DNA from: Amnibacterium flavum
Lineage (GTDB): Bacteria; Actinomycetota; Actinomycetes; Actinomycetales; Microbacteriaceae
Reading direction: 5' to 3'
Assembly (NCBI RefSeq): GCF_003097495.1
Contig: NZ_QEOP01000001.1
Coordinates: 682,001-746,000, forward strand
Length of the DNA: 64,000 nucleotides
The first letter of the stretch is position 1; every line of letters starts with the position of its first letter. This document shows, piece after piece, positions 1-64,000 of this stretch. Under the pieces are notes generated by a model, which was not told where the DNA came from, ran no database searches, and saw nothing but the letters and a program-made list of their open reading frames with translations. The position numbers and the translations under genes were made by a program.

Positions 1-3000
1 GCCCGGCTGAACCTGAACCTGCTCGGCGAGGCGGTTCTCGGAGACGGGGAGGCTCAGCGGCGACTCGACGGCACCCGACGCCTGCTCGAACGGGACGATG
101 TCGACTACGTGTCGATCAAGGTGTCCTCCGTCGCCGCCGGCCTCTCGATGTGGGCTTTCGACGCCGAGGTCGAGCGCGTCGTCGCGACGCTGCTTCCGCT
201 CTACCGTCTCGCAGCCGCCTCGCCGGAGCCGAAGTTCATCAACCTCGACATGGAGGAGTACCGGGACCTCGACCTGACCCTCGCGGTCTTCATGCGAGTC
301 CTCGATCAGCCCGAACTCGCCGGCCTCGAAGCCGGAGTCGTCCTGCAGGCCTACCTTCCGGATGCCCTTCCCGCCATGAAGCGCCTTCAGGACTGGGCCG
401 CGTCCCGGGTCGCCGCCGGGGGAGCGAGTGTGAAGGTCCGCGTCGTCAAGGGCGCCAACCTCGCGATGGAGCATGTCGATGCGACGCTGCACGACTGGCC
501 CCTGGCGACCTGGTCGAGCAAGCTCGAGACCGACGCCGCCTATCTGCGTCTGCTCGACTGGGCACTGACCCCCGAGCGCACGCGCTCGGTCCGCATCGGG
601 GTGGCGGGGCACAACCTGTTCGACATCGCGTGGACCTGGCTGCTCGCCCAGCGCCGCGGTGTCACGGACCGGATCGACTTCGAGATGCTGCTCGGGATGG
701 CCGCGGGTGGCACCGGCGCCGTCGCCCGCGATGTCGGCGGCGTCATCCTCTACACACCGGTCGTCGACCCGGCGGAGTTCGATGTCGCGATCGCCTACCT
801 GGTGCGCCGCCTCGAGGAGAACGCCAGCGAGGCGAACTTCATGTCGGCCGTCTTCGAGCTCGGCAGCTCGCCGACGGCGTTCGAGCGGGAGCGCGGTCGA
901 TTCCTGGAATCGCTGGCGGCCGTCGGCGACAAGGTTCCCGAGACGAATCGGGTGCAGGACCGGAGATCCGAGAAGCCGCGCGCCATCCACGGGGCCGAGT
1001 ACGCGGGCGCCCCCGACACCGACCCGTCGCTCGCGGCGAATCGGGCCTGGGCGGCACGGCTCCTGCGCGGTGCGCCGGACACTTCGCTCGGCGACGCCGT
1101 GCTGGCCGCCTCGCGGATCGACGACACCGGCATCCTCGACCGGGTGCTCGACACCGTCGGCAGGTCGGCGGTCGGCTGGGCCGAGCAGGGCGGAGAGGAA
1201 CGCGCGCGAGTGCTCGAGCGGGCGGCCGCGGCGCTCGCCGCCCTCCGCGCCGATCTGCTCGAGATCGCGGCGGCCGAGACCGGGAAGACCCTCGCGGAGG
1301 GCGACCCCGAGGTCAGCGAGGCGATCGACTTCGCCCGGTACTACGCCACCCTCGCCCGCGGACTCGACGAGATTCCCGGGGTGACGCACACCAGCGCCCG
1401 GGTCACCGTCGTCGCCCCGCCCTGGAACTTCCCGATCTCGATCGCGGCGGGATCGGTGCTCGCCGCTCTCGCATCGGGCAGCGGCGTCGTCTTCACCCCC
1501 GCCCCCCAGGCCCGTCGCACCGGCGCGGTCCTCGCCGAGGCTCTCTGGCAGGCGGGGATCCCGCGCGAGCTGCTCGCGTTCGTCGACATCGACGAGGACG
1601 GGCTCGGACGAACCCTCATCTCGCACCCGCTGGTCGACCGCGTCCTCCTGACCGGATCGTGGGACACCGCCGCCCTGTTCCGCTCCTGGCGCCACGACCT
1701 CCCCCTGCTCGCGGAGACGAGCGGCAAGAACGCGATCATCGTGACCCCCAGCGCCGACCTCGATCTCGCCGTCGCCGACGTGGTCCGGTCCGCGTTCGGC
1801 CACGCGGGACAGAAGTGCTCGGCCGCGAGTCTCGTCATCCTCGTCGGGTCCGTCGGGCGCTCGAAGCGCTTCCTCGACCAGCTCGTCGATGCGACGGCCT
1901 CGCTGCGCGTCGGGTCGGCCCTCGACCCGCACACGACCATGGGCCCGCTCATCGAACCGGCCTCCGGCAAACTGCTGTCCGCACTGACGGAACTCGAGGC
2001 GGGCCAGCACTGGCTCGTCGAACCGCGCCGGCTCGACGCGGAGGGCCGTCTCTGGACGCCGGGAGTGCGCGACCGCGTCGCCGAGGGATCGGAGTTCCAC
2101 CTCACCGAGTACTTCGGTCCGGTGCTGGGGATCATGCGGGCGCCCAGTCTCGAACGCGCGATCGAACTCCAGAACGCGGTCCCGTACGGGCTGACCGCCG
2201 GACTCCACTCGCTCGATCCGCTCGAGATCGCCGACTGGCTCGAAACGGTCGAGGCGGGCAACCTCTACGTGAACCGGGGTATCACGGGGGCGATCGTCCG
2301 TCGCCACCCGTTCGGCGGATGGAAGCGCTCGAACGTCGGCGGCGGCGCGAAGGCGGGCGGACCGAACGCTCTCCTCGATCTCGTCGATTGGCATCCCCTC
2401 CCTCTCCCACCGGGCAGGAGCATCGCGCTCGACGGCGTCGGCTCCGACGTCGCCCGGGTCATCGAGGCGGCGACCGCGGATCTCCCCTACGAGGGCTTCG
2501 AACTCGTGCGGCAGGGGGCTCGCAGCGATGAGGCGGCCTGGCGGGCCGAATACGGCGTCACCCGAGACGTGTCCGCACTCGGTGTCGAGCGCAACGTGTT
2601 CCGCTACCGCCCCGCCGCGGTGCTGCTGCGCCTGACCGAGAGCGGAAGCGTGTCCGAGCTCGTCCGTGTCCTGGTCGCGGGTGTCCGTGCGGGCGCCGAC
2701 ATCACGCTCTCGCTCGCCCGGCCGCTGTCACCCGGGCTCGCGGGCCTGCTCGAACTGAGGGGTGTGCGTACGCGCGTCGAGGGTGACGAGAGGTTCCTCG
2801 AGCGGGCTCGGGCACGCGAGCTCGCGGGCGGGCGCGTGCGTCTCGTCGGCGACGGGGGCGACGCCGCCGCGCTCGCCGCGGCCACGGGAGGGGATCCCGA
2901 CGTCACCGTCTTCGCGGGCGAGGTCACTGTGGCCGGCCGGCTCGAGCTGCGGCCCTTCCTCCTCGAACAGGCGGTCTCGATCACTGCCCACCGGTTCGGG

Positions 3001-3033
3001 ACGCCGTCGGCTCTGGCGGCCGAGGTCCTCTGA
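1..3033 (+). CDS. putA: Bifunctional proline dehydrogenase / glutamate-semialdehyde dehydrogenase (5' truncated)
   Basis: The frame is open from base 1, so the true start lies outside the window; 1010 residues are present. The N-terminal part is the FAD proline dehydrogenase barrel (motifs VKVRVVKGANLAMEH, DRIDFEMLLGMA). The second part is an NAD aldehyde dehydrogenase that oxidises glutamate gamma-semialdehyde to glutamate, with the nucleophilic Cys in GQKCSAAS (codon 1816-1818) and the general-base Glu in LLAETSGKN (codon 1714-1716). Residues after about nt 2400 form the extra C-terminal region common in actinobacterial PutA. It converges on an Lrp-type regulator with a 6-bp gap and lies next to arginine/ornithine catabolic genes, to which its dehydrogenase half can be linked. 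The family assignment is secure; the truncation is only the window edge. Confidence 0.97.
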   Translation, partial: ARLNLNLLGEAVLGDGEAQRRLDGTRRLLERDDVDYVSIKVSSVAAGLSMWAFDAEVERVVATLLPLYRLAAASPEPKFINLDMEEYRDLDLTLAVFMRVLDQPELAGLEAGVVLQAYLPDALPAMKRLQDWAASRVAAGGASVKVRVVKGANLAMEHVDATLHDWPLATWSSKLETDAAYLRLLDWALTPERTRSVRIGVAGHNLFDIAWTWLLAQRRGVTDRIDFEMLLGMAAGGTGAVARDVGGVILYTPVVDPAEFDVAIAYLVRRLEENASEANFMSAVFELGSSPTAFERERGRFLESLAAVGDKVPETNRVQDRRSEKPRAIHGAEYAGAPDTDPSLAANRAWAARLLRGAPDTSLGDAVLAASRIDDTGILDRVLDTVGRSAVGWAEQGGEERARVLERAAAALAALRADLLEIAAAETGKTLAEGDPEVSEAIDFARYYATLARGLDEIPGVTHTSARVTVVAPPWNFPISIAAGSVLAALASGSGVVFTPAPQARRTGAVLAEALWQAGIPRELLAFVDIDEDGLGRTLISHPLVDRVLLTGSWDTAALFRSWRHDLPLLAETSGKNAIIVTPSADLDLAVADVVRSAFGHAGQKCSAASLVILVGSVGRSKRFLDQLVDATASLRVGSALDPHTTMGPLIEPASGKLLSALTELEAGQHWLVEPRRLDAEGRLWTPGVRDRVAEGSEFHLTEYFGPVLGIMRAPSLERAIELQNAVPYGLTAGLHSLDPLEIADWLETVEAGNLYVNRGITGAIVRRHPFGGWKRSNVGGGAKAGGPNALLDLVDWHPLPLPPGRSIALDGVGSDVARVIEAATADLPYEGFELVRQGARSDEAAWRAEYGVTRDVSALGVERNVFRYRPAAVLLRLTESGSVSELVRVLVAGVRAGADITLSLARPLSPGLAGLLELRGVRTRVEGDERFLERARARELAGGRVRLVGDGGDAAALAAATGGDPDVTVFAGEVTVAGRLELRPFLLEQAVSITAHRFGTPSALAAEVL

Positions 3034-3039
3034 GCCCAT

Positions 3040-3477
3040 TCAGTCCATGCTGCGATGGACGAGGCGAGAGAGAACGATCGCGCTGCGGGTGTGGTCGACG
3101 TTCGGCGCGACCCTGACGCGTTCGAGCGCCATCTCGAGGCTGGGGATGTCCCGGCTCCGCATGCGCACGATCGCATCGGCGCTGCCGGTGACCGTTCCCG
3201 CGTCGATGACCTCGGGGACGGCTGAGAGGATGCGCTTCAGCTCGGCGGGAGCGACGGTGCCCCGGCAGAAGAGCTCCACGTAGGCCTCCGTGCTCTTGCC
3301 TTCGATCTCGGGGTCCACCTGAATGGTGAAGGCGCGGATCACGCCGGTCGCCACCAGACGGTCGACCCGGCGTTTGACCGCGGAAGCCGACAGGCCTACC
3401 ACGGCCCCGATATCGCCGTAGCCCGAACGGGCGTTGAGTCGGAGGAGATCCAGGATGCGGTGATCGATGCTGTCCAC
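3040..3477 (-). CDS. Lrp/AsnC-family transcriptional regulator
   Basis: This is a 145-residue protein of normal Lrp/AsnC length. It has an N-terminal winged helix-turn-helix (about residues 3-50, SIDHRILDLLRLNARSGYGD followed by SASAVKRRVDRL) and a C-terminal RAM/ligand-sensing domain. The GTG start is supported by a TAGACT -10 element ending exactly 6 nt upstream, which predicts a leaderless mRNA. It is divergent from the DDAH-like/rocD pair across 125 bp and convergent with putA. Lrp-type regulators often control arginine, ornithine or proline catabolism, so control of the divergent operon, with an amino acid as effector, is the likely role. The effector is inference. Confidence 0.93.
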   Translation of the reverse strand: MDSIDHRILDLLRLNARSGYGDIGAVVGLSASAVKRRVDRLVATGVIRAFTIQVDPEIEGKSTEAYVELFCRGTVAPAELKRILSAVPEVIDAGTVTGSADAIVRMRSRDIPSLEMALERVRVAPNVDHTRSAIVLSRLVHRSMD

Positions 3478-3483
3478 CCCGAG

Positions 3484-3489
3484 AGTCTA
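3484..3489 (-). promoter_or_regulatory. -10 element of the leaderless lrp promoter (TAGACT)
   Basis: TAGACT on the minus strand is separated by 6 nt from the GTG start at 3477. This is the spacing expected when transcription starts at the start codon. Confidence 0.6.
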
Positions 3490-3602
3490 CGGCGGAATCT
3501 TGCGCTGAAGCCAGCAATACGCACGATCACAGCGCCGCAGGGGGTAACGACGCGCCGAAGTTTCGTGACAATGGCTGTTGACGAAATAGAGGAGAGCTCC
3601 GC

Positions 3603-4466
3603 ATGACCATCACCGACACCGCCGCGGCCCCGCGGACGGAGGCCCGTGTGGCCCATCACCGTACCTACCTCATGTGCAGGCCCGACCACTTCACGGTCAG
3701 CTACCGGATCAACCCCTGGATGCACCCGGACACTCCCACCGACACCGCGCTCGCGCTCCGCCAGTGGGACGAGCTCTACCGGGTCTTCGTGGGTCTCGGT
3801 CACGACGTCGAGCTCATCGAGCAGGATGCAGAGCTTCCCGACATGGTCTACGCGGCGAACGGCGGCTTCACCCTCGACGGGATCGCCTACTCCGCCCGCT
3901 TCGCGCACGCGGAACGCGCCGCGGAGGGTCCTCTCTACGCCGCCTGGTTCGGTGCGCACGGATTCTCGGTCGCCGACGCCGCTCAGATCAACGAGGGCGA
4001 AGGCGACTTCCTGCTCGCGGGCGACGTCATCCTCGCCGGATCGGGATTCCGCAGCACCGTCGACAGTCAGGACGAGCTCGCCGCCGTCACGGGCCGGGAG
4101 GTCATCGGGCTCACACTCGTCGACCCCCGCTTCTACCACCTCGACACCGCCCTCGTAGTGCTCGACCCCCTTCCCGAAGAGGGCTCGGCCCCGACCATCG
4201 CCTACCTGCCCGCCGCCTTCGATGAGGCCAGCAGGGCCGTGCTCGAGCAGCGGTTCCCCGATGCGATCCTCGTCTCCGATGATGACGCGGTCTGGCTCGG
4301 CCTCAACGCGATCAGCGACGGCCTGAACGTGGTCATCGCCGCACGTGCCACCGGTTTCGAGGCGCAGCTGCGCGAGCGCGGGTACAACCCGATCGGCGTC
4401 GATCTGTCCGAACTGCTCCGCGGCGGAGGGGGAGTCAAGTGCTGCACACTCGAACTGCGCCGCTGA
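3603..4466 (+). CDS. DDAH / arginine dihydrolase-like guanidino-group hydrolase
   Basis: This 287-residue protein belongs to the guanidino-group-modifying (amidinotransferase fold) superfamily. Visible motifs are INPWM (residues 36-40), DMVYAANGG (80-88), EGEGD (131-135), YHLDT (178-182, catalytic His179) and GGGGVKCCTLE (274-284, nucleophilic Cys280 expected). Annotation pipelines usually call this dimethylarginine dimethylaminohydrolase. However, the next gene overlaps it by 28 bp and is ornithine aminotransferase, which cannot use citrulline. Cyanobacterial arginine dihydrolases (ArgZ/AgrE) share this fold and release ornithine, ammonia and CO2, which would make the neighbouring genes a continuous arginine-to-glutamate route. 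The ATG start has a GAGGAG ribosome-binding site at 3589-3594. The family is secure; the substrate is inference. Confidence 0.85.
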   Translation: MTITDTAAAPRTEARVAHHRTYLMCRPDHFTVSYRINPWMHPDTPTDTALALRQWDELYRVFVGLGHDVELIEQDAELPDMVYAANGGFTLDGIAYSARFAHAERAAEGPLYAAWFGAHGFSVADAAQINEGEGDFLLAGDVILAGSGFRSTVDSQDELAAVTGREVIGLTLVDPRFYHLDTALVVLDPLPEEGSAPTIAYLPAAFDEASRAVLEQRFPDAILVSDDDAVWLGLNAISDGLNVVIAARATGFEAQLRERGYNPIGVDLSELLRGGGGVKCCTLELRR

Positions 4467-5659
4467 GCACCGAGAAGGGCTCAGGCCCCCTCGCCCACAA
4501 CTACTCGCCGCTGCCGGTCACGATCGCCAGCGGGGAGGGCGCGTGGCTGACCGACGTCGACGGGCACCGCTACCTCGACTTCCTCGCCGCGTACTCCGCG
4601 GTCAACTTCGGGCACGGTCACCCGGGACTGATCTCCGTCGCGCGGGACCAGCTCGACACTCTCACGCTCACCAGTCGCGCCTTCGACAACGATCGGCTGC
4701 GCCCATTCGCCGCCGCTCTCACCCGCCTGGCGGGCAAGGACATGATGCTTCCGATGAACACGGGCGCCGAAGCGGTCGAATCGGGCATCAAGGTCGCGCG
4801 CGCATGGGGATACCGGGTCAAGGGCGTGCCGGCGGACCAGGCGACGATCATCGTCGCCGCCGGCAACTTCCACGGCCGCACGACCACCATCGTCGGCTTC
4901 AGCGACGACCCCGAGGCGCGAGACGACTTCGGGCCGTTCGCTCCCGGATTCCGCACCGTTCCGTACGGCGATGCCGAGGCGCTCGCCGCAGCCATCGATG
5001 AGACGACGGTGGCCGTGCTGATCGAGCCCATCCAGGGCGAGGCCGGTGTCATCGTTCCCCCCGAGGGGTATCTGCGAGCGGTGCGCACTGTCTGCACCGA
5101 CGCGAACGTGCTCTTCATCGCCGACGAGATCCAGTCGGGTCTCGGGCGCACCGGCGAGACATTCGCCTGCGACCTCTTCGGCGTCGTGCCGGACCTGTAC
5201 CTGCTCGGCAAGGCCCTCGGGGGCGGCATCGTCCCGGTGTCCGCGGTGGTCGGCTCGAGCGACGTGCTCGGCGTCCTGCAGCCCGGCCAGCACGGATCGA
5301 CCTTCGGCGGCAACCCGCTCGCCGCCGCGGTGGGCACCGCCGTCGTCGAGCTGCTCGAGACCGGCGAATACCAGGCGAGAGCCCGCGAGCTGGGATCCGT
5401 GCTGCAGGAACGCCTGCAGGCCCTCGTGGGTCACGGACTCACCGCGGTCCGCGGGGCGGGCCTCTGGGCCGGGGCCGACGTCGATCCGGCGCTCGGCAGC
5501 GGCCGTGACATCGCCCTCGCGATGCTCGACGAGGGGATCCTGGTCAAGGACACCCACGGTCAGACTCTGCGCTTCGCGCCGCCGCTGGTCATCGAGCTCG
5601 CCGACCTCGAGTGGGCCCTCGACCGCCTCGAGGCGGTCCTCGAGCGCGCCCGCGGCTGA
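4439..5659 (+). CDS. rocD: Ornithine--oxo-acid aminotransferase
   Basis: This is a 406-residue class III PLP aminotransferase that converts ornithine and 2-oxoglutarate to glutamate semialdehyde and glutamate. PLP-site features are MNTGAEAVESG (106-116), the Asp in FIADEIQSG (Asp229) and the Schiff-base Lys258 in LLGKALGGG; GSTFGGNPLA is also typical. The GTG start at 4439 lies inside the 3' end of the preceding gene (28-bp overlap), indicating one transcript and coupled translation. The product feeds the glutamate-semialdehyde dehydrogenase half of PutA encoded just upstream. It ends 19 bp before the convergent membrane-protein gene, with a shared hairpin terminator between them. Confidence 0.95.
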   Translation: MLHTRTAPLSTEKGSGPLAHNYSPLPVTIASGEGAWLTDVDGHRYLDFLAAYSAVNFGHGHPGLISVARDQLDTLTLTSRAFDNDRLRPFAAALTRLAGKDMMLPMNTGAEAVESGIKVARAWGYRVKGVPADQATIIVAAGNFHGRTTTIVGFSDDPEARDDFGPFAPGFRTVPYGDAEALAAAIDETTVAVLIEPIQGEAGVIVPPEGYLRAVRTVCTDANVLFIADEIQSGLGRTGETFACDLFGVVPDLYLLGKALGGGIVPVSAVVGSSDVLGVLQPGQHGSTFGGNPLAAAVGTAVVELLETGEYQARARELGSVLQERLQALVGHGLTAVRGAGLWAGADVDPALGSGRDIALAMLDEGILVKDTHGQTLRFAPPLVIELADLEWALDRLEAVLERARG

Positions 5660-5664
5660 CCTGT

Positions 5665-5700
5665 CGAGGTGCCGGGCCCTAAATGGGGTTCGGCACCTCG
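5665..5700. terminator. Bidirectional hairpin terminator between rocD and the convergent membrane-protein gene
   Basis: CGAGGTGCCG (5665-5674) pairs perfectly with CGGCACCTCG (5691-5700), with further G/C pairing inside. It overlaps the last codons of the minus-strand gene. Confidence 0.65.
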
Positions 5701-6785
5701 AAGTGCATCTGCACCGTGTCCTGACTGGAACGCACGGCGACCCGGTCGAAGACCATGCGCATCGTGGCGACGTAGGGCGCGAGCTGGTTGCGCGAGGGGC
5801 GGGTGCCTCGGGTGAACGTGCCGACGAGGTCGACATGCGTCTCACCGTCCTGCGCCGTCACCGTGAGTACGACGTCGACGCCCGGCCAGGACTCCGCGAG
5901 ACGCTCGAGCACCGCCCGCAGAGCCGCACGCTGTGCGGGCTGCCAGGCATCCGATTCGCGGTCGGGGTCCGAGAGATCGACGCCGAGCTCCTCGAGCCAG
6001 GATCGGTCGGTCTCGTCGACGAGGGTGGATCGCAGTGAGCTCGCCAGCATGCGTGCGTGGTCGCTCTCGTGGCTCGTGAGCCGGCCGGTCGAGACCACGC
6101 TCGACAGCAGAGGGAGGATCTCGCGGCTGAGCAGCGCCAGGCGGTCGGCCTCGATCTCCGCGGTCAGCGTCGCCGACTGCGTTCCGACGCTCGCGGCCGA
6201 GCGGGCGGTCTCCCGCCAGGCGGTCAGGTCACCGACGAGCGAACGGGAGAAAGCGGCCGCCGCGATCCCCCCGCCGAGCACCGGGGCGGTGATGACGATC
6301 GAGAACACGAGGGGTGGGACGTCGGTCACGAGGCTGTGCATGTGCACGAGCGGAACCCCGGCGACCACGAAGGCCATGACGACGGCGGCGACCACGAGTT
6401 CGCGGGCCGGACGGTAGCAGCCGAGAGGGAACATGAGGATCGCGACCACGAGCGCTCCCCAATCGTTCAGCACATGGGTGTCCGCGCCGAGCTTCGAGAC
6501 GGCCTCCAGCCAGACGGCGAGGGCGAGGAGCGCGAGGAACGCGATCGCGCTGCCGCGCCGGAACGGGGCCCGGAACGGGCTGGCGGAGACGACGAGGACC
6601 GTCAGCGCGGCGGCGAGACTGGCGAGCGAGCCGATGACGGCCCACGGTCGGGTGATCTCGGGGACTGACATCGCGGTGAAGGTCGTCGCGATGACAACGG
6701 CGATCGCCGTGGCGAGGAACACGGTGAAGCGCGCAGTGATGCCTCCCAGCGGGTCGAGGGTCTGCGGGGTGTCGGCTGCACTCAT
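5679..6785 (-). CDS. Six-TM membrane protein coupled to a histidine-kinase-like gene
   Basis: This 368-residue protein has about six hydrophobic segments in its first 210 residues (for example FTVFLATAIAVVIATTF, SLAAALTVLVVSA and PPLVFSIVITAPVLGGG), followed by a soluble C-terminal part of about 150 residues. The soluble part ends in beta-rich sequence (VDVVLTVTAQDGETHVDLVG) that loosely recalls a histidine-kinase ATPase domain but shows no N, G1 or G2 box. The chosen ATG overlaps the stop of the preceding gene as ATGA (6782-6785), so the two are translationally coupled; a longer open frame upstream is an artefact of that gene. It may be a degenerate partner of the adjacent kinase-like protein. 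No function is recognised. Confidence 0.75.
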   Translation of the reverse strand: MSAADTPQTLDPLGGITARFTVFLATAIAVVIATTFTAMSVPEITRPWAVIGSLASLAAALTVLVVSASPFRAPFRRGSAIAFLALLALAVWLEAVSKLGADTHVLNDWGALVVAILMFPLGCYRPARELVVAAVVMAFVVAGVPLVHMHSLVTDVPPLVFSIVITAPVLGGGIAAAAFSRSLVGDLTAWRETARSAASVGTQSATLTAEIEADRLALLSREILPLLSSVVSTGRLTSHESDHARMLASSLRSTLVDETDRSWLEELGVDLSDPDRESDAWQPAQRAALRAVLERLAESWPGVDVVLTVTAQDGETHVDLVGTFTRGTRPSRNQLAPYVATMRMVFDRVAVRSSQDTVQMHFEVPNPI

Positions 6786-7975
6786 CGGTTCTGTCCGACC
6801 GGGTCGTCGAGCTGGCGGATGGGCACGGTGAGAAGGACTGACGTTCCGCTTCCAGGGGTGCTCCAGATCGTGGAGCGCCCGCCGATGGCTTCGAGGCGCG
6901 CCTGCACCGACGCTCGCAGGCCCAGTCGAGCCGGGTCCAGCGAAGCCAGGTCGAACCCGACGCCGTCGTCGTTGACCATCACCGAGATCTCCTCCGCGCT
7001 GCTCATGAGGACGACCTCGACGTTCTTCGCCCGCGCGTGGCGGTCGACGTTGTCCAGACACTGGTCGAGTGCGCGGATCAGCTCACGCGCGTCTTCGTCG
7101 CGGAGCAGGTCCAGCGCCGCGCCGTCGCCGACGATGCTGACCTCGACGTCGGCCAGCCGTTCTGGATCGATCAGCTGCGCGAGCCGGTCGTCGATCGGCG
7201 TCTCGAGCTCATTGCCCAGCCAGTCGCCCGAGGTGAGCAGCGCGATGGTGTCGGCCAGACGGGCGATGGTCCGCGCGTTGAGCGTGCCGGGTTCCGTCGT
7301 GGCGAGCGTCGTGAGGTCGCCGAGGACCGTGTCGTGCAGGACCGCGGTGGACTGAAGTGCGATGCGCCGCCGCGCACTGGTCTCGGCTTGCGACGCATCC
7401 GCCCGTTCGAACGCCGCGGCCGCCCGGCGCCCGCTCTTCCGAGCCGATTCGAGGGCGGTGAGGACGAGGAACAGGATGGCCCAGATGATGAGCGACGGCA
7501 GGTCGACGGCCCACTGCCCGCCGGTGATGAAGGCGGCGAGACCGAAGATCGTCTGCGCGAGCAGGATCGCGACCGTGCAGGCGAGAGCGGCATGACCCGA
7601 GCGCCAGACGAGGGTGCCGAAAGTCACCGTCGCGACAGTGATCGTCGAGAAGAAGTAGGTGTCGGTCGAGATCGGCCCCGGGGCGACCACCGCGATCTGC
7701 CAGGTGGTGAGAGCGATCCCTGCTGCGCCGACGATGACGGCGCTCAGCACGACTCCGGCGCCGTAGGCCCAGCGCAGCATGCTGCCCGCGGCGGCGACGA
7801 GAGCGAACCCGGCCACCACCCACAGCGTGACGCTCCACTCGCCGGTCGCACTCGCGATCATGGCCGCACTCGTGGCACCGGCGACGAGGAGGATCATCGC
7901 GAACCAGTAGGACCCGGCGGCGATGCCTCTATTGGTCGTCGTCGCCGCCCTGGTGTTCGGCAGCATCATGGTCAC
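6782..7975 (-). CDS. Sensor histidine kinase-like membrane protein (NarL/DesK type)
   Basis: This 397-residue protein has about five to six N-terminal membrane segments (residues 20-175). A short phospho-acceptor-like helix with HDTVLGDL (His214) follows, then a HATPase_c domain with the N box LDQCLDNVDRHA (Asn309), G1 box NDDGVGF (335-341) and G2 box GSGTSV (375-380). This matches HisKA_3-type kinases, in which the phosphorylated His is followed by Asp. The GTG start is preceded by TAACCT with 6-nt spacing, a leaderless signal. It is coupled to a second membrane protein, but neither side in view encodes a response regulator, so it may signal to a distant regulator or act by another mechanism. 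Confidence 0.85.
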   Translation of the reverse strand: MTMMLPNTRAATTTNRGIAAGSYWFAMILLVAGATSAAMIASATGEWSVTLWVVAGFALVAAAGSMLRWAYGAGVVLSAVIVGAAGIALTTWQIAVVAPGPISTDTYFFSTITVATVTFGTLVWRSGHAALACTVAILLAQTIFGLAAFITGGQWAVDLPSLIIWAILFLVLTALESARKSGRRAAAAFERADASQAETSARRRIALQSTAVLHDTVLGDLTTLATTEPGTLNARTIARLADTIALLTSGDWLGNELETPIDDRLAQLIDPERLADVEVSIVGDGAALDLLRDEDARELIRALDQCLDNVDRHARAKNVEVVLMSSAEEISVMVNDDGVGFDLASLDPARLGLRASVQARLEAIGGRSTIWSTPGSGTSVLLTVPIRQLDDPVGQNR

Positions 7976-7981
7976 GTGAGC

Positions 7982-7987
7982 AGGTTA
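7982..7987 (-). promoter_or_regulatory. -10 element of the leaderless kinase promoter (TAACCT)
   Basis: TAACCT on the minus strand, then 6 nt, then the GTG start at 7975. Confidence 0.55.
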
Positions 7988-8268
7988 TGGCGCGCGAAGA
8001 CCGGACGCCCCTCGGCTCGCGGAACGCGTCGACGCGCGCGGCTCCCCGTCGATGCTCAGGAAGAGCGGGGGTCGCGACGAGGAACGACGGCGAGTCGCCG
8101 GCGATGATTCTCCGCGGGCGCGTGAGTACGCCGCCAAGCGGGACTCGGGTGACCTTCGACGTTCGGCCCGAACGCCCCGCCACGAGGAGTGGATCGGGTG
8201 GCACGGCGGGCCCGATCGGTGCACCGAAAGCGCAGATGCCGGAAACAATGCCGCAATACGCCCCTGGG

Positions 8269-8274
8269 TAGGCT
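8269..8274 (+). promoter_or_regulatory. -10 element of the leaderless ATP-grasp operon promoter (TAGGCT)
   Basis: TAGGCT is followed by 6 nt and the ATG at 8281. No Shine-Dalgarno sequence is present, which supports a leaderless transcript for the three-gene operon. Confidence 0.6.
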
Positions 8275-8280
8275 CTGGAT

Positions 8281-10077
8281 ATGGGAGACCTGTTCGACGA
8301 CTACTCACGGCGCGCGGCGCCGCCGAAGTACGAGCCGAAACGGCCCCCGTGGGATGAGATGTTCTCCACCGCGGGCGCTCAGGTCAGCACGAGCGACACC
8401 CGGGAGTCCTACCGCGAGATCTATTCGGCCCTGTCGAAGATGACCCAGGAGGAACTCCGCGGCCGCACCGACGCCCTCGCGTCGAGCTACCTCGCCCAGG
8501 GCGTCACCTTCGACTTCGCGGGCGAGGAGCGGCCCTTCCCGCTCGACGCCGTTCCGCGCGTCATCGATCAGGGGGAGTGGACCCGCGTCGAGGCGGGCAT
8601 CAAGCAGCGGGTCCGCGCGCTCGAGGCGTTCCTCGCCGACGTCTACGGGCCGCAGCTCGCGGTCCTCGACGGAGTGATCCCCGCGTCGCTCATCAGCTCC
8701 TCCTCCAACTACCACCGCGAGGCGGCCGGGGTCGTTCCGCCCAACGGCGTCCGCATCCAGGTGTCGGGCATCGACCTGATCCGGGACGAGGCCGGCGAGT
8801 GGCGGGTCCTCGAGGACAACGTGCGCGTGCCGAGCGGTGTCAGCTACGTCATCTCGAACCGACGGGTTATGGCGCAGACCCTGCCCGAGCTCTTCGTATC
8901 GATGCGGGTCAGGCCCGTGGGCGACTACCCCAACAAGCTCCTCCAGGCGCTGCGGGCGAGCGCACCCGCGGGGGTCGACGACCCGACCGTCGTCGTCCTC
9001 ACACCCGGTGTCTACAACTCTGCCTACTTCGAGCACACCCTGCTCGCGCGACTCATGGGCGTCGAGCTGGTCGAGGGCCGCGACCTCTACTGCTCCGGCG
9101 GTCGGGTCTGGATGCGCACGACTGCCGGCCCGACCCGAGTGGATGTCATCTACCGCCGCGTAGACGACGAGTTCCTCGACCCGCTGCAGTTCCGTGCCGA
9201 CTCGATGCTCGGTTCACCCGGGCTGATGCTCGCCGCCCGCCTCGGTCACGTCACCATCGCCAACGCGGTGGGCAACGGGGTCGCCGACGACAAGCTCATC
9301 TACACCTACCTGCCCGACCTCATCGACTACTACCTGGGCGAGAAGGCGATCCTCCCCAATGTCGACACCTGGCGTCTCGAGGACCCGGGTGCACTGGAGG
9401 AGGTACTCGACCGGCTCGACGAGCTCGTGGTCAAGCCCGTCGACAGCTCCGGCGGCAAGGGACTCGTGGTGGGTCCTGCCGCTTCGAAGCTGGAGCTCGA
9501 CGAGCTGAGGGTGCGCCTGCAGGCCGATCCGCGCGGCTGGATCGCCCAGCCCGTCGTGCAGCTGTCGACCATCCCGACACTCGTCGAGGACGGCATGCGT
9601 CCGCGTCACGCCGACCTGCGCCCGTTCGCCGTCAACGACGGTCGGGATGTCTGGGTGCTGCCCGGCGGTCTCACCCGGGTGGCGCTCCCCGAAGGCCAGC
9701 TGGTGGTCAACTCGAGTCAGGGCGGCGGCAGCAAGGACACCTGGGTGGTCGGCCACGAGCCGCTCTACGCCGGCGGTGCGCGCAGTGTGCAGAACCTGGT
9801 CGCGGGTCAGGCGACGGTGACGCAGTCGATCCCGATCATCCGCGAGCACGCCCCCGACCACAGCCCGCTCGACCGCCCGCGGGACCACGGCGAACAGCAG
9901 CAGCAACAACAGCAGTCCGCCAGATCCCACCCCACCCCGGGCGTTCCGGGCGAACGCGCACTGGGCCCAACCGCGCACGCTTGCGCGGGGGGAATCGGCC
10001 GGCCCCGCACGCCGGAACGGACTCGCGCAGCAGCCCCCGAGCCCACCATCGACGACGCGCAGGAGCCCGCATGCTGA
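8281..10077 (+). CDS. Circularly permuted ATP-grasp protein (predicted peptide/amide ligase)
   Basis: This 598-residue protein belongs to the family annotated as circularly permuted ATP-grasp (DUF404/DUF407). Recognisable stretches are VSGIDLIRDEAGEWRVLEDN (about 160-180), the nucleotide-binding segment LVVKPVDSSGGKGLVVG, and WIAQPVVQLSTIPT. It heads an operon with alpha-E and transglutaminase genes, a conserved trio also found in Mycobacterium tuberculosis as Rv2411c-Rv2409c; comparative genomics predicts a role in making or attaching peptide-like tags. The last 70 residues are an unusual low-complexity Pro/Ala/Arg tail containing seven consecutive Gln (encoded at about 9894-9914). The stop overlaps the next ATG by 7 bp. 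The family is secure; the biochemical product is unknown. Confidence 0.9.
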   Translation: MGDLFDDYSRRAAPPKYEPKRPPWDEMFSTAGAQVSTSDTRESYREIYSALSKMTQEELRGRTDALASSYLAQGVTFDFAGEERPFPLDAVPRVIDQGEWTRVEAGIKQRVRALEAFLADVYGPQLAVLDGVIPASLISSSSNYHREAAGVVPPNGVRIQVSGIDLIRDEAGEWRVLEDNVRVPSGVSYVISNRRVMAQTLPELFVSMRVRPVGDYPNKLLQALRASAPAGVDDPTVVVLTPGVYNSAYFEHTLLARLMGVELVEGRDLYCSGGRVWMRTTAGPTRVDVIYRRVDDEFLDPLQFRADSMLGSPGLMLAARLGHVTIANAVGNGVADDKLIYTYLPDLIDYYLGEKAILPNVDTWRLEDPGALEEVLDRLDELVVKPVDSSGGKGLVVGPAASKLELDELRVRLQADPRGWIAQPVVQLSTIPTLVEDGMRPRHADLRPFAVNDGRDVWVLPGGLTRVALPEGQLVVNSSQGGGSKDTWVVGHEPLYAGGARSVQNLVAGQATVTQSIPIIREHAPDHSPLDRPRDHGEQQQQQQQSARSHPTPGVPGERALGPTAHACAGGIGRPRTPERTRAAAPEPTIDDAQEPAC

Positions 10078-11000
10078 GCCGCATCGCCGAGAGCCTCTTC
10101 TGGATCGGCCGTTACATCGAGCGCAGTGACGGCACCGCCCGAATCCTCGACGTGCACCTCCAGCTCCTGCTCGAGGACCCATGGATCGAGGAGGACCTCG
10201 CCTGCCGCTCGCTCCTGTCGGTGATGGGCAGTTCGGTTCCCGAGGACAAGACGCTGACCCGGCAGGACGTGCTCGCGATCCTCGCCGTCGACCGCACGCA
10301 CCCCGCGTCGATCGCCTACTCGCTCGGTGCCGCTCGCGAGAACGCCCGCCGTGCCCGCGAGATCGTGTCCACCGAGCTCTGGGAGTGCCTCAACACGACC
10401 CGCGCCCGCATGCCGCGCCGGGTATCGAGCGAGAAGGTGCACGAGTTCTTCGGCTGGATCCGAGAACGCGCGGCGCTCGCCGTCGGCATCATCGAGTCGG
10501 CGACGAGCCGCGACGAGACGTGGCAGTTCTTCACCCTCGGCCGCAGCATCGAACGCGCCGACATGACGGCCCGGCTGCTCGCCACCCGGTCTTTGACCGA
10601 GGCGAGCGGTCCGAGCTGGACGACCATCCTCCGCTCCTGCGGCGCGTACGAGGCGTACCTGCGCACCTACCGCGGTGTCCCGTCGGCCCGCAACGCGGCG
10701 GAGTTCCTGCTGCTCGACCGTCTCTTCCCGCGATCCGTGATGTTCTCGGTGATGCGAGCTGAGGAGTGCCTCCGCGAGCTCGAACCCCGCAGCGAACGCG
10801 TCGGCGTCTCCGATCAGGCGCAGCGCCTGCTGGGGCGGATCCGCAGCCAGCTCGAGTACCGGCCGATCGCCGAGATCCTCGAGGACCTCCCCGGCCAGAT
10901 GGACGCCGTGCAGACGAGCACCTCCTCGGCCTCCGAGGCGATCCGGCAGCGGTACTTCCCGACACAGGCGGATCCGATCTGGATGGGAGAGAGCCAGTGA
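10071..11000 (+). CDS. Alpha-E domain protein (DUF403)
   Basis: This is a 309-residue, all-helical alpha-E protein, recognisable from its N-terminus (MLSRIAESLFWIGRYIERSD, the family hallmark) and the later repeat-like FFTLGRSIERADMTARLL. The ATG at 10071 overlaps the ATP-grasp stop (ATGCTGA) and its own stop overlaps the transglutaminase GTG (GTGA), so all three genes are translationally coupled. Alpha-E proteins have no demonstrated activity; their constant company with ATP-grasp ligases and transglutaminase-like enzymes suggests a scaffold or cofactor role. The assignment rests on motif recognition and context. Confidence 0.92.
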   Translation: MLSRIAESLFWIGRYIERSDGTARILDVHLQLLLEDPWIEEDLACRSLLSVMGSSVPEDKTLTRQDVLAILAVDRTHPASIAYSLGAARENARRAREIVSTELWECLNTTRARMPRRVSSEKVHEFFGWIRERAALAVGIIESATSRDETWQFFTLGRSIERADMTARLLATRSLTEASGPSWTTILRSCGAYEAYLRTYRGVPSARNAAEFLLLDRLFPRSVMFSVMRAEECLRELEPRSERVGVSDQAQRLLGRIRSQLEYRPIAEILEDLPGQMDAVQTSTSSASEAIRQRYFPTQADPIWMGESQ

Positions 11001-11842
11001 AGCGGCTGCGCATCCGGCACAAGACCGGGTTCCGTTACGAGGGGGAGGTCACCGCCTCCTACAACGAGGCGCGCATGCTGCCGGCCAGCTCGGAGGGCCA
11101 GTTCGTCCTGCACTCGCACCTCGACATCAGCCCTCTGTCCTCTCAGCACGGGTACGTCGACTACTGGGGGACCCGGGTCTCCTCGTTCGAGATCCTCACG
11201 CCGCACCGCGAGCTCGCGCTCACCGCCACCAGCCTCGTCGAGGTGCGGGATCGCGAACATGCCGGAAGTGGAATCAGTTGGGACGACCTCCCCGCCTCCG
11301 CGGGCTCGCAGGTGCAGTACGTGGAGCAGATCCGCCAGACCCGACTGACCGAGACCGACGATGAGATCGCCGAACTCGCCCGTCGCATCGCGGCTGACGC
11401 GGCCGACCCGTGCAGCGCGGCCGAGGCCATCTGTCGTGCGGTCGGCGAGTCGATGGAGTACATGCAGGGCGTCACCGGAGTCCACTCGACGGCAAAGGAT
11501 GCCTGGGCCGAGCGGAAGGGCGTCTGCCAGGACATCACCCATGTCGCGCTCGGCGCACTCCGGTCGATCGGGATCCCCGCGCGCTACGTGTCCGGATACC
11601 TGCACCCGAAGCCCGACGCGGCTGTCGGCGAGACGGTCGCGGGCGAGTCGCACGCGTGGGTCGAATGGTTCTGCGGTGAATGGCACGGTTGGGATCCGAC
11701 CAACCTGATCCCGATCGGCGACCGCCATGTGCTCGTCGGCCGGGGTCGTGACTACAACGACGTCGCGCCCCTCCGCGGCGTCTACGCCGGGCCGTTCCGC
11801 TCCGAGCTGTTCGTGCGCGTCGAGATCACGCGCGAGGCCTGA
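10997..11842 (+). CDS. Transglutaminase-like cysteine protease/amidase
   Basis: This 281-residue protein has an N-terminal beta-rich domain (residues 1-110; KRLRIRHKTGFRYEGEV is typical of the bacterial transglutaminase N-terminal region) and a transglutaminase core. The triad is intact: Cys177 in GVCQDITH, His219 in ESHAWVEW and Asp233 in GWDPTN. The GTG start overlaps the preceding stop. In this conserved operon the enzyme is predicted to hydrolyse or transfer amide bonds formed by the ATP-grasp partner. No signal peptide is visible, so action in the cytoplasm is expected. The physiological substrate is unknown. Confidence 0.93.
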   Translation: MKRLRIRHKTGFRYEGEVTASYNEARMLPASSEGQFVLHSHLDISPLSSQHGYVDYWGTRVSSFEILTPHRELALTATSLVEVRDREHAGSGISWDDLPASAGSQVQYVEQIRQTRLTETDDEIAELARRIAADAADPCSAAEAICRAVGESMEYMQGVTGVHSTAKDAWAERKGVCQDITHVALGALRSIGIPARYVSGYLHPKPDAAVGETVAGESHAWVEWFCGEWHGWDPTNLIPIGDRHVLVGRGRDYNDVAPLRGVYAGPFRSELFVRVEITREA

Positions 11843-11866
11843 TCCGCGGCGGGCGCGCCCTGCCAC

Positions 11867-11872
11867 TAGCCT
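11867..11872 (+). promoter_or_regulatory. -10 element of leaderless hydrolase promoter (TAGCCT)
   Basis: TAGCCT is followed by 6 nt and the ATG at 11879. Confidence 0.55.
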
Positions 11873-11878
11873 GACGGC

Positions 11879-12736
11879 ATGCCGGAGTACACGGACGCCT
11901 ACGGCGTCGTCATCAGCTACGACGAATGGCTGGTCGATCGCCCCAAAGCGGTGGTCCAGATCGCCCACGGCGTCGGTGAGCACGCGGGCCGCTACCGTCA
12001 CCTCGCCGAGTCACTCGTCGCCGCCGGCTACTCGGTGGTCGCCGACGACCACCGAGGGCACGGCCGCACCGGTATGCGGCAGCACGGCGGGGACAAGTCG
12101 AAACTGGGTCGCCTCGGGCCGGGCGGACTGCGGGCGACGATCGCCGCCGTCAAACAGCTGTCCGAGATCACCCGCGAGAAGAATCCAGGTGTCCCACTCG
12201 TCCTCATCGGCCACAGCTGGGGTTCGCTGATGGCCCAGATCCTCGTCAACCGCGAACCGGAACTCTACGACGCCGTCGTCCTGACCGGAACCGCCTACCG
12301 CTGGCCGGGCTCGATGAACGGAGGCGACCTCAACAAGCGTCACGCGCACCTCGGCACGACGGGCGCCGAGTGGCTGAGTCGGGACACCGCCATCTCGGAG
12401 GCGTTCTACACCGACCCCCTCAACTTCTCGGCCGACATCCTCCGCCTCTTCGGCCTCCCGGATGCGCTCCGCCTGTTCGGTCGCCCGGCCCGAGACCTGC
12501 CCCCCGACCTGCCGATCCTCATCCAGGTCGGCAGCGACGATCCGCTCGGCGGCGAGAAGAGCGCCGTCAAGCTCGCGCAGGCCTACATCGAGCGGGGAGG
12601 GCTGCGTGACGTCGAGGCGATCGTCTACCCCGAGGCGCGGCACGAGGTCTTCAACGAACTCAACAAGGACGACGTCATCGCCGATCTGATCCGCTGGATC
12701 GACGCGCGAGTCGAGACGGCTGCGCCACCGGCGTAG
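11879..12736 (+). CDS. Alpha/beta hydrolase (monoacylglycerol lipase/S33-like)
   Basis: This 285-residue alpha/beta-hydrolase resembles bacterial monoacylglycerol lipases and lysophospholipases. It contains the oxyanion region VVQIAHGVGEHAGRY (26-39), the DDHRGHGRT loop (56-64), the nucleophile elbow GHSWGS (Ser113), an acid residue in QVGSDDPLGG and the His in PEARHEVFNE. All three catalytic residues are therefore present. The protein has no signal peptide or membrane segment. The ATG is placed by the leaderless -10 element 6 nt upstream. The substrate is unknown; an acylglycerol or other carboxyl ester is the usual inference. Confidence 0.88.
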   Translation: MPEYTDAYGVVISYDEWLVDRPKAVVQIAHGVGEHAGRYRHLAESLVAAGYSVVADDHRGHGRTGMRQHGGDKSKLGRLGPGGLRATIAAVKQLSEITREKNPGVPLVLIGHSWGSLMAQILVNREPELYDAVVLTGTAYRWPGSMNGGDLNKRHAHLGTTGAEWLSRDTAISEAFYTDPLNFSADILRLFGLPDALRLFGRPARDLPPDLPILIQVGSDDPLGGEKSAVKLAQAYIERGGLRDVEAIVYPEARHEVFNELNKDDVIADLIRWIDARVETAAPPA

Positions 12737-12785
12737 GTTTGAGGCGCCCGCGATCGCGCGGGTTTCCCGCGGCGAAAGGAACCCG

Positions 12786-13835
12786 ATGCACGGCGAGTAC
12801 AAGGTGCCCGGAGGCAAGCTCGTGGTCGTCGACCTCGATGTCGTCGAGGGTGTCATCACGAACTTCCGGCTGGCGGGAGACTTCTTCCTCGAACCCGACA
12901 CCGCTCTCGCGGACATCGACGCGGCCGTCAACGGGCTCCCGGTCGATGCCGACGCGCAGCAGATCGCGGCGTCGATCCGGGCGGCCCTGCCGCTGGATGC
13001 CGTGCTGCTCGGCTTCTCGCCCGAGGCCGTCGCGACCGCGATCCGACGTTCGATCGGCAATGCCACGACGTGGCGCGACTACGACTGGAAGATCCTGCAC
13101 CCCGGGCCGCTGAGCCCGCAGATGCATCTCGCCCTCGACCAGGTCCTGACCGAGGAGGTCGGTGCGGGGCGTCGGGGTCCGACGTTGCGCTTCTGGGAGT
13201 GGGAGCAGTCCGCGGTCGTGATCGGCAGCTTCCAGTCGCTGCGCAACGAGGTCGATCTCGAGGGCGCGGCGAAGTTCGGTGTCGACGTGGTCCGCCGGAT
13301 CAGCGGCGGTGGCGCCATGTTCATGGAGGCCGGGTCGGTCGTCACCTATTCGCTCTACGCTCCCGGCGAGCTGGTGCGCGGCATGTCGTTCGCCGAGTCG
13401 TACGCCTACCTCGACGAATGGGCGATCGTCGCGCTGCGCTCGCTCGGCATCGACGCGTTCTACCAACCGCTGAACGACATCTCCTCCGCGAAGGGCAAGA
13501 TCGGCGGGGCCGCCCAGAAGCGTCTCGGCGGGGGAGCCGTGCTCCATCACGTGACGATGAGCTACGACATGGACGGCGACAAGATGGTGCAGGTCCTCCG
13601 CATCGGTCGCGAGAAGCTGAGCGACAAGGGGACGACGAGCGCGGCGAAGCGCGTCGATCCGCTGCGCAGTCAGACCGGCCTGCCGCGTGCCGAGATCATC
13701 GAGCGGATGGAGGGCACGTTCACCTCCCTCTACGGCGCGACCTCGGGGGACATCACGCCCGCGGAGTTCGCCGCTGCGGAGCAGCTCGTGGCCGAGAAGT
13801 TCTCGACCGAGGAGTGGCTCACCCGCGTTCCGTAG
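12786..13835 (+). CDS. Lipoate--protein ligase family protein with N-terminal accessory domain
   Basis: This 349-residue protein carries a short accessory domain at residues 1-90 that resembles the C-terminal domain of LplA-type ligases (starts HGEYKVPGGKLVVVDLDV). A BPL/LplA/LipB catalytic domain follows, with VVRRISGGGAMF (169-179) and the lysine segment KIGGAAQKR (Lys238). The domain order is inverted relative to E. coli LplA. It should attach lipoate or a related acyl group to a lipoyl-domain lysine, but no lipoyl-dependent complex is nearby. The ATG has an AAAGGA ribosome-binding site (12775-12780). A strong hairpin follows the gene. Confidence 0.85.
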   Translation: MHGEYKVPGGKLVVVDLDVVEGVITNFRLAGDFFLEPDTALADIDAAVNGLPVDADAQQIAASIRAALPLDAVLLGFSPEAVATAIRRSIGNATTWRDYDWKILHPGPLSPQMHLALDQVLTEEVGAGRRGPTLRFWEWEQSAVVIGSFQSLRNEVDLEGAAKFGVDVVRRISGGGAMFMEAGSVVTYSLYAPGELVRGMSFAESYAYLDEWAIVALRSLGIDAFYQPLNDISSAKGKIGGAAQKRLGGGAVLHHVTMSYDMDGDKMVQVLRIGREKLSDKGTTSAAKRVDPLRSQTGLPRAEIIERMEGTFTSLYGATSGDITPAEFAAAEQLVAEKFSTEEWLTRVP

Positions 13836-13849
13836 CCGGAAGACGCCGA

Positions 13850-13882
13850 GAGGCCCGGTTCCGCGAGGGAACCGGGCCTCTG
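13850..13882. terminator. Bidirectional hairpin terminator between the lipoate ligase and catalase genes
   Basis: AGAGGCCCGGTTCC (13850-13863) pairs perfectly with GGAACCGGGCCTCT (13869-13882) across a 5-nt loop. The flanking genes converge on it. Confidence 0.8.
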
Positions 13883-13913
13883 CTGTCGGGCCGTCAGGCC
13901 GGGCGATGCTCGA

Positions 13914-15551
<1,638 letters not shown>

Positions 15552-15603
15552 GAAGTCGGATCGTCCTTTCCTCGGGAACCGTCGGCGGTTGCTCGACGGG
15601 GGT

Positions 15604-16044
15604 TCAGGGGGTGGCGGCAGCCGATGCCGCGCAGTCGGGGCAGAGGCCCCAGAAGGTGATCTCGGCCTGGTCGATGACGAATCCTCCGGCCGAGGACGGG
15701 TGGACGCAGGGGGCTTCGCCGACGACGCAGTCGATGTCCTCGGTGCGACCGCAGGAGCGGCAGACCACGTGATGGTGGTTGTCGCCGACCCGGGCCTCGA
15801 AGTGCGCGGGGTGTCCGGCGGGTTGGATGCGTCGGACGAGTTCGGCCTGTTCGAGCGCTGCGAGGCAGTCGTAGACCGCCTGCAGGGAGACGGCGCCGAT
15901 GCGCGCTGCGACCCGATCCGCGATCTCGGTCGCGGTGAGGTGCTCGCTCGCGATCCGGGCGCTCTCGAGGGTGTCGAGCACTGCGACGCGCGGCGCGGTG
16001 GCGCGCAGGTCGGCCTCGCGCAGCCGCGTCGTCGAATCCGCCAT
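15604..16044 (-). CDS. Fur-family peroxide/iron-responsive repressor (FurA/PerR-like)
   Basis: This 146-residue Fur-family metalloregulator has an N-terminal winged helix ([15 protein letters not shown]... [18 protein letters not shown]) and a C-terminal metal-binding part. The latter contains [10 protein letters not shown] and a CPDC pair, the two Cys pairs of a structural zinc site. Position upstream of catalase on the same strand suggests control of the peroxide response, as with mycobacterial FurA-KatG. Two ATGs are adjacent (16047, 16044); the second has the better spacing from AGAGGA and is chosen. A 7-1-7 Fur-type box overlaps the predicted promoter, implying autoregulation. Confidence 0.9.
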
Positions 16045-16061
16045 CATGTCCTCTACCCAGT

Positions 16062-16076
16062 CTTGAATGATTCCAA
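16062..16076. promoter_or_regulatory. Fur/PerR-type 7-1-7 operator upstream of fur-katA
   Basis: CTTGAAT-G-ATTCCAA is an imperfect 7-1-7 inverted repeat (five of seven pairs) of the Fur/PerR type, unusually AT-rich for this genome. It lies just downstream of a TAGTTT element (minus strand, 16075-16080) that could be the -10. Confidence 0.5.
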
Positions 16077-16134
16077 ACTAGCGCAGACTCCGGAGGTTCG
16101 TTCTCAGGGTCGCCGGTCGCGAGGAGGAATGCGG

Positions 16135-16167
16135 AAGGGCCCGGCTCCTTGCGGAGGCCGGGCCCTT
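16135..16167 (-). terminator. Hairpin terminator of the TetR-DHA2 operon
   Basis: AAGGGCCCGGC (16135-16145) pairs perfectly with GCCGGGCCCTT (16157-16167), extended inside by TCC/GGA. It follows the exporter stop on the minus strand. Confidence 0.75.
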
Positions 16168-16184
16168 CGGTGGTGCGGGACGAT

Positions 16185-17852
16185 CTAGACGCTCTGCTTC
16201 TCGTTCTCGTCGACGGTCCGGATCGAGCCGGTGCGCTCTGAGAGGACCGGCTCGACGGTCGGGTTGGCGCCGGCGGCGAGCGACTCGTCGAGCACTTCGG
16301 CTTCGAACGAGATCTCGCCTTCCGTCTTCTCGATGCGGGTGGCGAGAGGCTTCTCGACCACGAACATCAGCAGCACGGCGGCGACGAGGACGAGCGGCAC
16401 CATGTAGAGGAAGATCGGGGTCAGCGCGTCGTTGTAGGCGTCGACGACGATCGTCCGGACCGCGTCGGGCAGGGCCGACACGATCGCCGGGGTGAGCGAG
16501 TTGTTGCCCGTGCCACCCGTTCCGCCCGCGGGCAGGTTGGAGGCGAGGAGGTCGGTGAGGCGCCCGACGAACAGGCTTCCGACGATTGCGGCCCCGAGCG
16601 AGGAGCCGATCTGGCGGAAGAAGTTGTTCGAGCTCGTGGCCGTTCCGACGATCGCGCGAGGGAACGAGTTCTGCACCACGAGGGTGAGGATCTGCATCGA
16701 CATGCCGAGGCCGAAGCCCATGACGGCGAGGAAGGCGCACATGATCCAGATCGCCGTCTCGGCGGTCAGGGTCGAGAGCAGGAACAGGCCCAGCGCGGTG
16801 ACGAACATTCCGACGATCGGGATCAGCTTGTAGCGGCCCGTCTTCGAGACGATCTGACCCGAGCCGATCGAGGAGATGAGGAGTGCGCCCATCATCGGGA
16901 TCATCAGGAGGCCCGCGGAGGTCGCGCCGACTCCGGTGACCATCTGCAGGTAGGTCGGCATGTAGGCGAGGGCGCCGAACATGGCGACACCGGTGATGAG
17001 ACCGGCGCTGGTGGTCAGGTTGAAGTTGCGGTTCTTGAACAGCTTCAACGGGATGACCGGCTCGACCGCGCGGCTCTCGATGAAGACGAACAGGCCCGCG
17101 AACACGACCGTGGCGATGATGAGGCCGATGATGACCGGCGAGTTCCAGTCGTAGGTGTTGCCACCCCAGGTCGTGAAAAGCACGAGGCTGGTTGCAGCCG
17201 CGGCGAGGACGATCATTCCCGGGTAGTCGATGCGCGGCTTGGAGTAGGCGCGCTTGGGCAGCTTCAGGAAGAAGAGGGCCGACACGATCGCGAGGATGCC
17301 GAGTGGGATGTTCATCCAGAACGCCCAGCGCCATCCGGGGCCGTCGGTGAAAAATCCCCCGAGGAGGGGGCCGGCGACGCTGGAGACGGCGAAGACCGCA
17401 CCCATGATGCCGGAGTACTTGCCGCGCTGGCGGGCGGGGACGACGTCGGCGATGATCGCGAGGGCGAGGATCATGAGACCCCCGCCGCCGAGGCCCTGTA
17501 CGGCGCGACCGGCGATGAGGGTCGTCATCGAGTCGGCGAGACCGCCCATGACGCTTCCGACGAGGAAGATCGAGATCGCGATGATGAACAGCCATTTGCG
17601 GCCGATCAAGTCTCCGAGCTTGCCGTAGACGGGCATGACGATGGTCGAGGCGAGGATGTAGGCGGTGGTGACCCAGAGCATGTGCTCGACACCGTTGAGC
17701 TGGCCGACGATCGTCGGCAGCGCGGTGCTGAAGATGGTCTGGTCGAGGGATGCGAGCAGCATCGCGACCATGAGGCCGGCGAAGACGAGCAGTACGCTGC
17801 GGGTCGAGGGGAGGCCCTCGTCCTGCTGCGGCTTCGCTACTGAGGTGGTCAA
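16185..17852 (-). CDS. DHA2-family (EmrB/QacA-type) multidrug exporter
   Basis: This 555-residue major facilitator of the 14-helix drug:H+ antiporter-2 family shows LDQTIFSTALPTIVGQL in helix 1, GKLGDLIGRKWLF (motif A) and [13 protein letters not shown] (helix 4). It should export cationic or amphiphilic compounds through the cytoplasmic membrane. I place the start at a TTG overlapping the upstream TetR stop (TTGA, 17849-17852), with GGAG 8 nt before it; longer upstream readings run inside the regulator gene. It forms a coupled operon with that TetR regulator. A second pair with the same order begins at 62.87 kb. Confidence 0.93.
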   Translation of the reverse strand: MTTSVAKPQQDEGLPSTRSVLLVFAGLMVAMLLASLDQTIFSTALPTIVGQLNGVEHMLWVTTAYILASTIVMPVYGKLGDLIGRKWLFIIAISIFLVGSVMGGLADSMTTLIAGRAVQGLGGGGLMILALAIIADVVPARQRGKYSGIMGAVFAVSSVAGPLLGGFFTDGPGWRWAFWMNIPLGILAIVSALFFLKLPKRAYSKPRIDYPGMIVLAAAATSLVLFTTWGGNTYDWNSPVIIGLIIATVVFAGLFVFIESRAVEPVIPLKLFKNRNFNLTTSAGLITGVAMFGALAYMPTYLQMVTGVGATSAGLLMIPMMGALLISSIGSGQIVSKTGRYKLIPIVGMFVTALGLFLLSTLTAETAIWIMCAFLAVMGFGLGMSMQILTLVVQNSFPRAIVGTATSSNNFFRQIGSSLGAAIVGSLFVGRLTDLLASNLPAGGTGGTGNNSLTPAIVSALPDAVRTIVVDAYNDALTPIFLYMVPLVLVAAVLLMFVVEKPLATRIEKTEGEISFEAEVLDESLAAGANPTVEPVLSERTGSIRTVDENEKQSV

Positions 17853-18508
17853 CTGAGTTTCTCCATTACCGTTCGGAGCGTCGCGATCGCGCGCTCGTAG
17901 ATCTTCCGGGGGTCGGGGGTGTCGGATGATCCGGCCCCCGATCCTGAATGGTCGTGGCCCGCCCATCTGCGCATGCTGATGCGCACGGTGGAGAGGCAGA
18001 TGCCGAGGATGAGTCGCGCCTGTTCGAGACGCTCGGCGTCGGTGTCGTCGGCGAATCGCTCGTCGTCTCGCAGCCAGCCGGCGATGATCTCGCTGAGGCG
18101 GTCTTCGAGGTCGGCGACGCGGGCCATCTGCCGCGTCATCAGCTGCGGGTGCTTGCGGATGACGGCTCGCGACAGCTCTTTGCGCTGCTTGCCGCCGCTC
18201 GCTTCGAAGATCGCGTAGATCAGGTCGAAGACAGCGGCGAGCGGGTCCTCCTGGGTGTCGTGCACCTTGTCGAGTTCGGCGGCGACTGCGCCTTCGTCGA
18301 TGCCGAGCACGGCGTCTTCCTTGGAGGGGAAGTAGTTGAAGAACGTGCGGTTGGACACGTCGGCTCGAGCGCTGATGGCGTCGATGGTCGTCTCGTCGAG
18401 GCCGTTCTCGAGCACGAGCTCGGCGGCCGCGATATGGATGGCCTCAGCGGTTTGAGCGCGCTTGCGCTCGCGCAGACCGAGGCCGCTTGAATCATTCACA
18501 TCACGCAT
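17849..18508 (-). CDS. TetR-family repressor of the DHA2 exporter
   Basis: This 219-residue TetR protein has its helix-turn-helix near residues 20-65 (AAAELVLENGLDETTIDAISARADVSNRTFFNYFPSKEDA is read as helices 1-3). The C-terminal ligand domain is variable. I choose the ATG at 18508 because the alternative TTG at 18535 lies inside the presumed operator. The stop overlaps the exporter start, so both are co-translated and the repressor probably controls its own operon. It resembles the TetR at 62.87 kb in the DNA-recognition helix region (VSNRTFFNYFPSKEDA versus VSRRTFFNYFRTKEDA). The inducer is unknown. Confidence 0.92.
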   Translation of the reverse strand: MRDVNDSSGLGLRERKRAQTAEAIHIAAAELVLENGLDETTIDAISARADVSNRTFFNYFPSKEDAVLGIDEGAVAAELDKVHDTQEDPLAAVFDLIYAIFEASGGKQRKELSRAVIRKHPQLMTRQMARVADLEDRLSEIIAGWLRDDERFADDTDAERLEQARLILGICLSTVRISMRRWAGHDHSGSGAGSSDTPDPRKIYERAIATLRTVMEKLS

Positions 18509-18510
18509 TC

Positions 18511-18558
18511 TTGCACTCTCTGCAAAGTTGCGCAAGCGCAGACATGCAGTCGTGCAAG
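18511..18558. promoter_or_regulatory. Probable TetR operator region with TTGCAC half-sites
   Basis: TTGCA-5 nt-TGCAA (18511-18525) abuts the TetR ATG, TTGCGCAA (18528-18535) is self-complementary, and GTGCAAG recurs at 18552-18558 opposite CTTGCAC at 18510-18516. The same TGCAC half-site is used at the second TetR gene. Confidence 0.5.
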
Positions 18559-18567
18559 GAGAAACGA

Positions 18568-18600
18568 GAACGACCCCGCCTCAGTGAGACGGGGTCGTTC
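18568..18600 (-). terminator. Hairpin terminator of csbD
   Basis: GAACGACCCCG (18568-18578) pairs perfectly with CGGGGTCGTTC (18590-18600), 13 bp beyond the csbD stop. Confidence 0.7.
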
Positions 18601-18613
18601 GGGAGCTGCGGGG

Positions 18614-18787
18614 TCAGTTCTTGAAGTCGTCCTTCACGTCTTCGACCGTGCCGCGGGCCTTGCCCTTGACCTGGTCGGCTTTGCCCTCGGCGACCAGCTT
18701 GTCGTTGTCGGTCACGTTGCCGACCGCTTCCTTCGCCTTGCCGGCGAGTTCCTCAGCGGCGGCCTTGATCTTGTCGGATGCACTCAT
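18614..18787 (-). CDS. csbD: CsbD-family small stress protein
   Basis: This is a 57-residue, highly charged Ala/Lys/Glu/Asp-rich protein of normal CsbD length, with the family pattern DKIKAAAEELAGKAKEAVGN and later GKADQVKGKARGTVEDVKDD. CsbD proteins are induced under general stress in many bacteria; their molecular role is not established. The ATG at 18787 has GGAGA 5 nt upstream, and a longer upstream reading is not supported. It is followed by a strong terminator. Its own promoter should lie in the non-coding stretch to the right, which also borders the lower-GC segment. Confidence 0.88.
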   Translation of the reverse strand: MSASDKIKAAAEELAGKAKEAVGNVTDNDKLVAEGKADQVKGKARGTVEDVKDDFKN

Positions 18788-19171
18788 CGATCTCTCCTCA
18801 TGGACGGGGTGGCGGTCGGCCACCGGACGGTCGGGCGGCCTCGGTTCGGTCGCGTACACGAGTAAGACGTGCGCCCGCCGCCGATCGTCACGCCCGTCCA
18901 GCCAACACACAGGGACCGGACCGGAACACGGGGCGACCTGGTGTCTCGAAACCGTTCCCGCGCCTCCGTTCCGAACATAGGGTTCCGACACGTGGTTTCG
19001 AGAATCACGAACTGCGACGATCCGGTGCGCGGCTATCGACCATTCAGGCAGTGACGAGACGTCTCGTATCACAAGGGTTACGAAACGCTTCGCGCAACGC
19101 GAGCGTTTCGTCATGACTTCGAGTCATCTGCCACTCTGCCCTTGCGAGTGGTCACGTGTCACGGCAATGCC
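18788..19171. other. Non-coding stretch between csbD and the unknown gene of the OLD locus
   Basis: This 384-bp stretch has no convincing gene. It holds the csbD promoter region (not located precisely), a 9-bp inverted repeat CTCGAAACC (18945-18953) / GGTTTCGAG (18994-19002), and three inverted repeats at 19054-19126 listed separately. It marks the left edge of the lower-GC segment. Confidence 0.5.
19054..19126. repeat. Cluster of three inverted repeats at the edge of the low-GC segment
   Basis: ACGAGACGTCTCGT (19054-19067) is a perfect palindrome. CGAAACGCT...GCGTTTCG (19081-19110) forms a 12- to 13-bp stem with one bulge. ATGACT-TCG-AGTCAT (19112-19126) is a small perfect hairpin. They lie just downstream of the minus-strand gene ending at 19172, so one may act as its terminator. 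Confidence 0.5.
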
Positions 19172-20026
19172 TTACAGATCCATCCTCGGAGCGGGGTCAT
19201 TGCCTGGCTTGAAGATCTCGCTTCGAATTGCACGGGAAGCTGCTGATTGATCAATAGTTTCCGGAACTAGCTTCCGAAAGACCTGCACCTGAGAGGTGTT
19301 CGCGTGGAAGGACGATCTCTGGGTCAGTCCCTCAATCACATCGGTAAGAATTTGGATAGCCAGGTTGCCGACGCTGTTCGTGACGCTTACCTCGTCGGGT
19401 GCGTCAAACTGCCAATCGGGCATCACGTCAGCGAGTGGATGATCGGTTTCAGCGCCCCGCGGGATAGGGTTCTTTCCCCTCCCTTTCGGCCCAAACAGTA
19501 CGACGTGTACATGCTCGTTCCCGGGGAAGCAAGCCGTGTTCCAGTTATGCACGGGGAACTGTTGAGGGTGGTTCAGGAGTGCCCGAAACAAGCGGGCGCG
19601 CTCGAGGTCCTGGATGGCGCCGTGAGAAAAACTCGGCCATCGCTTGGGAATCCACTTGATTAGCGACGCATTGTCGGAAAAGTTGCGCTGGAAGATCGAA
19701 CTAAACCGAGCTACAACAGAAGAGAGGTGCGAAAGCGAACTATAGAACGTATCGAAATAGCTCTTAGTTGAGTCGTACAGGTCGTGTTGTTGACCTGTGG
19801 TGGGGATCTGCCAACCAAATGACGTCCCAACTGATCGGGTCATCGGGTCCCGCAGTGCATCGAGCTCGTCCCGCCTTCGAAGAAGGCGACGGTATTCCTC
19901 GATACCGGCAGTAACAGCCAAACGCTCGAATGCGTTGAGGGTCAGCCCGCTGAAGGCCTCGTCCCAAGCGTCCACCAGCCGTGCATTGGCGTACCTAGTT
20001 ATAAGAGGTCGCATCTCATGCGTCAA
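19172..20026 (-). CDS. Unknown protein encoded with an OLD-family nuclease
   Basis: This 284-residue protein was not recognised. It is predicted soluble, with a helical N-terminal half (ARLVDAWDEAFSGLTLNAFERLAVTAG; SYFDTFYSSLSHLSSVVARF), an R-x4-H stretch in RALLNH (Arg148-His153), and a more beta-like C-terminal half with HVHVVLFGPKGRGKNP. R-x4-6-H is the motif of HEPN RNases, but on its own this is weak. The TTG start at 20026 is backed by a strong GGGAGG site 8 nt upstream. The gene lies 73 bp downstream of the OLD-family gene on the same strand, and both have lower GC and different codon use from their neighbours, suggesting joint acquisition. It could be an effector or specificity partner; that is inference. 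Confidence 0.7.
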   Translation of the reverse strand: MTHEMRPLITRYANARLVDAWDEAFSGLTLNAFERLAVTAGIEEYRRLLRRRDELDALRDPMTRSVGTSFGWQIPTTGQQHDLYDSTKSYFDTFYSSLSHLSSVVARFSSIFQRNFSDNASLIKWIPKRWPSFSHGAIQDLERARLFRALLNHPQQFPVHNWNTACFPGNEHVHVVLFGPKGRGKNPIPRGAETDHPLADVMPDWQFDAPDEVSVTNSVGNLAIQILTDVIEGLTQRSSFHANTSQVQVFRKLVPETIDQSAASRAIRSEIFKPGNDPAPRMDL

Positions 20027-20099
20027 TCACCTCACCTCCCGTGATGCTAGAACGTGGCTGCCGGGGTCTCTTAGTCATCGCTGCTACAGATATCTACCG

Positions 20100-22421
20100 C
20101 TAGGCGCGCGCCGGAGACAACATAAGTTCCTTCAGCGCTACTTTGAGACCAGGGAAGTCTTCGACGTTCTCCAGTGGATCAACGGCCAGGTTGAAGTCAT
20201 CGCGGATCTTGCGCGCGGCCGCCCGCACGCTTTCTTCCTCCAGCGAGGCCGAGGTCAGATGGCGCTCGATCTCGCGCAAGAAGCGTTCGACGACGGCCTT
20301 CGAGGCCCGGGTGCGGTGGTCGCGCCGGAACCGTTCTACTAGGCGACGCGTGAGTTGGCGCAGACGCTCCTCGTTTTGATCGCGTAGCGCAAGTGCCTGT
20401 CTGTCGGTGATGAGAGCGAACAATGCGGAAAAGTTCGTAAACATCGTAGGCAGGTCTGGTGCTTTACCCTCCGCGGCGATCGCTCCCACAGCCTTCGCGA
20501 ACTCGATCTTTCCGAAGCTCAGAGGGCGGGTAAGTCCCTCGCTGGCAGTGACCGCCGCTTGTTGAATCTGATCGAACACCCGAGAGCTCTTCTTCGCCAC
20601 CGGTGACTTCGGTAGGGCCTTGATGAAAGCCTCTGCTTCGTCATCCTTGAGCACCTCGCCCGCGAACCAGGCTAGGGCGTCACGAGCTATGGCCGGTGGG
20701 ACCAGGTCCTCCGGTTCCTCGACTGCCGAGACTCCCACGTTCACTGCCTCGGGAGCGAGCGACCCGATTTCAATGATGAGCTGAGAGTCGATGATCGGCT
20801 TGTCGGAGTACCCCTTCTCCAGACCGTCCCGGGCTCGTACGCCTTCGCCATCGGAATCCAGCAGGACGACTACCGCTGGTCGATCGATGTCGCGCCCCAG
20901 CGTGAGGTGGAGCATGTAGCGGTACTGGGTGCCGCCATGGACGGGAACCATCGTGAGGGTATTGAGGTCAATGTTTGCCCCCTTATGGCCGTGCCGTCTC
21001 ATGGCTGCGCTAACTCCAGAGAACAACACAAGATCGGCGGGCCCCTCAACGAGGAGATTGCATGATCCAATGAACGCCGTGTCGGCGTGGAAGGAGCCGA
21101 AAGCTGAGCGGAGAGGTTCGTACTTGTCCACGGCGACTTTCGCAACGACCCGCGTCCCCTCCTCTCCGTAGCCCTTCTCGAGCACCCGAATGCGCTCGGG
21201 ATGGTTGCGATCGATGAGGAAGGGGCTGTGAGTTACGTAGAGCACCTGCGCCGCTTGAGTGCCGTCTTCGGGAACCGCATAGGCCTTCAGTACGCGTAGT
21301 AGGTCTTGCTGCCCTTCCGTGGACAGAAAGGCGTCGGGCTCATCCATCAGCACGATCTCGTCCTGCCCGAGGACAAGGGGCCCGTAGGAGCGATGTTGCA
21401 CGAAGTAGCTCAGGAAGTATTTCATTCCCCCGCTGCGCTCGTTGAAGGTGTAGCGCTGACCCGTGCGATCTCTCATAGTGAGGACGAGGAAGAAGCCGTC
21501 TTTGTGGACTTCGAGGGCGAAGTCACGGTCCTGGGACCACCACTGAGGGAAGTTCAAGGAGTCAGCTATTGCTTGGCTCATGCTTTCTGTGATGGCGGCG
21601 CTGTAACCGTCATCGGAGTCGCTAGCGTCAAGCAGTTGCTGGAATGCCTCTGGGTCGACGTCTGCCACGTCTATGAGCAGGTCTCGCATTAGTTTGAGGG
21701 AGGCCGCTGCCGCGTCTTCGTCTCTTGGGTCGCGCATCGGTTGCGGCATGAAGTAAGAGGTGACTGGGACCGCGCCTGCCTCGAGCTGCGCTTCATCCCG
21801 CTTGAGTGAAGTGTGGATGCCTGACCAGGCTCCTCGGTCCCGCGGGTGAGGAACGGAGAGGTTTTGGACGAGGTCGAAGAGGCTGACGCTCGCCGGCAGT
21901 GCCACCTGGGATCGGATGAGTCGCGATTTGGGTAGGCCTAGCTGTCGGATGGTGTCCTCGGAGACATTTTGAGAGACGTAGCCGGCTTCACCCTTGGTCC
22001 AAATGGTGTTGATGTTCCCGAGCCGGAACAGCCAGAACGTTGTTACGTTATCTACCCCGAGCAAGGACGCAAACGTGGCTGATTCGTTGCTCCGCAACTC
22101 CGAGAACTGGCCGCCGAATTGCGGTAAGGGCATGACTCCCCGCACGCCGAAAAAGGTCGAGTATCGACAGAAATCTTTTGGAGAGATGGGTGCGTCTCCA
22201 AGCAGACAACGAATGGCGGTGATGAGCTGACTCTTACCGGACTCGTTGGCGCCCACGATGGTGGTGACCTCGCGTTCGATGTCTACCTCGACGAACGGGT
22301 AGTAGGAGTCGGGATCACCGGCGGAGTCCCAGGGACGCGGTTCCGTCTGCTCTTTTTCTAAGCGGAGGTAATCGAAGTTGAACGAGCGAAAGTGCCGGAC
22401 ATAGATCTTCCTTAGCTTCAC
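20100..22421 (-). CDS. OLD-family ATP-dependent endonuclease (AAA ATPase + TOPRIM)
   Basis: This 773-residue protein starts at a GTG with GGGAG 5 nt upstream; longer upstream readings use a TTG without support. It has an SMC/RecF-like ATPase split by an insert: Walker A GANESGKS (57-64), the ABC-like signature ERSGGMKYF (near 329), Walker B EIVLMDEPD (355-363) and the THSPFL switch (about 397). A TOPRIM nuclease domain follows, with VEGPADLVLFSG (Glu459) and LLDSDGEG (Asp522, Asp524). This is the OLD architecture used in phage-defence systems such as Gabija, but here the partner is not a helicase. A further roughly 200-residue C-terminal region is unassigned. GC is visibly lower than in flanking genes. 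Nuclease and defence roles are inferred from the family. Confidence 0.9.
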   Translation of the reverse strand: MKLRKIYVRHFRSFNFDYLRLEKEQTEPRPWDSAGDPDSYYPFVEVDIEREVTTIVGANESGKSQLITAIRCLLGDAPISPKDFCRYSTFFGVRGVMPLPQFGGQFSELRSNESATFASLLGVDNVTTFWLFRLGNINTIWTKGEAGYVSQNVSEDTIRQLGLPKSRLIRSQVALPASVSLFDLVQNLSVPHPRDRGAWSGIHTSLKRDEAQLEAGAVPVTSYFMPQPMRDPRDEDAAAASLKLMRDLLIDVADVDPEAFQQLLDASDSDDGYSAAITESMSQAIADSLNFPQWWSQDRDFALEVHKDGFFLVLTMRDRTGQRYTFNERSGGMKYFLSYFVQHRSYGPLVLGQDEIVLMDEPDAFLSTEGQQDLLRVLKAYAVPEDGTQAAQVLYVTHSPFLIDRNHPERIRVLEKGYGEEGTRVVAKVAVDKYEPLRSAFGSFHADTAFIGSCNLLVEGPADLVLFSGVSAAMRRHGHKGANIDLNTLTMVPVHGGTQYRYMLHLTLGRDIDRPAVVVLLDSDGEGVRARDGLEKGYSDKPIIDSQLIIEIGSLAPEAVNVGVSAVEEPEDLVPPAIARDALAWFAGEVLKDDEAEAFIKALPKSPVAKKSSRVFDQIQQAAVTASEGLTRPLSFGKIEFAKAVGAIAAEGKAPDLPTMFTNFSALFALITDRQALALRDQNEERLRQLTRRLVERFRRDHRTRASKAVVERFLREIERHLTSASLEEESVRAAARKIRDDFNLAVDPLENVEDFPGLKVALKELMLSPARA

Positions 22422-22969
22422 TGCTTCTCCCTCTGGTTGCCCAGAACCTAGCCGATACATGCGACATACGCGCGGGCTGAGAGCCCTAAGGAGGGGGATA
22501 GCGTCGTCGCGCAGGTCTACGGACAGCTCTGTCAGCGGTTCACCCAAGCCGCCGATAGCGACGAGACCTCGCCGAACCGCTCAACGCGGCCGCCCTCCAG
22601 CAGGCATCCATGAATTGCTGCCTGAGCGCCGGAGTGTTCAGACGGCTCGTGGCCCCACCAGTGGCCTGCTGTTCCGCAGACCCGCCCACAACCGGCCCAA
22701 CGACCTGGTTGCCTACACGTGCCGCGGAAGACATCCTCCGCTGGCACCGGTTCCCGCAGCAATCAGTGGCACAGCTGAGAGTAGTCGGAGACTCAGCCGT
22801 TGAGGTGAACTGACATAATCCGTGTTATGGGGCGGATCGGTTGGCATTGCCGGCAGGCCAGGTTCGGAATCTGACCCTGCACCGAGATCGCCGCCCGCCT
22901 CTCATCCTCATCGGTATGCCCCACGGCGGTGCTCTTGTCTCGCTCCCTACGGAACGGGCTAATAGGCCC
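22422..22969. other. Non-coding stretch upstream of the OLD gene
   Basis: These 548 bp lie between the OLD start and the LacI stop. A possible -10 (TAGGTT, minus strand, 22445-22450) lies 24 nt before the OLD GTG. Short open frames occur on both strands (for example 22540-22734 minus, 64 codons), but none has a well-placed ribosome-binding site or a recognisable product; they may be remnants. It contains the right edge of the lower-GC segment. Confidence 0.4.
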
Positions 22970-23992
22970 TCAGGCGACGGTGGAGCCGCGGACGATCAGC
23001 GCTGTCGGCATGATCGTGACCCGCTCGACGGGCTCGCCCGCGAGGAGGCGGACCAGCACCTCGGCCATCTTCTCACCGAGCCCGGTCGAGGGCTGGACGA
23101 CGGTGGTCAGGGGCGGCTCGCTCGTCTCGCCGAAGTAGTCGCCGTCGAATCCGGCCACCGCGATGGTGCCGGGAACACTGACACCCCGCTCGCGCAGCGC
23201 CGAAAGCGCCCCCGCGGCCATCTGATCGTTCGAGGCGAAGACCGCGTCGATCGGTCGCCCCGAATCGAGCAGGCGGCGCATGGCCTCCGCCCCCTGGCGC
23301 GGCGAGAAGTCGCCCTGCTCGACGAGGCTCGAATCGAGCCCGGCGTCGGACATCGCCCCGCGCCAACCCGCCAGGCGATCCGCGCCGGCCGGCATGTCCT
23401 GGCGACCGGCGATCATCGCGATGTTCTTGCGGCCCAGGTCGATGAGGTGCTGGGTGACCGTGCGCGCCGAGCCGATGTTGTCGACGTCGACGAAGTAGCT
23501 GTCGCTCTCGCTCGCGCTCAGCGGTCGCCCGCCGAACACCACGGGCAGGGTGAGACCGAGATGCGCATACGAGTGGTCGCCGGAGTGGTGGGAGACGACG
23601 AGTGCGCCGTCGACATTGCCGCCCAGCAGGTACCGCCGCGTCTTCTCGGGGGCCGCCTCCGATGCGATGACCATGTTGAGCGTGTACTCGGTCTCGGCGA
23701 GACGCAGCGCGACACCCTGGACGACCGAGGCGAAGAACGGGTCGGCGAAGACCTTCGCCGTCGACTCGGGAACGACGAGCGCGATGACCTGGGTCTTGCG
23801 GCTCGCGAGCGATCGAGCAGCACGGTTGGGCACGTATCCGAGCTTGTCGATCGCGACTTGAACCGCAGCGACGGCGTCGGCCTTCACATGCGGCGAGTTG
23901 TTCACCACGCGGCTGACCGTCGAACGAGAAACCCCCGCCAGTGCGGCGACTTCCTCGAGCGTCGGTGCACCCTGCATTGGGTCGCTGATCAT
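22970..23992 (-). CDS. LacI-family repressor of the beta-glucoside operon
   Basis: This 340-residue LacI/GalR protein has an N-terminal helix-turn-helix (PTLEEVAALAGVSRSTVSRVVNN, residues 9-31) and hinge (GYVPNRAARSLASRKT). A periplasmic-binding-protein-like sugar sensor domain follows, with DAVFASNDQMAAGAL and IAVAGFDGDYF. The ATG has AGGAGAT 4 nt upstream. It lies 27 bp after the GH1 gene and is the last gene of the ABC transporter operon. Two perfect GAGCGCTC-centred palindromes flanking the operon promoter are its likely operators, and a glucoside or its hydrolysis product the likely inducer. Confidence 0.93.
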   Translation of the reverse strand: MISDPMQGAPTLEEVAALAGVSRSTVSRVVNNSPHVKADAVAAVQVAIDKLGYVPNRAARSLASRKTQVIALVVPESTAKVFADPFFASVVQGVALRLAETEYTLNMVIASEAAPEKTRRYLLGGNVDGALVVSHHSGDHSYAHLGLTLPVVFGGRPLSASESDSYFVDVDNIGSARTVTQHLIDLGRKNIAMIAGRQDMPAGADRLAGWRGAMSDAGLDSSLVEQGDFSPRQGAEAMRRLLDSGRPIDAVFASNDQMAAGALSALRERGVSVPGTIAVAGFDGDYFGETSEPPLTTVVQPSTGLGEKMAEVLVRLLAGEPVERVTIMPTALIVRGSTVA

Positions 23993-24019
23993 CGGATCTC
24001 CTGTGCTGTCGCTCCGAGA

Positions 24020-25432
24020 TTAGCGGAGCGCAGCAGATGAGCCGATCATCTGCGCATATGCCAACCCACTGTCCTTGACCGTTCGCTCGAGGGTGTCGTA
24101 GTCGACGCGCACGATTCCGAACCGCTTGTCGTACCCCCACGCCCACTCGAAGTTGTCGAGGAGAGACCACACGAAGTAGCCGCGCACATCGGCGCCGGCG
24201 TCGATGGCGTCTCCAACGGCGGCGATGTGGTCGCGCAGATACGCGATCCGCTCGACGTCGTGAACACCGCCGTCCGGGTCAAGGACATCCTCGTACGCGG
24301 CACCGTTCTCGGTGACGTAGAGAGGCGGAAGAGAGGGATACTCGGCCCCCAACCGCACGAGCAATTCGCGAAGGCCGGCCGGGTTCACGTCCCAGCCCAT
24401 GGCCGTGCGCGGCAGACCCCGCGACGGGAAGCTCAGGTGCTCGCTGCCCACGAACGGCGACGCGTTCGTCTTCTCCGTCGGCGTCAGCCCGGAAGCCGAA
24501 CCGGCGGGCAGCGGATGTCCGCTGACGAAGTCGTCGTGATAGTGGTTCACACCGAGGAAATCGATCGGCTGGGCGATCGTCTCGAGATCCCCGGGGCGGA
24601 TGAGCGCCTCGAAGTCGTGACCCCGCACGTCCTCGAGGAAGTCGGCGGGATACCGGCCGAGCAGGAGCGGCTCGAGGAACGCACGGTTCCAGATCGCGTC
24701 CAACCGGCGCGCGGCATCGAGGTCGACCGGATCGCTCGGGTCGGCCGGGATCGCGTTGGTGAGGTTCAGCGTGATCCCCAGCTGCTCCGCACCGCGCCCG
24801 CGGAGCAGCGCGACCACCTCCCCGTGCGCGAGATGCTGATGATGCAGCGCCGCGAGGGCCGCCCGCGGTTCCCGCCTGCCGGGCGCGTGCTCGCCCGCTG
24901 CGTATCCGATGAGGGAGGAGCAGAGCGGCTCGTTGAACGTCGTCCAGTGGGTGACCCGGTCACCGAGCGCCGAGTAGACGGCGTCGGCGTAATCACGGAA
25001 GCGGTACGCGGTGTCGCGGTTCGCCCAGCCGCCGGTCTCCTCCACAGCCTGAGGAAGGTCCCAGTGGTAGAGCGTCAGCCACGGGAGGATGCCGGCCTCG
25101 AGCAGCTCGTCCACCAGCCGCGAGTAGAAGTCGACCCCCGCCGGGTTCACCGAGCGGTCGCCCGGCTTGACTCGAGCCCAGCTCACGGAGAACCGGTAGG
25201 AGGCGAGGCCGAGTCGCTTCATCAGCGCCACGTCCTCGGGCATGCGGTGGTAGTGATCGACCGCGACCTCGGGGGTGTCGCCGTGCGCGGTCGCGCCGGG
25301 CTGACGCGCGAAGTGGTCCCAGATGGAATCCTCCTTGCCGTCCTCGTGGGCGGCGCCTTCGATCTGCGCGGCGGCCGTCGCGCTTCCCCAGAGGAAGCCG
25401 TCGGGCCACTCGCGCTCCGTGAGCGGCGTCAT
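24020..25432 (-). CDS. GH1 beta-glucosidase
   Basis: This 470-residue glycoside hydrolase family 1 enzyme has family-standard length. The N-terminal signature FLWGSATAAAQIEGA (13-27), the acid/base Glu168 in TTFNEPL and the nucleophile Glu375 in LYVTENGA are all present, so the retaining mechanism should be intact. No signal peptide is seen; it would hydrolyse imported beta-glucosides in the cytoplasm. The ATG overlaps the stop of the upstream permease gene (ATGA, 25429-25432). It is encoded in one operon with a sugar ABC transporter and a LacI repressor, which supports cello-oligosaccharide or aryl-glucoside use. The exact sugar is not determined. Confidence 0.95.
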   Translation of the reverse strand: MTPLTEREWPDGFLWGSATAAAQIEGAAHEDGKEDSIWDHFARQPGATAHGDTPEVAVDHYHRMPEDVALMKRLGLASYRFSVSWARVKPGDRSVNPAGVDFYSRLVDELLEAGILPWLTLYHWDLPQAVEETGGWANRDTAYRFRDYADAVYSALGDRVTHWTTFNEPLCSSLIGYAAGEHAPGRREPRAALAALHHQHLAHGEVVALLRGRGAEQLGITLNLTNAIPADPSDPVDLDAARRLDAIWNRAFLEPLLLGRYPADFLEDVRGHDFEALIRPGDLETIAQPIDFLGVNHYHDDFVSGHPLPAGSASGLTPTEKTNASPFVGSEHLSFPSRGLPRTAMGWDVNPAGLRELLVRLGAEYPSLPPLYVTENGAAYEDVLDPDGGVHDVERIAYLRDHIAAVGDAIDAGADVRGYFVWSLLDNFEWAWGYDKRFGIVRVDYDTLERTVKDSGLAYAQMIGSSAALR

Positions 25433-26328
25433 CCCTTGACCGCCCCGCTCATGATTCCGGCGATGAGCTGGCGCCCCGCGAGGATGAAGAGGATGAGCAG
25501 GGGGATGACCGACAGCACGGCACCGGTCAGCACGATCGAGTAGTCGACGTAGTACCCCGACTGCAGCTGGGAGAGAGCGGTCTGCAGCGTGGGATTCGTC
25601 GGACTGAGCACGATGACGGGCCACAGGTAGTCGGTCCACGCCATCATGAAGGTGAAGAGTCCGAGGATCGCCATCGCGGGTCGTGCCGCCGGAACGGCGA
25701 CGGTCAGGAACGTGCGGAACTGGTTGGCGCCGTCGACGCGGGCGGCCTCGATCAGCTCGTCGGGGATGACGTCGACGAGGTACTGGCGCATGAAGAAGAC
25801 ACCGAACGCGGTCACGAGGGTCGGCACGATGACCGCCCCGAGCGTGCCCGTCCAGCCCAGCTGCCGCATGACGATGAAGAGCGGGATTATGCCCAGCTGG
25901 GTCGGGATCGCCATGGTCGCGACGACAGCGATCATGAGACCGTCGCGGCCGCGGAAGCGCAGCTTGGCGAATGCGTACCCCGCGAGCGTCGAGAACGTGA
26001 CGACCGAGACCGTGATGACGCTCGACACGATGACACTGTTGAGGAGCGCCGTCCAGAACGGGATCGCATCGAACACCTTGGCCGCGTTGGCGAGGAAGTT
26101 GCCGCCCGGAACGAGCGGCAGCGTCTCGCCGCGGGTCGCGTTGGTCCCGCTGCCGACGACGAACGACCACCACAGCGGGTAGGTCGAGCCGATCAGGAAT
26201 GCCGAGAGCAACCCGTAGGTGAGGAAGCCGGGACGGTCGAGGCGGCCCGCGCGACGCTTGCGGCGCACGGCGCCCTCCGCGGCGGGGCGGCGCACCGGGA
26301 ACGCGGCGGTGGGAGCGGGGGCGGTCAC
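25429..26328 (-). CDS. Sugar ABC transporter permease (MalG-type)
   Basis: This is a 299-residue inner-membrane permease with about six helices and the MalG-type EAA loop (DELIEAARVDGANQFRTFLTVAVP, near 190-213) that contacts the ATPase. An Arg/Lys-rich N-terminal tail precedes the first helix. The GTG start overlaps the previous permease stop (GTGA, 26325-26328) and its own stop overlaps the GH1 start, giving a fully coupled operon. It forms the transport channel with the adjacent MalF-type permease. No ATPase gene is present in the operon, so a shared MsiK-type ATPase encoded elsewhere is expected, as in other actinobacteria. Confidence 0.94.
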   Translation of the reverse strand: MTAPAPTAAFPVRRPAAEGAVRRKRRAGRLDRPGFLTYGLLSAFLIGSTYPLWWSFVVGSGTNATRGETLPLVPGGNFLANAAKVFDAIPFWTALLNSVIVSSVITVSVVTFSTLAGYAFAKLRFRGRDGLMIAVVATMAIPTQLGIIPLFIVMRQLGWTGTLGAVIVPTLVTAFGVFFMRQYLVDVIPDELIEAARVDGANQFRTFLTVAVPAARPAMAILGLFTFMMAWTDYLWPVIVLSPTNPTLQTALSQLQSGYYVDYSIVLTGAVLSVIPLLILFILAGRQLIAGIMSGAVKG

Positions 26329-27422
26329 TTGTCGCCGCCTTTGTGGCCGAGGCCCGTCGAGTTGAGCAGCAGATCGTCCTTCGCGATCGCGTCAGCACTG
26401 CGGTGCCCGCGCCGCCGAGCCCGCCGGTTCGCGACCCGCCCCTCGACGGAGGCGATGCGCCGGGAGATGGCGAAGTTGAGCAGACCGACGATCACGATGA
26501 GGAGGAACAGCAGCCAGGCGACCGCGGCGGCCTCGCCGAAGTCCTGGCGGAAGAATGCCATCTCCCAGAGATAGAGGACGGTGGTCTGGAACTGGCGGTC
26601 GGAACCGCCGATGCCGCCCGCGTTGGAGACGTCGAAGAGCCGCGGCTCCGCGAAGATCTGCAGACCGCCGATCGTGGCGGTGATGACCACGAAGATGAGG
26701 GTCGGGCGGATGCCCGGGATGGTGATCGAGGTGAATCGGCGGAACTTGCCGGCACCGTCGAGGGCGGCGGACTCGTGCAGCTCCCGCGGCACCGCCTGCA
26801 TGGCGGCGAGGAGGATGAGCGCGTTGTATCCGGTCCAGCGCCAGTTGACCATTGTCGCGATCGCGACGTGGCTGGCGAGCACGTCGTGCTTCCACTCGAT
26901 CGGGTCGATCCCGACGAGGCCGAGCAGGTTGTTGGCGAGGCCGGCCTGCTCGTTGAAGATGCTCGAGAAGATGAGGGCGACCGCGACGGGGGCGACGACG
27001 TAGGGGAGCAGGATGCTCATCCGCCAGAACGTCTTGGCGCGCAGCGCCTGGTCGAGCACACCGGCGAGCAGCAGCGCCACGAGGATCTGCGGGATCGCGG
27101 AGAGCAGGAAGATGCTCGCGGTGTTGAAGATCGAGTTCCAGAAGAAGCGGTCCTGGAGGACGGCGGCGAAGTTGCCGAAGCCGACGAAGTCGCCCTGGCC
27201 CTGGAGCAGCTGCCAGTCGTACAGCGACACGACGAGCGTGTAGACGAGCGGGAAGGCGCCGATCACCGCGAAGAGGAGGAAGAACGGCGAGATGTAGAAG
27301 TACGGCGACGCCTTGAGGTCGAACCTGCTCAGCCGCTGAGCGAAGGTCAGCGGGGGAGCGGCGACCCGACGTGGAGGCCGGGGTGCCGGCGTCTCGGTCG
27401 ACGGACTGAGGGTGCTCGTCAT
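26325..27422 (-). CDS. Sugar ABC transporter permease (MalF-type)
   Basis: This 365-residue permease has an N-terminal cytosolic stretch rich in Pro/Arg and then about six to seven membrane helices starting at SPYFYISPFFLLFAVIGAFP. The EAA loop appears as RELHESAALDGAGKFRRFTSITIP. I use the ATG at 27422 (MTSTLSPS); a longer reading upstream would cross the intergenic hairpin. The C-terminal tail is rich in Arg and Asp. It pairs with the overlapping MalG-type gene and receives substrate from the lipoprotein encoded upstream. The 100-bp gap to that gene contains a strong stem-loop that probably lowers permease expression relative to the binding protein. Confidence 0.93.
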   Translation of the reverse strand: MTSTLSPSTETPAPRPPRRVAAPPLTFAQRLSRFDLKASPYFYISPFFLLFAVIGAFPLVYTLVVSLYDWQLLQGQGDFVGFGNFAAVLQDRFFWNSIFNTASIFLLSAIPQILVALLLAGVLDQALRAKTFWRMSILLPYVVAPVAVALIFSSIFNEQAGLANNLLGLVGIDPIEWKHDVLASHVAIATMVNWRWTGYNALILLAAMQAVPRELHESAALDGAGKFRRFTSITIPGIRPTLIFVVITATIGGLQIFAEPRLFDVSNAGGIGGSDRQFQTTVLYLWEMAFFRQDFGEAAAVAWLLFLLIVIVGLLNFAISRRIASVEGRVANRRARRRGHRSADAIAKDDLLLNSTGLGHKGGDK

Positions 27423-27462
27423 GATGGAGTCTGCTTTCGAAGGGATCGAGCGGGAGGTCGCC

Positions 27463-27494
27463 GTGCGCCCGGCCTGGGGGGAGGCCGGGCGCAC
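27463..27494 (-). terminator. Intercistronic stem-loop between binding-protein and permease genes
   Basis: GTGCGCCCGGCCT (27463-27475) pairs perfectly with AGGCCGGGCGCAC (27482-27494) across a 6-nt G loop. There is no clear U-tract, so a partial terminator or mRNA-stabilising hairpin is likely. Confidence 0.65.
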
Positions 27495-27522
27495 AGCTCA
27501 GGAGAACTGGCCCTCTGGGGTG

Positions 27523-28839
27523 TTAGTTCTTGACCAGTTCGCCGAGCAGCGAGAGGGCCTCCGCCCACCCGGCGTCGGCGTCGACCTCACCGCGGTCGAC
27601 CTTCTGCAGCACGGGACCGAACACGTTCTCCTGGATCAGCGAGTCGTCGGGGCCCTTGTACTGAGCGACGACGCCCTCAGCGCGCTTTGCGAGGATCGCA
27701 CCGACGGGGGCGTCGTTGAAGAAGGCGTTGGGCTCGCCGCTCGAGGCGAGTTCCTCCTCCGCCTTGACCGTGCTCGGGAAAGTGCCCGCTGCCTCGAACT
27801 GCTTGACCTGCTGCTCGGGCTCGGTCAGCCACGACGCGAGCGCTGCGGCCTCCTTCGGGTGCTTCGACTGCGTCGGCACGGAGAGGAAGGCGCCACCCCA
27901 GTTGGCTGCGCCACCGGGGAAGACATCGGCGAAGTCCCAGCCGCTGTTCGCGACGTCACCGCCACCGGCCTCGACCTGACCCTGGACGACACCGAGCATC
28001 CAGCCCGGGCAGACGAAGGTCGCGAAGGTCCCGTCGACGAACGACTTGCCGCCGTTCCAGTCCCACGCGGTCTGGGCTGCGGAGAGGCCCTCGGCTGCGG
28101 CGTCGTTGATCCAGCCCCAGCGCTCCTCGAGGTCGGCGTTGCCGTCGACGTTCAGTTCGCCGTCGCTCGTGTAGTAGCCCTCGGGCAGCTGGTTGACCAT
28201 GGCGTTCCAGACGAATCCGGAGTGGTCGTACCAGGCCTTGCCGGTCGCATCCTTGTACTGCTTGCCGACGGTGAAAAAGTCCTCCCACGTCGAGTCGGCG
28301 CCACCGAGGAGCTCGGCGACGGCCTCACGGTCTGCGGGAAGGCCGGCCGCTTCGAAAGCGGTGCGGTTGTAGCAGAGGCCCTCAGGCCCGATGTCGGTGC
28401 CGTAGCCGATCACGCGGCCGTCGGGGTCGGTGGCCTGCGCGTACTTCCAGTCGACCCAGTCGCTCTTGCGGTCCTCGATGCCGTACTCGGTGAGGTCGGT
28501 GAACTGGTCCGAGACCTCCATGATCGAACCGAGCCAGCCCTCCTCGATGGCGACCACGTCGGACAGACCCGAGCCGGCTGCGAGCTTCGTGAACGCATCG
28601 GTACGCGCGTTGCCGCCGGTGTCGATGTTGTTGGCGGTGATCTTGATACCGGGGTTGGCCGCCTCGTACTCCTTGTAGAGGTCGTCGTACCCGAATGTGC
28701 CGAACGTGGTGACGGTCAGCTCGATCTGGTCGCCGTCACCGCCTCCGCTGTCGGATGCGCCGGCGCAGCCGGTGGCGATCAGTGCGATCGAGGCGGCTGC
28801 GGCAACTGCCGCACCCGTTTTCGTGCGTCGTGAGAACAT
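27523..28839 (-). CDS. Extracellular sugar-binding lipoprotein of the ABC transporter
   Basis: This 438-residue cluster B solute-binding protein has a signal peptide ending in the lipobox IATGC (Cys25), so it is anchored to the outer face of the membrane. The mature part begins with a Gly/Ser/Asp linker and contains the type pattern DQIELTVTTFGTFGYDDLYK and ANPGIKI. The ATG at 28839 is chosen because AAAGGAG lies 8 nt upstream; two GTGs just before it are alternatives. It is the first gene of the operon, directly behind a consensus-like promoter flanked by two LacI operators. It should bind a beta-glucoside for import. Confidence 0.94.
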   Translation of the reverse strand: MFSRRTKTGAAVAAAASIALIATGCAGASDSGGGDGDQIELTVTTFGTFGYDDLYKEYEAANPGIKITANNIDTGGNARTDAFTKLAAGSGLSDVVAIEEGWLGSIMEVSDQFTDLTEYGIEDRKSDWVDWKYAQATDPDGRVIGYGTDIGPEGLCYNRTAFEAAGLPADREAVAELLGGADSTWEDFFTVGKQYKDATGKAWYDHSGFVWNAMVNQLPEGYYTSDGELNVDGNADLEERWGWINDAAAEGLSAAQTAWDWNGGKSFVDGTFATFVCPGWMLGVVQGQVEAGGGDVANSGWDFADVFPGGAANWGGAFLSVPTQSKHPKEAAALASWLTEPEQQVKQFEAAGTFPSTVKAEEELASSGEPNAFFNDAPVGAILAKRAEGVVAQYKGPDDSLIQENVFGPVLQKVDRGEVDADAGWAEALSLLGELVKN

Positions 28840-28908
28840 CACGGTCACTCCTTTGTGTGCGTGGGTGAGGGCACGCCGCGGGACGCTCTCCGGAGGACTC
28901 CTCCGCCT

Positions 28909-28924
28909 GTGAGAGCGCTCTCAC
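28909..28924. promoter_or_regulatory. LacI-type operator O1
   Basis: GTGAGAGCGCTCTCAC is a perfect 16-bp palindrome with a central CG, typical of LacI-family sites. It lies just downstream of the predicted start of transcription. Confidence 0.75.
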
Positions 28925-28938
28925 GGTGCGATTGCCCG

Positions 28939-28968
28939 ACTATAGGAATGGCATCCTCGCCATGTCAA
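28939..28968 (-). promoter_or_regulatory. Promoter of the beta-glucoside ABC operon
   Basis: TTGACA (minus strand, 28963-28968), an 18-nt spacer and TATAGT (28939-28944) form a near-consensus housekeeping promoter facing the binding-protein gene. Confidence 0.8.
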
Positions 28969-28976
28969 GACATTTT

Positions 28977-28990
28977 TGGGAGCGCTCCCA
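28977..28990. promoter_or_regulatory. LacI-type operator O2
   Basis: TGGGAGCGCTCCCA is a perfect 14-bp palindrome sharing the GAGCGCTC core with O1, 67 bp away centre to centre and just upstream of the -35 element. Confidence 0.7.
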
Positions 28991-29190
28991 CGTTTTCGAA
29001 ATGCCGCACTGAAGGCTCGCGTTCGGCGAGTGTATCCCCGGGCCTCTCTCACACGAGACCGCGGTAATTACGCAAGAGCTCGGGTGTGGGGGGCCAGGTA
29101 GCCGCACATTCCGAGAACGGAATATCCCCCGCGTCACGCCACCTGAGGCGTGCAGCGCGAGCCGACGGGCTGATCGCACCGGAGGCGTCC

Positions 29191-29196
29191 TAGGCT
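29191..29196 (+). promoter_or_regulatory. -10 element of leaderless M15 peptidase promoter (TAGGCT)
   Basis: TAGGCT is followed by 6 nt and the GTG at 29203. Confidence 0.55.
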
Positions 29197-29202
29197 CGGA
29201 GG

Positions 29203-29958
29203 GTGCGCGCGTTCCGTTCCTCTCGCCGGCGAGCGACGGTGATCGGCCTGGTCGCCCTGTCGTTGACGCTGACATCGTGCGCCATCCCTCGACCCGCGCT
29301 GACGACTCCTGCCGCCGAGGTGCCCACCGAGATCCCTGTTCCCGTGCAGACCACGACAGAGCCCCCGCCCCCGCCCGCCTTCGACAAGGCGGCGCGCTCG
29401 ATCGACGATCCGAACAGCATCTGGGTCGTCGTCGACCGGCTTCGTCCGCTGAACCCGCAGGACTACGTTCCGCCCGATCTCGTCGACGTCCCCGTAGCCC
29501 ACACGTGGGATCCGATCCTCCGACAGGAGGCGTCCGACGCCATCGTCGCGATGTTCACTGCGGCGCAGACGGAGGCCGGGCTGTACCTCGCATCGAACAG
29601 CGCCTACCGCTCCTATTCGACGCAGGTCGACCTGTACTCGCCCGGAGATCCGACGACCGCCCCTCCCGGTACGAGCGAACATCAGACCGGCCTCGCGATG
29701 GATATCGGGGCCGAGTCGGGCGCCTGCTCCCTCAACGAATGCTTCGCCGACACGCCCGAAGGCCAGTGGCTGGCGGCCAACGCCTACCGCTTCGGGTTCC
29801 TCCTCCGCTTCCCGGCCGATAAGGCGGACGTAACGGGGTATCCGTTCGAGCCGTGGCACTACCGCTACATCGGCGTCGATCTCGCCACCGAGATGCACAA
29901 CACAGGATCGACGACCCTCGAGGAGTTCTTCGGGCTGCCGCCCGCCCCTGCACCCTGA
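29203..29958 (+). CDS. Exported M15-family D,D-carboxypeptidase lipoprotein (VanY-like)
   Basis: This 251-residue protein has a signal peptide with lipobox LTSC (Cys26), a Pro/Thr-rich spacer (residues 35-60), and a VanY/M15B catalytic domain. The metal and catalytic residues are visible in SAYRSYSTQ, TSEHQTGLAMDIG (His160, Asp167) and FEPWHYRYIG (Glu216, His219). It should trim D-Ala from peptidoglycan stem peptides outside the membrane. The GTG start is set by the leaderless -10 element, although GGAGG also lies immediately before it. The following gene also encodes a probable cell-wall lipoprotein. Confidence 0.93.
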   Translation: MRAFRSSRRRATVIGLVALSLTLTSCAIPRPALTTPAAEVPTEIPVPVQTTTEPPPPPAFDKAARSIDDPNSIWVVVDRLRPLNPQDYVPPDLVDVPVAHTWDPILRQEASDAIVAMFTAAQTEAGLYLASNSAYRSYSTQVDLYSPGDPTTAPPGTSEHQTGLAMDIGAESGACSLNECFADTPEGQWLAANAYRFGFLLRFPADKADVTGYPFEPWHYRYIGVDLATEMHNTGSTTLEEFFGLPPAPAP

Positions 29959-30047
29959 GCGTCACCGCCCGCACTGGCTGGGGATGCAGTCCGAATCCAT
30001 AGGCTTGACAGGGGGATGGCAAGGAACGCCGCCTACCGTGGCTGCAG

Positions 30048-30692
30048 ATGTCTTCCTCTCGCTTGTTCCGCCGCTCCGCCCTCCTCTTCGCGCCCGTACT
30101 GGTCGCGACACTCGCGCTCACGGCGTGCTCGCCGGAATCCCTGGTCGGTGACGCCTCGAGCACATCACGGGAATCGAAGGCCGACGCGTCGACCGCGGAT
30201 GCGGAGCTGAGCGACTCCGTCCAGGCGCAGGTCGACTACGTCCTCAGCTACTGGTCCGACTACAACCCCGAGTACGGCACTCTCGGCGACGACGACTGCG
30301 TGAACTTCACCAGCCAGAGCCTTCTCGAGCGCGGCTGGGTGCAGGATGACGAATGGTTCTACGGGGGTGAGTCGGTCTGGGACAGTTCGCCGGCTTGGAT
30401 CAGCTCGACCGCGTTCAACGACTACCTGGCGAGCCGGACCGATCTGGTGACCGCGCTCGACGACAGTCAGCGCGAGCAGGTCGTCGTGGGCGACATCGTC
30501 CAGTTCGACTGGGACAACAGCGGCGACCGCGACCACACCGGCGTCGTGACGCGCGTCGAGACCACCGATGAGGGCATAGTCGTCTCCTTCGCCGGTCACA
30601 CCGAGGACTCCGACTACCGCAGCGTCGACACCGCCATCACGGTCAATCACCCGGGTGCGAGCGTCTACTACTGGCACATCCTCGACGACTGA
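30048..30692 (+). CDS. Exported amidase-domain lipoprotein (amidase_6-like)
   Basis: This 214-residue protein has a signal peptide with lipobox LTAC (Cys27), a Ser/Asp/Ala-rich linker and a domain resembling putative amidase_6 (CHAP/NlpC-like). The domain contains DDCVNFTSQSLLERGW (candidate nucleophile Cys84), VVGDIVQFDWDNSGDRDHTGVVT (read as two blocks; candidate His163) and a final TAITVNHPGASVYYWHI strand. A cell-wall amidase or peptidase role on the outer face of the membrane is likely. The ATG is preceded by TACCGT at 8-nt distance; no clear ribosome-binding site is seen. It follows the M15 peptidase gene by 89 bp. Confidence 0.8.
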   Translation: MSSSRLFRRSALLFAPVLVATLALTACSPESLVGDASSTSRESKADASTADAELSDSVQAQVDYVLSYWSDYNPEYGTLGDDDCVNFTSQSLLERGWVQDDEWFYGGESVWDSSPAWISSTAFNDYLASRTDLVTALDDSQREQVVVGDIVQFDWDNSGDRDHTGVVTRVETTDEGIVVSFAGHTEDSDYRSVDTAITVNHPGASVYYWHILDD

Positions 30693-30823
30693 TCTCTAGG
30701 AGATCGAGTAGGCATCACTCAGCGGGAGATGCAAGAGTAAGCACGGCGTTATCTCGATGATCTAACTAAATCGTCGAGAGTCGTCGACTTCGACTCCCAT
30801 CCCTCTGTCCCGAAGGACCCCGC

Positions 30824-32224
30824 TTGGCAGAGCACTCCGCCGCCATCAACGATGACGTGCCGGCCCCTCAGAGCGGTTCCGTCGACGGGCGATATCTCGT
30901 TGGACCGGTCATCGGTCACGGCGGGCTTGCGACCGTCTACCGGGCGCGCGACACACTGCTCAACCGAGACGTCGCGATCAAGATCTTCCGCGCACGCGCC
31001 GACAACCGCGACAAGCTGCGGCTTCAGGAGGCCGAGGCGCGACTCGTCGCAAGCCTCAACCACTACGCGCTCACCACGCTCTTCGACGCCGGGGTGGACA
31101 TGTCCGACCCGCAGGCGCCGCAGATCTACCTGATCATGGAGAACATCCCCGGCGCCGACCTGCAGCGGTGGCTGGAGGACGGCCCCCTGAGCCCGCTACA
31201 GGTCGGCTATCTCGGTCTCGACCTCAGCGAGGGGCTCCAATACGTGCATGAGCACGGCTTCCTCCACCGCGACCTCAAGCCGGCGAACATCCTGCTCGCC
31301 AAGCGGGGTGCCGAGACGCGCATCCGCGGCAAGCTCACCGACTTCGGCATCGCGAGCGCCATCGGCACGGGTGACCGTGGCGAGGTGACCATCGGGACGG
31401 CGGCCTATCTCGCACCCGAGCAGGTGCTCGGCGAGGTCCCCACGCCCGAGACGGACATCTATTCGCTCGGCCTCGTGCTGATGGAAGCCGTGACCGCCCG
31501 ACTTGAGTACCCGGGATCGGTGAGCGAGTCGGCGATCGCCCGCCTCGACCGCGATCCCACCGTCCCCGACACGGTCCCCGCTGCCCTCGCGGCGATCCTC
31601 ACGGGGATGACACGGCGCGAGCCGACCGACCGGATCAGCCTCGCCGAGGCCACCGCCGCCTTCCAGGAGTTCTGCCTCGCCCAGGTCGCGCAGCACCGCA
31701 ACCAGAGCGTCGCGTTCGCGTCGGGCGATGTCGCGGAGCGCGACGCGGCCGTGCGGCGATACAACGTGCTGGACACCCCTCCCGACGAAGCGTTCGACCG
31801 CCTCGCCCACCTCGCGACGCGTCTCGTCGGGGCACCGATCGCGTTCGTCTCGGTGATCGACTCCGAGCGGGTGTTCGTGAAGGCCGGTGCCGGCCTCGAC
31901 CTGCGCGGCAACGTGCCGCTCGACCAGTCGCTGTGCACGCTCACGGTCCGGGGCGGGGAGCCCTGGTATGTGTCCGACATCGCCACCGATTGGCGCACAC
32001 GAGACCTCGACCTGCCGCTCGACGCGAGCGTGGCCCGTTCCTACGCGGCGGCTCCGCTGGTCACCATCGACGGCTACAGCATCGGTTCGCTCTGCGTCTA
32101 CGACACCGAACCCCGCGACTACACCCCCGACGAGCTCGCAGACCTGGCCGAGCTCGCCGCGATAGCAGTGCGCGAACTCGAGCTGCGGCTTGCGACCCGA
32201 CGGGCCCTGCTCGGCCTCGGCTGA
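30824..32224 (+). CDS. Soluble serine/threonine protein kinase with C-terminal GAF domain
   Basis: This 466-residue protein has a eukaryote-like kinase domain at residues 20-290: glycine loop GHGGLATV (31-38), ATP-binding Lys53, catalytic loop HRDLKPAN (148-155) and DFG Asp173, so it is probably active. From about residue 315 a GAF domain follows (RYNVLDTPPDEAFDRLAHLA; a CVYD-containing final strand) instead of the usual membrane helix and PASTA repeats. It should therefore phosphorylate proteins in the cytoplasm in response to a small ligand or redox signal. The TTG start has GAAGGA 6 nt upstream. No partner gene lies in an operon with it. Confidence 0.93.
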   Translation: MAEHSAAINDDVPAPQSGSVDGRYLVGPVIGHGGLATVYRARDTLLNRDVAIKIFRARADNRDKLRLQEAEARLVASLNHYALTTLFDAGVDMSDPQAPQIYLIMENIPGADLQRWLEDGPLSPLQVGYLGLDLSEGLQYVHEHGFLHRDLKPANILLAKRGAETRIRGKLTDFGIASAIGTGDRGEVTIGTAAYLAPEQVLGEVPTPETDIYSLGLVLMEAVTARLEYPGSVSESAIARLDRDPTVPDTVPAALAAILTGMTRREPTDRISLAEATAAFQEFCLAQVAQHRNQSVAFASGDVAERDAAVRRYNVLDTPPDEAFDRLAHLATRLVGAPIAFVSVIDSERVFVKAGAGLDLRGNVPLDQSLCTLTVRGGEPWYVSDIATDWRTRDLDLPLDASVARSYAAAPLVTIDGYSIGSLCVYDTEPRDYTPDELADLAELAAIAVRELELRLATRRALLGLG

Positions 32225-32249
32225 GTCTGGGCCCCCGGAATGCGGGGCT

Positions 32250-32771
32250 CTATTCGGGCGTCTCGGGCGTCTCGGCGAACTCGGTGCTCCCGAGCGGGCG
32301 GAACACCGTGATCGGCATGTTGTCCGGCGCGATCAGTCGCACGCTCAGGGTGTCGGACGTGGTCAGCCTCGGCCCTTCCACCCGGCTCGCGCCCTGACCC
32401 TCGAGTCGCTTCACGACGGACTGGGCCCGTGACGTGCGGAAGGCGAGGCGTGTCTTGGGCACCGGCGGCGCGGTGAGATCGGTGGGGGAGGACGTGCTCG
32501 GCAGCTCGGGGTGGACGAGCTCGATGGTCGCCCGTCCGACGTCGAGGATCATCTGCGCATCGGTGTCGCCCTGGTACCCCTGGATCTGACGCAGCCCGAG
32601 CGCGTCGCGGTAGAAGGCGAGCGCCGAGTCCCAGTCCTCGCACTCGATGACGAGGCGCAGCTCGGAGATGAGCGTCTGCTCCTCCTCCAGCGACTCGGTG
32701 TTCACGGACTCGCTTCGGGCGAGGTCGGTCTCCGTAGCGTCGGAATCGGAAGGGGGCTGAGTGTCGGTCAT
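32250..32771 (-). CDS. VOC/glyoxalase-like domain protein
   Basis: This 173-residue protein has an acidic N-terminal tail of about 35 residues, followed by a single vicinal-oxygen-chelate domain (SELRLVIECEDWDSALAFYRDALGL; IELVHPEL; LIAPDNMPITVFRPL). The usual metal ligands are only partly evident, so binding rather than catalysis is possible. The ATG at 32771 is chosen because TACCGT (32777-32782, minus strand) lies 5 nt upstream; a longer start is not supported. It converges on the kinase-GAF gene with 25 bp between stops. No substrate can be proposed. Confidence 0.8.
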   Translation of the reverse strand: MTDTQPPSDSDATETDLARSESVNTESLEEEQTLISELRLVIECEDWDSALAFYRDALGLRQIQGYQGDTDAQMILDVGRATIELVHPELPSTSSPTDLTAPPVPKTRLAFRTSRAQSVVKRLEGQGASRVEGPRLTTSDTLSVRLIAPDNMPITVFRPLGSTEFAETPETPE

Positions 32772-32776
32772 ATGGA

Positions 32777-32782
32777 ACGGTA
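32777..32782 (-). promoter_or_regulatory. -10 element of leaderless VOC gene promoter (TACCGT)
   Basis: TACCGT on the minus strand is followed by 5 nt and the ATG at 32771. Confidence 0.45.
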
Positions 32783-32891
32783 TCCAGGATCCGGGCACGG
32801 ATAACGCCCGATCAGCCCATAGCGCCTGGGACGTTACCGGGTATCCGCTGGGTGCCCGTGGGGCGATCGCCGGAGGACCGCCGACACGGAA

Positions 32892-34508
32892 TCAGCCGAG
32901 AGCGGCGTCGACGATCTTCTTCGCCTCGCGCTGGACCTCGCGGAGGTGCTCCTCGCCCTTGAACGATTCGGCGTAGATCTTGTACACGTCTTCCGTCCCG
33001 CTCGGGCGAGCGGCGAACCAGGCGTCCTCGGTCACGACCTTCACTCCGCCGATAGCCGCGCCATTGCCGGGAGCGTGGCTCAGCTTGGCGGTGATCGGCT
33101 CGCCGGCCAGTTCGTCCGCGGCGATAGCGTCGCCGTCGAGCTTGCCCAGTGCCGCCTTCTGCGCCTTGGTCGCACCGGCGTCGACGCGCTCGTAGGCGGG
33201 AGCGCCGAAGCGCTCGGTGAGCTCCACGTAGAGCTGGCTGGGGGTCTTGCCCGTCTTGGCGAGGATCTCGCTCGCGAGCAGCGCGAGGATGATGCCGTCC
33301 TTGTCCGTCGTCCAGACGGTGCCGTCGAATCGGAGGAAGCTTGCGCCGGCGGACTCCTCGCCGCCGAATGCGACGGACCCGTCGACCAGTCCGGGGACGA
33401 ACCACTTGAACCCGACGGGAACCTCGAGGAGCTCCCGCCCGAGGGACTCGGCGACCCGGTCGATCATGCTCGACGAGACGAGCGTCTTGCCGATGGCGGC
33501 GTCGTCGCGCCATCCCGGACGGTTGGCGTACAGGTACTGGATCGCGACCGCGAGGTAGTGGTTCGGGTTCATCAGGCCGCCATCGGGGGTGACGATCCCG
33601 TGACGGTCGGCGTCGGCGTCGTTGCCGGTGAGGATGTCGAAGTCATGGCGGCGGGCGACGACCGAGGCCATCGCGGACGGGGAGGACGGGTCCATCCGGA
33701 TCTTGCCGTCCCAGTCCAGCGTCATGAAGCGCCAGGTGGGGTCGATGACCGGGTTCACGATCTCGAGGTTCAGCCCGTACCGGTCGCGGATCGCCTCCCA
33801 GTAGCTGAGGCTCGCGCCGCCGAGCGGGTCGGCGCCGATGTGCAGCCCCGACTTCTTGATCGCCTCGAGGTCGATGATGTTCTTGAGGTCGTCGACGTAG
33901 TTGCCGAGGAAGTCGTAGGTCTCGACGGCGGTCGGCTCGGCCCGCTTCACGTCGCGCAGGCCGCCCTCGATGATCTCGTTGGCGCGCTTCGCGATCCACG
34001 AGGTCGCATCGGTGTCGGCCGGTCCGCCGTGGGGCGGGTTGTACTTGAAGCCGCCATCGCGGGGCGGGTTGTGACTGGGGGTCACGACGATGCCGTCGGC
34101 CTGATCGTCGTGGCCCGCGCGGTTGTAGGTGATGATCGCGTGCGACACCGCCGGAGTCGGCGTGTAGCCGTCGAACTCGTCGGACAGGGCGCGGACGCCG
34201 TTGGCGACGAGCACTTCGAGTGCGGTCGTCTCGGCCGGGCGGCTCAGCGCGTGCGTGTCACGGCCGATGAAGAGGGGGCCGGTGATGCCCTCTTTGGTCC
34301 GGTATTCGACGATCGCCTGCGTGGTCGCGGCGATGTGGTCCTCGTTGAACGCGGTGTCGAAAGCGCTTCCGCGGTGGCCGGATGTGCCGAAGACGACCTT
34401 CTGCTCGGGGATGGAAACGTCGGGGTGCAGCGTGAAGTAGGCGTGCACCAGGGCCTTGACGTCGATGAGGTCGGACTCCTGGGCAACAGTCCCTGCGCGA
34501 TCGGTCAT
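32892..34508 (-). CDS. pgm: Phosphoglucomutase (alpha-D-glucose phosphate-specific)
   Basis: This 538-residue phosphohexomutase interconverts glucose 1-phosphate and glucose 6-phosphate. It has the [14 protein letters not shown]-terminal motif (40-52), the active-site phosphoserine in [13 protein letters not shown] (Ser145), the metal-binding loop [10 protein letters not shown] and the sugar loop GEESAGASF. The C-terminal [15 protein letters not shown] phosphate-binding motif is intact. Length matches E. coli Pgm. It is divergent from pheA with 40 bp between start codons. It is a housekeeping gene linking glycolysis with glycogen and cell-envelope sugar synthesis. Confidence 0.97.
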
Positions 34509-34535
34509 GCCCCCATCCTGGCCCGCGCGGAACGC

Positions 34536-34541
34536 TATCCT
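34536..34541 (+). promoter_or_regulatory. -10 element of pheA promoter (TATCCT)
   Basis: TATCCT is followed by 7 nt and the ATG at 34549; a leaderless mRNA is likely. Confidence 0.5.
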
Positions 34542-34548
34542 CTACTCC

Positions 34549-35511
34549 ATGCCTCAGCCCGCAGACGTTTCCGAGCCGGGCTACAGCTATCTGGGACCCG
34601 CCGGTACGTTCACTGAGACCGCGTTGAAGCAGGTCGAAGAGGCTCAGGGCAAGCCGTGGAGGGCCGTCAACAACGTCGGCGAGGCGTTCGACGACGTGGT
34701 CTCGGGGCGCAGTGTCGCGGCGATGATCGCGATCGAGAACTCGGTCGAGGGCGGGGTCACCGCCACGCAGGACGCCCTCACCACGATTCCGCACCTCCGG
34801 ATCGCGGGCGAGTACCTCGTCCCGGTGCAGTTCGTGCTCGTCGCCCGCCCGGGCATCACCCTCGCGGATGTGCGGACAATCGGCGCCCACCCGGTCGCCT
34901 ACGCGCAGTGCCGCGAGTGGATCGAACGGAACCTGCCGACGCACGCGCACATCCCCGCGACCTCGAATGTCCAGGCCGCGGCCGATCTGCTGGGTGCCGA
35001 CGGGGCGATCATCGATGCTGCGATCGCGCCTCCCGGCATCGTCGATCACTACCCGCTCGAGATCCTCGGCGAGGACATCGGCGACAACCCCAATGCGGTG
35101 ACCCGCTTCGTGCTCGTGAGTACGACCACGGCACTGCCTGAGCGCACCGGCGCCGACAAGACGAGCATCGTCGCCGACCTCCCCGAGGACAAGGCGGGTG
35201 CGCTGCTCGAGCTGCTCGAGCAGTTCTCGACCCGCGGGATCAACATGAGCCTGCTGCAGTCCCGCCCCATCGGCGATGCCCTCGGCCGCTACCGGTTCGT
35301 CATCGACCTCGACGGGCACGTGCACGACGAGCGCGTGGCCGACGCGCTGCTGGGCCTTCGCCGCTTCAGTCCCCGTGTCGTCTTCCTCGGGTCCTACCCT
35401 CGCGCCGACGGGCGTCGCGCCGACGAGGTCGCCCAGTACTCCGACGAGAACTTCACCGACGCCCGTGACTGGCTGCGCGGCATCCTCTCGGGCGAACGCG
35501 TCGACCCGTAG
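34549..35511 (+). CDS. pheA: Prephenate dehydratase
   Basis: This 320-residue monofunctional prephenate dehydratase of phenylalanine synthesis begins with YLGPAGTFTETAL (14-26), contains IENSVEGGV (62-70) and has the catalytic TRF motif (185-187). It ends in an ACT regulatory domain (about 205-285) for phenylalanine feedback control. The usual ESRP of the ACT domain reads QSRP here (LLQSRPIG), a conservative change. The ATG at 34549 is supported by a -10 element 7 nt upstream; the longer frame starting inside the pgm gene is rejected. The gene is followed by the palindromic repeat cluster. Confidence 0.96.
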   Translation: MPQPADVSEPGYSYLGPAGTFTETALKQVEEAQGKPWRAVNNVGEAFDDVVSGRSVAAMIAIENSVEGGVTATQDALTTIPHLRIAGEYLVPVQFVLVARPGITLADVRTIGAHPVAYAQCREWIERNLPTHAHIPATSNVQAAADLLGADGAIIDAAIAPPGIVDHYPLEILGEDIGDNPNAVTRFVLVSTTTALPERTGADKTSIVADLPEDKAGALLELLEQFSTRGINMSLLQSRPIGDALGRYRFVIDLDGHVHDERVADALLGLRRFSPRVVFLGSYPRADGRRADEVAQYSDENFTDARDWLRGILSGERVDP

Positions 35512-35527
35512 GCCGCCCCGAGCCGGC

Positions 35528-35811
35528 ACCGCCCGCTGAGCTTGTCGAAGCGAACGCACGCGTTTCGACGAGCTCAACGAGCGGGGGTAGCCGCCCGCTG
35601 AGCGCAGCGAAGCGAAGGTGTGCGTCTCGACGGAGGGCTACCGCCCGCTGAGCTTGTCGAAGCGAAGGGGCGTCCTGCGTTTCGCTGCGCTCAACGGGCG
35701 CGAAGGTGTGTCCTGCGTTTCGCTGTGCTCAACGGGCGCGAAGGGGCGTCCTGCGTTTCGCTGCGCTCAACGGGCGCGAAGGTGCGCGTTTCGACGAGCT
35801 CAACGAGCAGG
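35528..35811. repeat. Cluster of about eight palindromic (REP-like) repeat units
   Basis: Units of about 25 bp based on CGCCCGCTGAGCTTGTCGAA and its inverse (TTCGACGAGCTCAACGAGCG) alternate with a variant core GAGCGCAGCGAAGCG / CGCTGCGCTCAACGGGCG. Direct-orientation units lie near 35529-35555, 35591-35618 and 35641-35668; inverse units lie near 35561-35585, 35678-35700, 35716-35738, 35754-35776 and 35785-35811. Each can fold into a hairpin and opposite units can pair with one another. The cluster fills the whole gap between pheA and the convergent kinase-like gene, as REP elements usually do, and may end transcription from both sides. Confidence 0.85.
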
Positions 35812-35816
35812 TGCCT

Positions 35817-36818
35817 CTACGACGCGGGGAGGCGGTCTTTCTGGTCGCTCGGGATCTTCACCTCGAGCGCGAGGTGGTCGACCCACGCCTTGACCGCGAC
35901 GGCCTGACCGAAGGTGTCGCCGTCGAGCTGGAACTCCTGCGGGTACTCGGGTCGGACGACGATCTCCTTGCCCTTCATGTACCGCAAGGTGCGCACCTCT
36001 TTGGTCTTGCCCATGAGCTTGCGGCCGACGTTGGTGCGGCGCAGCACGCCGTTCTCCCACACGATCTTCACCCAGATCTGCACCCAGCCGACGAACCCGT
36101 CGGGGCGGAGGGCGACGATGTCGAACACCCCGTCGTCGACCGCGGCTTCGGGCAGCAGGAGGATGTTGGCGGGCAGCGAACCGCAGTTGCCGATGAGGAT
36201 CGTGTTAATGCGGAGCGATCGCGGCTGGGCGCCGTCGAGGCGGAACCGAACGCGCAGCTTGTTGTTGCCGCGCAGCGACCGGGCGATCGCGTCGACGTAG
36301 GCGAGCCAGCCCACCTTCTTCTTGAGCGTCGGATTGGTGTTGGCGATCATCTTCGCGTCGAGCCCGAGGCCCGCCATGACGAGGAATACGTGCCGGTCGC
36401 GCGTGCCGTCGGTGCGCTCGATCTCGACGACTCCGAGGTCGATCTTGCGGTCGGCGCCGGTGAAGGCGGTGTCGACCGAGCCGGGCAGGTTGTCGAGGGT
36501 GAGGTCGAGGTTGCGGGCCAGCAGGTTGCCGGTTCCCGAGGGCAGAAGTGCGATCGGGATGCCGGAGTCGCGCAGTCCTTCGGCCACCGCGCGCACTGTT
36601 CCGTCGCCGCCTGCCGCGAGCACGACGTCGGCGCCGTCGTCGATCGCCTGGCGGGTGATGTCGGTGCCGGGGTCCTCTTCGCTGGTCTCGTACCAACGCG
36701 ATTCCGCCCAGCCGGCGGCTGCGGCGGAGGCGTCGACCGCAGCGCGGAGCGCCTCGAGATCGACCTTGATCGGGTTGTAGACGACCGCTGCGAACCGAGG
36801 TGCTTCCTCCGAGGCCAT
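35817..36818 (-). CDS. Diacylglycerol kinase/NAD kinase-fold lipid kinase (first copy)
   Basis: This 333-residue protein of the DagK catalytic-domain family shows VYNPIK near the N-terminus, the nucleotide-binding GGDGTVRAVAEGL (70-82) and LPSGTGNLLARNL. C-terminal beta-sandwich features include VDDGVFDIVALRP and EFQLDGDTFG. Related proteins phosphorylate diacylglycerol, sphingoid or other lipid hydroxyls; the substrate here is not fixed. The ATG at 36818 is chosen because TAGCGT lies 6 nt upstream, the leaderless arrangement; a GTG 6 nt earlier is an alternative. It is divergent from serS. A related gene lies at 53.4 kb. Confidence 0.92.
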   Translation of the reverse strand: MASEEAPRFAAVVYNPIKVDLEALRAAVDASAAAAGWAESRWYETSEEDPGTDITRQAIDDGADVVLAAGGDGTVRAVAEGLRDSGIPIALLPSGTGNLLARNLDLTLDNLPGSVDTAFTGADRKIDLGVVEIERTDGTRDRHVFLVMAGLGLDAKMIANTNPTLKKKVGWLAYVDAIARSLRGNNKLRVRFRLDGAQPRSLRINTILIGNCGSLPANILLLPEAAVDDGVFDIVALRPDGFVGWVQIWVKIVWENGVLRRTNVGRKLMGKTKEVRTLRYMKGKEIVVRPEYPQEFQLDGDTFGQAVAVKAWVDHLALEVKIPSDQKDRLPAS

Positions 36819-36824
36819 GCGCAC

Positions 36825-36830
36825 ACGCTA
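36825..36830 (-). promoter_or_regulatory. -10 element of leaderless lipid-kinase promoter (TAGCGT)
   Basis: TAGCGT on the minus strand, then 6 nt, then ATG at 36818. Confidence 0.5.
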
Positions 36831-36871
36831 GCCCAGGTCACACAGCGAATCCGGGGACGGCGGCACGCGGG

Positions 36872-36877
36872 TAGGGT
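36872..36877 (+). promoter_or_regulatory. -10 element of leaderless serS promoter (TAGGGT)
   Basis: TAGGGT, then 6 nt, then the GTG at 36884. Confidence 0.55.
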
Positions 36878-36883
36878 GGTTTC

Positions 36884-38155
36884 GTGATCGACCCCGCATT
36901 GCTCCGAGACTCGCCCGAGCTCGTGAAGCGGTCGCAGACGTCACGCGGTGCCTCCGTCGACCTCGTCGACGCCGCCCGCGATGCCGATGCCGAGCGCCGC
37001 GAAGCACTCACCAGCTTCGAGAGCCTCCGGGCCGAGCAGAACGCGTACGGCAAGCGGGTCGCCGCCGCTCCCAAGGAGGAGAAGGCGGCTCTCGTCGCGC
37101 AGGTGCAGCAGCTCGCCGCCGACGTCAAGGCGGCCGGCGCACGTGCGAACGCCGCCGAGGAGGCGTTCACCTCGATCGCCCGCGGCATCCCGAACATCGT
37201 GCTCGACGGGGTTCCGGCAGGCGGCGAGGACGACTACGTCGTTCTCCGCGAGGTGGGCGAACGTCCGGTCTTCGACTTCGCCGCTCGCGATCACCTCGAG
37301 ATCGCCGAGGGGCTCGACGCCATCGACATGGCACGCGGTGCCAAGGTGTCCGGGGCGCGCTTCTACTTCCTCAAGGGCATCGGTGCCCGCCTCGAACTGG
37401 CGATCATGAGCCTCGGCCTCGATCACGCGCTGAAGGCGGGCTTCACCCCCGTCATCCCGCCGACGCTGGTTCGCCCCGAGATCATGGAGGGCACCGGCTT
37501 CCTCGGCGAGCACGCCGACGAGGTCTACTACCTCCCCGCCGACGAGCTGTACCTGACGGGCACGAGCGAGGTGGCGCTCGCCGGGCTGCACTCCGACGAG
37601 ATCGTCGATCTCTCGAAGGGTCCGCTGCGCTACGCCGGCTGGTCGACCTGCTACCGCCGCGAAGCCGGCTCGTACGGCCGGGATACTCGCGGGATCATCC
37701 GCGTCCACCAGTTCAACAAGCTCGAGATGTTCGTCTACACGACGCCCGACCAGGCCGAGGCCGAGCACGAGCGTCTGCTCGGCTGGCAGGAGTCGATGCT
37801 CCAGTCGCTGGGGCTCAGCTACCGCGTGATCGACACGGCTGCGGGCGATCTGGGCACGAGCGCCGCCCGCAAGTTCGACGTCGAGGCATGGGTTCCCACC
37901 CAGGACGCGTACCGCGAGCTCACGTCGACCTCGAACTGCACGACTTACCAGGGTCGTCGCCTCGGCATCCGCGCCCGTGGCGAGTCGGGTCGCACCGAGC
38001 CCGTCGCGACGCTCAACGGAACCCTTGCAACGACGCGGTGGATCGTCGCGCTTCTCGAGACCCGTCAGCGGGAGGACGGCTCGGTCGTGGTCCCGGAGGC
38101 GCTGCGACCGTACCTCGGCGGCCTCGAGGTGCTCGAGCCGGTGACCGCGCAGTGA
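36884..38155 (+). CDS. serS: Seryl-tRNA synthetase
   Basis: This 423-residue class II aminoacyl-tRNA synthetase charges tRNA-Ser. The N-terminal antiparallel coiled-coil arm (about residues 25-105, Ala/Glu/Lys-rich) binds the long variable arm of tRNA-Ser. The catalytic core has [15 protein letters not shown], motif 2 ([22 protein letters not shown]) and motif 3 ([15 protein letters not shown]). The GTG start is supported by the leaderless -10 element 6 nt upstream. The stop overlaps the GTG of a HAD phosphatase gene. Two tRNA-Ser genes occur in the window, one of them about 0.9 kb downstream. Confidence 0.97.
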
Positions 38156-38991
38156 CCGACGCTGCATCCTCCTGGCCTGCTGACCGTTACCTCGTCGCCC
38201 TCGACATCGACGGCACGATCCTGCATGAGAACGGGCAGCTCTCCGACGCCGTCGTGAACGAGGTGCGCCGGCTGAGCCGCGAGGGCAACGAAGTCATGCT
38301 CGCGACCGGTCGCTCGGTGGCGACCGCACTCCCCGTGCTCGACCAGCTCGGCATCGCCCCCGAGTACGTCGTCTGCTCCAACGGCGCGATCACGGTCCGC
38401 CGCGACCCGGCAGCGCCTCTCGGCTACCGCCGCGAATACGTCGAGACCTTCGATCCGACCTCGGTTCTGACCACGATCCGTTCGCACCTGGGCGGCGCAC
38501 GCTACGCCGTCGAGGATGAGACGGGCTTCTACCGTCACACCGATGAGTTCCCCGAGACCGTACTGGGCCTCGCGAGCGAGACCGTCGACTTCGATGGCCT
38601 GCTCGGTACCCGCGCCACTCGCGTCGTCGTGATCTCGCCGGACCACGGTCTCGAGGATTTCCTCGGCGTCGTCGAGCGGATGGGTCTGCACCGGGTCAGC
38701 TATGCGGTCGGCTGGACCGCGTGGCTCGACATCGCTCCCGACGGGGTCAACAAGGCGACGGCCCTCGAACGCGTTCGGGAGATCCTCGGTGCTCCCGCGA
38801 CGAACGTCGTGGCCGTCGGCGATGGTCGGAACGACATCGAGATGCTCGAGTGGGCGGGTCGATCCGGGCGCGGTGTCGCGATGGGGCAGGCGCCTCAGGA
38901 CGTGCTCGACGTGGCCTCCGAGATCACTGCGCCGGTGAGTGAGGACGGCCTCGCGCTCCTGCTCCGCTCGATCGGCTCTCAGGGCCGCTGA
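38152..38991 (+). CDS. Cof-type HAD-IIB phosphatase
   Basis: This 279-residue HAD-superfamily hydrolase has motif I in [10 protein letters not shown] (nucleophilic Asp), motif II in MLATGRS, a Lys in GVNKATALE, and motifs III/IV in [14 protein letters not shown]. The cap domain is of type C2b, typical of Cof phosphatases that dephosphorylate sugar phosphates, pyridoxal phosphate or flavin precursors. The GTG start overlaps the serS stop (GTGA, 38152-38155), so the pair is co-translated. The substrate cannot be named from sequence. A serS-HAD pairing is common in actinobacteria, but its functional meaning is unclear. Confidence 0.93.
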
Positions 38992-39057
38992 CCTCTCCCG
39001 CCTCGTGCGCTGCGCGGGCGGTCGGTTAGACTCGTGGCCGCTTCGCGTGCGAAGCGA

Positions 39058-39142
39058 GGAGGGCTGTCCGAGCGGCCGATGGAGCCAGTCTTGAAAACTG
39101 GTGGGCAGAAATGTCTCTAGGGTTCGAATCCCTAGCCCTCCG
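39058..39142 (+). tRNA. tRNA-Ser (anticodon UGA)
   Basis: This 85-nt cloverleaf has acceptor stem GGAGGGC / GCCCTCC, anticodon stem CCAGT/ACTGG with loop CTTGAAA (anticodon TGA), a long variable arm and the T-arm GGTTCGAATCC. TAGACT at 39027-39032 is a suitable -10 element. Confidence 0.95.
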
Positions 39143-39302
39143 CATCGGGGGGATGCTGTGCGCTGCCGTGTCGGCGGACATCGCGGCATCGCAGGTCGAG
39201 TCGTCGTTCCGATCCCCGGTCTTTTCGCGGCAGGCGGACGTACCATCGGAGGCCCACGCGGCCTGAGGTCGCGATCCGACACGGCGACCGGAAGTCGAAT
39301 CC

Positions 39303-39665
39303 ATGAGCGATATCACCGTTGAGAACATCCGCGACTGGCAAGACCATGACGTGGTCGATACGGGCGGCGACAAGATCGGCTCCCTGGAGTCGGTCTACTT
39401 CGACACCGCTACCGACGCCCCGACATTCGCCGCTGTGCAGATCGGTATTCCGGGAAGACGGCGGCTCGTCTTCGCGCCGCTGATCGGGGCAGTCGTCGCG
39501 CCGAAGTACATCAAGCTGCAGGCGGACAAGAAGACCATCAAGAACGCGCCGTCGATCGAGACGGACGGAGAGCTCACCACCGAGATCGAAGCGGCCGTCT
39601 TCGAGCACTACGGACTGCCGTACTCCCTCGGCGCAGAAGGCGAGCGGCGGCTCGGCCGCCGCTGA
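39303..39665 (+). CDS. PRC-barrel domain protein
   Basis: This 120-residue soluble protein starts with a PRC-barrel domain (IRDWQDHDVVDTGGDKIGSLESVYFDT; RRLVFAPLIGAVV; YIKLQADKKTIKNAPSI), followed by a short acidic helix (ELTTEIEAAVFEHYGL) seen in actinobacterial stress-associated PRC-barrel proteins. These proteins have no established enzymatic activity and may bind RNA or other proteins. The ATG follows a weak GGAAG site. It stands alone between tRNA-Ser and the carbohydrate locus. Confidence 0.88.
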   Translation: MSDITVENIRDWQDHDVVDTGGDKIGSLESVYFDTATDAPTFAAVQIGIPGRRRLVFAPLIGAVVAPKYIKLQADKKTIKNAPSIETDGELTTEIEAAVFEHYGLPYSLGAEGERRLGRR

Positions 39666-39898
39666 TCTTCCCGGACCCGGCCTGCTCCGCCGGGTTCACA
39701 TCCACGAGGCATCGCCAACGCGCACCCCGAGGTTAGGTGCTGATCCGCGTCGACGTCTCGTCGCCGTGACTGCGGCAGGCTGGCCCCGCTGCCGTCGTCG
39801 CAGCCGTCAGTCAGGGGCAGAATGGCGCGCCCGGAAATCGAGTGACGCTCGGGTGGCTTGCGATTAGCCGCCGAACCTGCGTAAAATCTCGCCGATCG

Positions 39899-39912
39899 GT
39901 AAAACGATATAC
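39899..39912. promoter_or_regulatory. LacI-type operator at the promoter of the carbohydrate locus
   Basis: GTAAAACGATATAC is a quasi-palindrome (five of seven pairs) with a central CG. It overlaps a TATACT -10 element (39908-39913) 21 nt upstream of the first gene. The 16-mer CGGTAAAACGATATAC recurs exactly at 53284-53299 before glycerate kinase. Confidence 0.75.
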
Positions 39913-39934
39913 TTCCAACGGCGGGATGTGACGA

Positions 39935-40813
39935 ATGGCCAGTGTCGGCTTCATAGGTCTGGGTGTCATGGGCATGCCCATGGCAGCGAACATCGTGCGG
40001 GCCGGTCATTCCGTGTCGGCATACGTTCGTCGGCCGGAACGCGCCGAGATCGCTCGCCGGCACGGCATCGCCGTCTCCGACTCGATCGAAGGCGCCGTCT
40101 CCGAGGCCGAAATCGTCATCTCCATGCTCCCCGACGGGCCCGCGGTGATCCGGGTTGCACTCGGCGAGGACGGGATCCTGGCCTCGATCGCTTCGTCGGC
40201 TGTCTACGTGGACATGAGCACGATCGCCCCGTCCGAATGGGCCGAAGTGGCGAGCGCCTTCGATGAGAAGAGCATCGCCGTGATCGACGCTCCGGTCAGC
40301 GGTGGCGAGGCTGCGGCGGTCGAAGGCGTCCTCTCGATCATGGCCGGTGGTGACGAGGCCGACATCGCCCGCGTCTCCCCGGTGCTCGGAACGATGGGAA
40401 CCGTCACCGTAGTCGGGCCGCGCGGGGCGGGGCAGGTCACCAAGGCGGCCAACCAGCTCGTGGTCGCGGGCAACATCCAATTGGTGGCGGAGGCCCTGGT
40501 CTTCCTCGAACGCCATGGGGTCGAGACCGAGACCGCCCTGGGCGTGCTCGGTCGCGGGCTCGCCGGGAGCACGGTCATCGATCGCAAGGGCGCGGCCATG
40601 CTCGCGGCACGCTACGAACCCGGCTTCCGGCTGTCGCTCCACGCCAAGGACCTCGGCATCGTCGCCGACGCCGCTCGGCTCGAGCGCCTCTCCCTCCCGC
40701 TCGCGGCCGCGGTCACCCAGCTCGTCAACTCGGCAGTCGCCCGAGGCGACGGCGACCTCGACCACAGCGCCCTCTACCGGCGCTCCCGCGAGGCGAACGG
40801 ACTCGAGCGATGA
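39935..40813 (+). CDS. NADP-dependent 2-hydroxy-3-oxopropionate (tartronate semialdehyde) reductase-like enzyme
   Basis: This 292-residue beta-hydroxyacid dehydrogenase has the nucleotide-binding FIGLGVMGMPMAANI (6-20), substrate-binding DAPVSGGEAAA (118-128) and the catalytic Lys170 in GAGQVTKAANQ. The family includes tartronate semialdehyde reductase and 3-hydroxyisobutyrate dehydrogenase. The first is favoured because the co-regulated gene at 52.2 kb is glycerate kinase, the next enzyme of that pathway. It is the first gene of a ten-gene transcript, with stop and start of the next gene overlapping (ATGA). The operator-bearing promoter lies directly upstream. The family is secure and the substrate inferred. 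Confidence 0.9.
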   Translation: MASVGFIGLGVMGMPMAANIVRAGHSVSAYVRRPERAEIARRHGIAVSDSIEGAVSEAEIVISMLPDGPAVIRVALGEDGILASIASSAVYVDMSTIAPSEWAEVASAFDEKSIAVIDAPVSGGEAAAVEGVLSIMAGGDEADIARVSPVLGTMGTVTVVGPRGAGQVTKAANQLVVAGNIQLVAEALVFLERHGVETETALGVLGRGLAGSTVIDRKGAAMLAARYEPGFRLSLHAKDLGIVADAARLERLSLPLAAAVTQLVNSAVARGDGDLDHSALYRRSREANGLER

Positions 40814-42927
40814 CCCTCGTCAGCGGCGAGACCATCCGGGATGGGCAGGGCGACGCGCACCGTCCGTGGTGGCGGGAGCCGTTCCGCGTCTTCCAGACCA
40901 ACCTCCGCGAGACCGACACGGTGCTCGACGTCGAGAAGACTCTCGACGCGATCGAGGAGCACGGTTCGAACGCCTGGTTGATCAACGCCGGCGGGATCCT
41001 CTCGTTCTACCCGACGCGGCTCGGACACCAGACCCGGAACCCCCATCTGGCGGAGCGACCGTCGGGCGACCTGCTCGGTGACGCCGTGGAAGCCGCACAC
41101 GCCCGGGGTATCCGCGTCATCGCACGCATGGACTTCTCGAAGGTCGGCCGCCGCGTCGCCGAGGAGCACCCCGACTGGCTGTACGTCGGCCCCGACGGCG
41201 AGTACCAGGAGTACCAGGGGCTCTTCAGCACCTGCCCCAGTGCGGGCTATTACCAGACGGCCGCATTCGAAGCTCTGACCGAGGTCGCGGAGCGGTACGG
41301 GGTCGACGGCTTCTTCTTCAACTGGTTCGGCTTCAACGAGATCGACTACTCCGGCCGGTACCGCGGCGTCTCGCAGAACGAGTCCTCCCGCCGCGGTTTC
41401 GCCGAGTTCTCCGGGGGCCAGGAGCTCCCCGTCGGCCCGGAGTCCGAGAACTACCTCACCTGGCGCGCCTACGCGGGCCGCACGATCGGCGATCTCACCC
41501 GGCGATTCCGCGAGCACATCTCGGCTCTCCTGCCGGATGCCTGCTTCATCCGAGGCCCCGGTGCGGACATCATCTTCCACGAGGCCAACAACGAGCTCGG
41601 CCGTCTCCTCTGGCCCTCCGCGACGTCCGAGGCGGTGAGCGTCGCGAAATCGGCCGACCCCGAACGTCCGGTGTTCGTCAACTCGGTCGCCTTCGTCGAC
41701 ATGCCCTACCGCCTGGCCGCAGAGGATTCCGCGCACTACGAGCAGTACATCGCGCAGACGCTGGCCCGGGGCGGTGCGCCCTCGGTCTACATCATGGGAG
41801 AGCCCGGCGCGATCGACTACCCGAACGTCGCCGCGGTCTCGCCGCTGTTCCGGTTCCACCGCGACCACCACCGCGACTACGCGGATCTGCGCCCTGCGGC
41901 CCAGGTGGCGATCGTCAGGCCCGACAGCGTCGTGCTCGACCCGATCGCCTTCGGGACCGCGCTCGCGGAGTTCCGCGGGATCTATCGCGCCCTCCAGCAG
42001 GCGCATGTGCCGTTCGACGTCGTGGCATCCGCCGACCTCGCAGCAGCCCTGAGCGGGCCCGGCCTCGCCGAGCACCGGGTGCTGGTGCTCCCTGATGTCG
42101 GCCCGGTCGACCCGGCCGTCGCCGCGGAGCTCGATCGCCGGGTCGCCGACGGTCTGACGGTCGTCCTCACCGGCGCGAGCGCGACGGGACGGGACGGCGG
42201 AGCGCAGCTGACCCACTCGCCGGTCGAGGCTCTCGGGAAGCCGCTCATCGGACAGGACGCCTACGCGCTCTATGCGGTGGAGCCTGCCGAGCCCGGCAGT
42301 CACCCGCGCCACCCCGTCGTCCCGATCATCGGCAGCAGCTACCCGATGACCGTCCGCTCCAGCGCCGCGACCGAATTCGCCCTCGTTCCTCCCGCCCCGT
42401 TCGGACCTCCGGAGAAGGCGTACGGCAACACGGTGAGCGCGGCGCCCGCGATCGTCACTGCCGCGGCCGGCGACGGATCCGTCATTGTCATCCCCTGGTC
42501 GATCGGCCGGAGCTTCTACGAGGTCGGGCTCTCCGTCATCGGCGACCTGATCGCGCGAGTCGTCGACGGCGCGCGACGCGGACACCGCCTCCGTTTCGAC
42601 CTCCCGCCGCATATCGAGGTCACGGAGCAGAGAAGCGAGGCCGGGACGGTGCTGCACCTGGTCAACCTCAGCGGCGTCCAGGGCAACACCTTCGTTCCGC
42701 CCGTGACCGCCCACGGGGGAGGCGTGATCAGCGATCGCCCGATCCGTGCGACCGATCTGCGCAGCGACTCGGCGCTCACCGTCACCGCTGTCCACGGCGG
42801 CTGGCGGGTCGACCTGCCGCCGATCGGCGCGCTCGCCGTGATCAGAATCGAATACGAAGCCCCTCTCACGGCCGACGAACCGGCCGCTCGCCCCCGCACT
42901 CCCGAAACGACGAGGAACGATGACTGA
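40810..42927 (+). CDS. Putative glycoside hydrolase (GHL6-like barrel with beta-galactosidase trimerisation-like domain)
   Basis: This 705-residue protein appears to combine an N-terminal TIM-barrel of the hypothetical glycosyl hydrolase 6 type with a GATase-like trimerisation domain. In the barrel, WLINAGGILSFYPTRLG, ARGIRVIARMDFSKV and YGVDGFFFNWFGFNE are read as barrel strands. The second domain covers about residues 370-520 (FRGIYRALQQAHVPFDVV; HRVLVLPDVGPV), and a C-terminal beta domain ends with WRVDLPPIGALAVIRIE. No signal peptide is seen, so it would act inside the cell on imported material. The catalytic acids cannot be fixed by eye. The ATG overlaps the reductase stop. Context supports carbohydrate cleavage; the substrate is unknown. 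Confidence 0.75.
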   Translation: MTLVSGETIRDGQGDAHRPWWREPFRVFQTNLRETDTVLDVEKTLDAIEEHGSNAWLINAGGILSFYPTRLGHQTRNPHLAERPSGDLLGDAVEAAHARGIRVIARMDFSKVGRRVAEEHPDWLYVGPDGEYQEYQGLFSTCPSAGYYQTAAFEALTEVAERYGVDGFFFNWFGFNEIDYSGRYRGVSQNESSRRGFAEFSGGQELPVGPESENYLTWRAYAGRTIGDLTRRFREHISALLPDACFIRGPGADIIFHEANNELGRLLWPSATSEAVSVAKSADPERPVFVNSVAFVDMPYRLAAEDSAHYEQYIAQTLARGGAPSVYIMGEPGAIDYPNVAAVSPLFRFHRDHHRDYADLRPAAQVAIVRPDSVVLDPIAFGTALAEFRGIYRALQQAHVPFDVVASADLAAALSGPGLAEHRVLVLPDVGPVDPAVAAELDRRVADGLTVVLTGASATGRDGGAQLTHSPVEALGKPLIGQDAYALYAVEPAEPGSHPRHPVVPIIGSSYPMTVRSSAATEFALVPPAPFGPPEKAYGNTVSAAPAIVTAAAGDGSVIVIPWSIGRSFYEVGLSVIGDLIARVVDGARRGHRLRFDLPPHIEVTEQRSEAGTVLHLVNLSGVQGNTFVPPVTAHGGGVISDRPIRATDLRSDSALTVTAVHGGWRVDLPPIGALAVIRIEYEAPLTADEPAARPRTPETTRNDD

Positions 42928-43927
42928 CAACCGGACCATCTCGACAGTGCTCGCCACCGTCCCGTTCACCGAGGACGAACTGGAGCAGCTGAGGACCGCG
43001 TTCGCCCCCGCCGAGTTCGTCTGGGCGGCGTCGGACGACAGCGAGCTGATCGCCGCGACGCTCGAACGGGCTGATGTGGCCGTGCTCGAGGGCGACCTCG
43101 ACGACCGGCACATCGCCGCACCGCACCTGCAGTGGATCCACTGCGACCACTCCGGGCTGAACAAGTCGGCCCGGCCCGAGGTGTTCGAGAAGGGCCTCAT
43201 CGTCAGCGGGTCGGCCGGCCGATCCGCGCCCGCTCTCGCGCAGCACGGCTTCTACTTCGCGCTGTCCCTCACCTACAAGGCACGGGAACTGCTCCGCGAC
43301 CAGGCCGCCCGCACCTGGCGCGGCATCCCCGACTACTTCTACCGCCCGGCGCTCTGGGGCCAGACCCTCGGCGTCGTCGGCTTCGGCGCCACCGGACAGG
43401 AGATGGCCAAGCTCGGCTGCGCCTTCGGCATGCGGGTCGTCGTCCTGCGCCGGAAAGGCGGCGACGCCCCCGACTACGTCGACGAGATGCTCGCGACATC
43501 CGAGGGCGACAGCGTCGAAGACCTCATCGATCGCGCCGATGTGATCATGCTCGCCACCCAGCTGACCGACGAGACGCATCACCTCTTCGGGGCGGCGCAG
43601 TTCGACCGGATGAAGCAGTCGGCGATCCTCATCAACATCTCCCGCGGACCCGTCGTCGACGAGGCGGCCCTCGTCGAAGCGCTCGAGCAGGGCAAGATCG
43701 CCGGCGCGGCGTCGGACGTCTTCTCTGCCGAGCCGCTGCCCTCCGATTCGGCTCTGTGGGACGCGCCGAACTTCTATCTGACCCCGCACATGACCCCGCG
43801 GATGCCCGACAAGACCCAGCGCTCGATCGACATCATCGTCGAGAACGCCCGCCGGTACCGTGCCGGCGAACCCCTCCTCAACCAGCTCAGCGAAGCCGAC
43901 GCCTACCGCGCCGGCCGAGCGAGCTGA
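42920..43927 (+). CDS. D-isomer-specific 2-hydroxyacid dehydrogenase
   Basis: This 335-residue NAD-dependent dehydrogenase has the Rossmann motif GVVGFGATG (151-159), the catalytic Arg242 in NISRGPVVDE, Glu271 in SAEPLP and His290 in TPHMTPR, so the active site is complete. The ATG overlaps the preceding stop by 8 bp. In this locus it could act on glycerate, glyoxylate/hydroxypyruvate or a sugar-derived 2-hydroxyacid. Together with the tartronate semialdehyde reductase-like gene it suggests that breakdown passes through short hydroxyacids. The precise substrate is not evident from sequence. Confidence 0.9.
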   Translation: MTDNRTISTVLATVPFTEDELEQLRTAFAPAEFVWAASDDSELIAATLERADVAVLEGDLDDRHIAAPHLQWIHCDHSGLNKSARPEVFEKGLIVSGSAGRSAPALAQHGFYFALSLTYKARELLRDQAARTWRGIPDYFYRPALWGQTLGVVGFGATGQEMAKLGCAFGMRVVVLRRKGGDAPDYVDEMLATSEGDSVEDLIDRADVIMLATQLTDETHHLFGAAQFDRMKQSAILINISRGPVVDEAALVEALEQGKIAGAASDVFSAEPLPSDSALWDAPNFYLTPHMTPRMPDKTQRSIDIIVENARRYRAGEPLLNQLSEADAYRAGRAS

Positions 43928-43993
43928 CCTACCCCGCCCTGCACCACCTCAGCCATGCCCACCTTCCAACGCAGTAAGAATGGAGCACCGCCC

Positions 43994-45544
43994 ATGAATG
44001 ACCGGATACGACGGTTCGCGCTCGCCGCGCTCGCCGTCACCAGCGCGACCGCCCTCCTCGCGGGATGCGCCGGGGGAGACGCCTCGGGTTCGGAGGCGCA
44101 GGATCGCAGCCTGCGCATCGTGCTCGCGACGGAACCCGTCTCGCTCGACCCCTGCGACACCCAGGACGCCGCGAACGCTCAGATCCTGCGGGCCAACGTC
44201 CTCGAATCGCTGACCCGCATCGATGCGCAGACGGGCGAGGTGGTCCCGCTCCTCGCCGAGGAGTGGGAGGCGTCGGACGACAACAAGACCTGGACCTTCA
44301 CGCTCAAGGAGGGCGTGACCTTCCACGACGGTGCTGTCTTCGACGCTGAAGCCGCCGCCACCGCCGTGAACCGGGTCCTCAACACCGACATCGGCTGCGG
44401 TAACGGGACCACCGACCAGTTCCCCTACCCGGTGACGACGACGGTCATCGACGAGAACACCCTGCAGCTCACCTCGGAGCAGCCCGACGGGATCTTCCCG
44501 CTGCGCATGACCTACATCGACCTCGCATCGCCGAACACCCCCACCGACGCCAAGACCGACGACCCGATCGGGACCGGGCCGTTCGAGCTCGGCGAAGTCG
44601 TCTCCGGCGAGTCGATCACCCTCACCCCGTTCGCCGACTACTGGGGCGAAGCGCCCGAGGCGACGGAGGTCACCTACCTGTACCGCACCGAGCCGACCGT
44701 GCGGGCGAGCATGATCACGACGGGGGAGGCCGACCTCGCCGTCCCGATCTCCGCCGCGGACGCCACCGACGACGGCCTCACGAAGGAGTACTCGGACAAC
44801 CGCGTCTTCTTCCTGCGGACCCAGACCAACAAGCCGCCCTTCAACGACCCGCGTGTGCGCGAAGCCGTGCACTACGCGATCGACCGCGAGACCATCGTCG
44901 GTGCGCTGATGGAGCGATCCGGTCTGCCCTACGACCAGCTGGTCGCGCCGACCGTGAACGCCTACCTCGAGGGCTACGAGGGCCCGGGATTCGACCCCGA
45001 CAAGGCGACCGAGCTGCTCGACGAGGCGGCCGCCGACGGCGTCGCCGTCGACACCACGATCGAGCTCGTCACCCGCCCCGACCTGTTCCCCGGATCGGAC
45101 GAGGTCATGCAGTCCATCGCGCAGAACCTCACCGACGTCGGGTTCTCGGTCCAGCTGAGGAGCCTCGACACGGACGCCTGGCTGCAGCTGCTCCGCAAGC
45201 CGTTCCCGCCCGAGCAGGTGCCGAACATCATCGCCATCTCGCACGACAACATCTCCGGTGACGCGAGCTTCACGTTCCCGAAGTACGTGGCGTCGACGGG
45301 CACCAACTCGACGCTCGAGAACTCCGAGATCGACGCCCTGATCGCCGAGGCCGAGACCAAGTCGGGGGATGAGCGGGCCGAGCTGTACCAGGAGGCATCG
45401 AAGCTCCTCTACGACGAGGAGTTCACTCTGGTCCCGATCGCCCTGCAGACGAAGCTGCTGAGGCTCGCCCCCGGCATCGATTACGAGCCCAACGGGCTCA
45501 CCGGCGTCGAGCTGCGGATCAGCGACATCACGTTCACCGGCTGA
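43994..45544 (+). CDS. Family 5 (Dpp/Opp/Nik-type) substrate-binding lipoprotein
   Basis: This 516-residue extracellular binding protein has a signal peptide ending in lipobox LLAGC (Cys25). It shows the class C pattern RSLRIVLATEPVSLDPCDTQ, the segment DNKTWTFTLKEGVTFHDG and DPIGTGPFELGE. The ATG at 43994 is preferred over an earlier in-frame ATG because GGAG lies 9 nt upstream and the signal peptide begins there. Family members bind peptides, nickel, oligosaccharides or opines; in this carbohydrate locus an oligosaccharide or glycoside is likely. A 13-bp perfect stem-loop separates it from the permease genes. Confidence 0.94.
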   Translation: MNDRIRRFALAALAVTSATALLAGCAGGDASGSEAQDRSLRIVLATEPVSLDPCDTQDAANAQILRANVLESLTRIDAQTGEVVPLLAEEWEASDDNKTWTFTLKEGVTFHDGAVFDAEAAATAVNRVLNTDIGCGNGTTDQFPYPVTTTVIDENTLQLTSEQPDGIFPLRMTYIDLASPNTPTDAKTDDPIGTGPFELGEVVSGESITLTPFADYWGEAPEATEVTYLYRTEPTVRASMITTGEADLAVPISAADATDDGLTKEYSDNRVFFLRTQTNKPPFNDPRVREAVHYAIDRETIVGALMERSGLPYDQLVAPTVNAYLEGYEGPGFDPDKATELLDEAAADGVAVDTTIELVTRPDLFPGSDEVMQSIAQNLTDVGFSVQLRSLDTDAWLQLLRKPFPPEQVPNIIAISHDNISGDASFTFPKYVASTGTNSTLENSEIDALIAEAETKSGDERAELYQEASKLLYDEEFTLVPIALQTKLLRLAPGIDYEPNGLTGVELRISDITFTG

Positions 45545-45560
45545 CACGCTCTTCGTGTCG

Positions 45561-45592
45561 ATGGGCGGGCCGCAATGACGCGGCCCGCCCAT
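45561..45592 (+). terminator. Intercistronic stem-loop between binding-protein and permease genes
   Basis: ATGGGCGGGCCGC (45561-45573) pairs perfectly with GCGGCCCGCCCAT (45580-45592) across the loop AATGAC. It lies in the same relative place as the hairpin at 27463-27494. Confidence 0.7.
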
Positions 45593-45612
45593 GATGGAAA
45601 GGAATCGGTTCG

Positions 45613-46545
45613 ATGTGGATCTTCCTGCGTCGACGACTGCTCACCAGCGCCATCAGTCTGGTCGGCGTCATCATCGTCGTGTTCTTCCTCGCGCGGCTCA
45701 CGGGAAGTCCCGCGAACCTCTACCTGCCCGAGAGCGCGACGCAGGAGCAGATCGATGAGTTCAACCGGCTGAACGGACTCGATCAGCCGCTCCTCGTGCA
45801 GTTCTGGAACTTCCTCGTCGGCGCGGTGCGGCTCGACTTCGGCGACTCCATCTGGCAGAGGCGGCCAGCACTCGACGTGGCGCTGGCAGCCATGCCGCCC
45901 ACACTGACCCTCGCCGGTATCGCCCTCGGCCTCTCCCTCGTCATCGCGATCATCGCCGGCTCCATCGCCGCCGTCTACCGCTTCCGGTTCCCGGACCGCG
46001 CGATCTCGGTCACCACACTGACGATCTCGAGCATCCCGGACTTCTGGTTCGCGCTCGTCGGCATCCTCGTCTTCGCCGTCCAGCTGCGACTCCTGCCGAC
46101 CTCGGGCTACAGCACGGCATCCGCCTGGATCCTGCCGACCGCGACCGTCATGCTGGCTCCGATCGGCGTCCTCACCCAGGTCGTGCGTGGAGCGATGATC
46201 GACGCGCTCGGGGCGGGGTACGTGCAGAACGCCCGAGCCCGCGGATTCGGCACCGCACGGCTCGTCGCCCGGCACGCGCTCCGCAACGCCTCGCTTCCGA
46301 TCGTGTCGGTCGCCGGCGACCGCGCGGCGGGCATGGTGAACGGCTCCATCATCGTCGGAAGCGTCTTCGCCTTCCCCGGCATCGGAACCGTGATCCTGGG
46401 CGCGGTCCTCAACCGCGACTTCGCCGTCATCCAGGCCAGCGTGTTCGTGGTCGGCGTCGGTGTGATCCTGGTCAACATCGCCGTCGATGCGATCTACGCG
46501 CTGATAGACCCACGCGTGCGCGTCGGCGCCGGAAAGGGCAAGTGA
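45613..46545 (+). CDS. ABC transporter permease (DppB-type)
   Basis: This 310-residue permease has about six membrane helices; the first is LLTSAISLVGVIIVVFFLARL, and NARARGFGTARLVARHALRNA carries the EAA-type loop. The ATG is preceded by AAAGGAA. It forms the channel with the DppC-type protein that follows after a single base, and works with the two ATPases and the binding protein of this operon. A typical DppB periplasmic region (YLPESATQEQIDEFNRLNGL) lies after the first helix. Confidence 0.95.
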   Translation: MWIFLRRRLLTSAISLVGVIIVVFFLARLTGSPANLYLPESATQEQIDEFNRLNGLDQPLLVQFWNFLVGAVRLDFGDSIWQRRPALDVALAAMPPTLTLAGIALGLSLVIAIIAGSIAAVYRFRFPDRAISVTTLTISSIPDFWFALVGILVFAVQLRLLPTSGYSTASAWILPTATVMLAPIGVLTQVVRGAMIDALGAGYVQNARARGFGTARLVARHALRNASLPIVSVAGDRAAGMVNGSIIVGSVFAFPGIGTVILGAVLNRDFAVIQASVFVVGVGVILVNIAVDAIYALIDPRVRVGAGKGK

Positions 46546-46546
46546 C

Positions 46547-47497
46547 ATGGCCATCGATTCGAAAGGGGCCCGCGCGGTCCTGCTCCCCGATGCGACCGTC
46601 AGCCGCACCGGTGCGCGACTGACCCTCCATCGACTCCTCCACTCGCCGTCGGCACTGATCTCCTCGGGCTGGCTGACTCTGCTCGTCCTCGTCGCCGTGA
46701 TACTGCCGCCGCTCGTCGAGACGGCGGCCAACCGGCAGGATCTCTCGCTGCGGCTCCTCCCGCCGTTCTCCCTCGACAACGGTCCGATGTTCATCCTCGG
46801 CGCCGACGGTCTGGGACGCCCCGAGCTGCTCCAGCTCATCGTGGGAACCAGGACCTCGCTCCTGGTGGCGGCGTCCGCGGTCGCGATCGCCGCGGTGATC
46901 GGCTTCGCGATCGGGCTCATCAGCGGTTACTTCGGCGGATGGGTCGACGAGGTGCTCATGCGCATCGCCGACATCATGCACACCATCCCGTCGCTGCTGC
47001 TCGCGCTCGCGGTGCTCTACGTGCTGCAGCCGTCGATCGCGAACCTCATCATCGTCCTCGCCATCACGCGCATCCCCGTCTATCTGCGAGTCGCGCGAGC
47101 GCAGGCCCTCGAGCTGCGCGAGCGGGTGTTCGTCGAGTCGTCCCGGGCCGTCGGAGCCGGGGACTGGCGGATCCTCCGGACCGACCTCGCCCCGATGGTT
47201 CTTCCGACCATCCGGACCGTCGCCATGCTCGAGGTCGCAAGCGTCCTGCTGGCCGCGGCGGGACTCAGCTTCCTCGGGATCGGCCTGCAGAGGCCGGACG
47301 TCGACTGGGGCATGATGGTCGCCGACGGGCGACCTTACCTCGCCACCGCCTGGTGGGTCACGGTGTTCCCAGGCCTCGTGATCGTGCTCACGGCGCTCGC
47401 CGCGAACCTCCTCTCGAACTGGCTGCGCGCCGCGGAGGACCCCTCCCAGGCGGCACGATTCATCAGACGCCCACGAATGCGGAAGGCGGCACGATGA
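46547..47497 (+). CDS. ABC transporter permease (DppC-type)
   Basis: This 316-residue second permease of the Dpp/Opp-type transporter has an N-terminal cytosolic tail, first helix ISSGWLTLLVLVAVILPPL, the DppC-typical FILGADGLGRPELLQLIVGT segment, and the EAA loop ESSRAVGAGDWRILRTDLAP. The ATG lies one base after the previous stop, and the stop overlaps the next ATG (ATGA). The conserved positions where DppC usually reads GTDxxGRD are varied (GADGLGRPE), but the protein is otherwise complete. Confidence 0.94.
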   Translation: MAIDSKGARAVLLPDATVSRTGARLTLHRLLHSPSALISSGWLTLLVLVAVILPPLVETAANRQDLSLRLLPPFSLDNGPMFILGADGLGRPELLQLIVGTRTSLLVAASAVAIAAVIGFAIGLISGYFGGWVDEVLMRIADIMHTIPSLLLALAVLYVLQPSIANLIIVLAITRIPVYLRVARAQALELRERVFVESSRAVGAGDWRILRTDLAPMVLPTIRTVAMLEVASVLLAAAGLSFLGIGLQRPDVDWGMMVADGRPYLATAWWVTVFPGLVIVLTALAANLLSNWLRAAEDPSQAARFIRRPRMRKAAR

Positions 47498-48357
47498 CTG
47501 CGCTGCTGAAGGTCGACGACCTGCGGGTCGAGTTCCTCACCGATACCGGTTCACCCGCCCGCGCGGTGCGCGGAGTCGACTTCGAGGTCGGCGAGGGCCG
47601 TACCCTCGCCATCCTCGGCGAGAGCGGATCGGGCAAGTCCGTCACGAGCAAGGCCATCCTCGGCCTCGTCGACTTCCCGGGGATCGTCTCGGGGAGCATC
47701 CGGTTCGAGGGTCGCGAGCTGGTCGGGGCCCGGGAGTCCGAGCTCCGCGGTGTCAGGGGGACGGGCATCGGGATGGTCTTCCAGGACTCCCTCGACAGCC
47801 TCAATCCCGTCTACACCGTGGGCGCTCAGCTCATCGAGGCGCTGCGGGTGCGGATGGGGCTCGGCCATTCGGCGGCACGTGCGCGCGCCCTCGAACTGAT
47901 GGCCGAGGTCGGCATCGTCGACCCGGAGCGCCGGATCGACAACTACCCGCACCAGTTCTCCGGCGGCATGCGCCAGCGCATCTGCATCGCACTCGCCGTC
48001 GCGCTCAAGCCCCGCCTCCTGATCGCCGACGAGCCCACCACCGCACTCGATGTGACCGTGCAGGCCGGAATCCTGCGGCTTCTCCGCCGGCTGCAGGACG
48101 AGACGGGGATGGCGATGATCTTCGTCACGCACGACCTCGCCGTCGCGGGGCAGATCGCGAGCGACGTGATCGTGATGTACGAGGGGGAGGTGGTCGAACG
48201 CGGCGTCATCGAGGAGGTCTTCGAGCGCCCGTCCCACGCGTACACCCGAGGCCTGCTGGCCGCGCATCCCGGCGCCGTCACCGACTGGCGCGACCTCAGA
48301 CCCGTCGCGGGAGACCCCATGCTCAGCAGAGAGGAGGCGATCGCGGATGGCTTCTGA
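47494..48357 (+). CDS. ABC transporter ATPase (DppD-type)
   Basis: This 287-residue ATPase has Walker [10 protein letters not shown]-loop VFQDSLDSLNP, signature FSGGMRQR, Walker B LLIADEPTTALD and switch His in VTHDLAV. All are intact. The C-terminal segment with YTRGLLAAHPG is the Opp/Dpp-type extension, though it is shorter than usual and lacks the Cys-rich iron-sulfur motif. The ATG at 47494 overlaps the permease stop; the longer frame upstream runs out of phase through the permease gene. It should pair with the following DppF-type ATPase. Confidence 0.95.
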   Translation: MTALLKVDDLRVEFLTDTGSPARAVRGVDFEVGEGRTLAILGESGSGKSVTSKAILGLVDFPGIVSGSIRFEGRELVGARESELRGVRGTGIGMVFQDSLDSLNPVYTVGAQLIEALRVRMGLGHSAARARALELMAEVGIVDPERRIDNYPHQFSGGMRQRICIALAVALKPRLLIADEPTTALDVTVQAGILRLLRRLQDETGMAMIFVTHDLAVAGQIASDVIVMYEGEVVERGVIEEVFERPSHAYTRGLLAAHPGAVTDWRDLRPVAGDPMLSREEAIADGF

Positions 48358-49171
48358 GACGCACGATCGACCGGACACGACGGAAGGCCCGGTCCTCGAG
48401 GTGACCGGGCTCCGCAAGGTCTTCGAGGGCAGGCACGGGGCGCAGACCGTCGCCGTCGCGGGCGCCGACTTCACCCTCTCGGCGGGCGAGTGCCTCGCCG
48501 TCGTCGGCGAGTCGGGCTCGGGCAAGTCGACCCTGGCGCGCTCCGTGCTCCGGCTCATCGAACCGACCGCGGGGAGCGTCGTCTACCGGGGCACCGACCT
48601 CGTCGGCCTGGACAAGCGGGCCCTGCGGCGAACGCGACGGCACCTTCAGATGATCTTCCAGGACCCGTACGCGTCTCTGCACCCCCGGCAGACGGTCTAC
48701 CGGCTCATCTCGGAGCCGTGGCGCGTGCACCGCGACCTCATGCCCGACCGGCCACGCGACCGGGTCGCCGAGCTGCTCGACCAGGTGGGGATGCCCGCGT
48801 CGGCCATCGACGCGCATCCGGCCCAGCTCTCCGGCGGTCAGCGCCAGAGGGTCTCGATCGCGCGGGCCCTCGGCCTCAAGCCCGACGTGCTCGTGCTCGA
48901 CGAGCCGGTGTCGGCTCTCGACGTCTCGATCCAGGCGCAGGTCATCACCCTGCTGATGGAGCTGCAGCAGGAACTGGGGCTCTCCTACCTCTTCATCTCC
49001 CACGATCTGGCGCTCGTGCGGCTCGTCGCGACCCGGGTCGCGGTCATGTACCGCGGCGAGTTCGTCGAGTTCGGTCCGACCTCCGAGATCTTCGAGCGCC
49101 CCCAGGCCGAGTACACGCGGGCTCTCCTCTCCGCCTCCCCAGCGCTCGCCGAGTTCGGAAGCGGCGCATGA
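48347..49171 (+). CDS. ABC transporter ATPase (DppF-type)
   Basis: This 274-residue ATPase partners the DppD-type protein. Walker A is GESGSGKS, the Q-loop lies in [15 protein letters not shown], the signature is LSGGQRQR, Walker B is [11 protein letters not shown], and the switch His is in ISHDLAL. It overlaps the preceding gene by 11 bp. The C-terminus contains the Dpp-typical [10 protein letters not shown]. With this gene the operon encodes a complete five-component importer, unlike the beta-glucoside operon, which lacks an ATPase. Confidence 0.95.
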
Positions 49172-49905
49172 GCGCCCTCGAGGTCGTGGTGTGGGGTGAG
49201 AACCGCCACGAGCAGATCGACCAGTACGTGCGCGACATCTACCCGGAGGGGATGCACGAGGCGATCGCCGGCGGCGTGCGACATCATCTCGGAGCCGGCG
49301 CCAACGTCACCACCGCGACTCTCGAGCAGCCCGAGCACGGGCTCACCGAGGAACGGCTGGCGGCCACGGACGTGCTGACCTGGTGGGGGCACAAGGCGCA
49401 CGGCGAGGTCTCGGACGAGGTCGTGGACCGCGTGCAGCGGCATGTGCTCGACGGCATGGGATTGCTGGTGCTGCACTCCGGTCACTTCTCGAAGATCTTC
49501 AAACGCCTGATGGGCACCTCGTGCACGCTGAACTGGCGGGCGACCGGCGACGAGGAACTGGTCTGGACGGTCGAGTCGAGCCATCCGATCGCCGAGGGGA
49601 TCCCGCACCCGCTGCGGATCCCCGCGCAGGAGATGTACGGCGAGCGGTTCGACATCCCCGCCCCCGACGAGCTCGTGTTCATCAGCAGCTTCTCGGGCGG
49701 GGAGGTGTTCCGGAGCGGTTGCACCTTCCGCCGTGGACGGGGGAAGATCTTCTACTTCAGCCCCGGAGACCAGCATTTCCCGGTCTACCGGAACGACGAC
49801 GTGCTGAAGGTCATCGCCAACGGAGTGCGGTGGGCGGCAGGCGAGCGAACGGGTGTCGCGCCCGTCAACACGCGGATCGACAGTCGGGGGGATTGGGGAC
49901 TATGA
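49168..49905 (+). CDS. ThuA-domain protein
   Basis: This 245-residue class I glutamine-amidotransferase-like fold protein of the ThuA family shows [10 protein letters not shown] at the start, [40 protein letters not shown] and [16 protein letters not shown] at the end. ThuA was first linked to trehalose use in rhizobia together with ThuB, a dehydrogenase that makes 3-keto sugars. The next gene here is a Gfo/Idh/MocA dehydrogenase, reproducing the ThuA-ThuB pair. ATG and upstream stop overlap (ATGA). The reaction is not established by sequence; cleavage or rearrangement of a 3-keto-glycoside is a reasonable guess. Confidence 0.88.
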
Positions 49906-51035
49906 CCCGATTCGTCGTGGTGGGTGCCGGCAACATGGGCACCAAATGGCTTCGCACCGTCCGCGACTCGGAGGGAGCGGAACCGGTCGCTCTCGTCGAC
50001 GTCGATGTCGACCGCGCCGTCGGCACCGCCGCGGCCGAGAGCCTCGGCGGCATCGTGGTCGCCGGGAGTCTCGACGAGGCCCTCGACCAGATCGAGGCGG
50101 ACGCGATCGTGGATGCCACCATCCCGGCCGCCCACCGCGGCGTCGCGACGGCGGCGATGCGAGCGGGGCTCGACGTGCTGAGCGAGAAACCGGCCGCCGC
50201 CTCGCTCGCGGAGGCTCTCGCTCTGGCCGCGCTCGCCGAGCTGCACGGGTCGCTGCTGATGGTCAGCCAGTCGAGGCGGTTCAACCCGCAGCTCTACGCG
50301 GTTCGCGCCGCCCTCCCACGCCTCGGCAGCATCGGGCACATCTCGGCGCGCTTCTTCCGTGGCCCGCACTTCGGCGGCTTCCGCGAGCAGATGGCGTCAC
50401 CGCTGACCGTCGACATGGCGATCCACCTCTTCGACACGGCGCGGTGGATCGCCGACTCCGACCCCGTTGCGGTGACCGCGGTCGAGAGCAACCCCGGCTG
50501 GAGCTGGTTCGACGGCGCGGCATCGGCCGCCGCGGTCTTCGAATTCTCGAACGGCGTCACCTTCTCCTTCGACGGGTCGTGGGTGAACCGCGGCTTCGAC
50601 ACCTCGTGGAACGGCGACTGGCGCGTGGGCGGAGATGCCGGTTCGCTGCTCTGGTCGGGCGACGACCCCGCCGTCATCCAAGTGGCCGACGGGAATGAGG
50701 GCTACATCACCGAGACGCTCGAACCTGATCCCGACGCACTCGAGAGCCTCGACGGCTCGCTCGCCGCGTTCCTCGCAGCGCGCCAGTCGACCGTGGTGCC
50801 CGAGAACGAGATCCACGACAACATCCGGAGTCTCGTGATGGTCGAGGGCGTACTGCTCGCGGCTTCCGAGGGGCGCAGGGTCGACGTGGACGATCTCTTC
50901 AGCGACGCCCGGCGACAGGCGATCGACCACGCGGACGACTGGGGCGTGCCCGAGGTGGTCGACGTGCTGCGGTCCTGGGCCGCCGTCGACGACGCCCTGC
51001 GCCGCCACGCACCCGGGTCGACTCGCATCGTCTGA
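49902..51035 (+). CDS. Gfo/Idh/MocA-family sugar dehydrogenase (ThuB-like position)
   Basis: This 377-residue NAD(P)-dependent oxidoreductase has the Rossmann motif VVGAGNMG (6-13), the EKP motif with Lys96 and candidate active-site residues Asp171 and His175 in VDMAIHLFD. Members oxidise sugar or inositol hydroxyls, often at C3. The gene overlaps thuA (ATGA) and ends the plus-strand transcript, 6 bp from the stop of the convergent LacI gene. With ThuA it probably acts on the imported carbohydrate before or after the GHL6-like enzyme. The sugar is unknown. Confidence 0.9.
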
Positions 51036-51041
51036 GCGGAT

Positions 51042-52088
51042 TCAGCTCGGCGCCGGGCCCGTCGACCGGCCCTCGACGAGGTGGGGGTGAGCGAGGTCGA
51101 AGCTGCCCTCGACGGTCTCCCCGAGCTGGCGGAGCAGGATCGCGGCGGCGACCCGGCCGCGCTGCACCACGTTGCGCTGAACGGTGGCCAACTGGGGCTG
51201 GGTCCAGCGGGCGATGGACGAGCCGTCGTAGCCGACGATCGAGATGTCCTCGGGCACCCGCAGCCCGGCCTCGCGGGCGATCGTCATGCCCGCGATGGCC
51301 ATGATGTCGTTGCCGTAGACGATCGCGGTCGGGCGCGGAGTCGCATCGAGGACCGTGCGGGTGAGCTCGGCGCTCTCATCGGCCGAGTAGCTGCGGGTCG
51401 CCACCACCGGATGCGCCGTGATGCCGGCCGCGCCGAGAGCTCCCTGGAAGGCTTGACGCCGGATACCCGCCTGCACCCGATCCTCGGGACCGCCGATGTA
51501 GGCGATCCGCCGATGGCCGAGTCCGAGGAGGTGCTCCGCAACGGCGCCGAGACCACCGTCGCCCTCCGTGGGCAGGTGGGGGATGGGATCGTCGCCCCAC
51601 GGTGTGCCGACCAGCACCGCGGGCATGCCTAGGTCGCGCATCAGCCCGTAGCGCTGATCGCCGATGGTGCTGTCGGTGAGCACCACGCCGTCCACGCGGC
51701 GCGAGTCGGCCAGTCGCCGGTACAGCGCAGCCTCCTCACCTTGATCGCGGGTGAAGAGGTGCAGCAGCAGGCTGTACTCGTGCTCGGCGAACACGGACTC
51801 GAGTCCGGTGATCAGGTCGGCCGTTGTCGTGGACAGTGACGACGACTGAGACTGCCGGTTGAGCACGAGACCCACGGTCTGCGACCGAGCGCGGCGCAGT
51901 GCGACCGCGGATGCGCTCGGGGTCCAGTTGAGCTTGCGGGCCGCCTCCCGGATCCGTTCACCGGTCGCCGGCGAGATCGATCCCGTGCCGTTGAAGGTCT
52001 TCGAGACGGCGCCCGGCGAGACACCGGCGAGGGCCGCCACGTCGGTGATGGTCGGTCGGCCGGAAGGAGAGGAGCGACGAGGGGTCAT
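51042..52088 (-). CDS. LacI-family regulator of the ThuA/GHL6 locus
   Basis: This 348-residue LacI/GalR protein has a helix-turn-helix TITDVAALAGVSPGAVSKTF (13-32) and hinge (LNWTPSASAVALRRARS), then a sugar-sensor domain with IVYGNDIMAIAGMTIA and ISIVGYDGSSIARW. The ATG at 52088 is selected because it begins a normal LacI N-terminus; longer readings run into the glycerate kinase gene in another frame. It follows glycerate kinase by 61 bp on the same strand and is the natural candidate to bind GTAAAACGATATAC at both arms of the locus. Confidence 0.93.
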   Translation of the reverse strand: MTPRRSSPSGRPTITDVAALAGVSPGAVSKTFNGTGSISPATGERIREAARKLNWTPSASAVALRRARSQTVGLVLNRQSQSSSLSTTTADLITGLESVFAEHEYSLLLHLFTRDQGEEAALYRRLADSRRVDGVVLTDSTIGDQRYGLMRDLGMPAVLVGTPWGDDPIPHLPTEGDGGLGAVAEHLLGLGHRRIAYIGGPEDRVQAGIRRQAFQGALGAAGITAHPVVATRSYSADESAELTRTVLDATPRPTAIVYGNDIMAIAGMTIAREAGLRVPEDISIVGYDGSSIARWTQPQLATVQRNVVQRGRVAAAILLRQLGETVEGSFDLAHPHLVEGRSTGPAPS

Positions 52089-52149
52089 TCGTGAGCCTTT
52101 CGCGCTGCGCGGTCCGTCCGAGTGCTCGCGGATCCCCGTGGTGCCATCG

Positions 52150-53274
52150 TCACACCTCGGGGGTGCGCTCGGCCAGCCGTGCGGCGCACTCGACGAGCCA
52201 TCGAGCGGGATCGCTGCGGGCCTCGGCGCCCGAGCTCGCCGTGTCGGTGAGCGACTCGTGATCGACGAATCCGCGGGGCTCATCGGCGACGAGCCCCGCG
52301 ATGAGCAGGGCGGGGCGTCCCGCGGCCTGCGCACGATCTCGGACGACGCTCACCACCTTGCCGTGCTCGGACGACGCGTCGTACCGGCCTTCGCCCGTGA
52401 TGACGATGTCGGCCGACCCGATCGCGTCGGAGAGATGCGCCATGTCGGCGATGGTCTCGGCTCCGGAAACGGCTTCCGCGCCCCAGGCCAGGAGCGCGAA
52501 CCCCGTCCCTCCCGCCGCACCGGCACCCGGGGTGTCGGCATCGGTTCCGGTCGTCGCAGCGAGCAGATCGGCGAAGCGGGTCATGCGCGCCTCGGCGGCG
52601 GGGATCTCGTTGGAGGTGATCCCCTTCTGCGGGCCGAACACGTTGACGGCGCCGCGCGGGCCGAGCAGCGGACTCCGCACATCGCTGAGTATCGTCGCTC
52701 CTCCTGCGGGCATCGCCCGGAGGTCGGAGAGGTCGATCCGCGCCAGATCCGCCAGACCGCGGTTGCCCGAGGGGATGTCGTCCCCGTCGCCATCGAGGAG
52801 GCGAGCGCCGAGTGCCCGGAGCATGCCGGCGCCGCCATCCGATGAGGCACTGCTGCCCAGGGCGAGCAGCAGTCGGTCGACCCCCGCATCGAGTGCGGCC
52901 GCGATGGCCTGACCGAACCCCGTCGACTGGGCGTCGAGCCCGTCGAGCTCCCTGAGCATCGTGATCCCGCTGGTGCTCGCGACCTCGACGAGTCCGGTGC
53001 GGATGTCGCGGTCGTCGAGCTCGAGCCAGGAGGCTTCGACCGTTCGGCCGTCGGGCCCGTTCACCTCGAGCGCGTGGCGGATGCTGCGATCCGCGCTCGC
53101 GGCCATGGCGTCGAGTGTGCCCTCGCCCCCGTCGGCCATGGGGCGGATGACGACTCGATCCGACGGCCGGGTCCGCGTCCAGCCGGACGCGATCGCCCGC
53201 GCCGCGTCGGCGGCGTCGATCGTGCCCTTGAACGAGTCGGGCGCGATCACGACCGTGAGAGCGGACTGCGTCAT
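52150..53274 (-). CDS. Glycerate 2-kinase (GarK/GlxK type)
   Basis: This 374-residue glycerate kinase of the GarK family starts with VVIAPDSFKGTIDAADAA, contains MADGGEGTLDA and LALGSSASSDGGAGML, and ends with VITGEGRYDASSEHGK. It should phosphorylate D-glycerate, most likely to 2-phosphoglycerate, for entry into lower glycolysis. The ATG has GGAGG at 53279-53283, and the LacI operator lies immediately beyond, overlapping the predicted promoter. It works downstream of the tartronate semialdehyde reductase-like enzyme at 39.9 kb and is co-transcribed with the LacI gene. Confidence 0.95.
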   Translation of the reverse strand: MTQSALTVVIAPDSFKGTIDAADAARAIASGWTRTRPSDRVVIRPMADGGEGTLDAMAASADRSIRHALEVNGPDGRTVEASWLELDDRDIRTGLVEVASTSGITMLRELDGLDAQSTGFGQAIAAALDAGVDRLLLALGSSASSDGGAGMLRALGARLLDGDGDDIPSGNRGLADLARIDLSDLRAMPAGGATILSDVRSPLLGPRGAVNVFGPQKGITSNEIPAAEARMTRFADLLAATTGTDADTPGAGAAGGTGFALLAWGAEAVSGAETIADMAHLSDAIGSADIVITGEGRYDASSEHGKVVSVVRDRAQAAGRPALLIAGLVADEPRGFVDHESLTDTASSGAEARSDPARWLVECAARLAERTPEV

Positions 53275-53285
53275 CGGGACCTCCG

Positions 53286-53299
53286 GTAAAACGATATAC
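53286..53299. promoter_or_regulatory. LacI-type operator at the glycerate kinase promoter
   Basis: The same GTAAAACGATATAC as at 39899-39912, with CG also conserved on one side (16 identical bases). It overlaps possible -10 elements on the minus strand (TATCGT, 53291-53296) and lies 12 bp upstream of the ATG. Confidence 0.75.
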
Positions 53300-53355
53300 G
53301 CATCCGTCCCGACCCCGCATCCCGCGTCGGGAGATCCCCGCAGGCGCGGGAGACC

Positions 53356-54381
53356 CTAGTTGGGCTCGACGTCGCCGGCGCTCTCCTCGAGACTCGCGGG
53401 CGCGGGCTCGTCGACCTTCACCTTGGCCGTCCTCGGAGTCAGTCCCGCGCTCGCGCTGGCGGGCACGGGGAGGCGCACGATGAGGGCGCCGACGTCCACC
53501 CCGAACCGCCCCGTCGTGGTCTCGCCCACCGGATCGCCGTCGAGCTCTGCGAGCACGGGCTTGTCGAGCTCGAACGAGAACTCGGCCCCCGCCCACTGCT
53601 TCAGCGAGGCGAGTCCGTTGCGGTTGCGCGAGGCGACGTCGATGGCGACTCCGACCCAGCCCGCGACGACATTGGGCTGGAGCACGACGAGGTCGAGCTG
53701 CCCGTCGTCGAGGACGGCTCCGGTCGCGATCTCGATGCCCGCCATCACCGAACTGCAGTTGCAGGCCAGGACCATGATGCTGTTCGTCTGCGGCTGCTCC
53801 TCGCCGTCGACGGCGATGGTGACGCCGAACGGGCGCTTCAGCAGATTGGGTCCGGCTGCCGCGATGTAGGCGCCCCAGCCGACCTTCTTCTTCAGGTTGT
53901 CGTCGGTCCCCGCCATGATCTGCGCGTCGAGGCCGACGCCTCCCATCACGACGAAGGGGCGTTCCTCGCCGTCGTCGAAGGTCGCGACTCCGACGTCGAT
54001 GGCCCGGTTCTGGCCTCGGAAGGCGATCTCCAGGGCGTCCTCGAGGGAATCGACCGGAATGGCGAGGTTGCGGGCGAGCAGGTTGCCGGTGCCGCTCGGC
54101 AGCAGACCGTACGGGATGCCGGTGCCGCGCAGCACGCCGGCGACGACCCGGACGGTGCCGTCTCCTCCCATGACGCAGACGAGATCGGGCTCGCTGGCGA
54201 CGGCCTGCTCGGCAGCGGCGAGGCCCGAGTCGTCGGCGGCGGTCCCGAACCATTCCGGCTCGGCCCAGCCCGAGTGGAGGGAGAACCCGGCGATGGTGTC
54301 CTTCATCGCGTCGAGGTCGTCGAACTTGCTCGGATTGATGACGATCGCGACCCGGCGGCGATCCGCTGCTGACTGCTCCAT
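53356..54381 (-). CDS. Diacylglycerol kinase/NAD kinase-fold lipid kinase (second copy)
   Basis: This 341-residue DagK-family protein is related to the one at 35.8 kb. Shared blocks include IVINPSK, the nucleotide loop MGGDGTVRVVAGVLRGTGIP, LLPSGTGNLLARNL and NLKKKVGW. The C-terminal tail has an extra Pro/Glu/Ala-rich stretch. The ATG at 54381 is chosen because TACAGT lies 6 nt upstream (leaderless arrangement); the longer open frame to the right overlaps the neighbouring gene. The substrate lipid is unknown. It stands between the carbohydrate locus and the terC operon. Confidence 0.92.
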   Translation of the reverse strand: MEQSAADRRRVAIVINPSKFDDLDAMKDTIAGFSLHSGWAEPEWFGTAADDSGLAAAEQAVASEPDLVCVMGGDGTVRVVAGVLRGTGIPYGLLPSGTGNLLARNLAIPVDSLEDALEIAFRGQNRAIDVGVATFDDGEERPFVVMGGVGLDAQIMAGTDDNLKKKVGWGAYIAAAGPNLLKRPFGVTIAVDGEEQPQTNSIMVLACNCSSVMAGIEIATGAVLDDGQLDLVVLQPNVVAGWVGVAIDVASRNRNGLASLKQWAGAEFSFELDKPVLAELDGDPVGETTTGRFGVDVGALIVRLPVPASASAGLTPRTAKVKVDEPAPASLEESAGDVEPN

Positions 54382-54387
54382 GCGCTC

Positions 54388-54393
54388 ACTGTA
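54388..54393 (-). promoter_or_regulatory. -10 element of leaderless lipid-kinase promoter (TACAGT)
   Basis: TACAGT on the minus strand, then 6 nt, then the ATG at 54381. Confidence 0.5.
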
Positions 54394-54463
54394 GGGAGCA
54401 TCGCCCGTGAACACGGTCAGAAGATGCCGCCGGACGCGCGGGGTGGATCGACGCCCGGTTCGA

Positions 54464-55294
54464 TCACCGTCCGAAGAAGTCGTCCAGCCCCGGGATCTGG
54501 AAATCGGAGCCGAGGCCGCCGAGCTGATCTCCGAAGCCCGAGACCTGGTCGCCCAGTCCGGAGACGGCCTCGCCGGCACCATCGGCAACCCCGTCGAGGC
54601 CGCCGGTGAGCCCCTCGATGTCGAGGTTCCCGGCCAGGGCGTCGAAGTCGACCCCGAAGTTCGCCGCGTCCGCGAGCAGCGGGCCGGCGATGGAGCTGAG
54701 GATCGCGCCTCCCGCGACCGCGCCCAGCACACCGCCCGCCGCGAGACCGGCACCGGCCGCAGCGCCGCCCACCATCGCGGTTCGACCGATGCCGCCGCCC
54801 GACCGGCTCCCGCCCGCGCGGGCGAGCAGCCCGCGGAGCATGCCCGGCCTGCCCATCTCGGTCCGTGTGGCCGCGCGTGCGAGGTCGTCGGTCCCCGCGG
54901 AACGGGGACGCTCGTGGGCGGGCAGCTCCTCGTTCATCCGCGCTTGGATCTGCTCACGCTGCGCGGGGGTCAGACGTGCGAACGCCTCACGGTGGACCGT
55001 CTCGAGCTGGTGGGGATCCGCGGTCTGCAGCAGATAGTCGTATCGGGCGATAGCCGCCCGGTCCGCCGGATCTACCGGCGCCGCGGCCCCGGTACGGGCG
55101 GGGACCGCGGGAGCGCGATACGCCGTGTCGGCCGCGGGGCGGGTCGACCGGGTCGGGCGACCGTCGCCCGTCAGAGCGTCGGCGGCGCTGCGCACCATCG
55201 AGCGCCAATCGCCGGAACCCGAGCCCTGCTGAGATGAGCCGCTCTTGTCGAGCGCCTTCTGGGCCATGCCGGTCAGCTTCGAGAACATGCTCAT
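54464..55294 (-). CDS. Unknown protein coupled to terC, with Gly/Ala-rich hydrophobic centre
   Basis: This 276-residue protein has no recognised activity. Residues 1-80 are Ser/Arg/Ala-rich and probably disordered. Residues 80-125 form a helical module (AIARYDYLLQTADPHQLETV; LTPAQREQIQARMNEELP). Residues 165-205 are a Gly/Ala-rich hydrophobic stretch that could enter the membrane, and the C-terminus repeats GLGDQVSGFGDQLGGLGSD-like units. The ATG overlaps the terC stop (ATGA, 55291-55294), so translation is coupled and expression should follow the manganese riboswitch. A role in metal handling or TerC assembly is possible but not shown. Confidence 0.75.
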   Translation of the reverse strand: MSMFSKLTGMAQKALDKSGSSQQGSGSGDWRSMVRSAADALTGDGRPTRSTRPAADTAYRAPAVPARTGAAAPVDPADRAAIARYDYLLQTADPHQLETVHREAFARLTPAQREQIQARMNEELPAHERPRSAGTDDLARAATRTEMGRPGMLRGLLARAGGSRSGGGIGRTAMVGGAAAGAGLAAGGVLGAVAGGAILSSIAGPLLADAANFGVDFDALAGNLDIEGLTGGLDGVADGAGEAVSGLGDQVSGFGDQLGGLGSDFQIPGLDDFFGR

Positions 55295-56370
55295 TCGGAT
55301 TCGTCCTTCCGGGTGGTGGGGGTCGTTTCATGCGAGTCGTCGACGGAGTGACCGCCGCTCGCGACCGCGACCGGCTCGCCGTGCAGTTCGCTGCGGTCGC
55401 CTTTCGCGCCGTCGCCGCGGGTCTTCAGCAGGCTGGCCACGGTGGCGACCGCCACGGTGAGTCCGATGAAGAGGAGCGAGAACCAGATGGGGATCTCGGG
55501 GACCCATTCGATGTGCTCGCCGCCGTTGATGAACGGCAGCTCGTTGACGTGGAGGGCGTGGAAGACGAGCTTCACCCCGATGAAAGCGAGGATGACCGCC
55601 AGTCCCTGCGCGAGGTAGACGAGGCGCTCGAGCAGGCCGCCGATGAGGAAGAACAGCTGTCGGAGACCCATCAGCGCGAACGCGTTCGCGGTGAAGACGA
55701 TGTACGCCTCGTTGGTGAGCCCGTAGATCGCGGGAATCGAGTCGACGGCGAAGATCAGGTCGATGAAGCCGATCGCGATGATCGTGAGCAGCATCGGGGT
55801 GACGAAGCGCTTGCCGTTCTTCACCACCGTGAGCTTGTCCGAGTTGTACTCGTCGCTCACCGGCAGCACCCGGCGCACGAATCGCATGAATCGACCGTCG
55901 GCGGGGTTCGAGTCGTGGCTTCCGAACGCCTGCCGGTAGGCCAGTACGAGCAGGAGGCCGCCGAAGATGTAGAAGATCCAGGAGTAGCTCTCGATGAGGC
56001 CGGCGCCGATGGCGATGAAACCGCCGCGCAGGATCAGGGCGATGATGATGCCGATCATCAGCACCTTCTGCTGGTAGATCTTCGGCACCGCGAAGCCCGC
56101 CATCACGATGAGGAAGACGAAGAGGTTGTCGATCGACAGCGCCTTCTCGGTCAGGTAGCCGGCGAAGTACTCCCCTCCGAATCTCCAGTCGGTGAAGACA
56201 CCGATGCCGACGCCGAAGAGGAGAGCGAGTCCGATGTAGAACGCCGACCAACGAGCGGACTCGCCGATCGTCGGTTCGTGCGGTTTGCGCACGTGTGCGA
56301 AGAACTCGTAGGCGAAGAAGGCGATCGTGACGGCGATCGTGATGAGCCAGGTCAGGGTTGTTACCTGCAC
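55291..56370 (-). CDS. terC: TerC-family membrane protein (probable Mn2+ exporter)
   Basis: This 359-residue protein has about eight to nine membrane helices. Characteristic TerC motifs are EKALSIDNLFVFLIVM and IFAVDSIPAIYGLTN, which carry the conserved acidic residues in the membrane. TerC/Alx/MeeF-type proteins export manganese or help metalate exported proteins. The chosen GTG at 56370 lies one base after the riboswitch and its GGAG (56378-56381) is part of the riboswitch P1 stem. An open frame extends further upstream through the aptamer and is rejected. The C-terminal tail is charged and cytosolic. It is followed by a coupled unknown gene. Confidence 0.9.
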   Translation of the reverse strand: MQVTTLTWLITIAVTIAFFAYEFFAHVRKPHEPTIGESARWSAFYIGLALLFGVGIGVFTDWRFGGEYFAGYLTEKALSIDNLFVFLIVMAGFAVPKIYQQKVLMIGIIIALILRGGFIAIGAGLIESYSWIFYIFGGLLLVLAYRQAFGSHDSNPADGRFMRFVRRVLPVSDEYNSDKLTVVKNGKRFVTPMLLTIIAIGFIDLIFAVDSIPAIYGLTNEAYIVFTANAFALMGLRQLFFLIGGLLERLVYLAQGLAVILAFIGVKLVFHALHVNELPFINGGEHIEWVPEIPIWFSLLFIGLTVAVATVASLLKTRGDGAKGDRSELHGEPVAVASGGHSVDDSHETTPTTRKDESE

Positions 56371-56510
56371 AGGGGTACTCCAAAGGGGATTGGCGTGGAC
56401 TGATGACGCCAAGGTCTCCTCCGCTCCGTCAGAGCGACGGAACCGGCGGCCCGGGATGCTTCGATGCATCCGTATTGACGGGCCGACCGCAGACGGGAGT
56501 ACTCCCCTTG
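56371..56510 (-). ncRNA. yybP-ykoY (Mn2+) riboswitch in the terC leader
   Basis: Read on the minus strand, the leader starts with AAGGGGAGTAC (56499-56509). It contains CCGTCAATACGG (56470-56481), the conserved loop-1 sequence, and GAGACCTTGGCG (56407-56418), the conserved second metal-binding segment, and closes with GGAGTACCCC (56372-56381). GTACTCC (56496-56502) pairs with GGAGTAC (56375-56381), so the terC Shine-Dalgarno is within P1. These match the yybP-ykoY consensus. A TAGTTT -10 element lies at 56520-56525. Control is probably at translation initiation, possibly also by termination. Confidence 0.87.
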
Positions 56511-56825
56511 ATGTTTAGGAAACTAACGCACCGGCTTACGGGACCGCCAACTCACCAATGGAATTCATATGGTCCGTTCAGGCTTTCCGCACGCTCGGCA
56601 CGCCATGGTGGGGGCCTGCAATCGTCCTGTACCCTCGGTCTCTTCCGGGCTCGTCCGATGTGACTCGCGTGCGGCCTGCGATCGATGCGTTCGCCCCGAT
56701 CGCAGCCTTGCGAGATCGACCGCGTGCCCTGGCGGCGCCGTGGCCGCCATGACATAGCCTGAAATCGCCGTTCCGCGGAACAGCAGGCCGAAAACGACCG
56801 AGAACAGATGAGCGGAAGGATGCCG
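56511..56825. other. Intergenic region between the terC riboswitch and the LCP gene
   Basis: This 315-bp divergent region carries the terC promoter at its left end and a candidate LCP-gene -10 (TAGCCT, 56755-56760), which would give a leader of about 60 nt ending in GGAAGGA (56814-56820). No further gene or repeat was recognised. Confidence 0.45.
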
Positions 56826-58112
56826 ATGAGCGAGCCCACGCGGCGTTCGGCCCGAACCGCGGCGGTGCCCACCGTGGCGCGTCACGGCCGGCTCAAGCGG
56901 TCGAGCGTCACCCTCGCGATCCTCAAGATCATCGGTCTCGTCACCGCGGTCGCCGTCGCCAGCGTCGCCTCCATCACGGGCATCGTCGTCTGGGATTTGA
57001 GCCGTCAGGTGAAGACGGTCTCGCTCGGCGACCCCGATGCGCCCGCTGCCCCGATCCCCGAGATCGGCGCCATCCAGGGCGGTGTCAACATGCTGCTGGT
57101 GGGCAGCGACAGCCGCGCGAACTCGGTCTACTCCTACGGCGAGGACCCCGAAAGCGAGCTCAACGACGTCAACATCCTGCTGCACATCTCGCAGGACCAC
57201 ACGAGTGCGGTCGCAGTCAGCTTCCCCCGTGACACGTTCGTCCCGATACCCGAGTGCGACGACGGCGATGGCGGGACCAACGGCCCCGCGTCCGCGCAGA
57301 AGATCAACACGGCTCTCATGTACGGCGGAGGAGGCGCGAAAGCCGGTCTCGCCTGCGCGGTCAAGACCGTCGAGAACCTCACCGGCTTGACCATCCCCTT
57401 CGCCGCGATCATCACGTTCGACGGTGTGATCGAGATGTCCAATGCCGTGGGTGGTGTCTCGGTCTGCGTCGCGGAGCCGATCGAGGACGAGAACACCGAG
57501 CTGTATCTCGACGCCGGAACACACAACCTCCAGGGCGTCGACGCGCTCAAGTTCCTGCGCACCCGCTACGGGGTCGGCGACGGCAGCGACGTGACCCGCA
57601 TCAGCTCGCAGCAGAACTTTCTCTCCTCGCTGATTCGTCAGGTGAAGAGCTCCGACACCCTCGGCGATGTGGGCAAGCTCTACGGCCTCGCCGGCGCGGC
57701 GGTGCGCAACATGGTCTTCTCCGACTCGCTGCGCAATATCGACACGCTCGTCCAGATCGCCCGCGCCCTGCAGCCGATCGACCTCGACAAGATCGCCTTC
57801 GTGCAGTACCCGACCTATGAGACCGACGGCGGACTGGAGCCGAACTACGATTCGGCCGAAGTGCTGTTCGCCGCGATCACCTCGGATCAGGCGGTCCAGG
57901 TTCAGGCGCCGCCCGAGGGGGAGCGCACCGGAACCGTCGCAGATCCGAATGCGCCGGCTCCCGACCCGAATGCTGCTCCGGCGCCTGAGAGCACCGATCC
58001 GGCGGCGCCCCCGGCGACGGAGGTGCCTGTCACGGTGCTGCCATCGGACGTGCTGGGCCAGTCGGCTGCCGAATCACGCTGCACGGTCGGACGCACACTC
58101 GAGGACCAGTAG
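56826..58112 (+). CDS. LCP-family cell-wall polymer ligase (LytR-CpsA-Psr)
   Basis: This 428-residue membrane-anchored protein has a positively charged N-terminus, one membrane helix (about 29-56) and an extracellular LCP domain with MLLVGSDSRAN, VAVSFPRDTFV, KINTALMYGG and LKFLRTRYGVGDGSD. LCP enzymes transfer lipid-linked glycopolymers onto peptidoglycan. The last 75 residues are a Pro/Ala-rich tail and a final CTVG segment. The ATG at 56826 is favoured over two earlier in-frame ATGs because GGAAGGA lies 5 nt upstream. The stop codon lies in the first unit of a 20-bp tandem duplication. Confidence 0.94.
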   Translation: MSEPTRRSARTAAVPTVARHGRLKRSSVTLAILKIIGLVTAVAVASVASITGIVVWDLSRQVKTVSLGDPDAPAAPIPEIGAIQGGVNMLLVGSDSRANSVYSYGEDPESELNDVNILLHISQDHTSAVAVSFPRDTFVPIPECDDGDGGTNGPASAQKINTALMYGGGGAKAGLACAVKTVENLTGLTIPFAAIITFDGVIEMSNAVGGVSVCVAEPIEDENTELYLDAGTHNLQGVDALKFLRTRYGVGDGSDVTRISSQQNFLSSLIRQVKSSDTLGDVGKLYGLAGAAVRNMVFSDSLRNIDTLVQIARALQPIDLDKIAFVQYPTYETDGGLEPNYDSAEVLFAAITSDQAVQVQAPPEGERTGTVADPNAPAPDPNAAPAPESTDPAAPPATEVPVTVLPSDVLGQSAAESRCTVGRTLEDQ

Positions 58113-58135
58113 GTCCACTCGAGGACCAGGAGGTC
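58096..58135 (+). repeat. 20-bp tandem duplication spanning the LCP stop codon
   Basis: Unit 1 (58096-58115) and unit 2 (58116-58135) share 19 of 20 bases, beginning CACTCGAGGACCAG. The single difference (T at 58110, G at 58130) creates the in-frame TAG that ends the gene. Confidence 0.9.
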
Positions 58136-58173
58136 GCCGCCGACGACTCGCCTGGAGCTCGATCGGATGAGGC

Positions 58174-58389
58174 TCAGCGCGCGTCGTCCGCGAGGGTGGG
58201 CAGCTGCACATCGTCGATCGGATCGACAGTCGACGGCGTCGTGAGCCGAGCCTGGACCGGTGCCGCGTCGGCGTTGTGCGACTGAGTCGCGAGGAGGGCC
58301 CCTCCGAGCAGGGAGGCCGTCACTGCTGCGGCGGCGAGCAGGTGTGCCGAGAAGCGCACGAGCGGGCGGGGAGCGATGAGGCTGAACAC
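58174..58389 (-). CDS. Small putative exported protein
   Basis: This possible 71-residue protein has a convincing signal-peptide-like N-terminus (positively charged start, then LLAAAAVTASLLGGALLAT, and an ADAAP cleavage-like site), leaving about 28 mature residues rich in Asp/Thr/Pro. The GTG start lacks a clear ribosome-binding site and no close family was recognised. It lies between the convergent LCP gene and the tRNA genes. It may be real, or a fragment of a larger exported protein. Confidence 0.45.
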   Translation of the reverse strand: MFSLIAPRPLVRFSAHLLAAAAVTASLLGGALLATQSHNADAAPVQARLTTPSTVDPIDDVQLPTLADDAR

Positions 58390-58438
58390 GGTCTCGGTCT
58401 ATTCGTTCGGCGGAGCGGGGCGATGGGGTTCATGTCAT

Positions 58439-58477
58439 GTCCTCACTTCTGCGGACACGTCCTCACTATGGCGGACA
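58439..58477. repeat. Two 19-bp direct repeats, possible insertion-sequence end remnant
   Basis: GTCCTCACTTCTGCGGACA (58439-58457) and GTCCTCACTATGGCGGACA (58459-58477) differ at three central positions and are spaced with a 20-bp period. Each has GTCC/GGAC arms. Tandem terminal repeats of this sort occur at ends of some transposons, but no transposase is nearby. Confidence 0.6.
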
Positions 58478-58611
58478 TCTTGTACCCCGAAAAGTCCCCC
58501 TTGTGCGTGACACCCGAACAAGGGGCGCGCGCGAGACGATGTCGCTGGGGCCGGTCGGCGGGTTTCGATTAGAGCTCATCACCTCTGGCGGCTATGCTGT
58601 CTGATGCGTCA

Positions 58612-58700
58612 GGAGACGTCGCATAGTCCGGTCGAGTGCACCACCCTGCTAAGGTGGAGAACCCGCAAGGGTTCCGAGGGTTCAAATCCCTCCGTCTCCG
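58612..58700 (+). tRNA. tRNA-Ser (anticodon GCU)
   Basis: This 89-nt tRNA has acceptor stem GGAGACG / CGTCTCC, anticodon stem CCACC/GGTGG with loop CTGCTAA (anticodon GCT), long variable arm with AACCC...GGGTT, and T-loop TTCAAAT. TATGCT at 58593-58598 may be its -10 element. Confidence 0.95.
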
Positions 58701-58738
58701 CAGGGCGTCTCGGGCTTAGTCTCGATGGCGTGTGATTT

Positions 58739-58811
58739 GCGCCCGTAGCTCAGCGGATAGAGCAATTGACTACGGATCAATAGGTCGGGGGTTCAAATCC
58801 CTCCGGGCGCA
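58739..58811 (+). tRNA. tRNA-Arg (anticodon ACG)
   Basis: This 73-nt tRNA has acceptor stem GCGCCCG / CGGGCGC, D-arm GCTCAGCGGATAGAGC, anticodon stem ATTGA/TCAAT with loop CTACGGA (anticodon ACG) and T-arm GGGGGTTCAAATCCCTC. It lies 38 bp after tRNA-Ser and shares its terminator. Confidence 0.96.
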
Positions 58812-58812
58812 C

Positions 58813-58856
58813 AAAAGGAGAAGGCCCCGCCGTTCACGGCGGGGCCTTCTCCTTTT
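58813..58856. terminator. Strong intrinsic terminator after the tRNA pair
   Basis: A perfect 20-bp stem (58813-58832 with 58837-58856, loop TTCA) starts with AAAAGGAGAAGG and ends with CCTTCTCCTTTT, which provides a U-tract on either strand. Confidence 0.9.
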
Positions 58857-58938
58857 CCGGGTCCGGAAGTACGCGAAGCCCTTCAGGGTGGGCCCCCGCT
58901 GGCGAGGGGCCCCGAGCGCGGCGAACCCGCTCGCGAGG

Positions 58939-60927
58939 TCAGCTCACGTGGACGTCGGGGCGGCGCGACCTGGACGCCTCGGCCCGTCGCAGCACCTCGC
59001 GGGTGACCGGCGCGACCTCACCGGTACCCGTGATCAGGTAGCGGAACATGTTCGAGATCGGGTTGCCCTCGGTCCACTCGAAGTAGATCTCGGGCACCAC
59101 TCCGGTGACGTCCCGGATCTCGAGCAGGATCGTCGCCAGGGTGTTCGGGATATTCCCGCTCTTCACCTGGAGGATTCGGAAGCCGTGACGGATGACCCCG
59201 CCTACTTGGAGGTCCTCCTCGAAGTTCGAGGAGTCGGCCGGATAGACCTCGAGGAAGAGCACGGGTGCGCGCCCCGGGATGCCGCTGTCGCGACGCTCCT
59301 CGCTGAGCTTCTTCCGGTACTCATCGGCGCTCCCCGTGTTCGGCTCGTGCGAGATGATGCGGATCGCTCCGTAGTCGTCGGCGTCCGACTCGACGAAGTC
59401 GCGGGCCTGTGCGTCGAGCGTCACGGACGTCGCGCGGAGCTGGAACGATCGCTGCACACGCGAGATCAGCGAGACGACGATGATCCCGACGATGAACACC
59501 GCGGCGATGCGGACCCCGTCGGGGCGTTCGATCACGTTGACGATCGTCGTGTAAACGAAGACCGCCGCGATGGCAGCGAACCCCACGGTGCGCCGGCGCT
59601 GCTTCTTGTGCAGCGCCGAGAGCGTCACGGCGATCGAGGCCGAGGTGATGAGGACGAGAACGCCGGTGGCGTAGGCGCCGCCCTGCGCATCGACGTTCGC
59701 GTCGAACAGGATCGTGATCAGGAAGGCGATGGCCGTGAACACGAGAACGAGGGGACGGACCGCTGCCGCCCACTGCGGCGCCATGCCGTAGCGGGGCAGG
59801 TAGCGCGGGACGATGTTGAGCAGCCCCGCCATCGCCGACGCCCCGGCGAACCAGAGGATGCAGATCGTGCTGATGTCGTAGGCGGTGCCGAAGATGTCGC
59901 CGAGGAACTCGTGAGCCAGGTAGGCGAGGGCGCGTCCGTTCGCCTCGCCGCCCGCCTGGAACTGCTCCTGCGGGATGAGCAGGGTCGTCACGATGCTGGA
60001 GGTGATGAGGAACGTCGACATGATGAGCGCCGCGGTCAGCAGCAGCCGCTTCGCGCCGCGGATGCGTCCGACGGGGTTGGCGGCCGTGTCACCCGGTGCG
60101 CCGGTGATCTGCGGCATCACGGCGACACCCGTCTCGAAGCCGGAGAGGCCGAGGGCGAGCTTCGGGAACACGATGAGGGCGATTCCCACCATCACGAACG
60201 GATTGCCGTGCTGGGCGGTGAGCGCAGCCCACCAGTCGGTCACGACGACGGGGTTGTCGAAGACGTGCCCGATGGACACGACGATGACCACGGCGTTGAG
60301 TGCGAGGAACACGGCGACGAGGACGACCGCGATGTTGATCGCCTCCTTGAATCCCTTCAGGAACACGATGCCCAGCAGGGCGACGAGTCCGAGGGTGAGG
60401 GGGACCTCCGCGCCGTCGAACCAGGCGGGTGCGAACGGATTCTCGACCGCGTGGGCGGTCGCGTCGGCGGCGGACAGGGTGATCGTGATCATGAAGTCGG
60501 TCGCCGCGAATCCCAGCAGGACGAGCACGAACAGCTTTCCGCCCCACCAGGGCAGCAGGCGTTCGAGCATCGCGATCGACCCCTCTCCCCGGAAGCTCTC
60601 GCGTGCGACGCGACGGTAGACGGGGAGCGCGCCGAGCAGGGTGAGCAGCACGAGGACGATGGTCGCCATCGGGGAGAGCAGCCCTGCGGCCACCGCGGCG
60701 ATCGCCGGCTGGTAGCCGAGTGTCGAGAAGTAGTCGACACCGGTGAGGCACATGACCCGCCACCAGGAGTGCGTCTTCTCGACGGTCTCGGCGTGCGGTC
60801 CGGGGTGGGAGCCGGAGTTGCTCTTCAGTCCGTACAGCAGCCAGGACCGGAGCCGATCGCTGCGCAGGTGCGGCAGCGGCGAGGGCTCGAGCGCGTCGGC
60901 GTCGGCGGGTTGGGCTCGAGTGGTCAC
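58939..60927 (-). CDS. APC-superfamily permease with cytosolic C-terminal domain
   Basis: This 662-residue transporter has about 12 membrane helices of the amino acid-polyamine-organocation fold. It begins near [21 protein letters not shown], a substrate-site helix, and includes [19 protein letters not shown] cytosolic domain of about 170 residues follows (from [10 protein letters not shown] to the end) containing [18 protein letters not shown] and [20 protein letters not shown]. It is usually annotated as an amino acid permease; the large soluble tail recalls regulated potassium or amino acid transporters, but no ligand motif is evident. The start is a GTG. It converges on the tRNA terminator. 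Confidence 0.88.
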
Positions 60928-61082
60928 CAGCCGTTTCTACACGGTGAGGGGGCGTCGATCCGGCCGCCCGAGCCGATCGCCCGTGAGGATTTCGTTAGGA
61001 TTCCGCGCCGAGTGCGTGGACGGCGGCCGTGAAGGTCGTCCTCCGCGGCGAGGGCGGCTCCGCGCGGGGTGATGATGGAGCC

Positions 61083-61958
61083 ATGCGATTCGGTATCCAC
61101 TTCATGGACTTCAACATCCCCGGCGGTTCCGCCGCTCTGGCCCCCGCGCTCGGCGGCACGGCGGAAGCGGCTGAGGAGGTGGGGGCGTCCTGGCTCACCG
61201 TCATGGACCACTTCTTCCAGATGGAGCAGTTCCGGACGGCGCACGACCCGATGCTCGAGGGATACACGACGCTCGGCTACCTCGCGGCGAAGACGAGCAC
61301 GGTGAAGCTCGGCACCGTGGTCACCGGTGTGACCTACCGTCATCCCGGTCTGCTCGCCAAGATCGCGACGACGCTCGACGTGCTCTCCGAGGGCCGCGCG
61401 TTCCTGGGCATCGGCGCCGCCTGGTACGAGCGCGAGCATCTCGCACTCGGTGTCCCGTACCCGCCGCTCGCCGAGCGCTTCGGGCGCCTCGAAGAGGCCA
61501 TCCGGATCGCCCTGCAGATGTGGAGCGACGACGACGGTCCGTTCGCCGGCGAGTACTACCAGCTCGCCGAGACGATCAACGTTCCCGCTTCCGTGCAGAA
61601 GCCGCACCCGCCGATCGTGATCGGCGGCTCCGGCGAGCAGAAGACCCTCCGCCTCGTGGCCCGCTATGCCGACGCCACCAACCTCATCGTGCCCGACGCG
61701 GCGGCGGCGAAGCACAAGCTCGAGGTGCTCGCCCGTCACTGCGAGACGGAGGGACGCGATTACGCGAGCATCGAGAAGACGGCCATGGCGGGCATGGTCG
61801 ACCCCGTCGCCGACCCGGATACCGCACTGCGCCAGGCGGAGGAGTTCGCCGCGGTCGGCATCGAGCACCTGCACTACCGTGCCGTCACGCCCGACCCTGC
61901 GGGCTGGGCCCGTCGCCTCGGCGACGACTTCGCACCGCGGATGGCGCAGATCGGCTGA
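61083..61958 (+). CDS. LLM-class F420-dependent oxidoreductase
   Basis: This 291-residue luciferase-like barrel enzyme shows MRFGIHFMDFNIPGG, LTVMDHFFQMEQF, VKLGTVVTGVTYRHPGLLAKIATTLDVLSEGRAFLGIGA (family hallmark, read in blocks) and PPIVIGGSGEQKTLRLVARYADATN. This subclass in actinobacteria normally uses coenzyme F420 rather than FMN. The ATG at 61083 is chosen; an earlier in-frame start adds unsupported residues. The substrate is unknown and it stands alone, divergent from the APC permease gene. Confidence 0.92.
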   Translation: MRFGIHFMDFNIPGGSAALAPALGGTAEAAEEVGASWLTVMDHFFQMEQFRTAHDPMLEGYTTLGYLAAKTSTVKLGTVVTGVTYRHPGLLAKIATTLDVLSEGRAFLGIGAAWYEREHLALGVPYPPLAERFGRLEEAIRIALQMWSDDDGPFAGEYYQLAETINVPASVQKPHPPIVIGGSGEQKTLRLVARYADATNLIVPDAAAAKHKLEVLARHCETEGRDYASIEKTAMAGMVDPVADPDTALRQAEEFAAVGIEHLHYRAVTPDPAGWARRLGDDFAPRMAQIG

Positions 61959-62018
61959 TCACACGCGGCGGGTGCGCCGCAGCCGTGGTTCCGCCGCCGC
62001 GCGCGTCATGATGAGCGC

Positions 62019-62804
62019 GTGGGTGACTTCTTGTATCAGTGGCCGATCTGGCTGTCGCTGCCGATCTTCGTCGCGGGCTTCCTGCTCGTGTCGTGGGGTG
62101 TGCTCCTCGTACTGCGCGGTCCCGTTCGTCGCGCGGCGGTCGACTCCCTCGAGTGGGACCGGGTGCTCGGGTATGCCATCACCGCGTACGGCGTCTTCTA
62201 CGGCATCCTGCTCGCCCTGGTCGCGGTGTCGGTCTACGAGAACTTCATGCGGGTCGACGAGGCCGTCCTCGCGGAGACGTCGGCCATCGCGACCCTCTTC
62301 CGTGATGTCAGCGGATACCCCGACCCCATCGCCGGTCAGCTGATGGATGCGCTCCGCAGCTACACGGAAGGCGTGGTGACCATCGACTTCCCCGCCCAGG
62401 CACTCGGGCGGGTGCCGACCGAGGACGACATGCGGGTCCTCGGGCTGCAGGATCTGCTGCTGTCGTTCGAACCCACCACCCCGGGTATGCAGGTGCTCCA
62501 CAACAACACCATCGCGGCGTTCAACGACCTGATCCTCGCGCGGCGGACGCGGGTCGATATGACCCACCTCGCGCTGCCGTCGCTGTTCTGGGTCGTCATC
62601 GGCATCGGCGCGCTGCTCAATGCGGTCCTCCTCGGGCTCATCGAGGTGAAGCGTGTCCGAGTGCACCTGTTCATGTCCGGCGTGATCGCGGTCTTCGTGG
62701 GGCTGCTGATCTTCGTGACGGCTGACATGGACCACCCCTACTCCGGAGAGGTGGCCGTCACGTCCGAGGACTACCAGGACCTGCTCGACGACCTGCTGGA
62801 CTGA
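62019..62804 (+). CDS. DUF4239 (bestrophin-like) membrane protein
   Basis: This 261-residue protein has two membrane helices near the N-terminus (LSLPIFVAGFLLVSWGVLLVL and AITAYGVFYGILLALVAVSVYE), a central soluble helical region (70-180), and two C-terminal helices (ALPSLFWVVIGIGALLNAVLL; LFMSGVIAVFVGLLIFVTA). This is the layout of DUF4239, a family of unknown function compared with bestrophin channels. The GTG start has no Shine-Dalgarno; CATGAT 6 nt upstream may serve as a weak -10 for a leaderless mRNA. Ion transport is a guess from the fold only. Confidence 0.8.
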   Translation: MGDFLYQWPIWLSLPIFVAGFLLVSWGVLLVLRGPVRRAAVDSLEWDRVLGYAITAYGVFYGILLALVAVSVYENFMRVDEAVLAETSAIATLFRDVSGYPDPIAGQLMDALRSYTEGVVTIDFPAQALGRVPTEDDMRVLGLQDLLLSFEPTTPGMQVLHNNTIAAFNDLILARRTRVDMTHLALPSLFWVVIGIGALLNAVLLGLIEVKRVRVHLFMSGVIAVFVGLLIFVTADMDHPYSGEVAVTSEDYQDLLDDLLD

Positions 62805-62817
62805 CACCGCGAGTCGT

Positions 62818-62844
62818 ATTGCACTATGAGACCCATAGTGCAAT
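62818..62844. promoter_or_regulatory. TetR operator 1 (27-bp perfect palindrome)
   Basis: ATTGCACTATG (62818-62828) and CATAGTGCAAT (62834-62844) are perfect 11-bp inverted arms around 5 nt. The core is TGCACT-11 nt-AGTGCA. Confidence 0.85.
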
Positions 62845-62846
62845 CA

Positions 62847-62869
62847 TGCACTCTATGAGCGATAGTGCA
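62847..62869. promoter_or_regulatory. TetR operator 2
   Basis: TGCACT (62847-62852)-11 nt-AGTGCA (62864-62869) repeats the core of operator 1, 27 bp downstream centre to centre. It overlaps a GATAGT -10-like element (62861-62866) that lies 6 nt before the TetR ATG. Confidence 0.75.
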
Positions 62870-62872
62870 GTT

Positions 62873-63502
62873 ATGAGCGTGCGCGACCGGCGCATGGAGC
62901 AGACCCGTCGCTCGATCACGAACGTCACCCGCGCCATGACAGCGGAGCACGGCCTTCACGGCTTCACCGTCGATCAGGTCTGCGACGAGGTCGGCGTCTC
63001 GCGCCGCACCTTCTTCAACTACTTCCGCACCAAAGAGGACGCGATCGTCGGTGCCGACAATGCCGCGGTCGAGATCGAGGAGGCCGTCGCCTTCCTCGAT
63101 GCCCGTGACGCGGAGCGGGGCGCGACGAGTCCCGTCGACTACCTCGCCGAACTGGCCATCCATCAGGTCTCGGCGATCGGCCTCACCCCTCAGCAGGCCG
63201 CCGGGTTCATCGCGGCGCTCGAGAAGGAGCCGCAGCTGCTCGAACGACTCATGAAGTCGGGGAGCGAGCGCGAGCGCGAACTCACCGGGCTGGTGGCCGC
63301 GCGCGAGGGGTTCGAGCCCGCCGACGTCCGGGCGCAGGCTGCCGTCGCGATAGCCAACTCGGTGATCCGCATCGCGATGGGCAGATTCGTCGCCCCCGGC
63401 AACACCCGATCCTTCGATTCACTCCTGGGCGACGCGCTGGTCGCCGCCCGGGCCGTCTTCCCGCCGGCCGCACCGTCGTCCGCGAACAACCCTGGAGCCT
63501 GA
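62873..63502 (+). CDS. TetR-family repressor of a second DHA2 exporter
   Basis: This 209-residue TetR protein has helix-turn-helix residues about 20-55 (EHGLHGFTVDQVCDEVGVSR and RTFFNYFRTKEDAIVG) and a variable C-terminal ligand domain. The ATG at 62873 is chosen: upstream in-frame starts lie inside the operators, and GATAGT precedes this ATG by exactly 6 nt. It is followed after 3 bp by the exporter gene. The recognition helix is close to that of the TetR at 18.5 kb and both control regions use TGCAC half-sites, suggesting duplicated modules. Confidence 0.93.
   Translation: MSVRDRRMEQTRRSITNVTRAMTAEHGLHGFTVDQVCDEVGVSRRTFFNYFRTKEDAIVGADNAAVEIEEAVAFLDARDAERGATSPVDYLAELAIHQVSAIGLTPQQAAGFIAALEKEPQLLERLMKSGSERERELTGLVAAREGFEPADVRAQAAVAIANSVIRIAMGRFVAPGNTRSFDSLLGDALVAARAVFPPAAPSSANNPGA

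Positions 63503-64000
<498 letters not shown>

Follow-up and report, generated by a model that had tools for sequence, protein, structure and literature searches.

Two genes of unusually low GC content lie side by side on the minus strand of a 64,000-nucleotide stretch of Amnibacterium flavum DNA (the window; contig NZ_QEOP01000001.1, positions 682,001 to 746,000). The upstream gene encodes an OLD-family protein that joins an ABC-type ATPase to a TOPRIM domain, while the downstream gene, here called the partner, encodes a protein of 284 residues (Table 1).

Table 1 Features of the OLD–partner locus, with positions counted from the first letter of the window. Fractions give the share of aligned sequences; Ts OLD is Thermus scotoductus OLD.
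Feature	Position	Strand	Remarks
Variable block, 9.1 kb	13834..22968		Catalase, Fur, MFS, TetR, CsbD, partner and OLD genes (named by Pfam)
Partner gene; its 284-aa product falls in an uncatalogued HEPN-like family with mobile-looking settings	19172..20026	-	Intact; TTG start at 20026
R148-x4-H153, HEPN-type catalytic motif, partner	19568..19585	-	Invariant 7/7
E43-x3-R47, second HEPN-type motif, partner	19886..19900	-	Kept 6/7; D and Q in the seventh
Gap between OLD and partner	20027..20099		73 bp; holds the likely partner ribosome-binding site
OLD-family ATPase/TOPRIM gene	20100..22421	-	773 aa, intact; GTG start at 22421
E571, candidate metal-B ligand, OLD	20709..20711	-	Invariant 10/10; 47 residues after D524
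TOPRIM D522-x-D524, OLD	20850..20858	-	Invariant 10/10; like Ts OLD D431/D433 (PMC7049728)
TOPRIM E459 ... D463, OLD	21033..21047	-	Invariant 10/10; spacing like Ts OLD E377/D381 (PMC7049728)
Walker B D360-E361, OLD	21339..21344	-	Invariant 10/10
ABC signature S330-G331-G332, OLD	21426..21434	-	S330, G332 invariant 10/10; G331 variable
Walker A GANESGKS, OLD residues 57-64	22230..22253	-	G57, K63, S64 invariant 10/10

An earlier note on this DNA had described an intact AAA/TOPRIM protein at this position, and the reading frame and named motif residues are indeed complete. The start codon is preceded by GGAG 5 bases upstream, M1 aligns with the homologues, and the H loop (H398) is present in addition to the motifs listed above. 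In an alignment of 10 sequences (window protein included; 767–851 aa, some starts being set by our own gene calling), all residues checked are invariant except G331. Pfam matches to AAA_15 (7.3e-11) and AAA_21 (5.2e-9), the PADLOC Old profile (6.7e-11, one of many related profiles matched) and the solved OLD-family endonuclease 6p74 (5.1e-9, the best matched stretch covering profile positions 345–464 only) support the OLD-family assignment, and the Pfam OLD-like_TOPRIM profile scored 15.2 bits, below its cut-off of 23.2 bits. Judged by spacing, the acidic residues may be paired with the metal ligands of Ts OLD, in which E480 follows D433 by the same 47 residues that separate E571 from D524 here (PMC7049728); the position of Ts OLD S478 is occupied by E569 rather than serine. 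The gene probably encodes an anti-phage OLD nuclease.

The partner gene is likewise intact and well initiated, as had been claimed, with a likely ribosome-binding site (GGGAGG, 20035–20040) 8 bases upstream of its TTG codon. It had been said to hold no recognised domain, and profile searches bear this out, as no family in Pfam, NCBIfam, PADLOC or PHROGs matched. A Pfam search with all seven known members at E values up to 1 returned four families, none of them HEPN, and weak matches to Prok-TraM, T7 gp5.9, a RecBCD-inhibitor PHROG and others (E 0.045–0.3), each from a single member, were attributed to chance. Nor did solved structures offer a credible match (best E 0.11). Including the window protein, the family comprises seven homologues, the six others being 24–46% identical to it. 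Profile scans of viral contigs and tblastn against phages revealed no relative, plasmid searches with the homologues returned a Miniimonas plasmid only, and of two scans of genome contigs, the first found none and the second two loci, both already among those known.

The partner family, a small one from Micrococcales, is found mostly in mobile-looking settings. One homologue adjoins a phage integrase (genome G014; Pfam 73.5 bits), another lies among phage-like genes of Leucobacter musarum (by eye), and the Miniimonas plasmid carries a MobF relaxase near its copy, while in G036 dapD- and dapE-like genes, identified by eye, flank the homologue. In G349, the homologue is found beside an integrase-like ORF scoring below Pfam cut-offs and 157 bp upstream of a co-oriented SMC-like ATPase gene; this ATPase is of another subfamily than OLD, and the gene order is reversed relative to the window. 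Restriction genes are found near members of the OLD subfamily on a Deinococcus plasmid and, judged by eye, in G600 and G684.

The earlier note had taken an R-x4-H stretch in the partner, whose numbering (R148/H153) is correct, as a hint of a HEPN-like RNase. HEPN proteins are defined by R-x4-6-H, typically with N, D or H right after the arginine, and by an upstream acidic residue, typically within E-x3-[KR] (PMC3710099). A lone R/H pair at spacing 4–6 is uninformative, because 93% of 10,000 shuffles of the window partner protein contain one; the R148/H153 pair counts because it is invariant in all seven homologues despite their divergence. No other R/H pair with a spacing of 4 to 6 is invariant in the alignment, and E43/R47 is the sole E/[KR] pair at its spacing kept in at least six of the seven. 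When alignment columns were shuffled 10,000 times, an invariant R/H pair arose in 431 cases, an E-x3-[KR] pair conserved to the same degree as E43/R47 in 316 and both motifs in six, such shuffles being the sole control for the motifs. The residue after R148 is alanine in the window protein (A, A, T, T, N, N and A across the seven), which is no strict bar to HEPN membership, since the source describes the polar residue as typical (PMC3710099). None of the seven members matched a HEPN profile in Pfam, and the AbiU2 HEPN profile found nothing at E<=0.001 in the window's genome (G000) or in G014, both of which hold partner members. Across 60 relatives, the same profile matched once, in G643, below the family cut-off.

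It could be argued that the partner is no RNase but serves counter-defence, immunity or regulation, with R-x4-H as a structural feature. The absence of a match to any HEPN family profile, the alanine after R148, a crude propensity estimate that places two beta-like stretches beyond residue 170, and the occurrence of each motif alone in 3–4% of column shuffles would fit such a role. However, the two motifs coincided in only six of the 10,000 column shuffles, and around both of them the same crude estimate gives a larger moment for helix than for strand, so that we regard a non-RNase partner as rather unlikely. On its motifs, the partner is probably a HEPN-type RNase, for which both the fold and the activity are predicted.

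Both genes had been described as lower in GC than all their neighbours, and this is the case, the partner having 55.6% and the OLD gene 59.6% vs 62.6–72.1% in nine neighbours; at third codon positions, the values are 63.0% and 71.5% vs 83.6–93.0%. The OLD-family nuclease is thus found in compositionally atypical DNA, as proposed. To call the flanking genes ordinary chromosomal ones is correct only in part, because the catalase, Fur, MFS, TetR and CsbD genes belong to a block that is missing from genus relatives. At this site, no blastn piece of the block longer than 150 bases was found in any of the seven relatives compared (of eight genus relatives), a comparison confined to the site itself. 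In G132 (locus L024), the block flanks are 11 bases apart. The variable spot has a lipoate-ligase-like gene on one side and a LacI regulator on the other, and within 13780–23050 no convincing repeats were seen at the block ends. A recent gain is presumed. One might instead see a degrading island with one or both genes as relics under no selection, given that within the genus they occur in this genome only and show atypical codon use; yet both frames are intact and their motif residues kept, making this a most improbable account.

With a common strand, a 73-bp gap and a shared richness in AT, the two genes could form one operon and may be transcribed jointly in this strain. A promoter scan of 18500–23000 is uninformative on this point, as it found no site anywhere in that range, with 0.8 expected by chance. 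The earlier note had gone further and proposed a two-gene defence system, for which conserved co-occurrence would be expected across genomes. The loci and genomes searched did not bear this out. No match at E<0.1 was obtained with the partner profile in the DNA flanking 10 other OLD-subfamily loci, two of them near-identical Rhodococcus plasmids, or with the OLD profile in that flanking six distinct partner loci. Flanks measured at most 1.5 kb at L033 and L036, and L012/L022 ended 0.6 kb beyond the partner. In surveys of 398 genomes of the family, the partner occurred in six (E<=0.001) and OLD in three (E<=1e-30), the window's genome being the sole one positive for both; in the class, 6/394 genomes matched the OLD profile (E<=1e-60) and 1/394 the partner profile (E<=0.001), both counts including the window's genome. 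Within the genus, the partner is present in one of nine genomes.

In a genuine two-gene system, the ATPase and C-terminal region of OLD would serve to sense phage, and OLD would govern the HEPN-like partner, which would act as the RNase effector, much as the OLD-type ABC ATPases of PARIS and WonAB do with their separate nucleases. Besides the shared strand, short gap and low GC, this would agree with described pairs of OLD-ABC ATPases with TOPRIM, HNH, PD-(D/E)XK or PIN nucleases (PMC12839542), with the predicted binding of WonB to C-terminal extensions of WonA (PMC12137116), and with the SMC-like ATPase beside the partner homologue in G349. Against it, the genes did not co-occur at the 10 OLD and six partner loci, and OLD is already equipped with the acidic TOPRIM residues for a nuclease of its own, leaving such a system improbable. 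Because OLD and partner were not found together in any other genome searched, chance neighbours are likelier than a new two-gene immune system.

The likely explanation is therefore that two independently mobile genes came to adjoin by chance in a variable chromosomal spot, with OLD acting alone and the RNase-like partner being solitary. The Class-1-type OLD would most likely work by itself, its ABC-type ATPase sensing an infection-linked signal and licensing a two-metal TOPRIM nuclease, which may then cut nucleic acid (DNA or tRNA) so that the phage is restricted or the infection aborted. Cutting of tRNA has been reported for P2 Old. The partner, solitary and probably an RNase of the HEPN type that travels on mobile elements of Micrococcales, would most likely cut RNA and thereby exclude or abort incoming phages or protect its element. 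Since the partner family is rare, a young pairing might be present in further genomes. It could be speculated, as a long shot, that the partner represents a hitherto undescribed group of solitary RNases of the HEPN type, spread by prophages, plasmids and integrase elements of Micrococcales, whose members have come to rest next to ATPase genes on two or more occasions (OLD here, SMC-like in G349). In this strain, the two genes would then make up a young OLD–HEPN operon, with the RNase being activated by the OLD ATPase. No OLD–HEPN dyad was seen in the literature surveyed, in which OLD-ABC ATPases are described with HNH, PD-(D/E)XK and PIN nucleases (PMC12839542).

Compared with known systems, the arrangement of an ABC ATPase beside a second gene recalls PARIS, Septu, WonAB and other pairs of OLD-ABC ATPases and nucleases, which were rejected as the TOPRIM domain is fused to the ATPase here and no OLD homologue had the second gene in the flanks searched. 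GajA profiles of Gabija (GajA/GajB, Class 2 OLD) match the window ATPase (best 2e-10), but no UvrD-like helicase adjoins it, its neighbours being the 284-residue protein, without a helicase match, and the LacI regulator. The retron type (Class 3 OLD) was rejected as well, with no reverse transcriptase in the partner or eight neighbour genes scanned and no retron RNA, Rfam at its gathering threshold returning two tRNAs only across the whole window. HEPN RNases such as AbiU2, ApeA and PrrC/RloC share the R-x4-H and E-x3-R motifs and mobile-looking settings with the partner, whereas the latter lacks a profile match, carries A or T after the arginine in five of seven members and is not fused to an ATPase. 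The closest likeness of the OLD protein is to Class 1 OLD (P2 Old, Ts OLD and E. coli YbjD/OldB), which combine an N-terminal ABC ATPase with a C-terminal TOPRIM domain bearing acidic metal-binding residues, as is the case here with all five such residues invariant. Its homologues also occur without a fixed partner, in that homologues of the 284-residue protein, the only ones sought, were absent from the flanks of the 10 other OLD loci, while at the window locus itself a co-oriented gene adjoins OLD. In size, the window protein and its homologues exceed the 528-residue solved Ts OLD chain, and ~200 residues without a known domain follow E571, the last TOPRIM acidic residue, compared with ~48 after E480 in Ts OLD. 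A Class-1-type OLD, encoded by a single gene and endowed with a long C-terminal region, is the best reading of the protein.

Whether the OLD-type ATPase/TOPRIM gene and its adjoining partner gene (Table) form a two-gene defence system, as an earlier note had proposed, was examined by their pairing in other genomes, and this reading is not supported. The partner was found at 0/10 OLD loci and OLD at 0/6 partner loci, with no match below E 0.1 for the partner profile in the flanks of the former or for the OLD profile at the latter (flanks of at most 1.5 kb at loci L033 and L036; a Leucobacter musarum contig stopping ~0.6 kb past the partner). Each profile recovered its own gene at every locus, a control that is partly built in, as six of the partner loci and five of the OLD loci contributed rows to the profiles. 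The ten OLD loci comprised G165, G205, two near-identical Rhodococcus plasmids, one Deinococcus plasmid, and five class-sample genomes. The partner and OLD surveys apparently covered the same 398 family genomes, judged by their handles, and found the two together only in the window's own genome, G000. Partner-positive genomes were G000, G014, G036, G253 (L. musarum), G344 (Cryobacterium suzukii), and G349, and OLD-positive genomes were G000, G165, and G205; because G000 alone is common to both lists, the pairing is documented in a single genome. The strongest argument for a pair comes from G349: a partner homologue there lies 157 bp upstream of, and on the same strand as, an ATPase gene whose SMC-like product has 627 aa (AAA_21, 7.5e-11), yet this ATPase is not the window's OLD. 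The SMC-like ATPase gene, a GHKL ATPase-like gene, and a gene for a receiver plus phosphotransferase-like protein follow one another there (L010:5276-9408), beside the partner homologue and an integrase-like ORF, and this three-gene row is possibly a defence or signalling cassette.

Table. Positions in the window of the gene pair and its surroundings.
Feature	Position	Strand	Observation
Block between lipoate-ligase-like gene and LacI gene	13834-22968		9.1 kb
Partner protein, 284 aa	19172-20026	-	Intact frame
OLD-type protein, 773 aa	20100-22421	-	Intact frame
LacI gene	22970-23992		Match at E<=1e-40 in 9/9 genus genomes, the window's included

Reading frames, GC content, third-position GC, and a codon model confirm the earlier description of two real, intact genes of low GC. 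Separated by 73 bp, OLD and partner have a GC content of 59.6% and 55.6%, and a third-position GC of 71.5% and 63.0%, respectively, against 83.6-93.0% for nine other measured genes. Only these two of 11 genes scored below 0 in the codon model, whose training set of five host genes shares four with the eleven scored. The 1-kb windows starting at 19000-21500 averaged 58.9% GC, compared with a background of 68.5% (SD 2.1; 232 1-kb windows with starts outside 18000-23000). The window's own OLD match in the class-sample search shows one internal stop, and its listed span includes the gene's own TAG at 20100. Six partner homologues (51.7-59.6% GC) and four OLD homologues (55.1-59.5%) each fall below the mean of their fetched surroundings (60.4-69.1%; L002-L007, L019, L020, L038, L039). 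As homologues elsewhere share this property, low GC may be a trait of both families and not a sign of shared origin.

The stretch beside LacI was compared in 7/8 other genus genomes (G364 left out), none of which gave blastn pieces >150 bases within the block. In G132 (L024), the two flanks of the block are 11 bases apart, and gene calling and inspection by eye placed a ~95-aa acetyltransferase-like gene at the spot in G308 and G232, such a gene plus further genes in G068 and G273, a short gap in G338, and 11.5 kb of mostly metabolic genes in G185. Since the cargo thus varies among genus members (L024-L030), the spot looks like a variable insertion site. Searches of nine genus genomes with the partner profile and with the block's TetR protein each matched the window's own only. 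The block also carries catalase, Fur, MFS, TetR, and CsbD genes, and because their GC is host-like, it may have been assembled in more than one step; no convincing end repeats were found in a search of the block.

The OLD protein matched AAA_15 and AAA_21 above the Pfam cut-offs and OLD-like_TOPRIM below it (15.2 bits; cut-off 23.2). In PADLOC, 89 profiles matched at E<=10, and the best of 25 listed were mad3, AriA, Old, and GajA (1.9e-12 to 2e-10), matches that by similarity identify an OLD/RecF-like ABC ATPase and nothing finer. A six-sequence OLD profile matched the solved OLD protein 6p74 (5.1e-9). Across the window's protein and nine homologues (34-99% pairwise identity; a truncated G684 copy left out), the checked Walker A, signature, Walker B, D-loop, H-loop, and five TOPRIM acidic residues were invariant in 10/10. 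By spacing, these acidic residues correspond to E377, D381, D431, D433, and E480 of Thermus scotoductus OLD, whereas the place equivalent to its S478 is not a serine (residues as described in an excerpt of PMC7049728). Near OLD-subfamily homologues lie genes for type I restriction or for DNA methylases, annotated as such at L017 and recognised by eye at L036, L038, and L040.

Profile searches assigned the partner to no catalogued family, with no match of useful score in Pfam, NCBIfam, PADLOC, or PHROGs. Homologues were found in 5/397 other family genomes, including those of L. musarum and C. suzukii, both Microbacteriaceae, and in one of 72,556 plasmid records, from Miniimonas of the same order; there were none among 393 other class-sample genomes, in phage records, or in four viral-contig scans. 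Their neighbours differ at every locus: an integrase-like ORF below Pfam cut-offs and the SMC-like ATPase in G349, an integrase in G014, a MobF relaxase on the Miniimonas plasmid, and, by eye, phage-like genes in L. musarum, restriction-helicase pieces, IS21-like genes, and a TIR-like gene in C. suzukii, and dapD/dapE-like genes in G036. A by-eye impression of a RES toxin and antitoxin near the G036 homologue was unsupported by Pfam and PADLOC. Another gene nearby (L008:6448-7119) matched the defence-related PADLOC profiles capP and RmrA. The partner family is small and uncatalogued, and constitutes the mildly new part of the locus.

R148-x4-H153 is invariant in 7/7 partner homologues, and no other R/H pair spaced 4 to 6 apart is. 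A superfamily review, seen in excerpt, names two HEPN motifs (PMC3710099), and the E-x3-R motif sought accordingly was found as E43-x3-R47 in 6/7 homologues, the sole E/[KR] pair at its spacing in at least six. Among 10,000 column shuffles of the alignment, an invariant R/H pair arose in 431, an E/[KR] pair kept in at least six sequences in 316, and both in 6; each motif alone is modest evidence, and both together are unlikely to arise by chance. By crude multi-sequence propensities, the helical moment exceeds the strand moment at both motifs, and residues near 172-182 look beta-like, although several stretches in mid-protein also score beta-like by propensity. According to the same excerpt, HEPN proteins typically carry N, D, or H directly behind the R, whereas the homologues have A, A, T, T, N, N, and A. 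The partner is best described as HEPN-like, judging from these motifs, and not as HEPN outright.

OLD-type ATPases with separate nucleases exist, according to excerpts of PMC12839542 and PMC12137116, so a young pairing of OLD and partner in this strain would be possible but is unsupported. The separate-action reading is favoured for OLD because, in the excerpts seen, the definition of a Class 1 OLD is one gene that combines ATPase and TOPRIM (PMC10568477), the isolated Class 1 OLD YbjD of E. coli is anti-phage on induced expression, and P2 Old is reported to cut host tRNA (both PMC13261556). OLD would then act alone, its ATPase gating a putative TOPRIM nuclease, and the partner would be a lone RNase carried by mobile elements. 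The TOPRIM domain may not always be important, as it was dispensable in YbjD (PMC13261556). An OLD protein beside a HEPN-like mobile gene is ordinary in kind.
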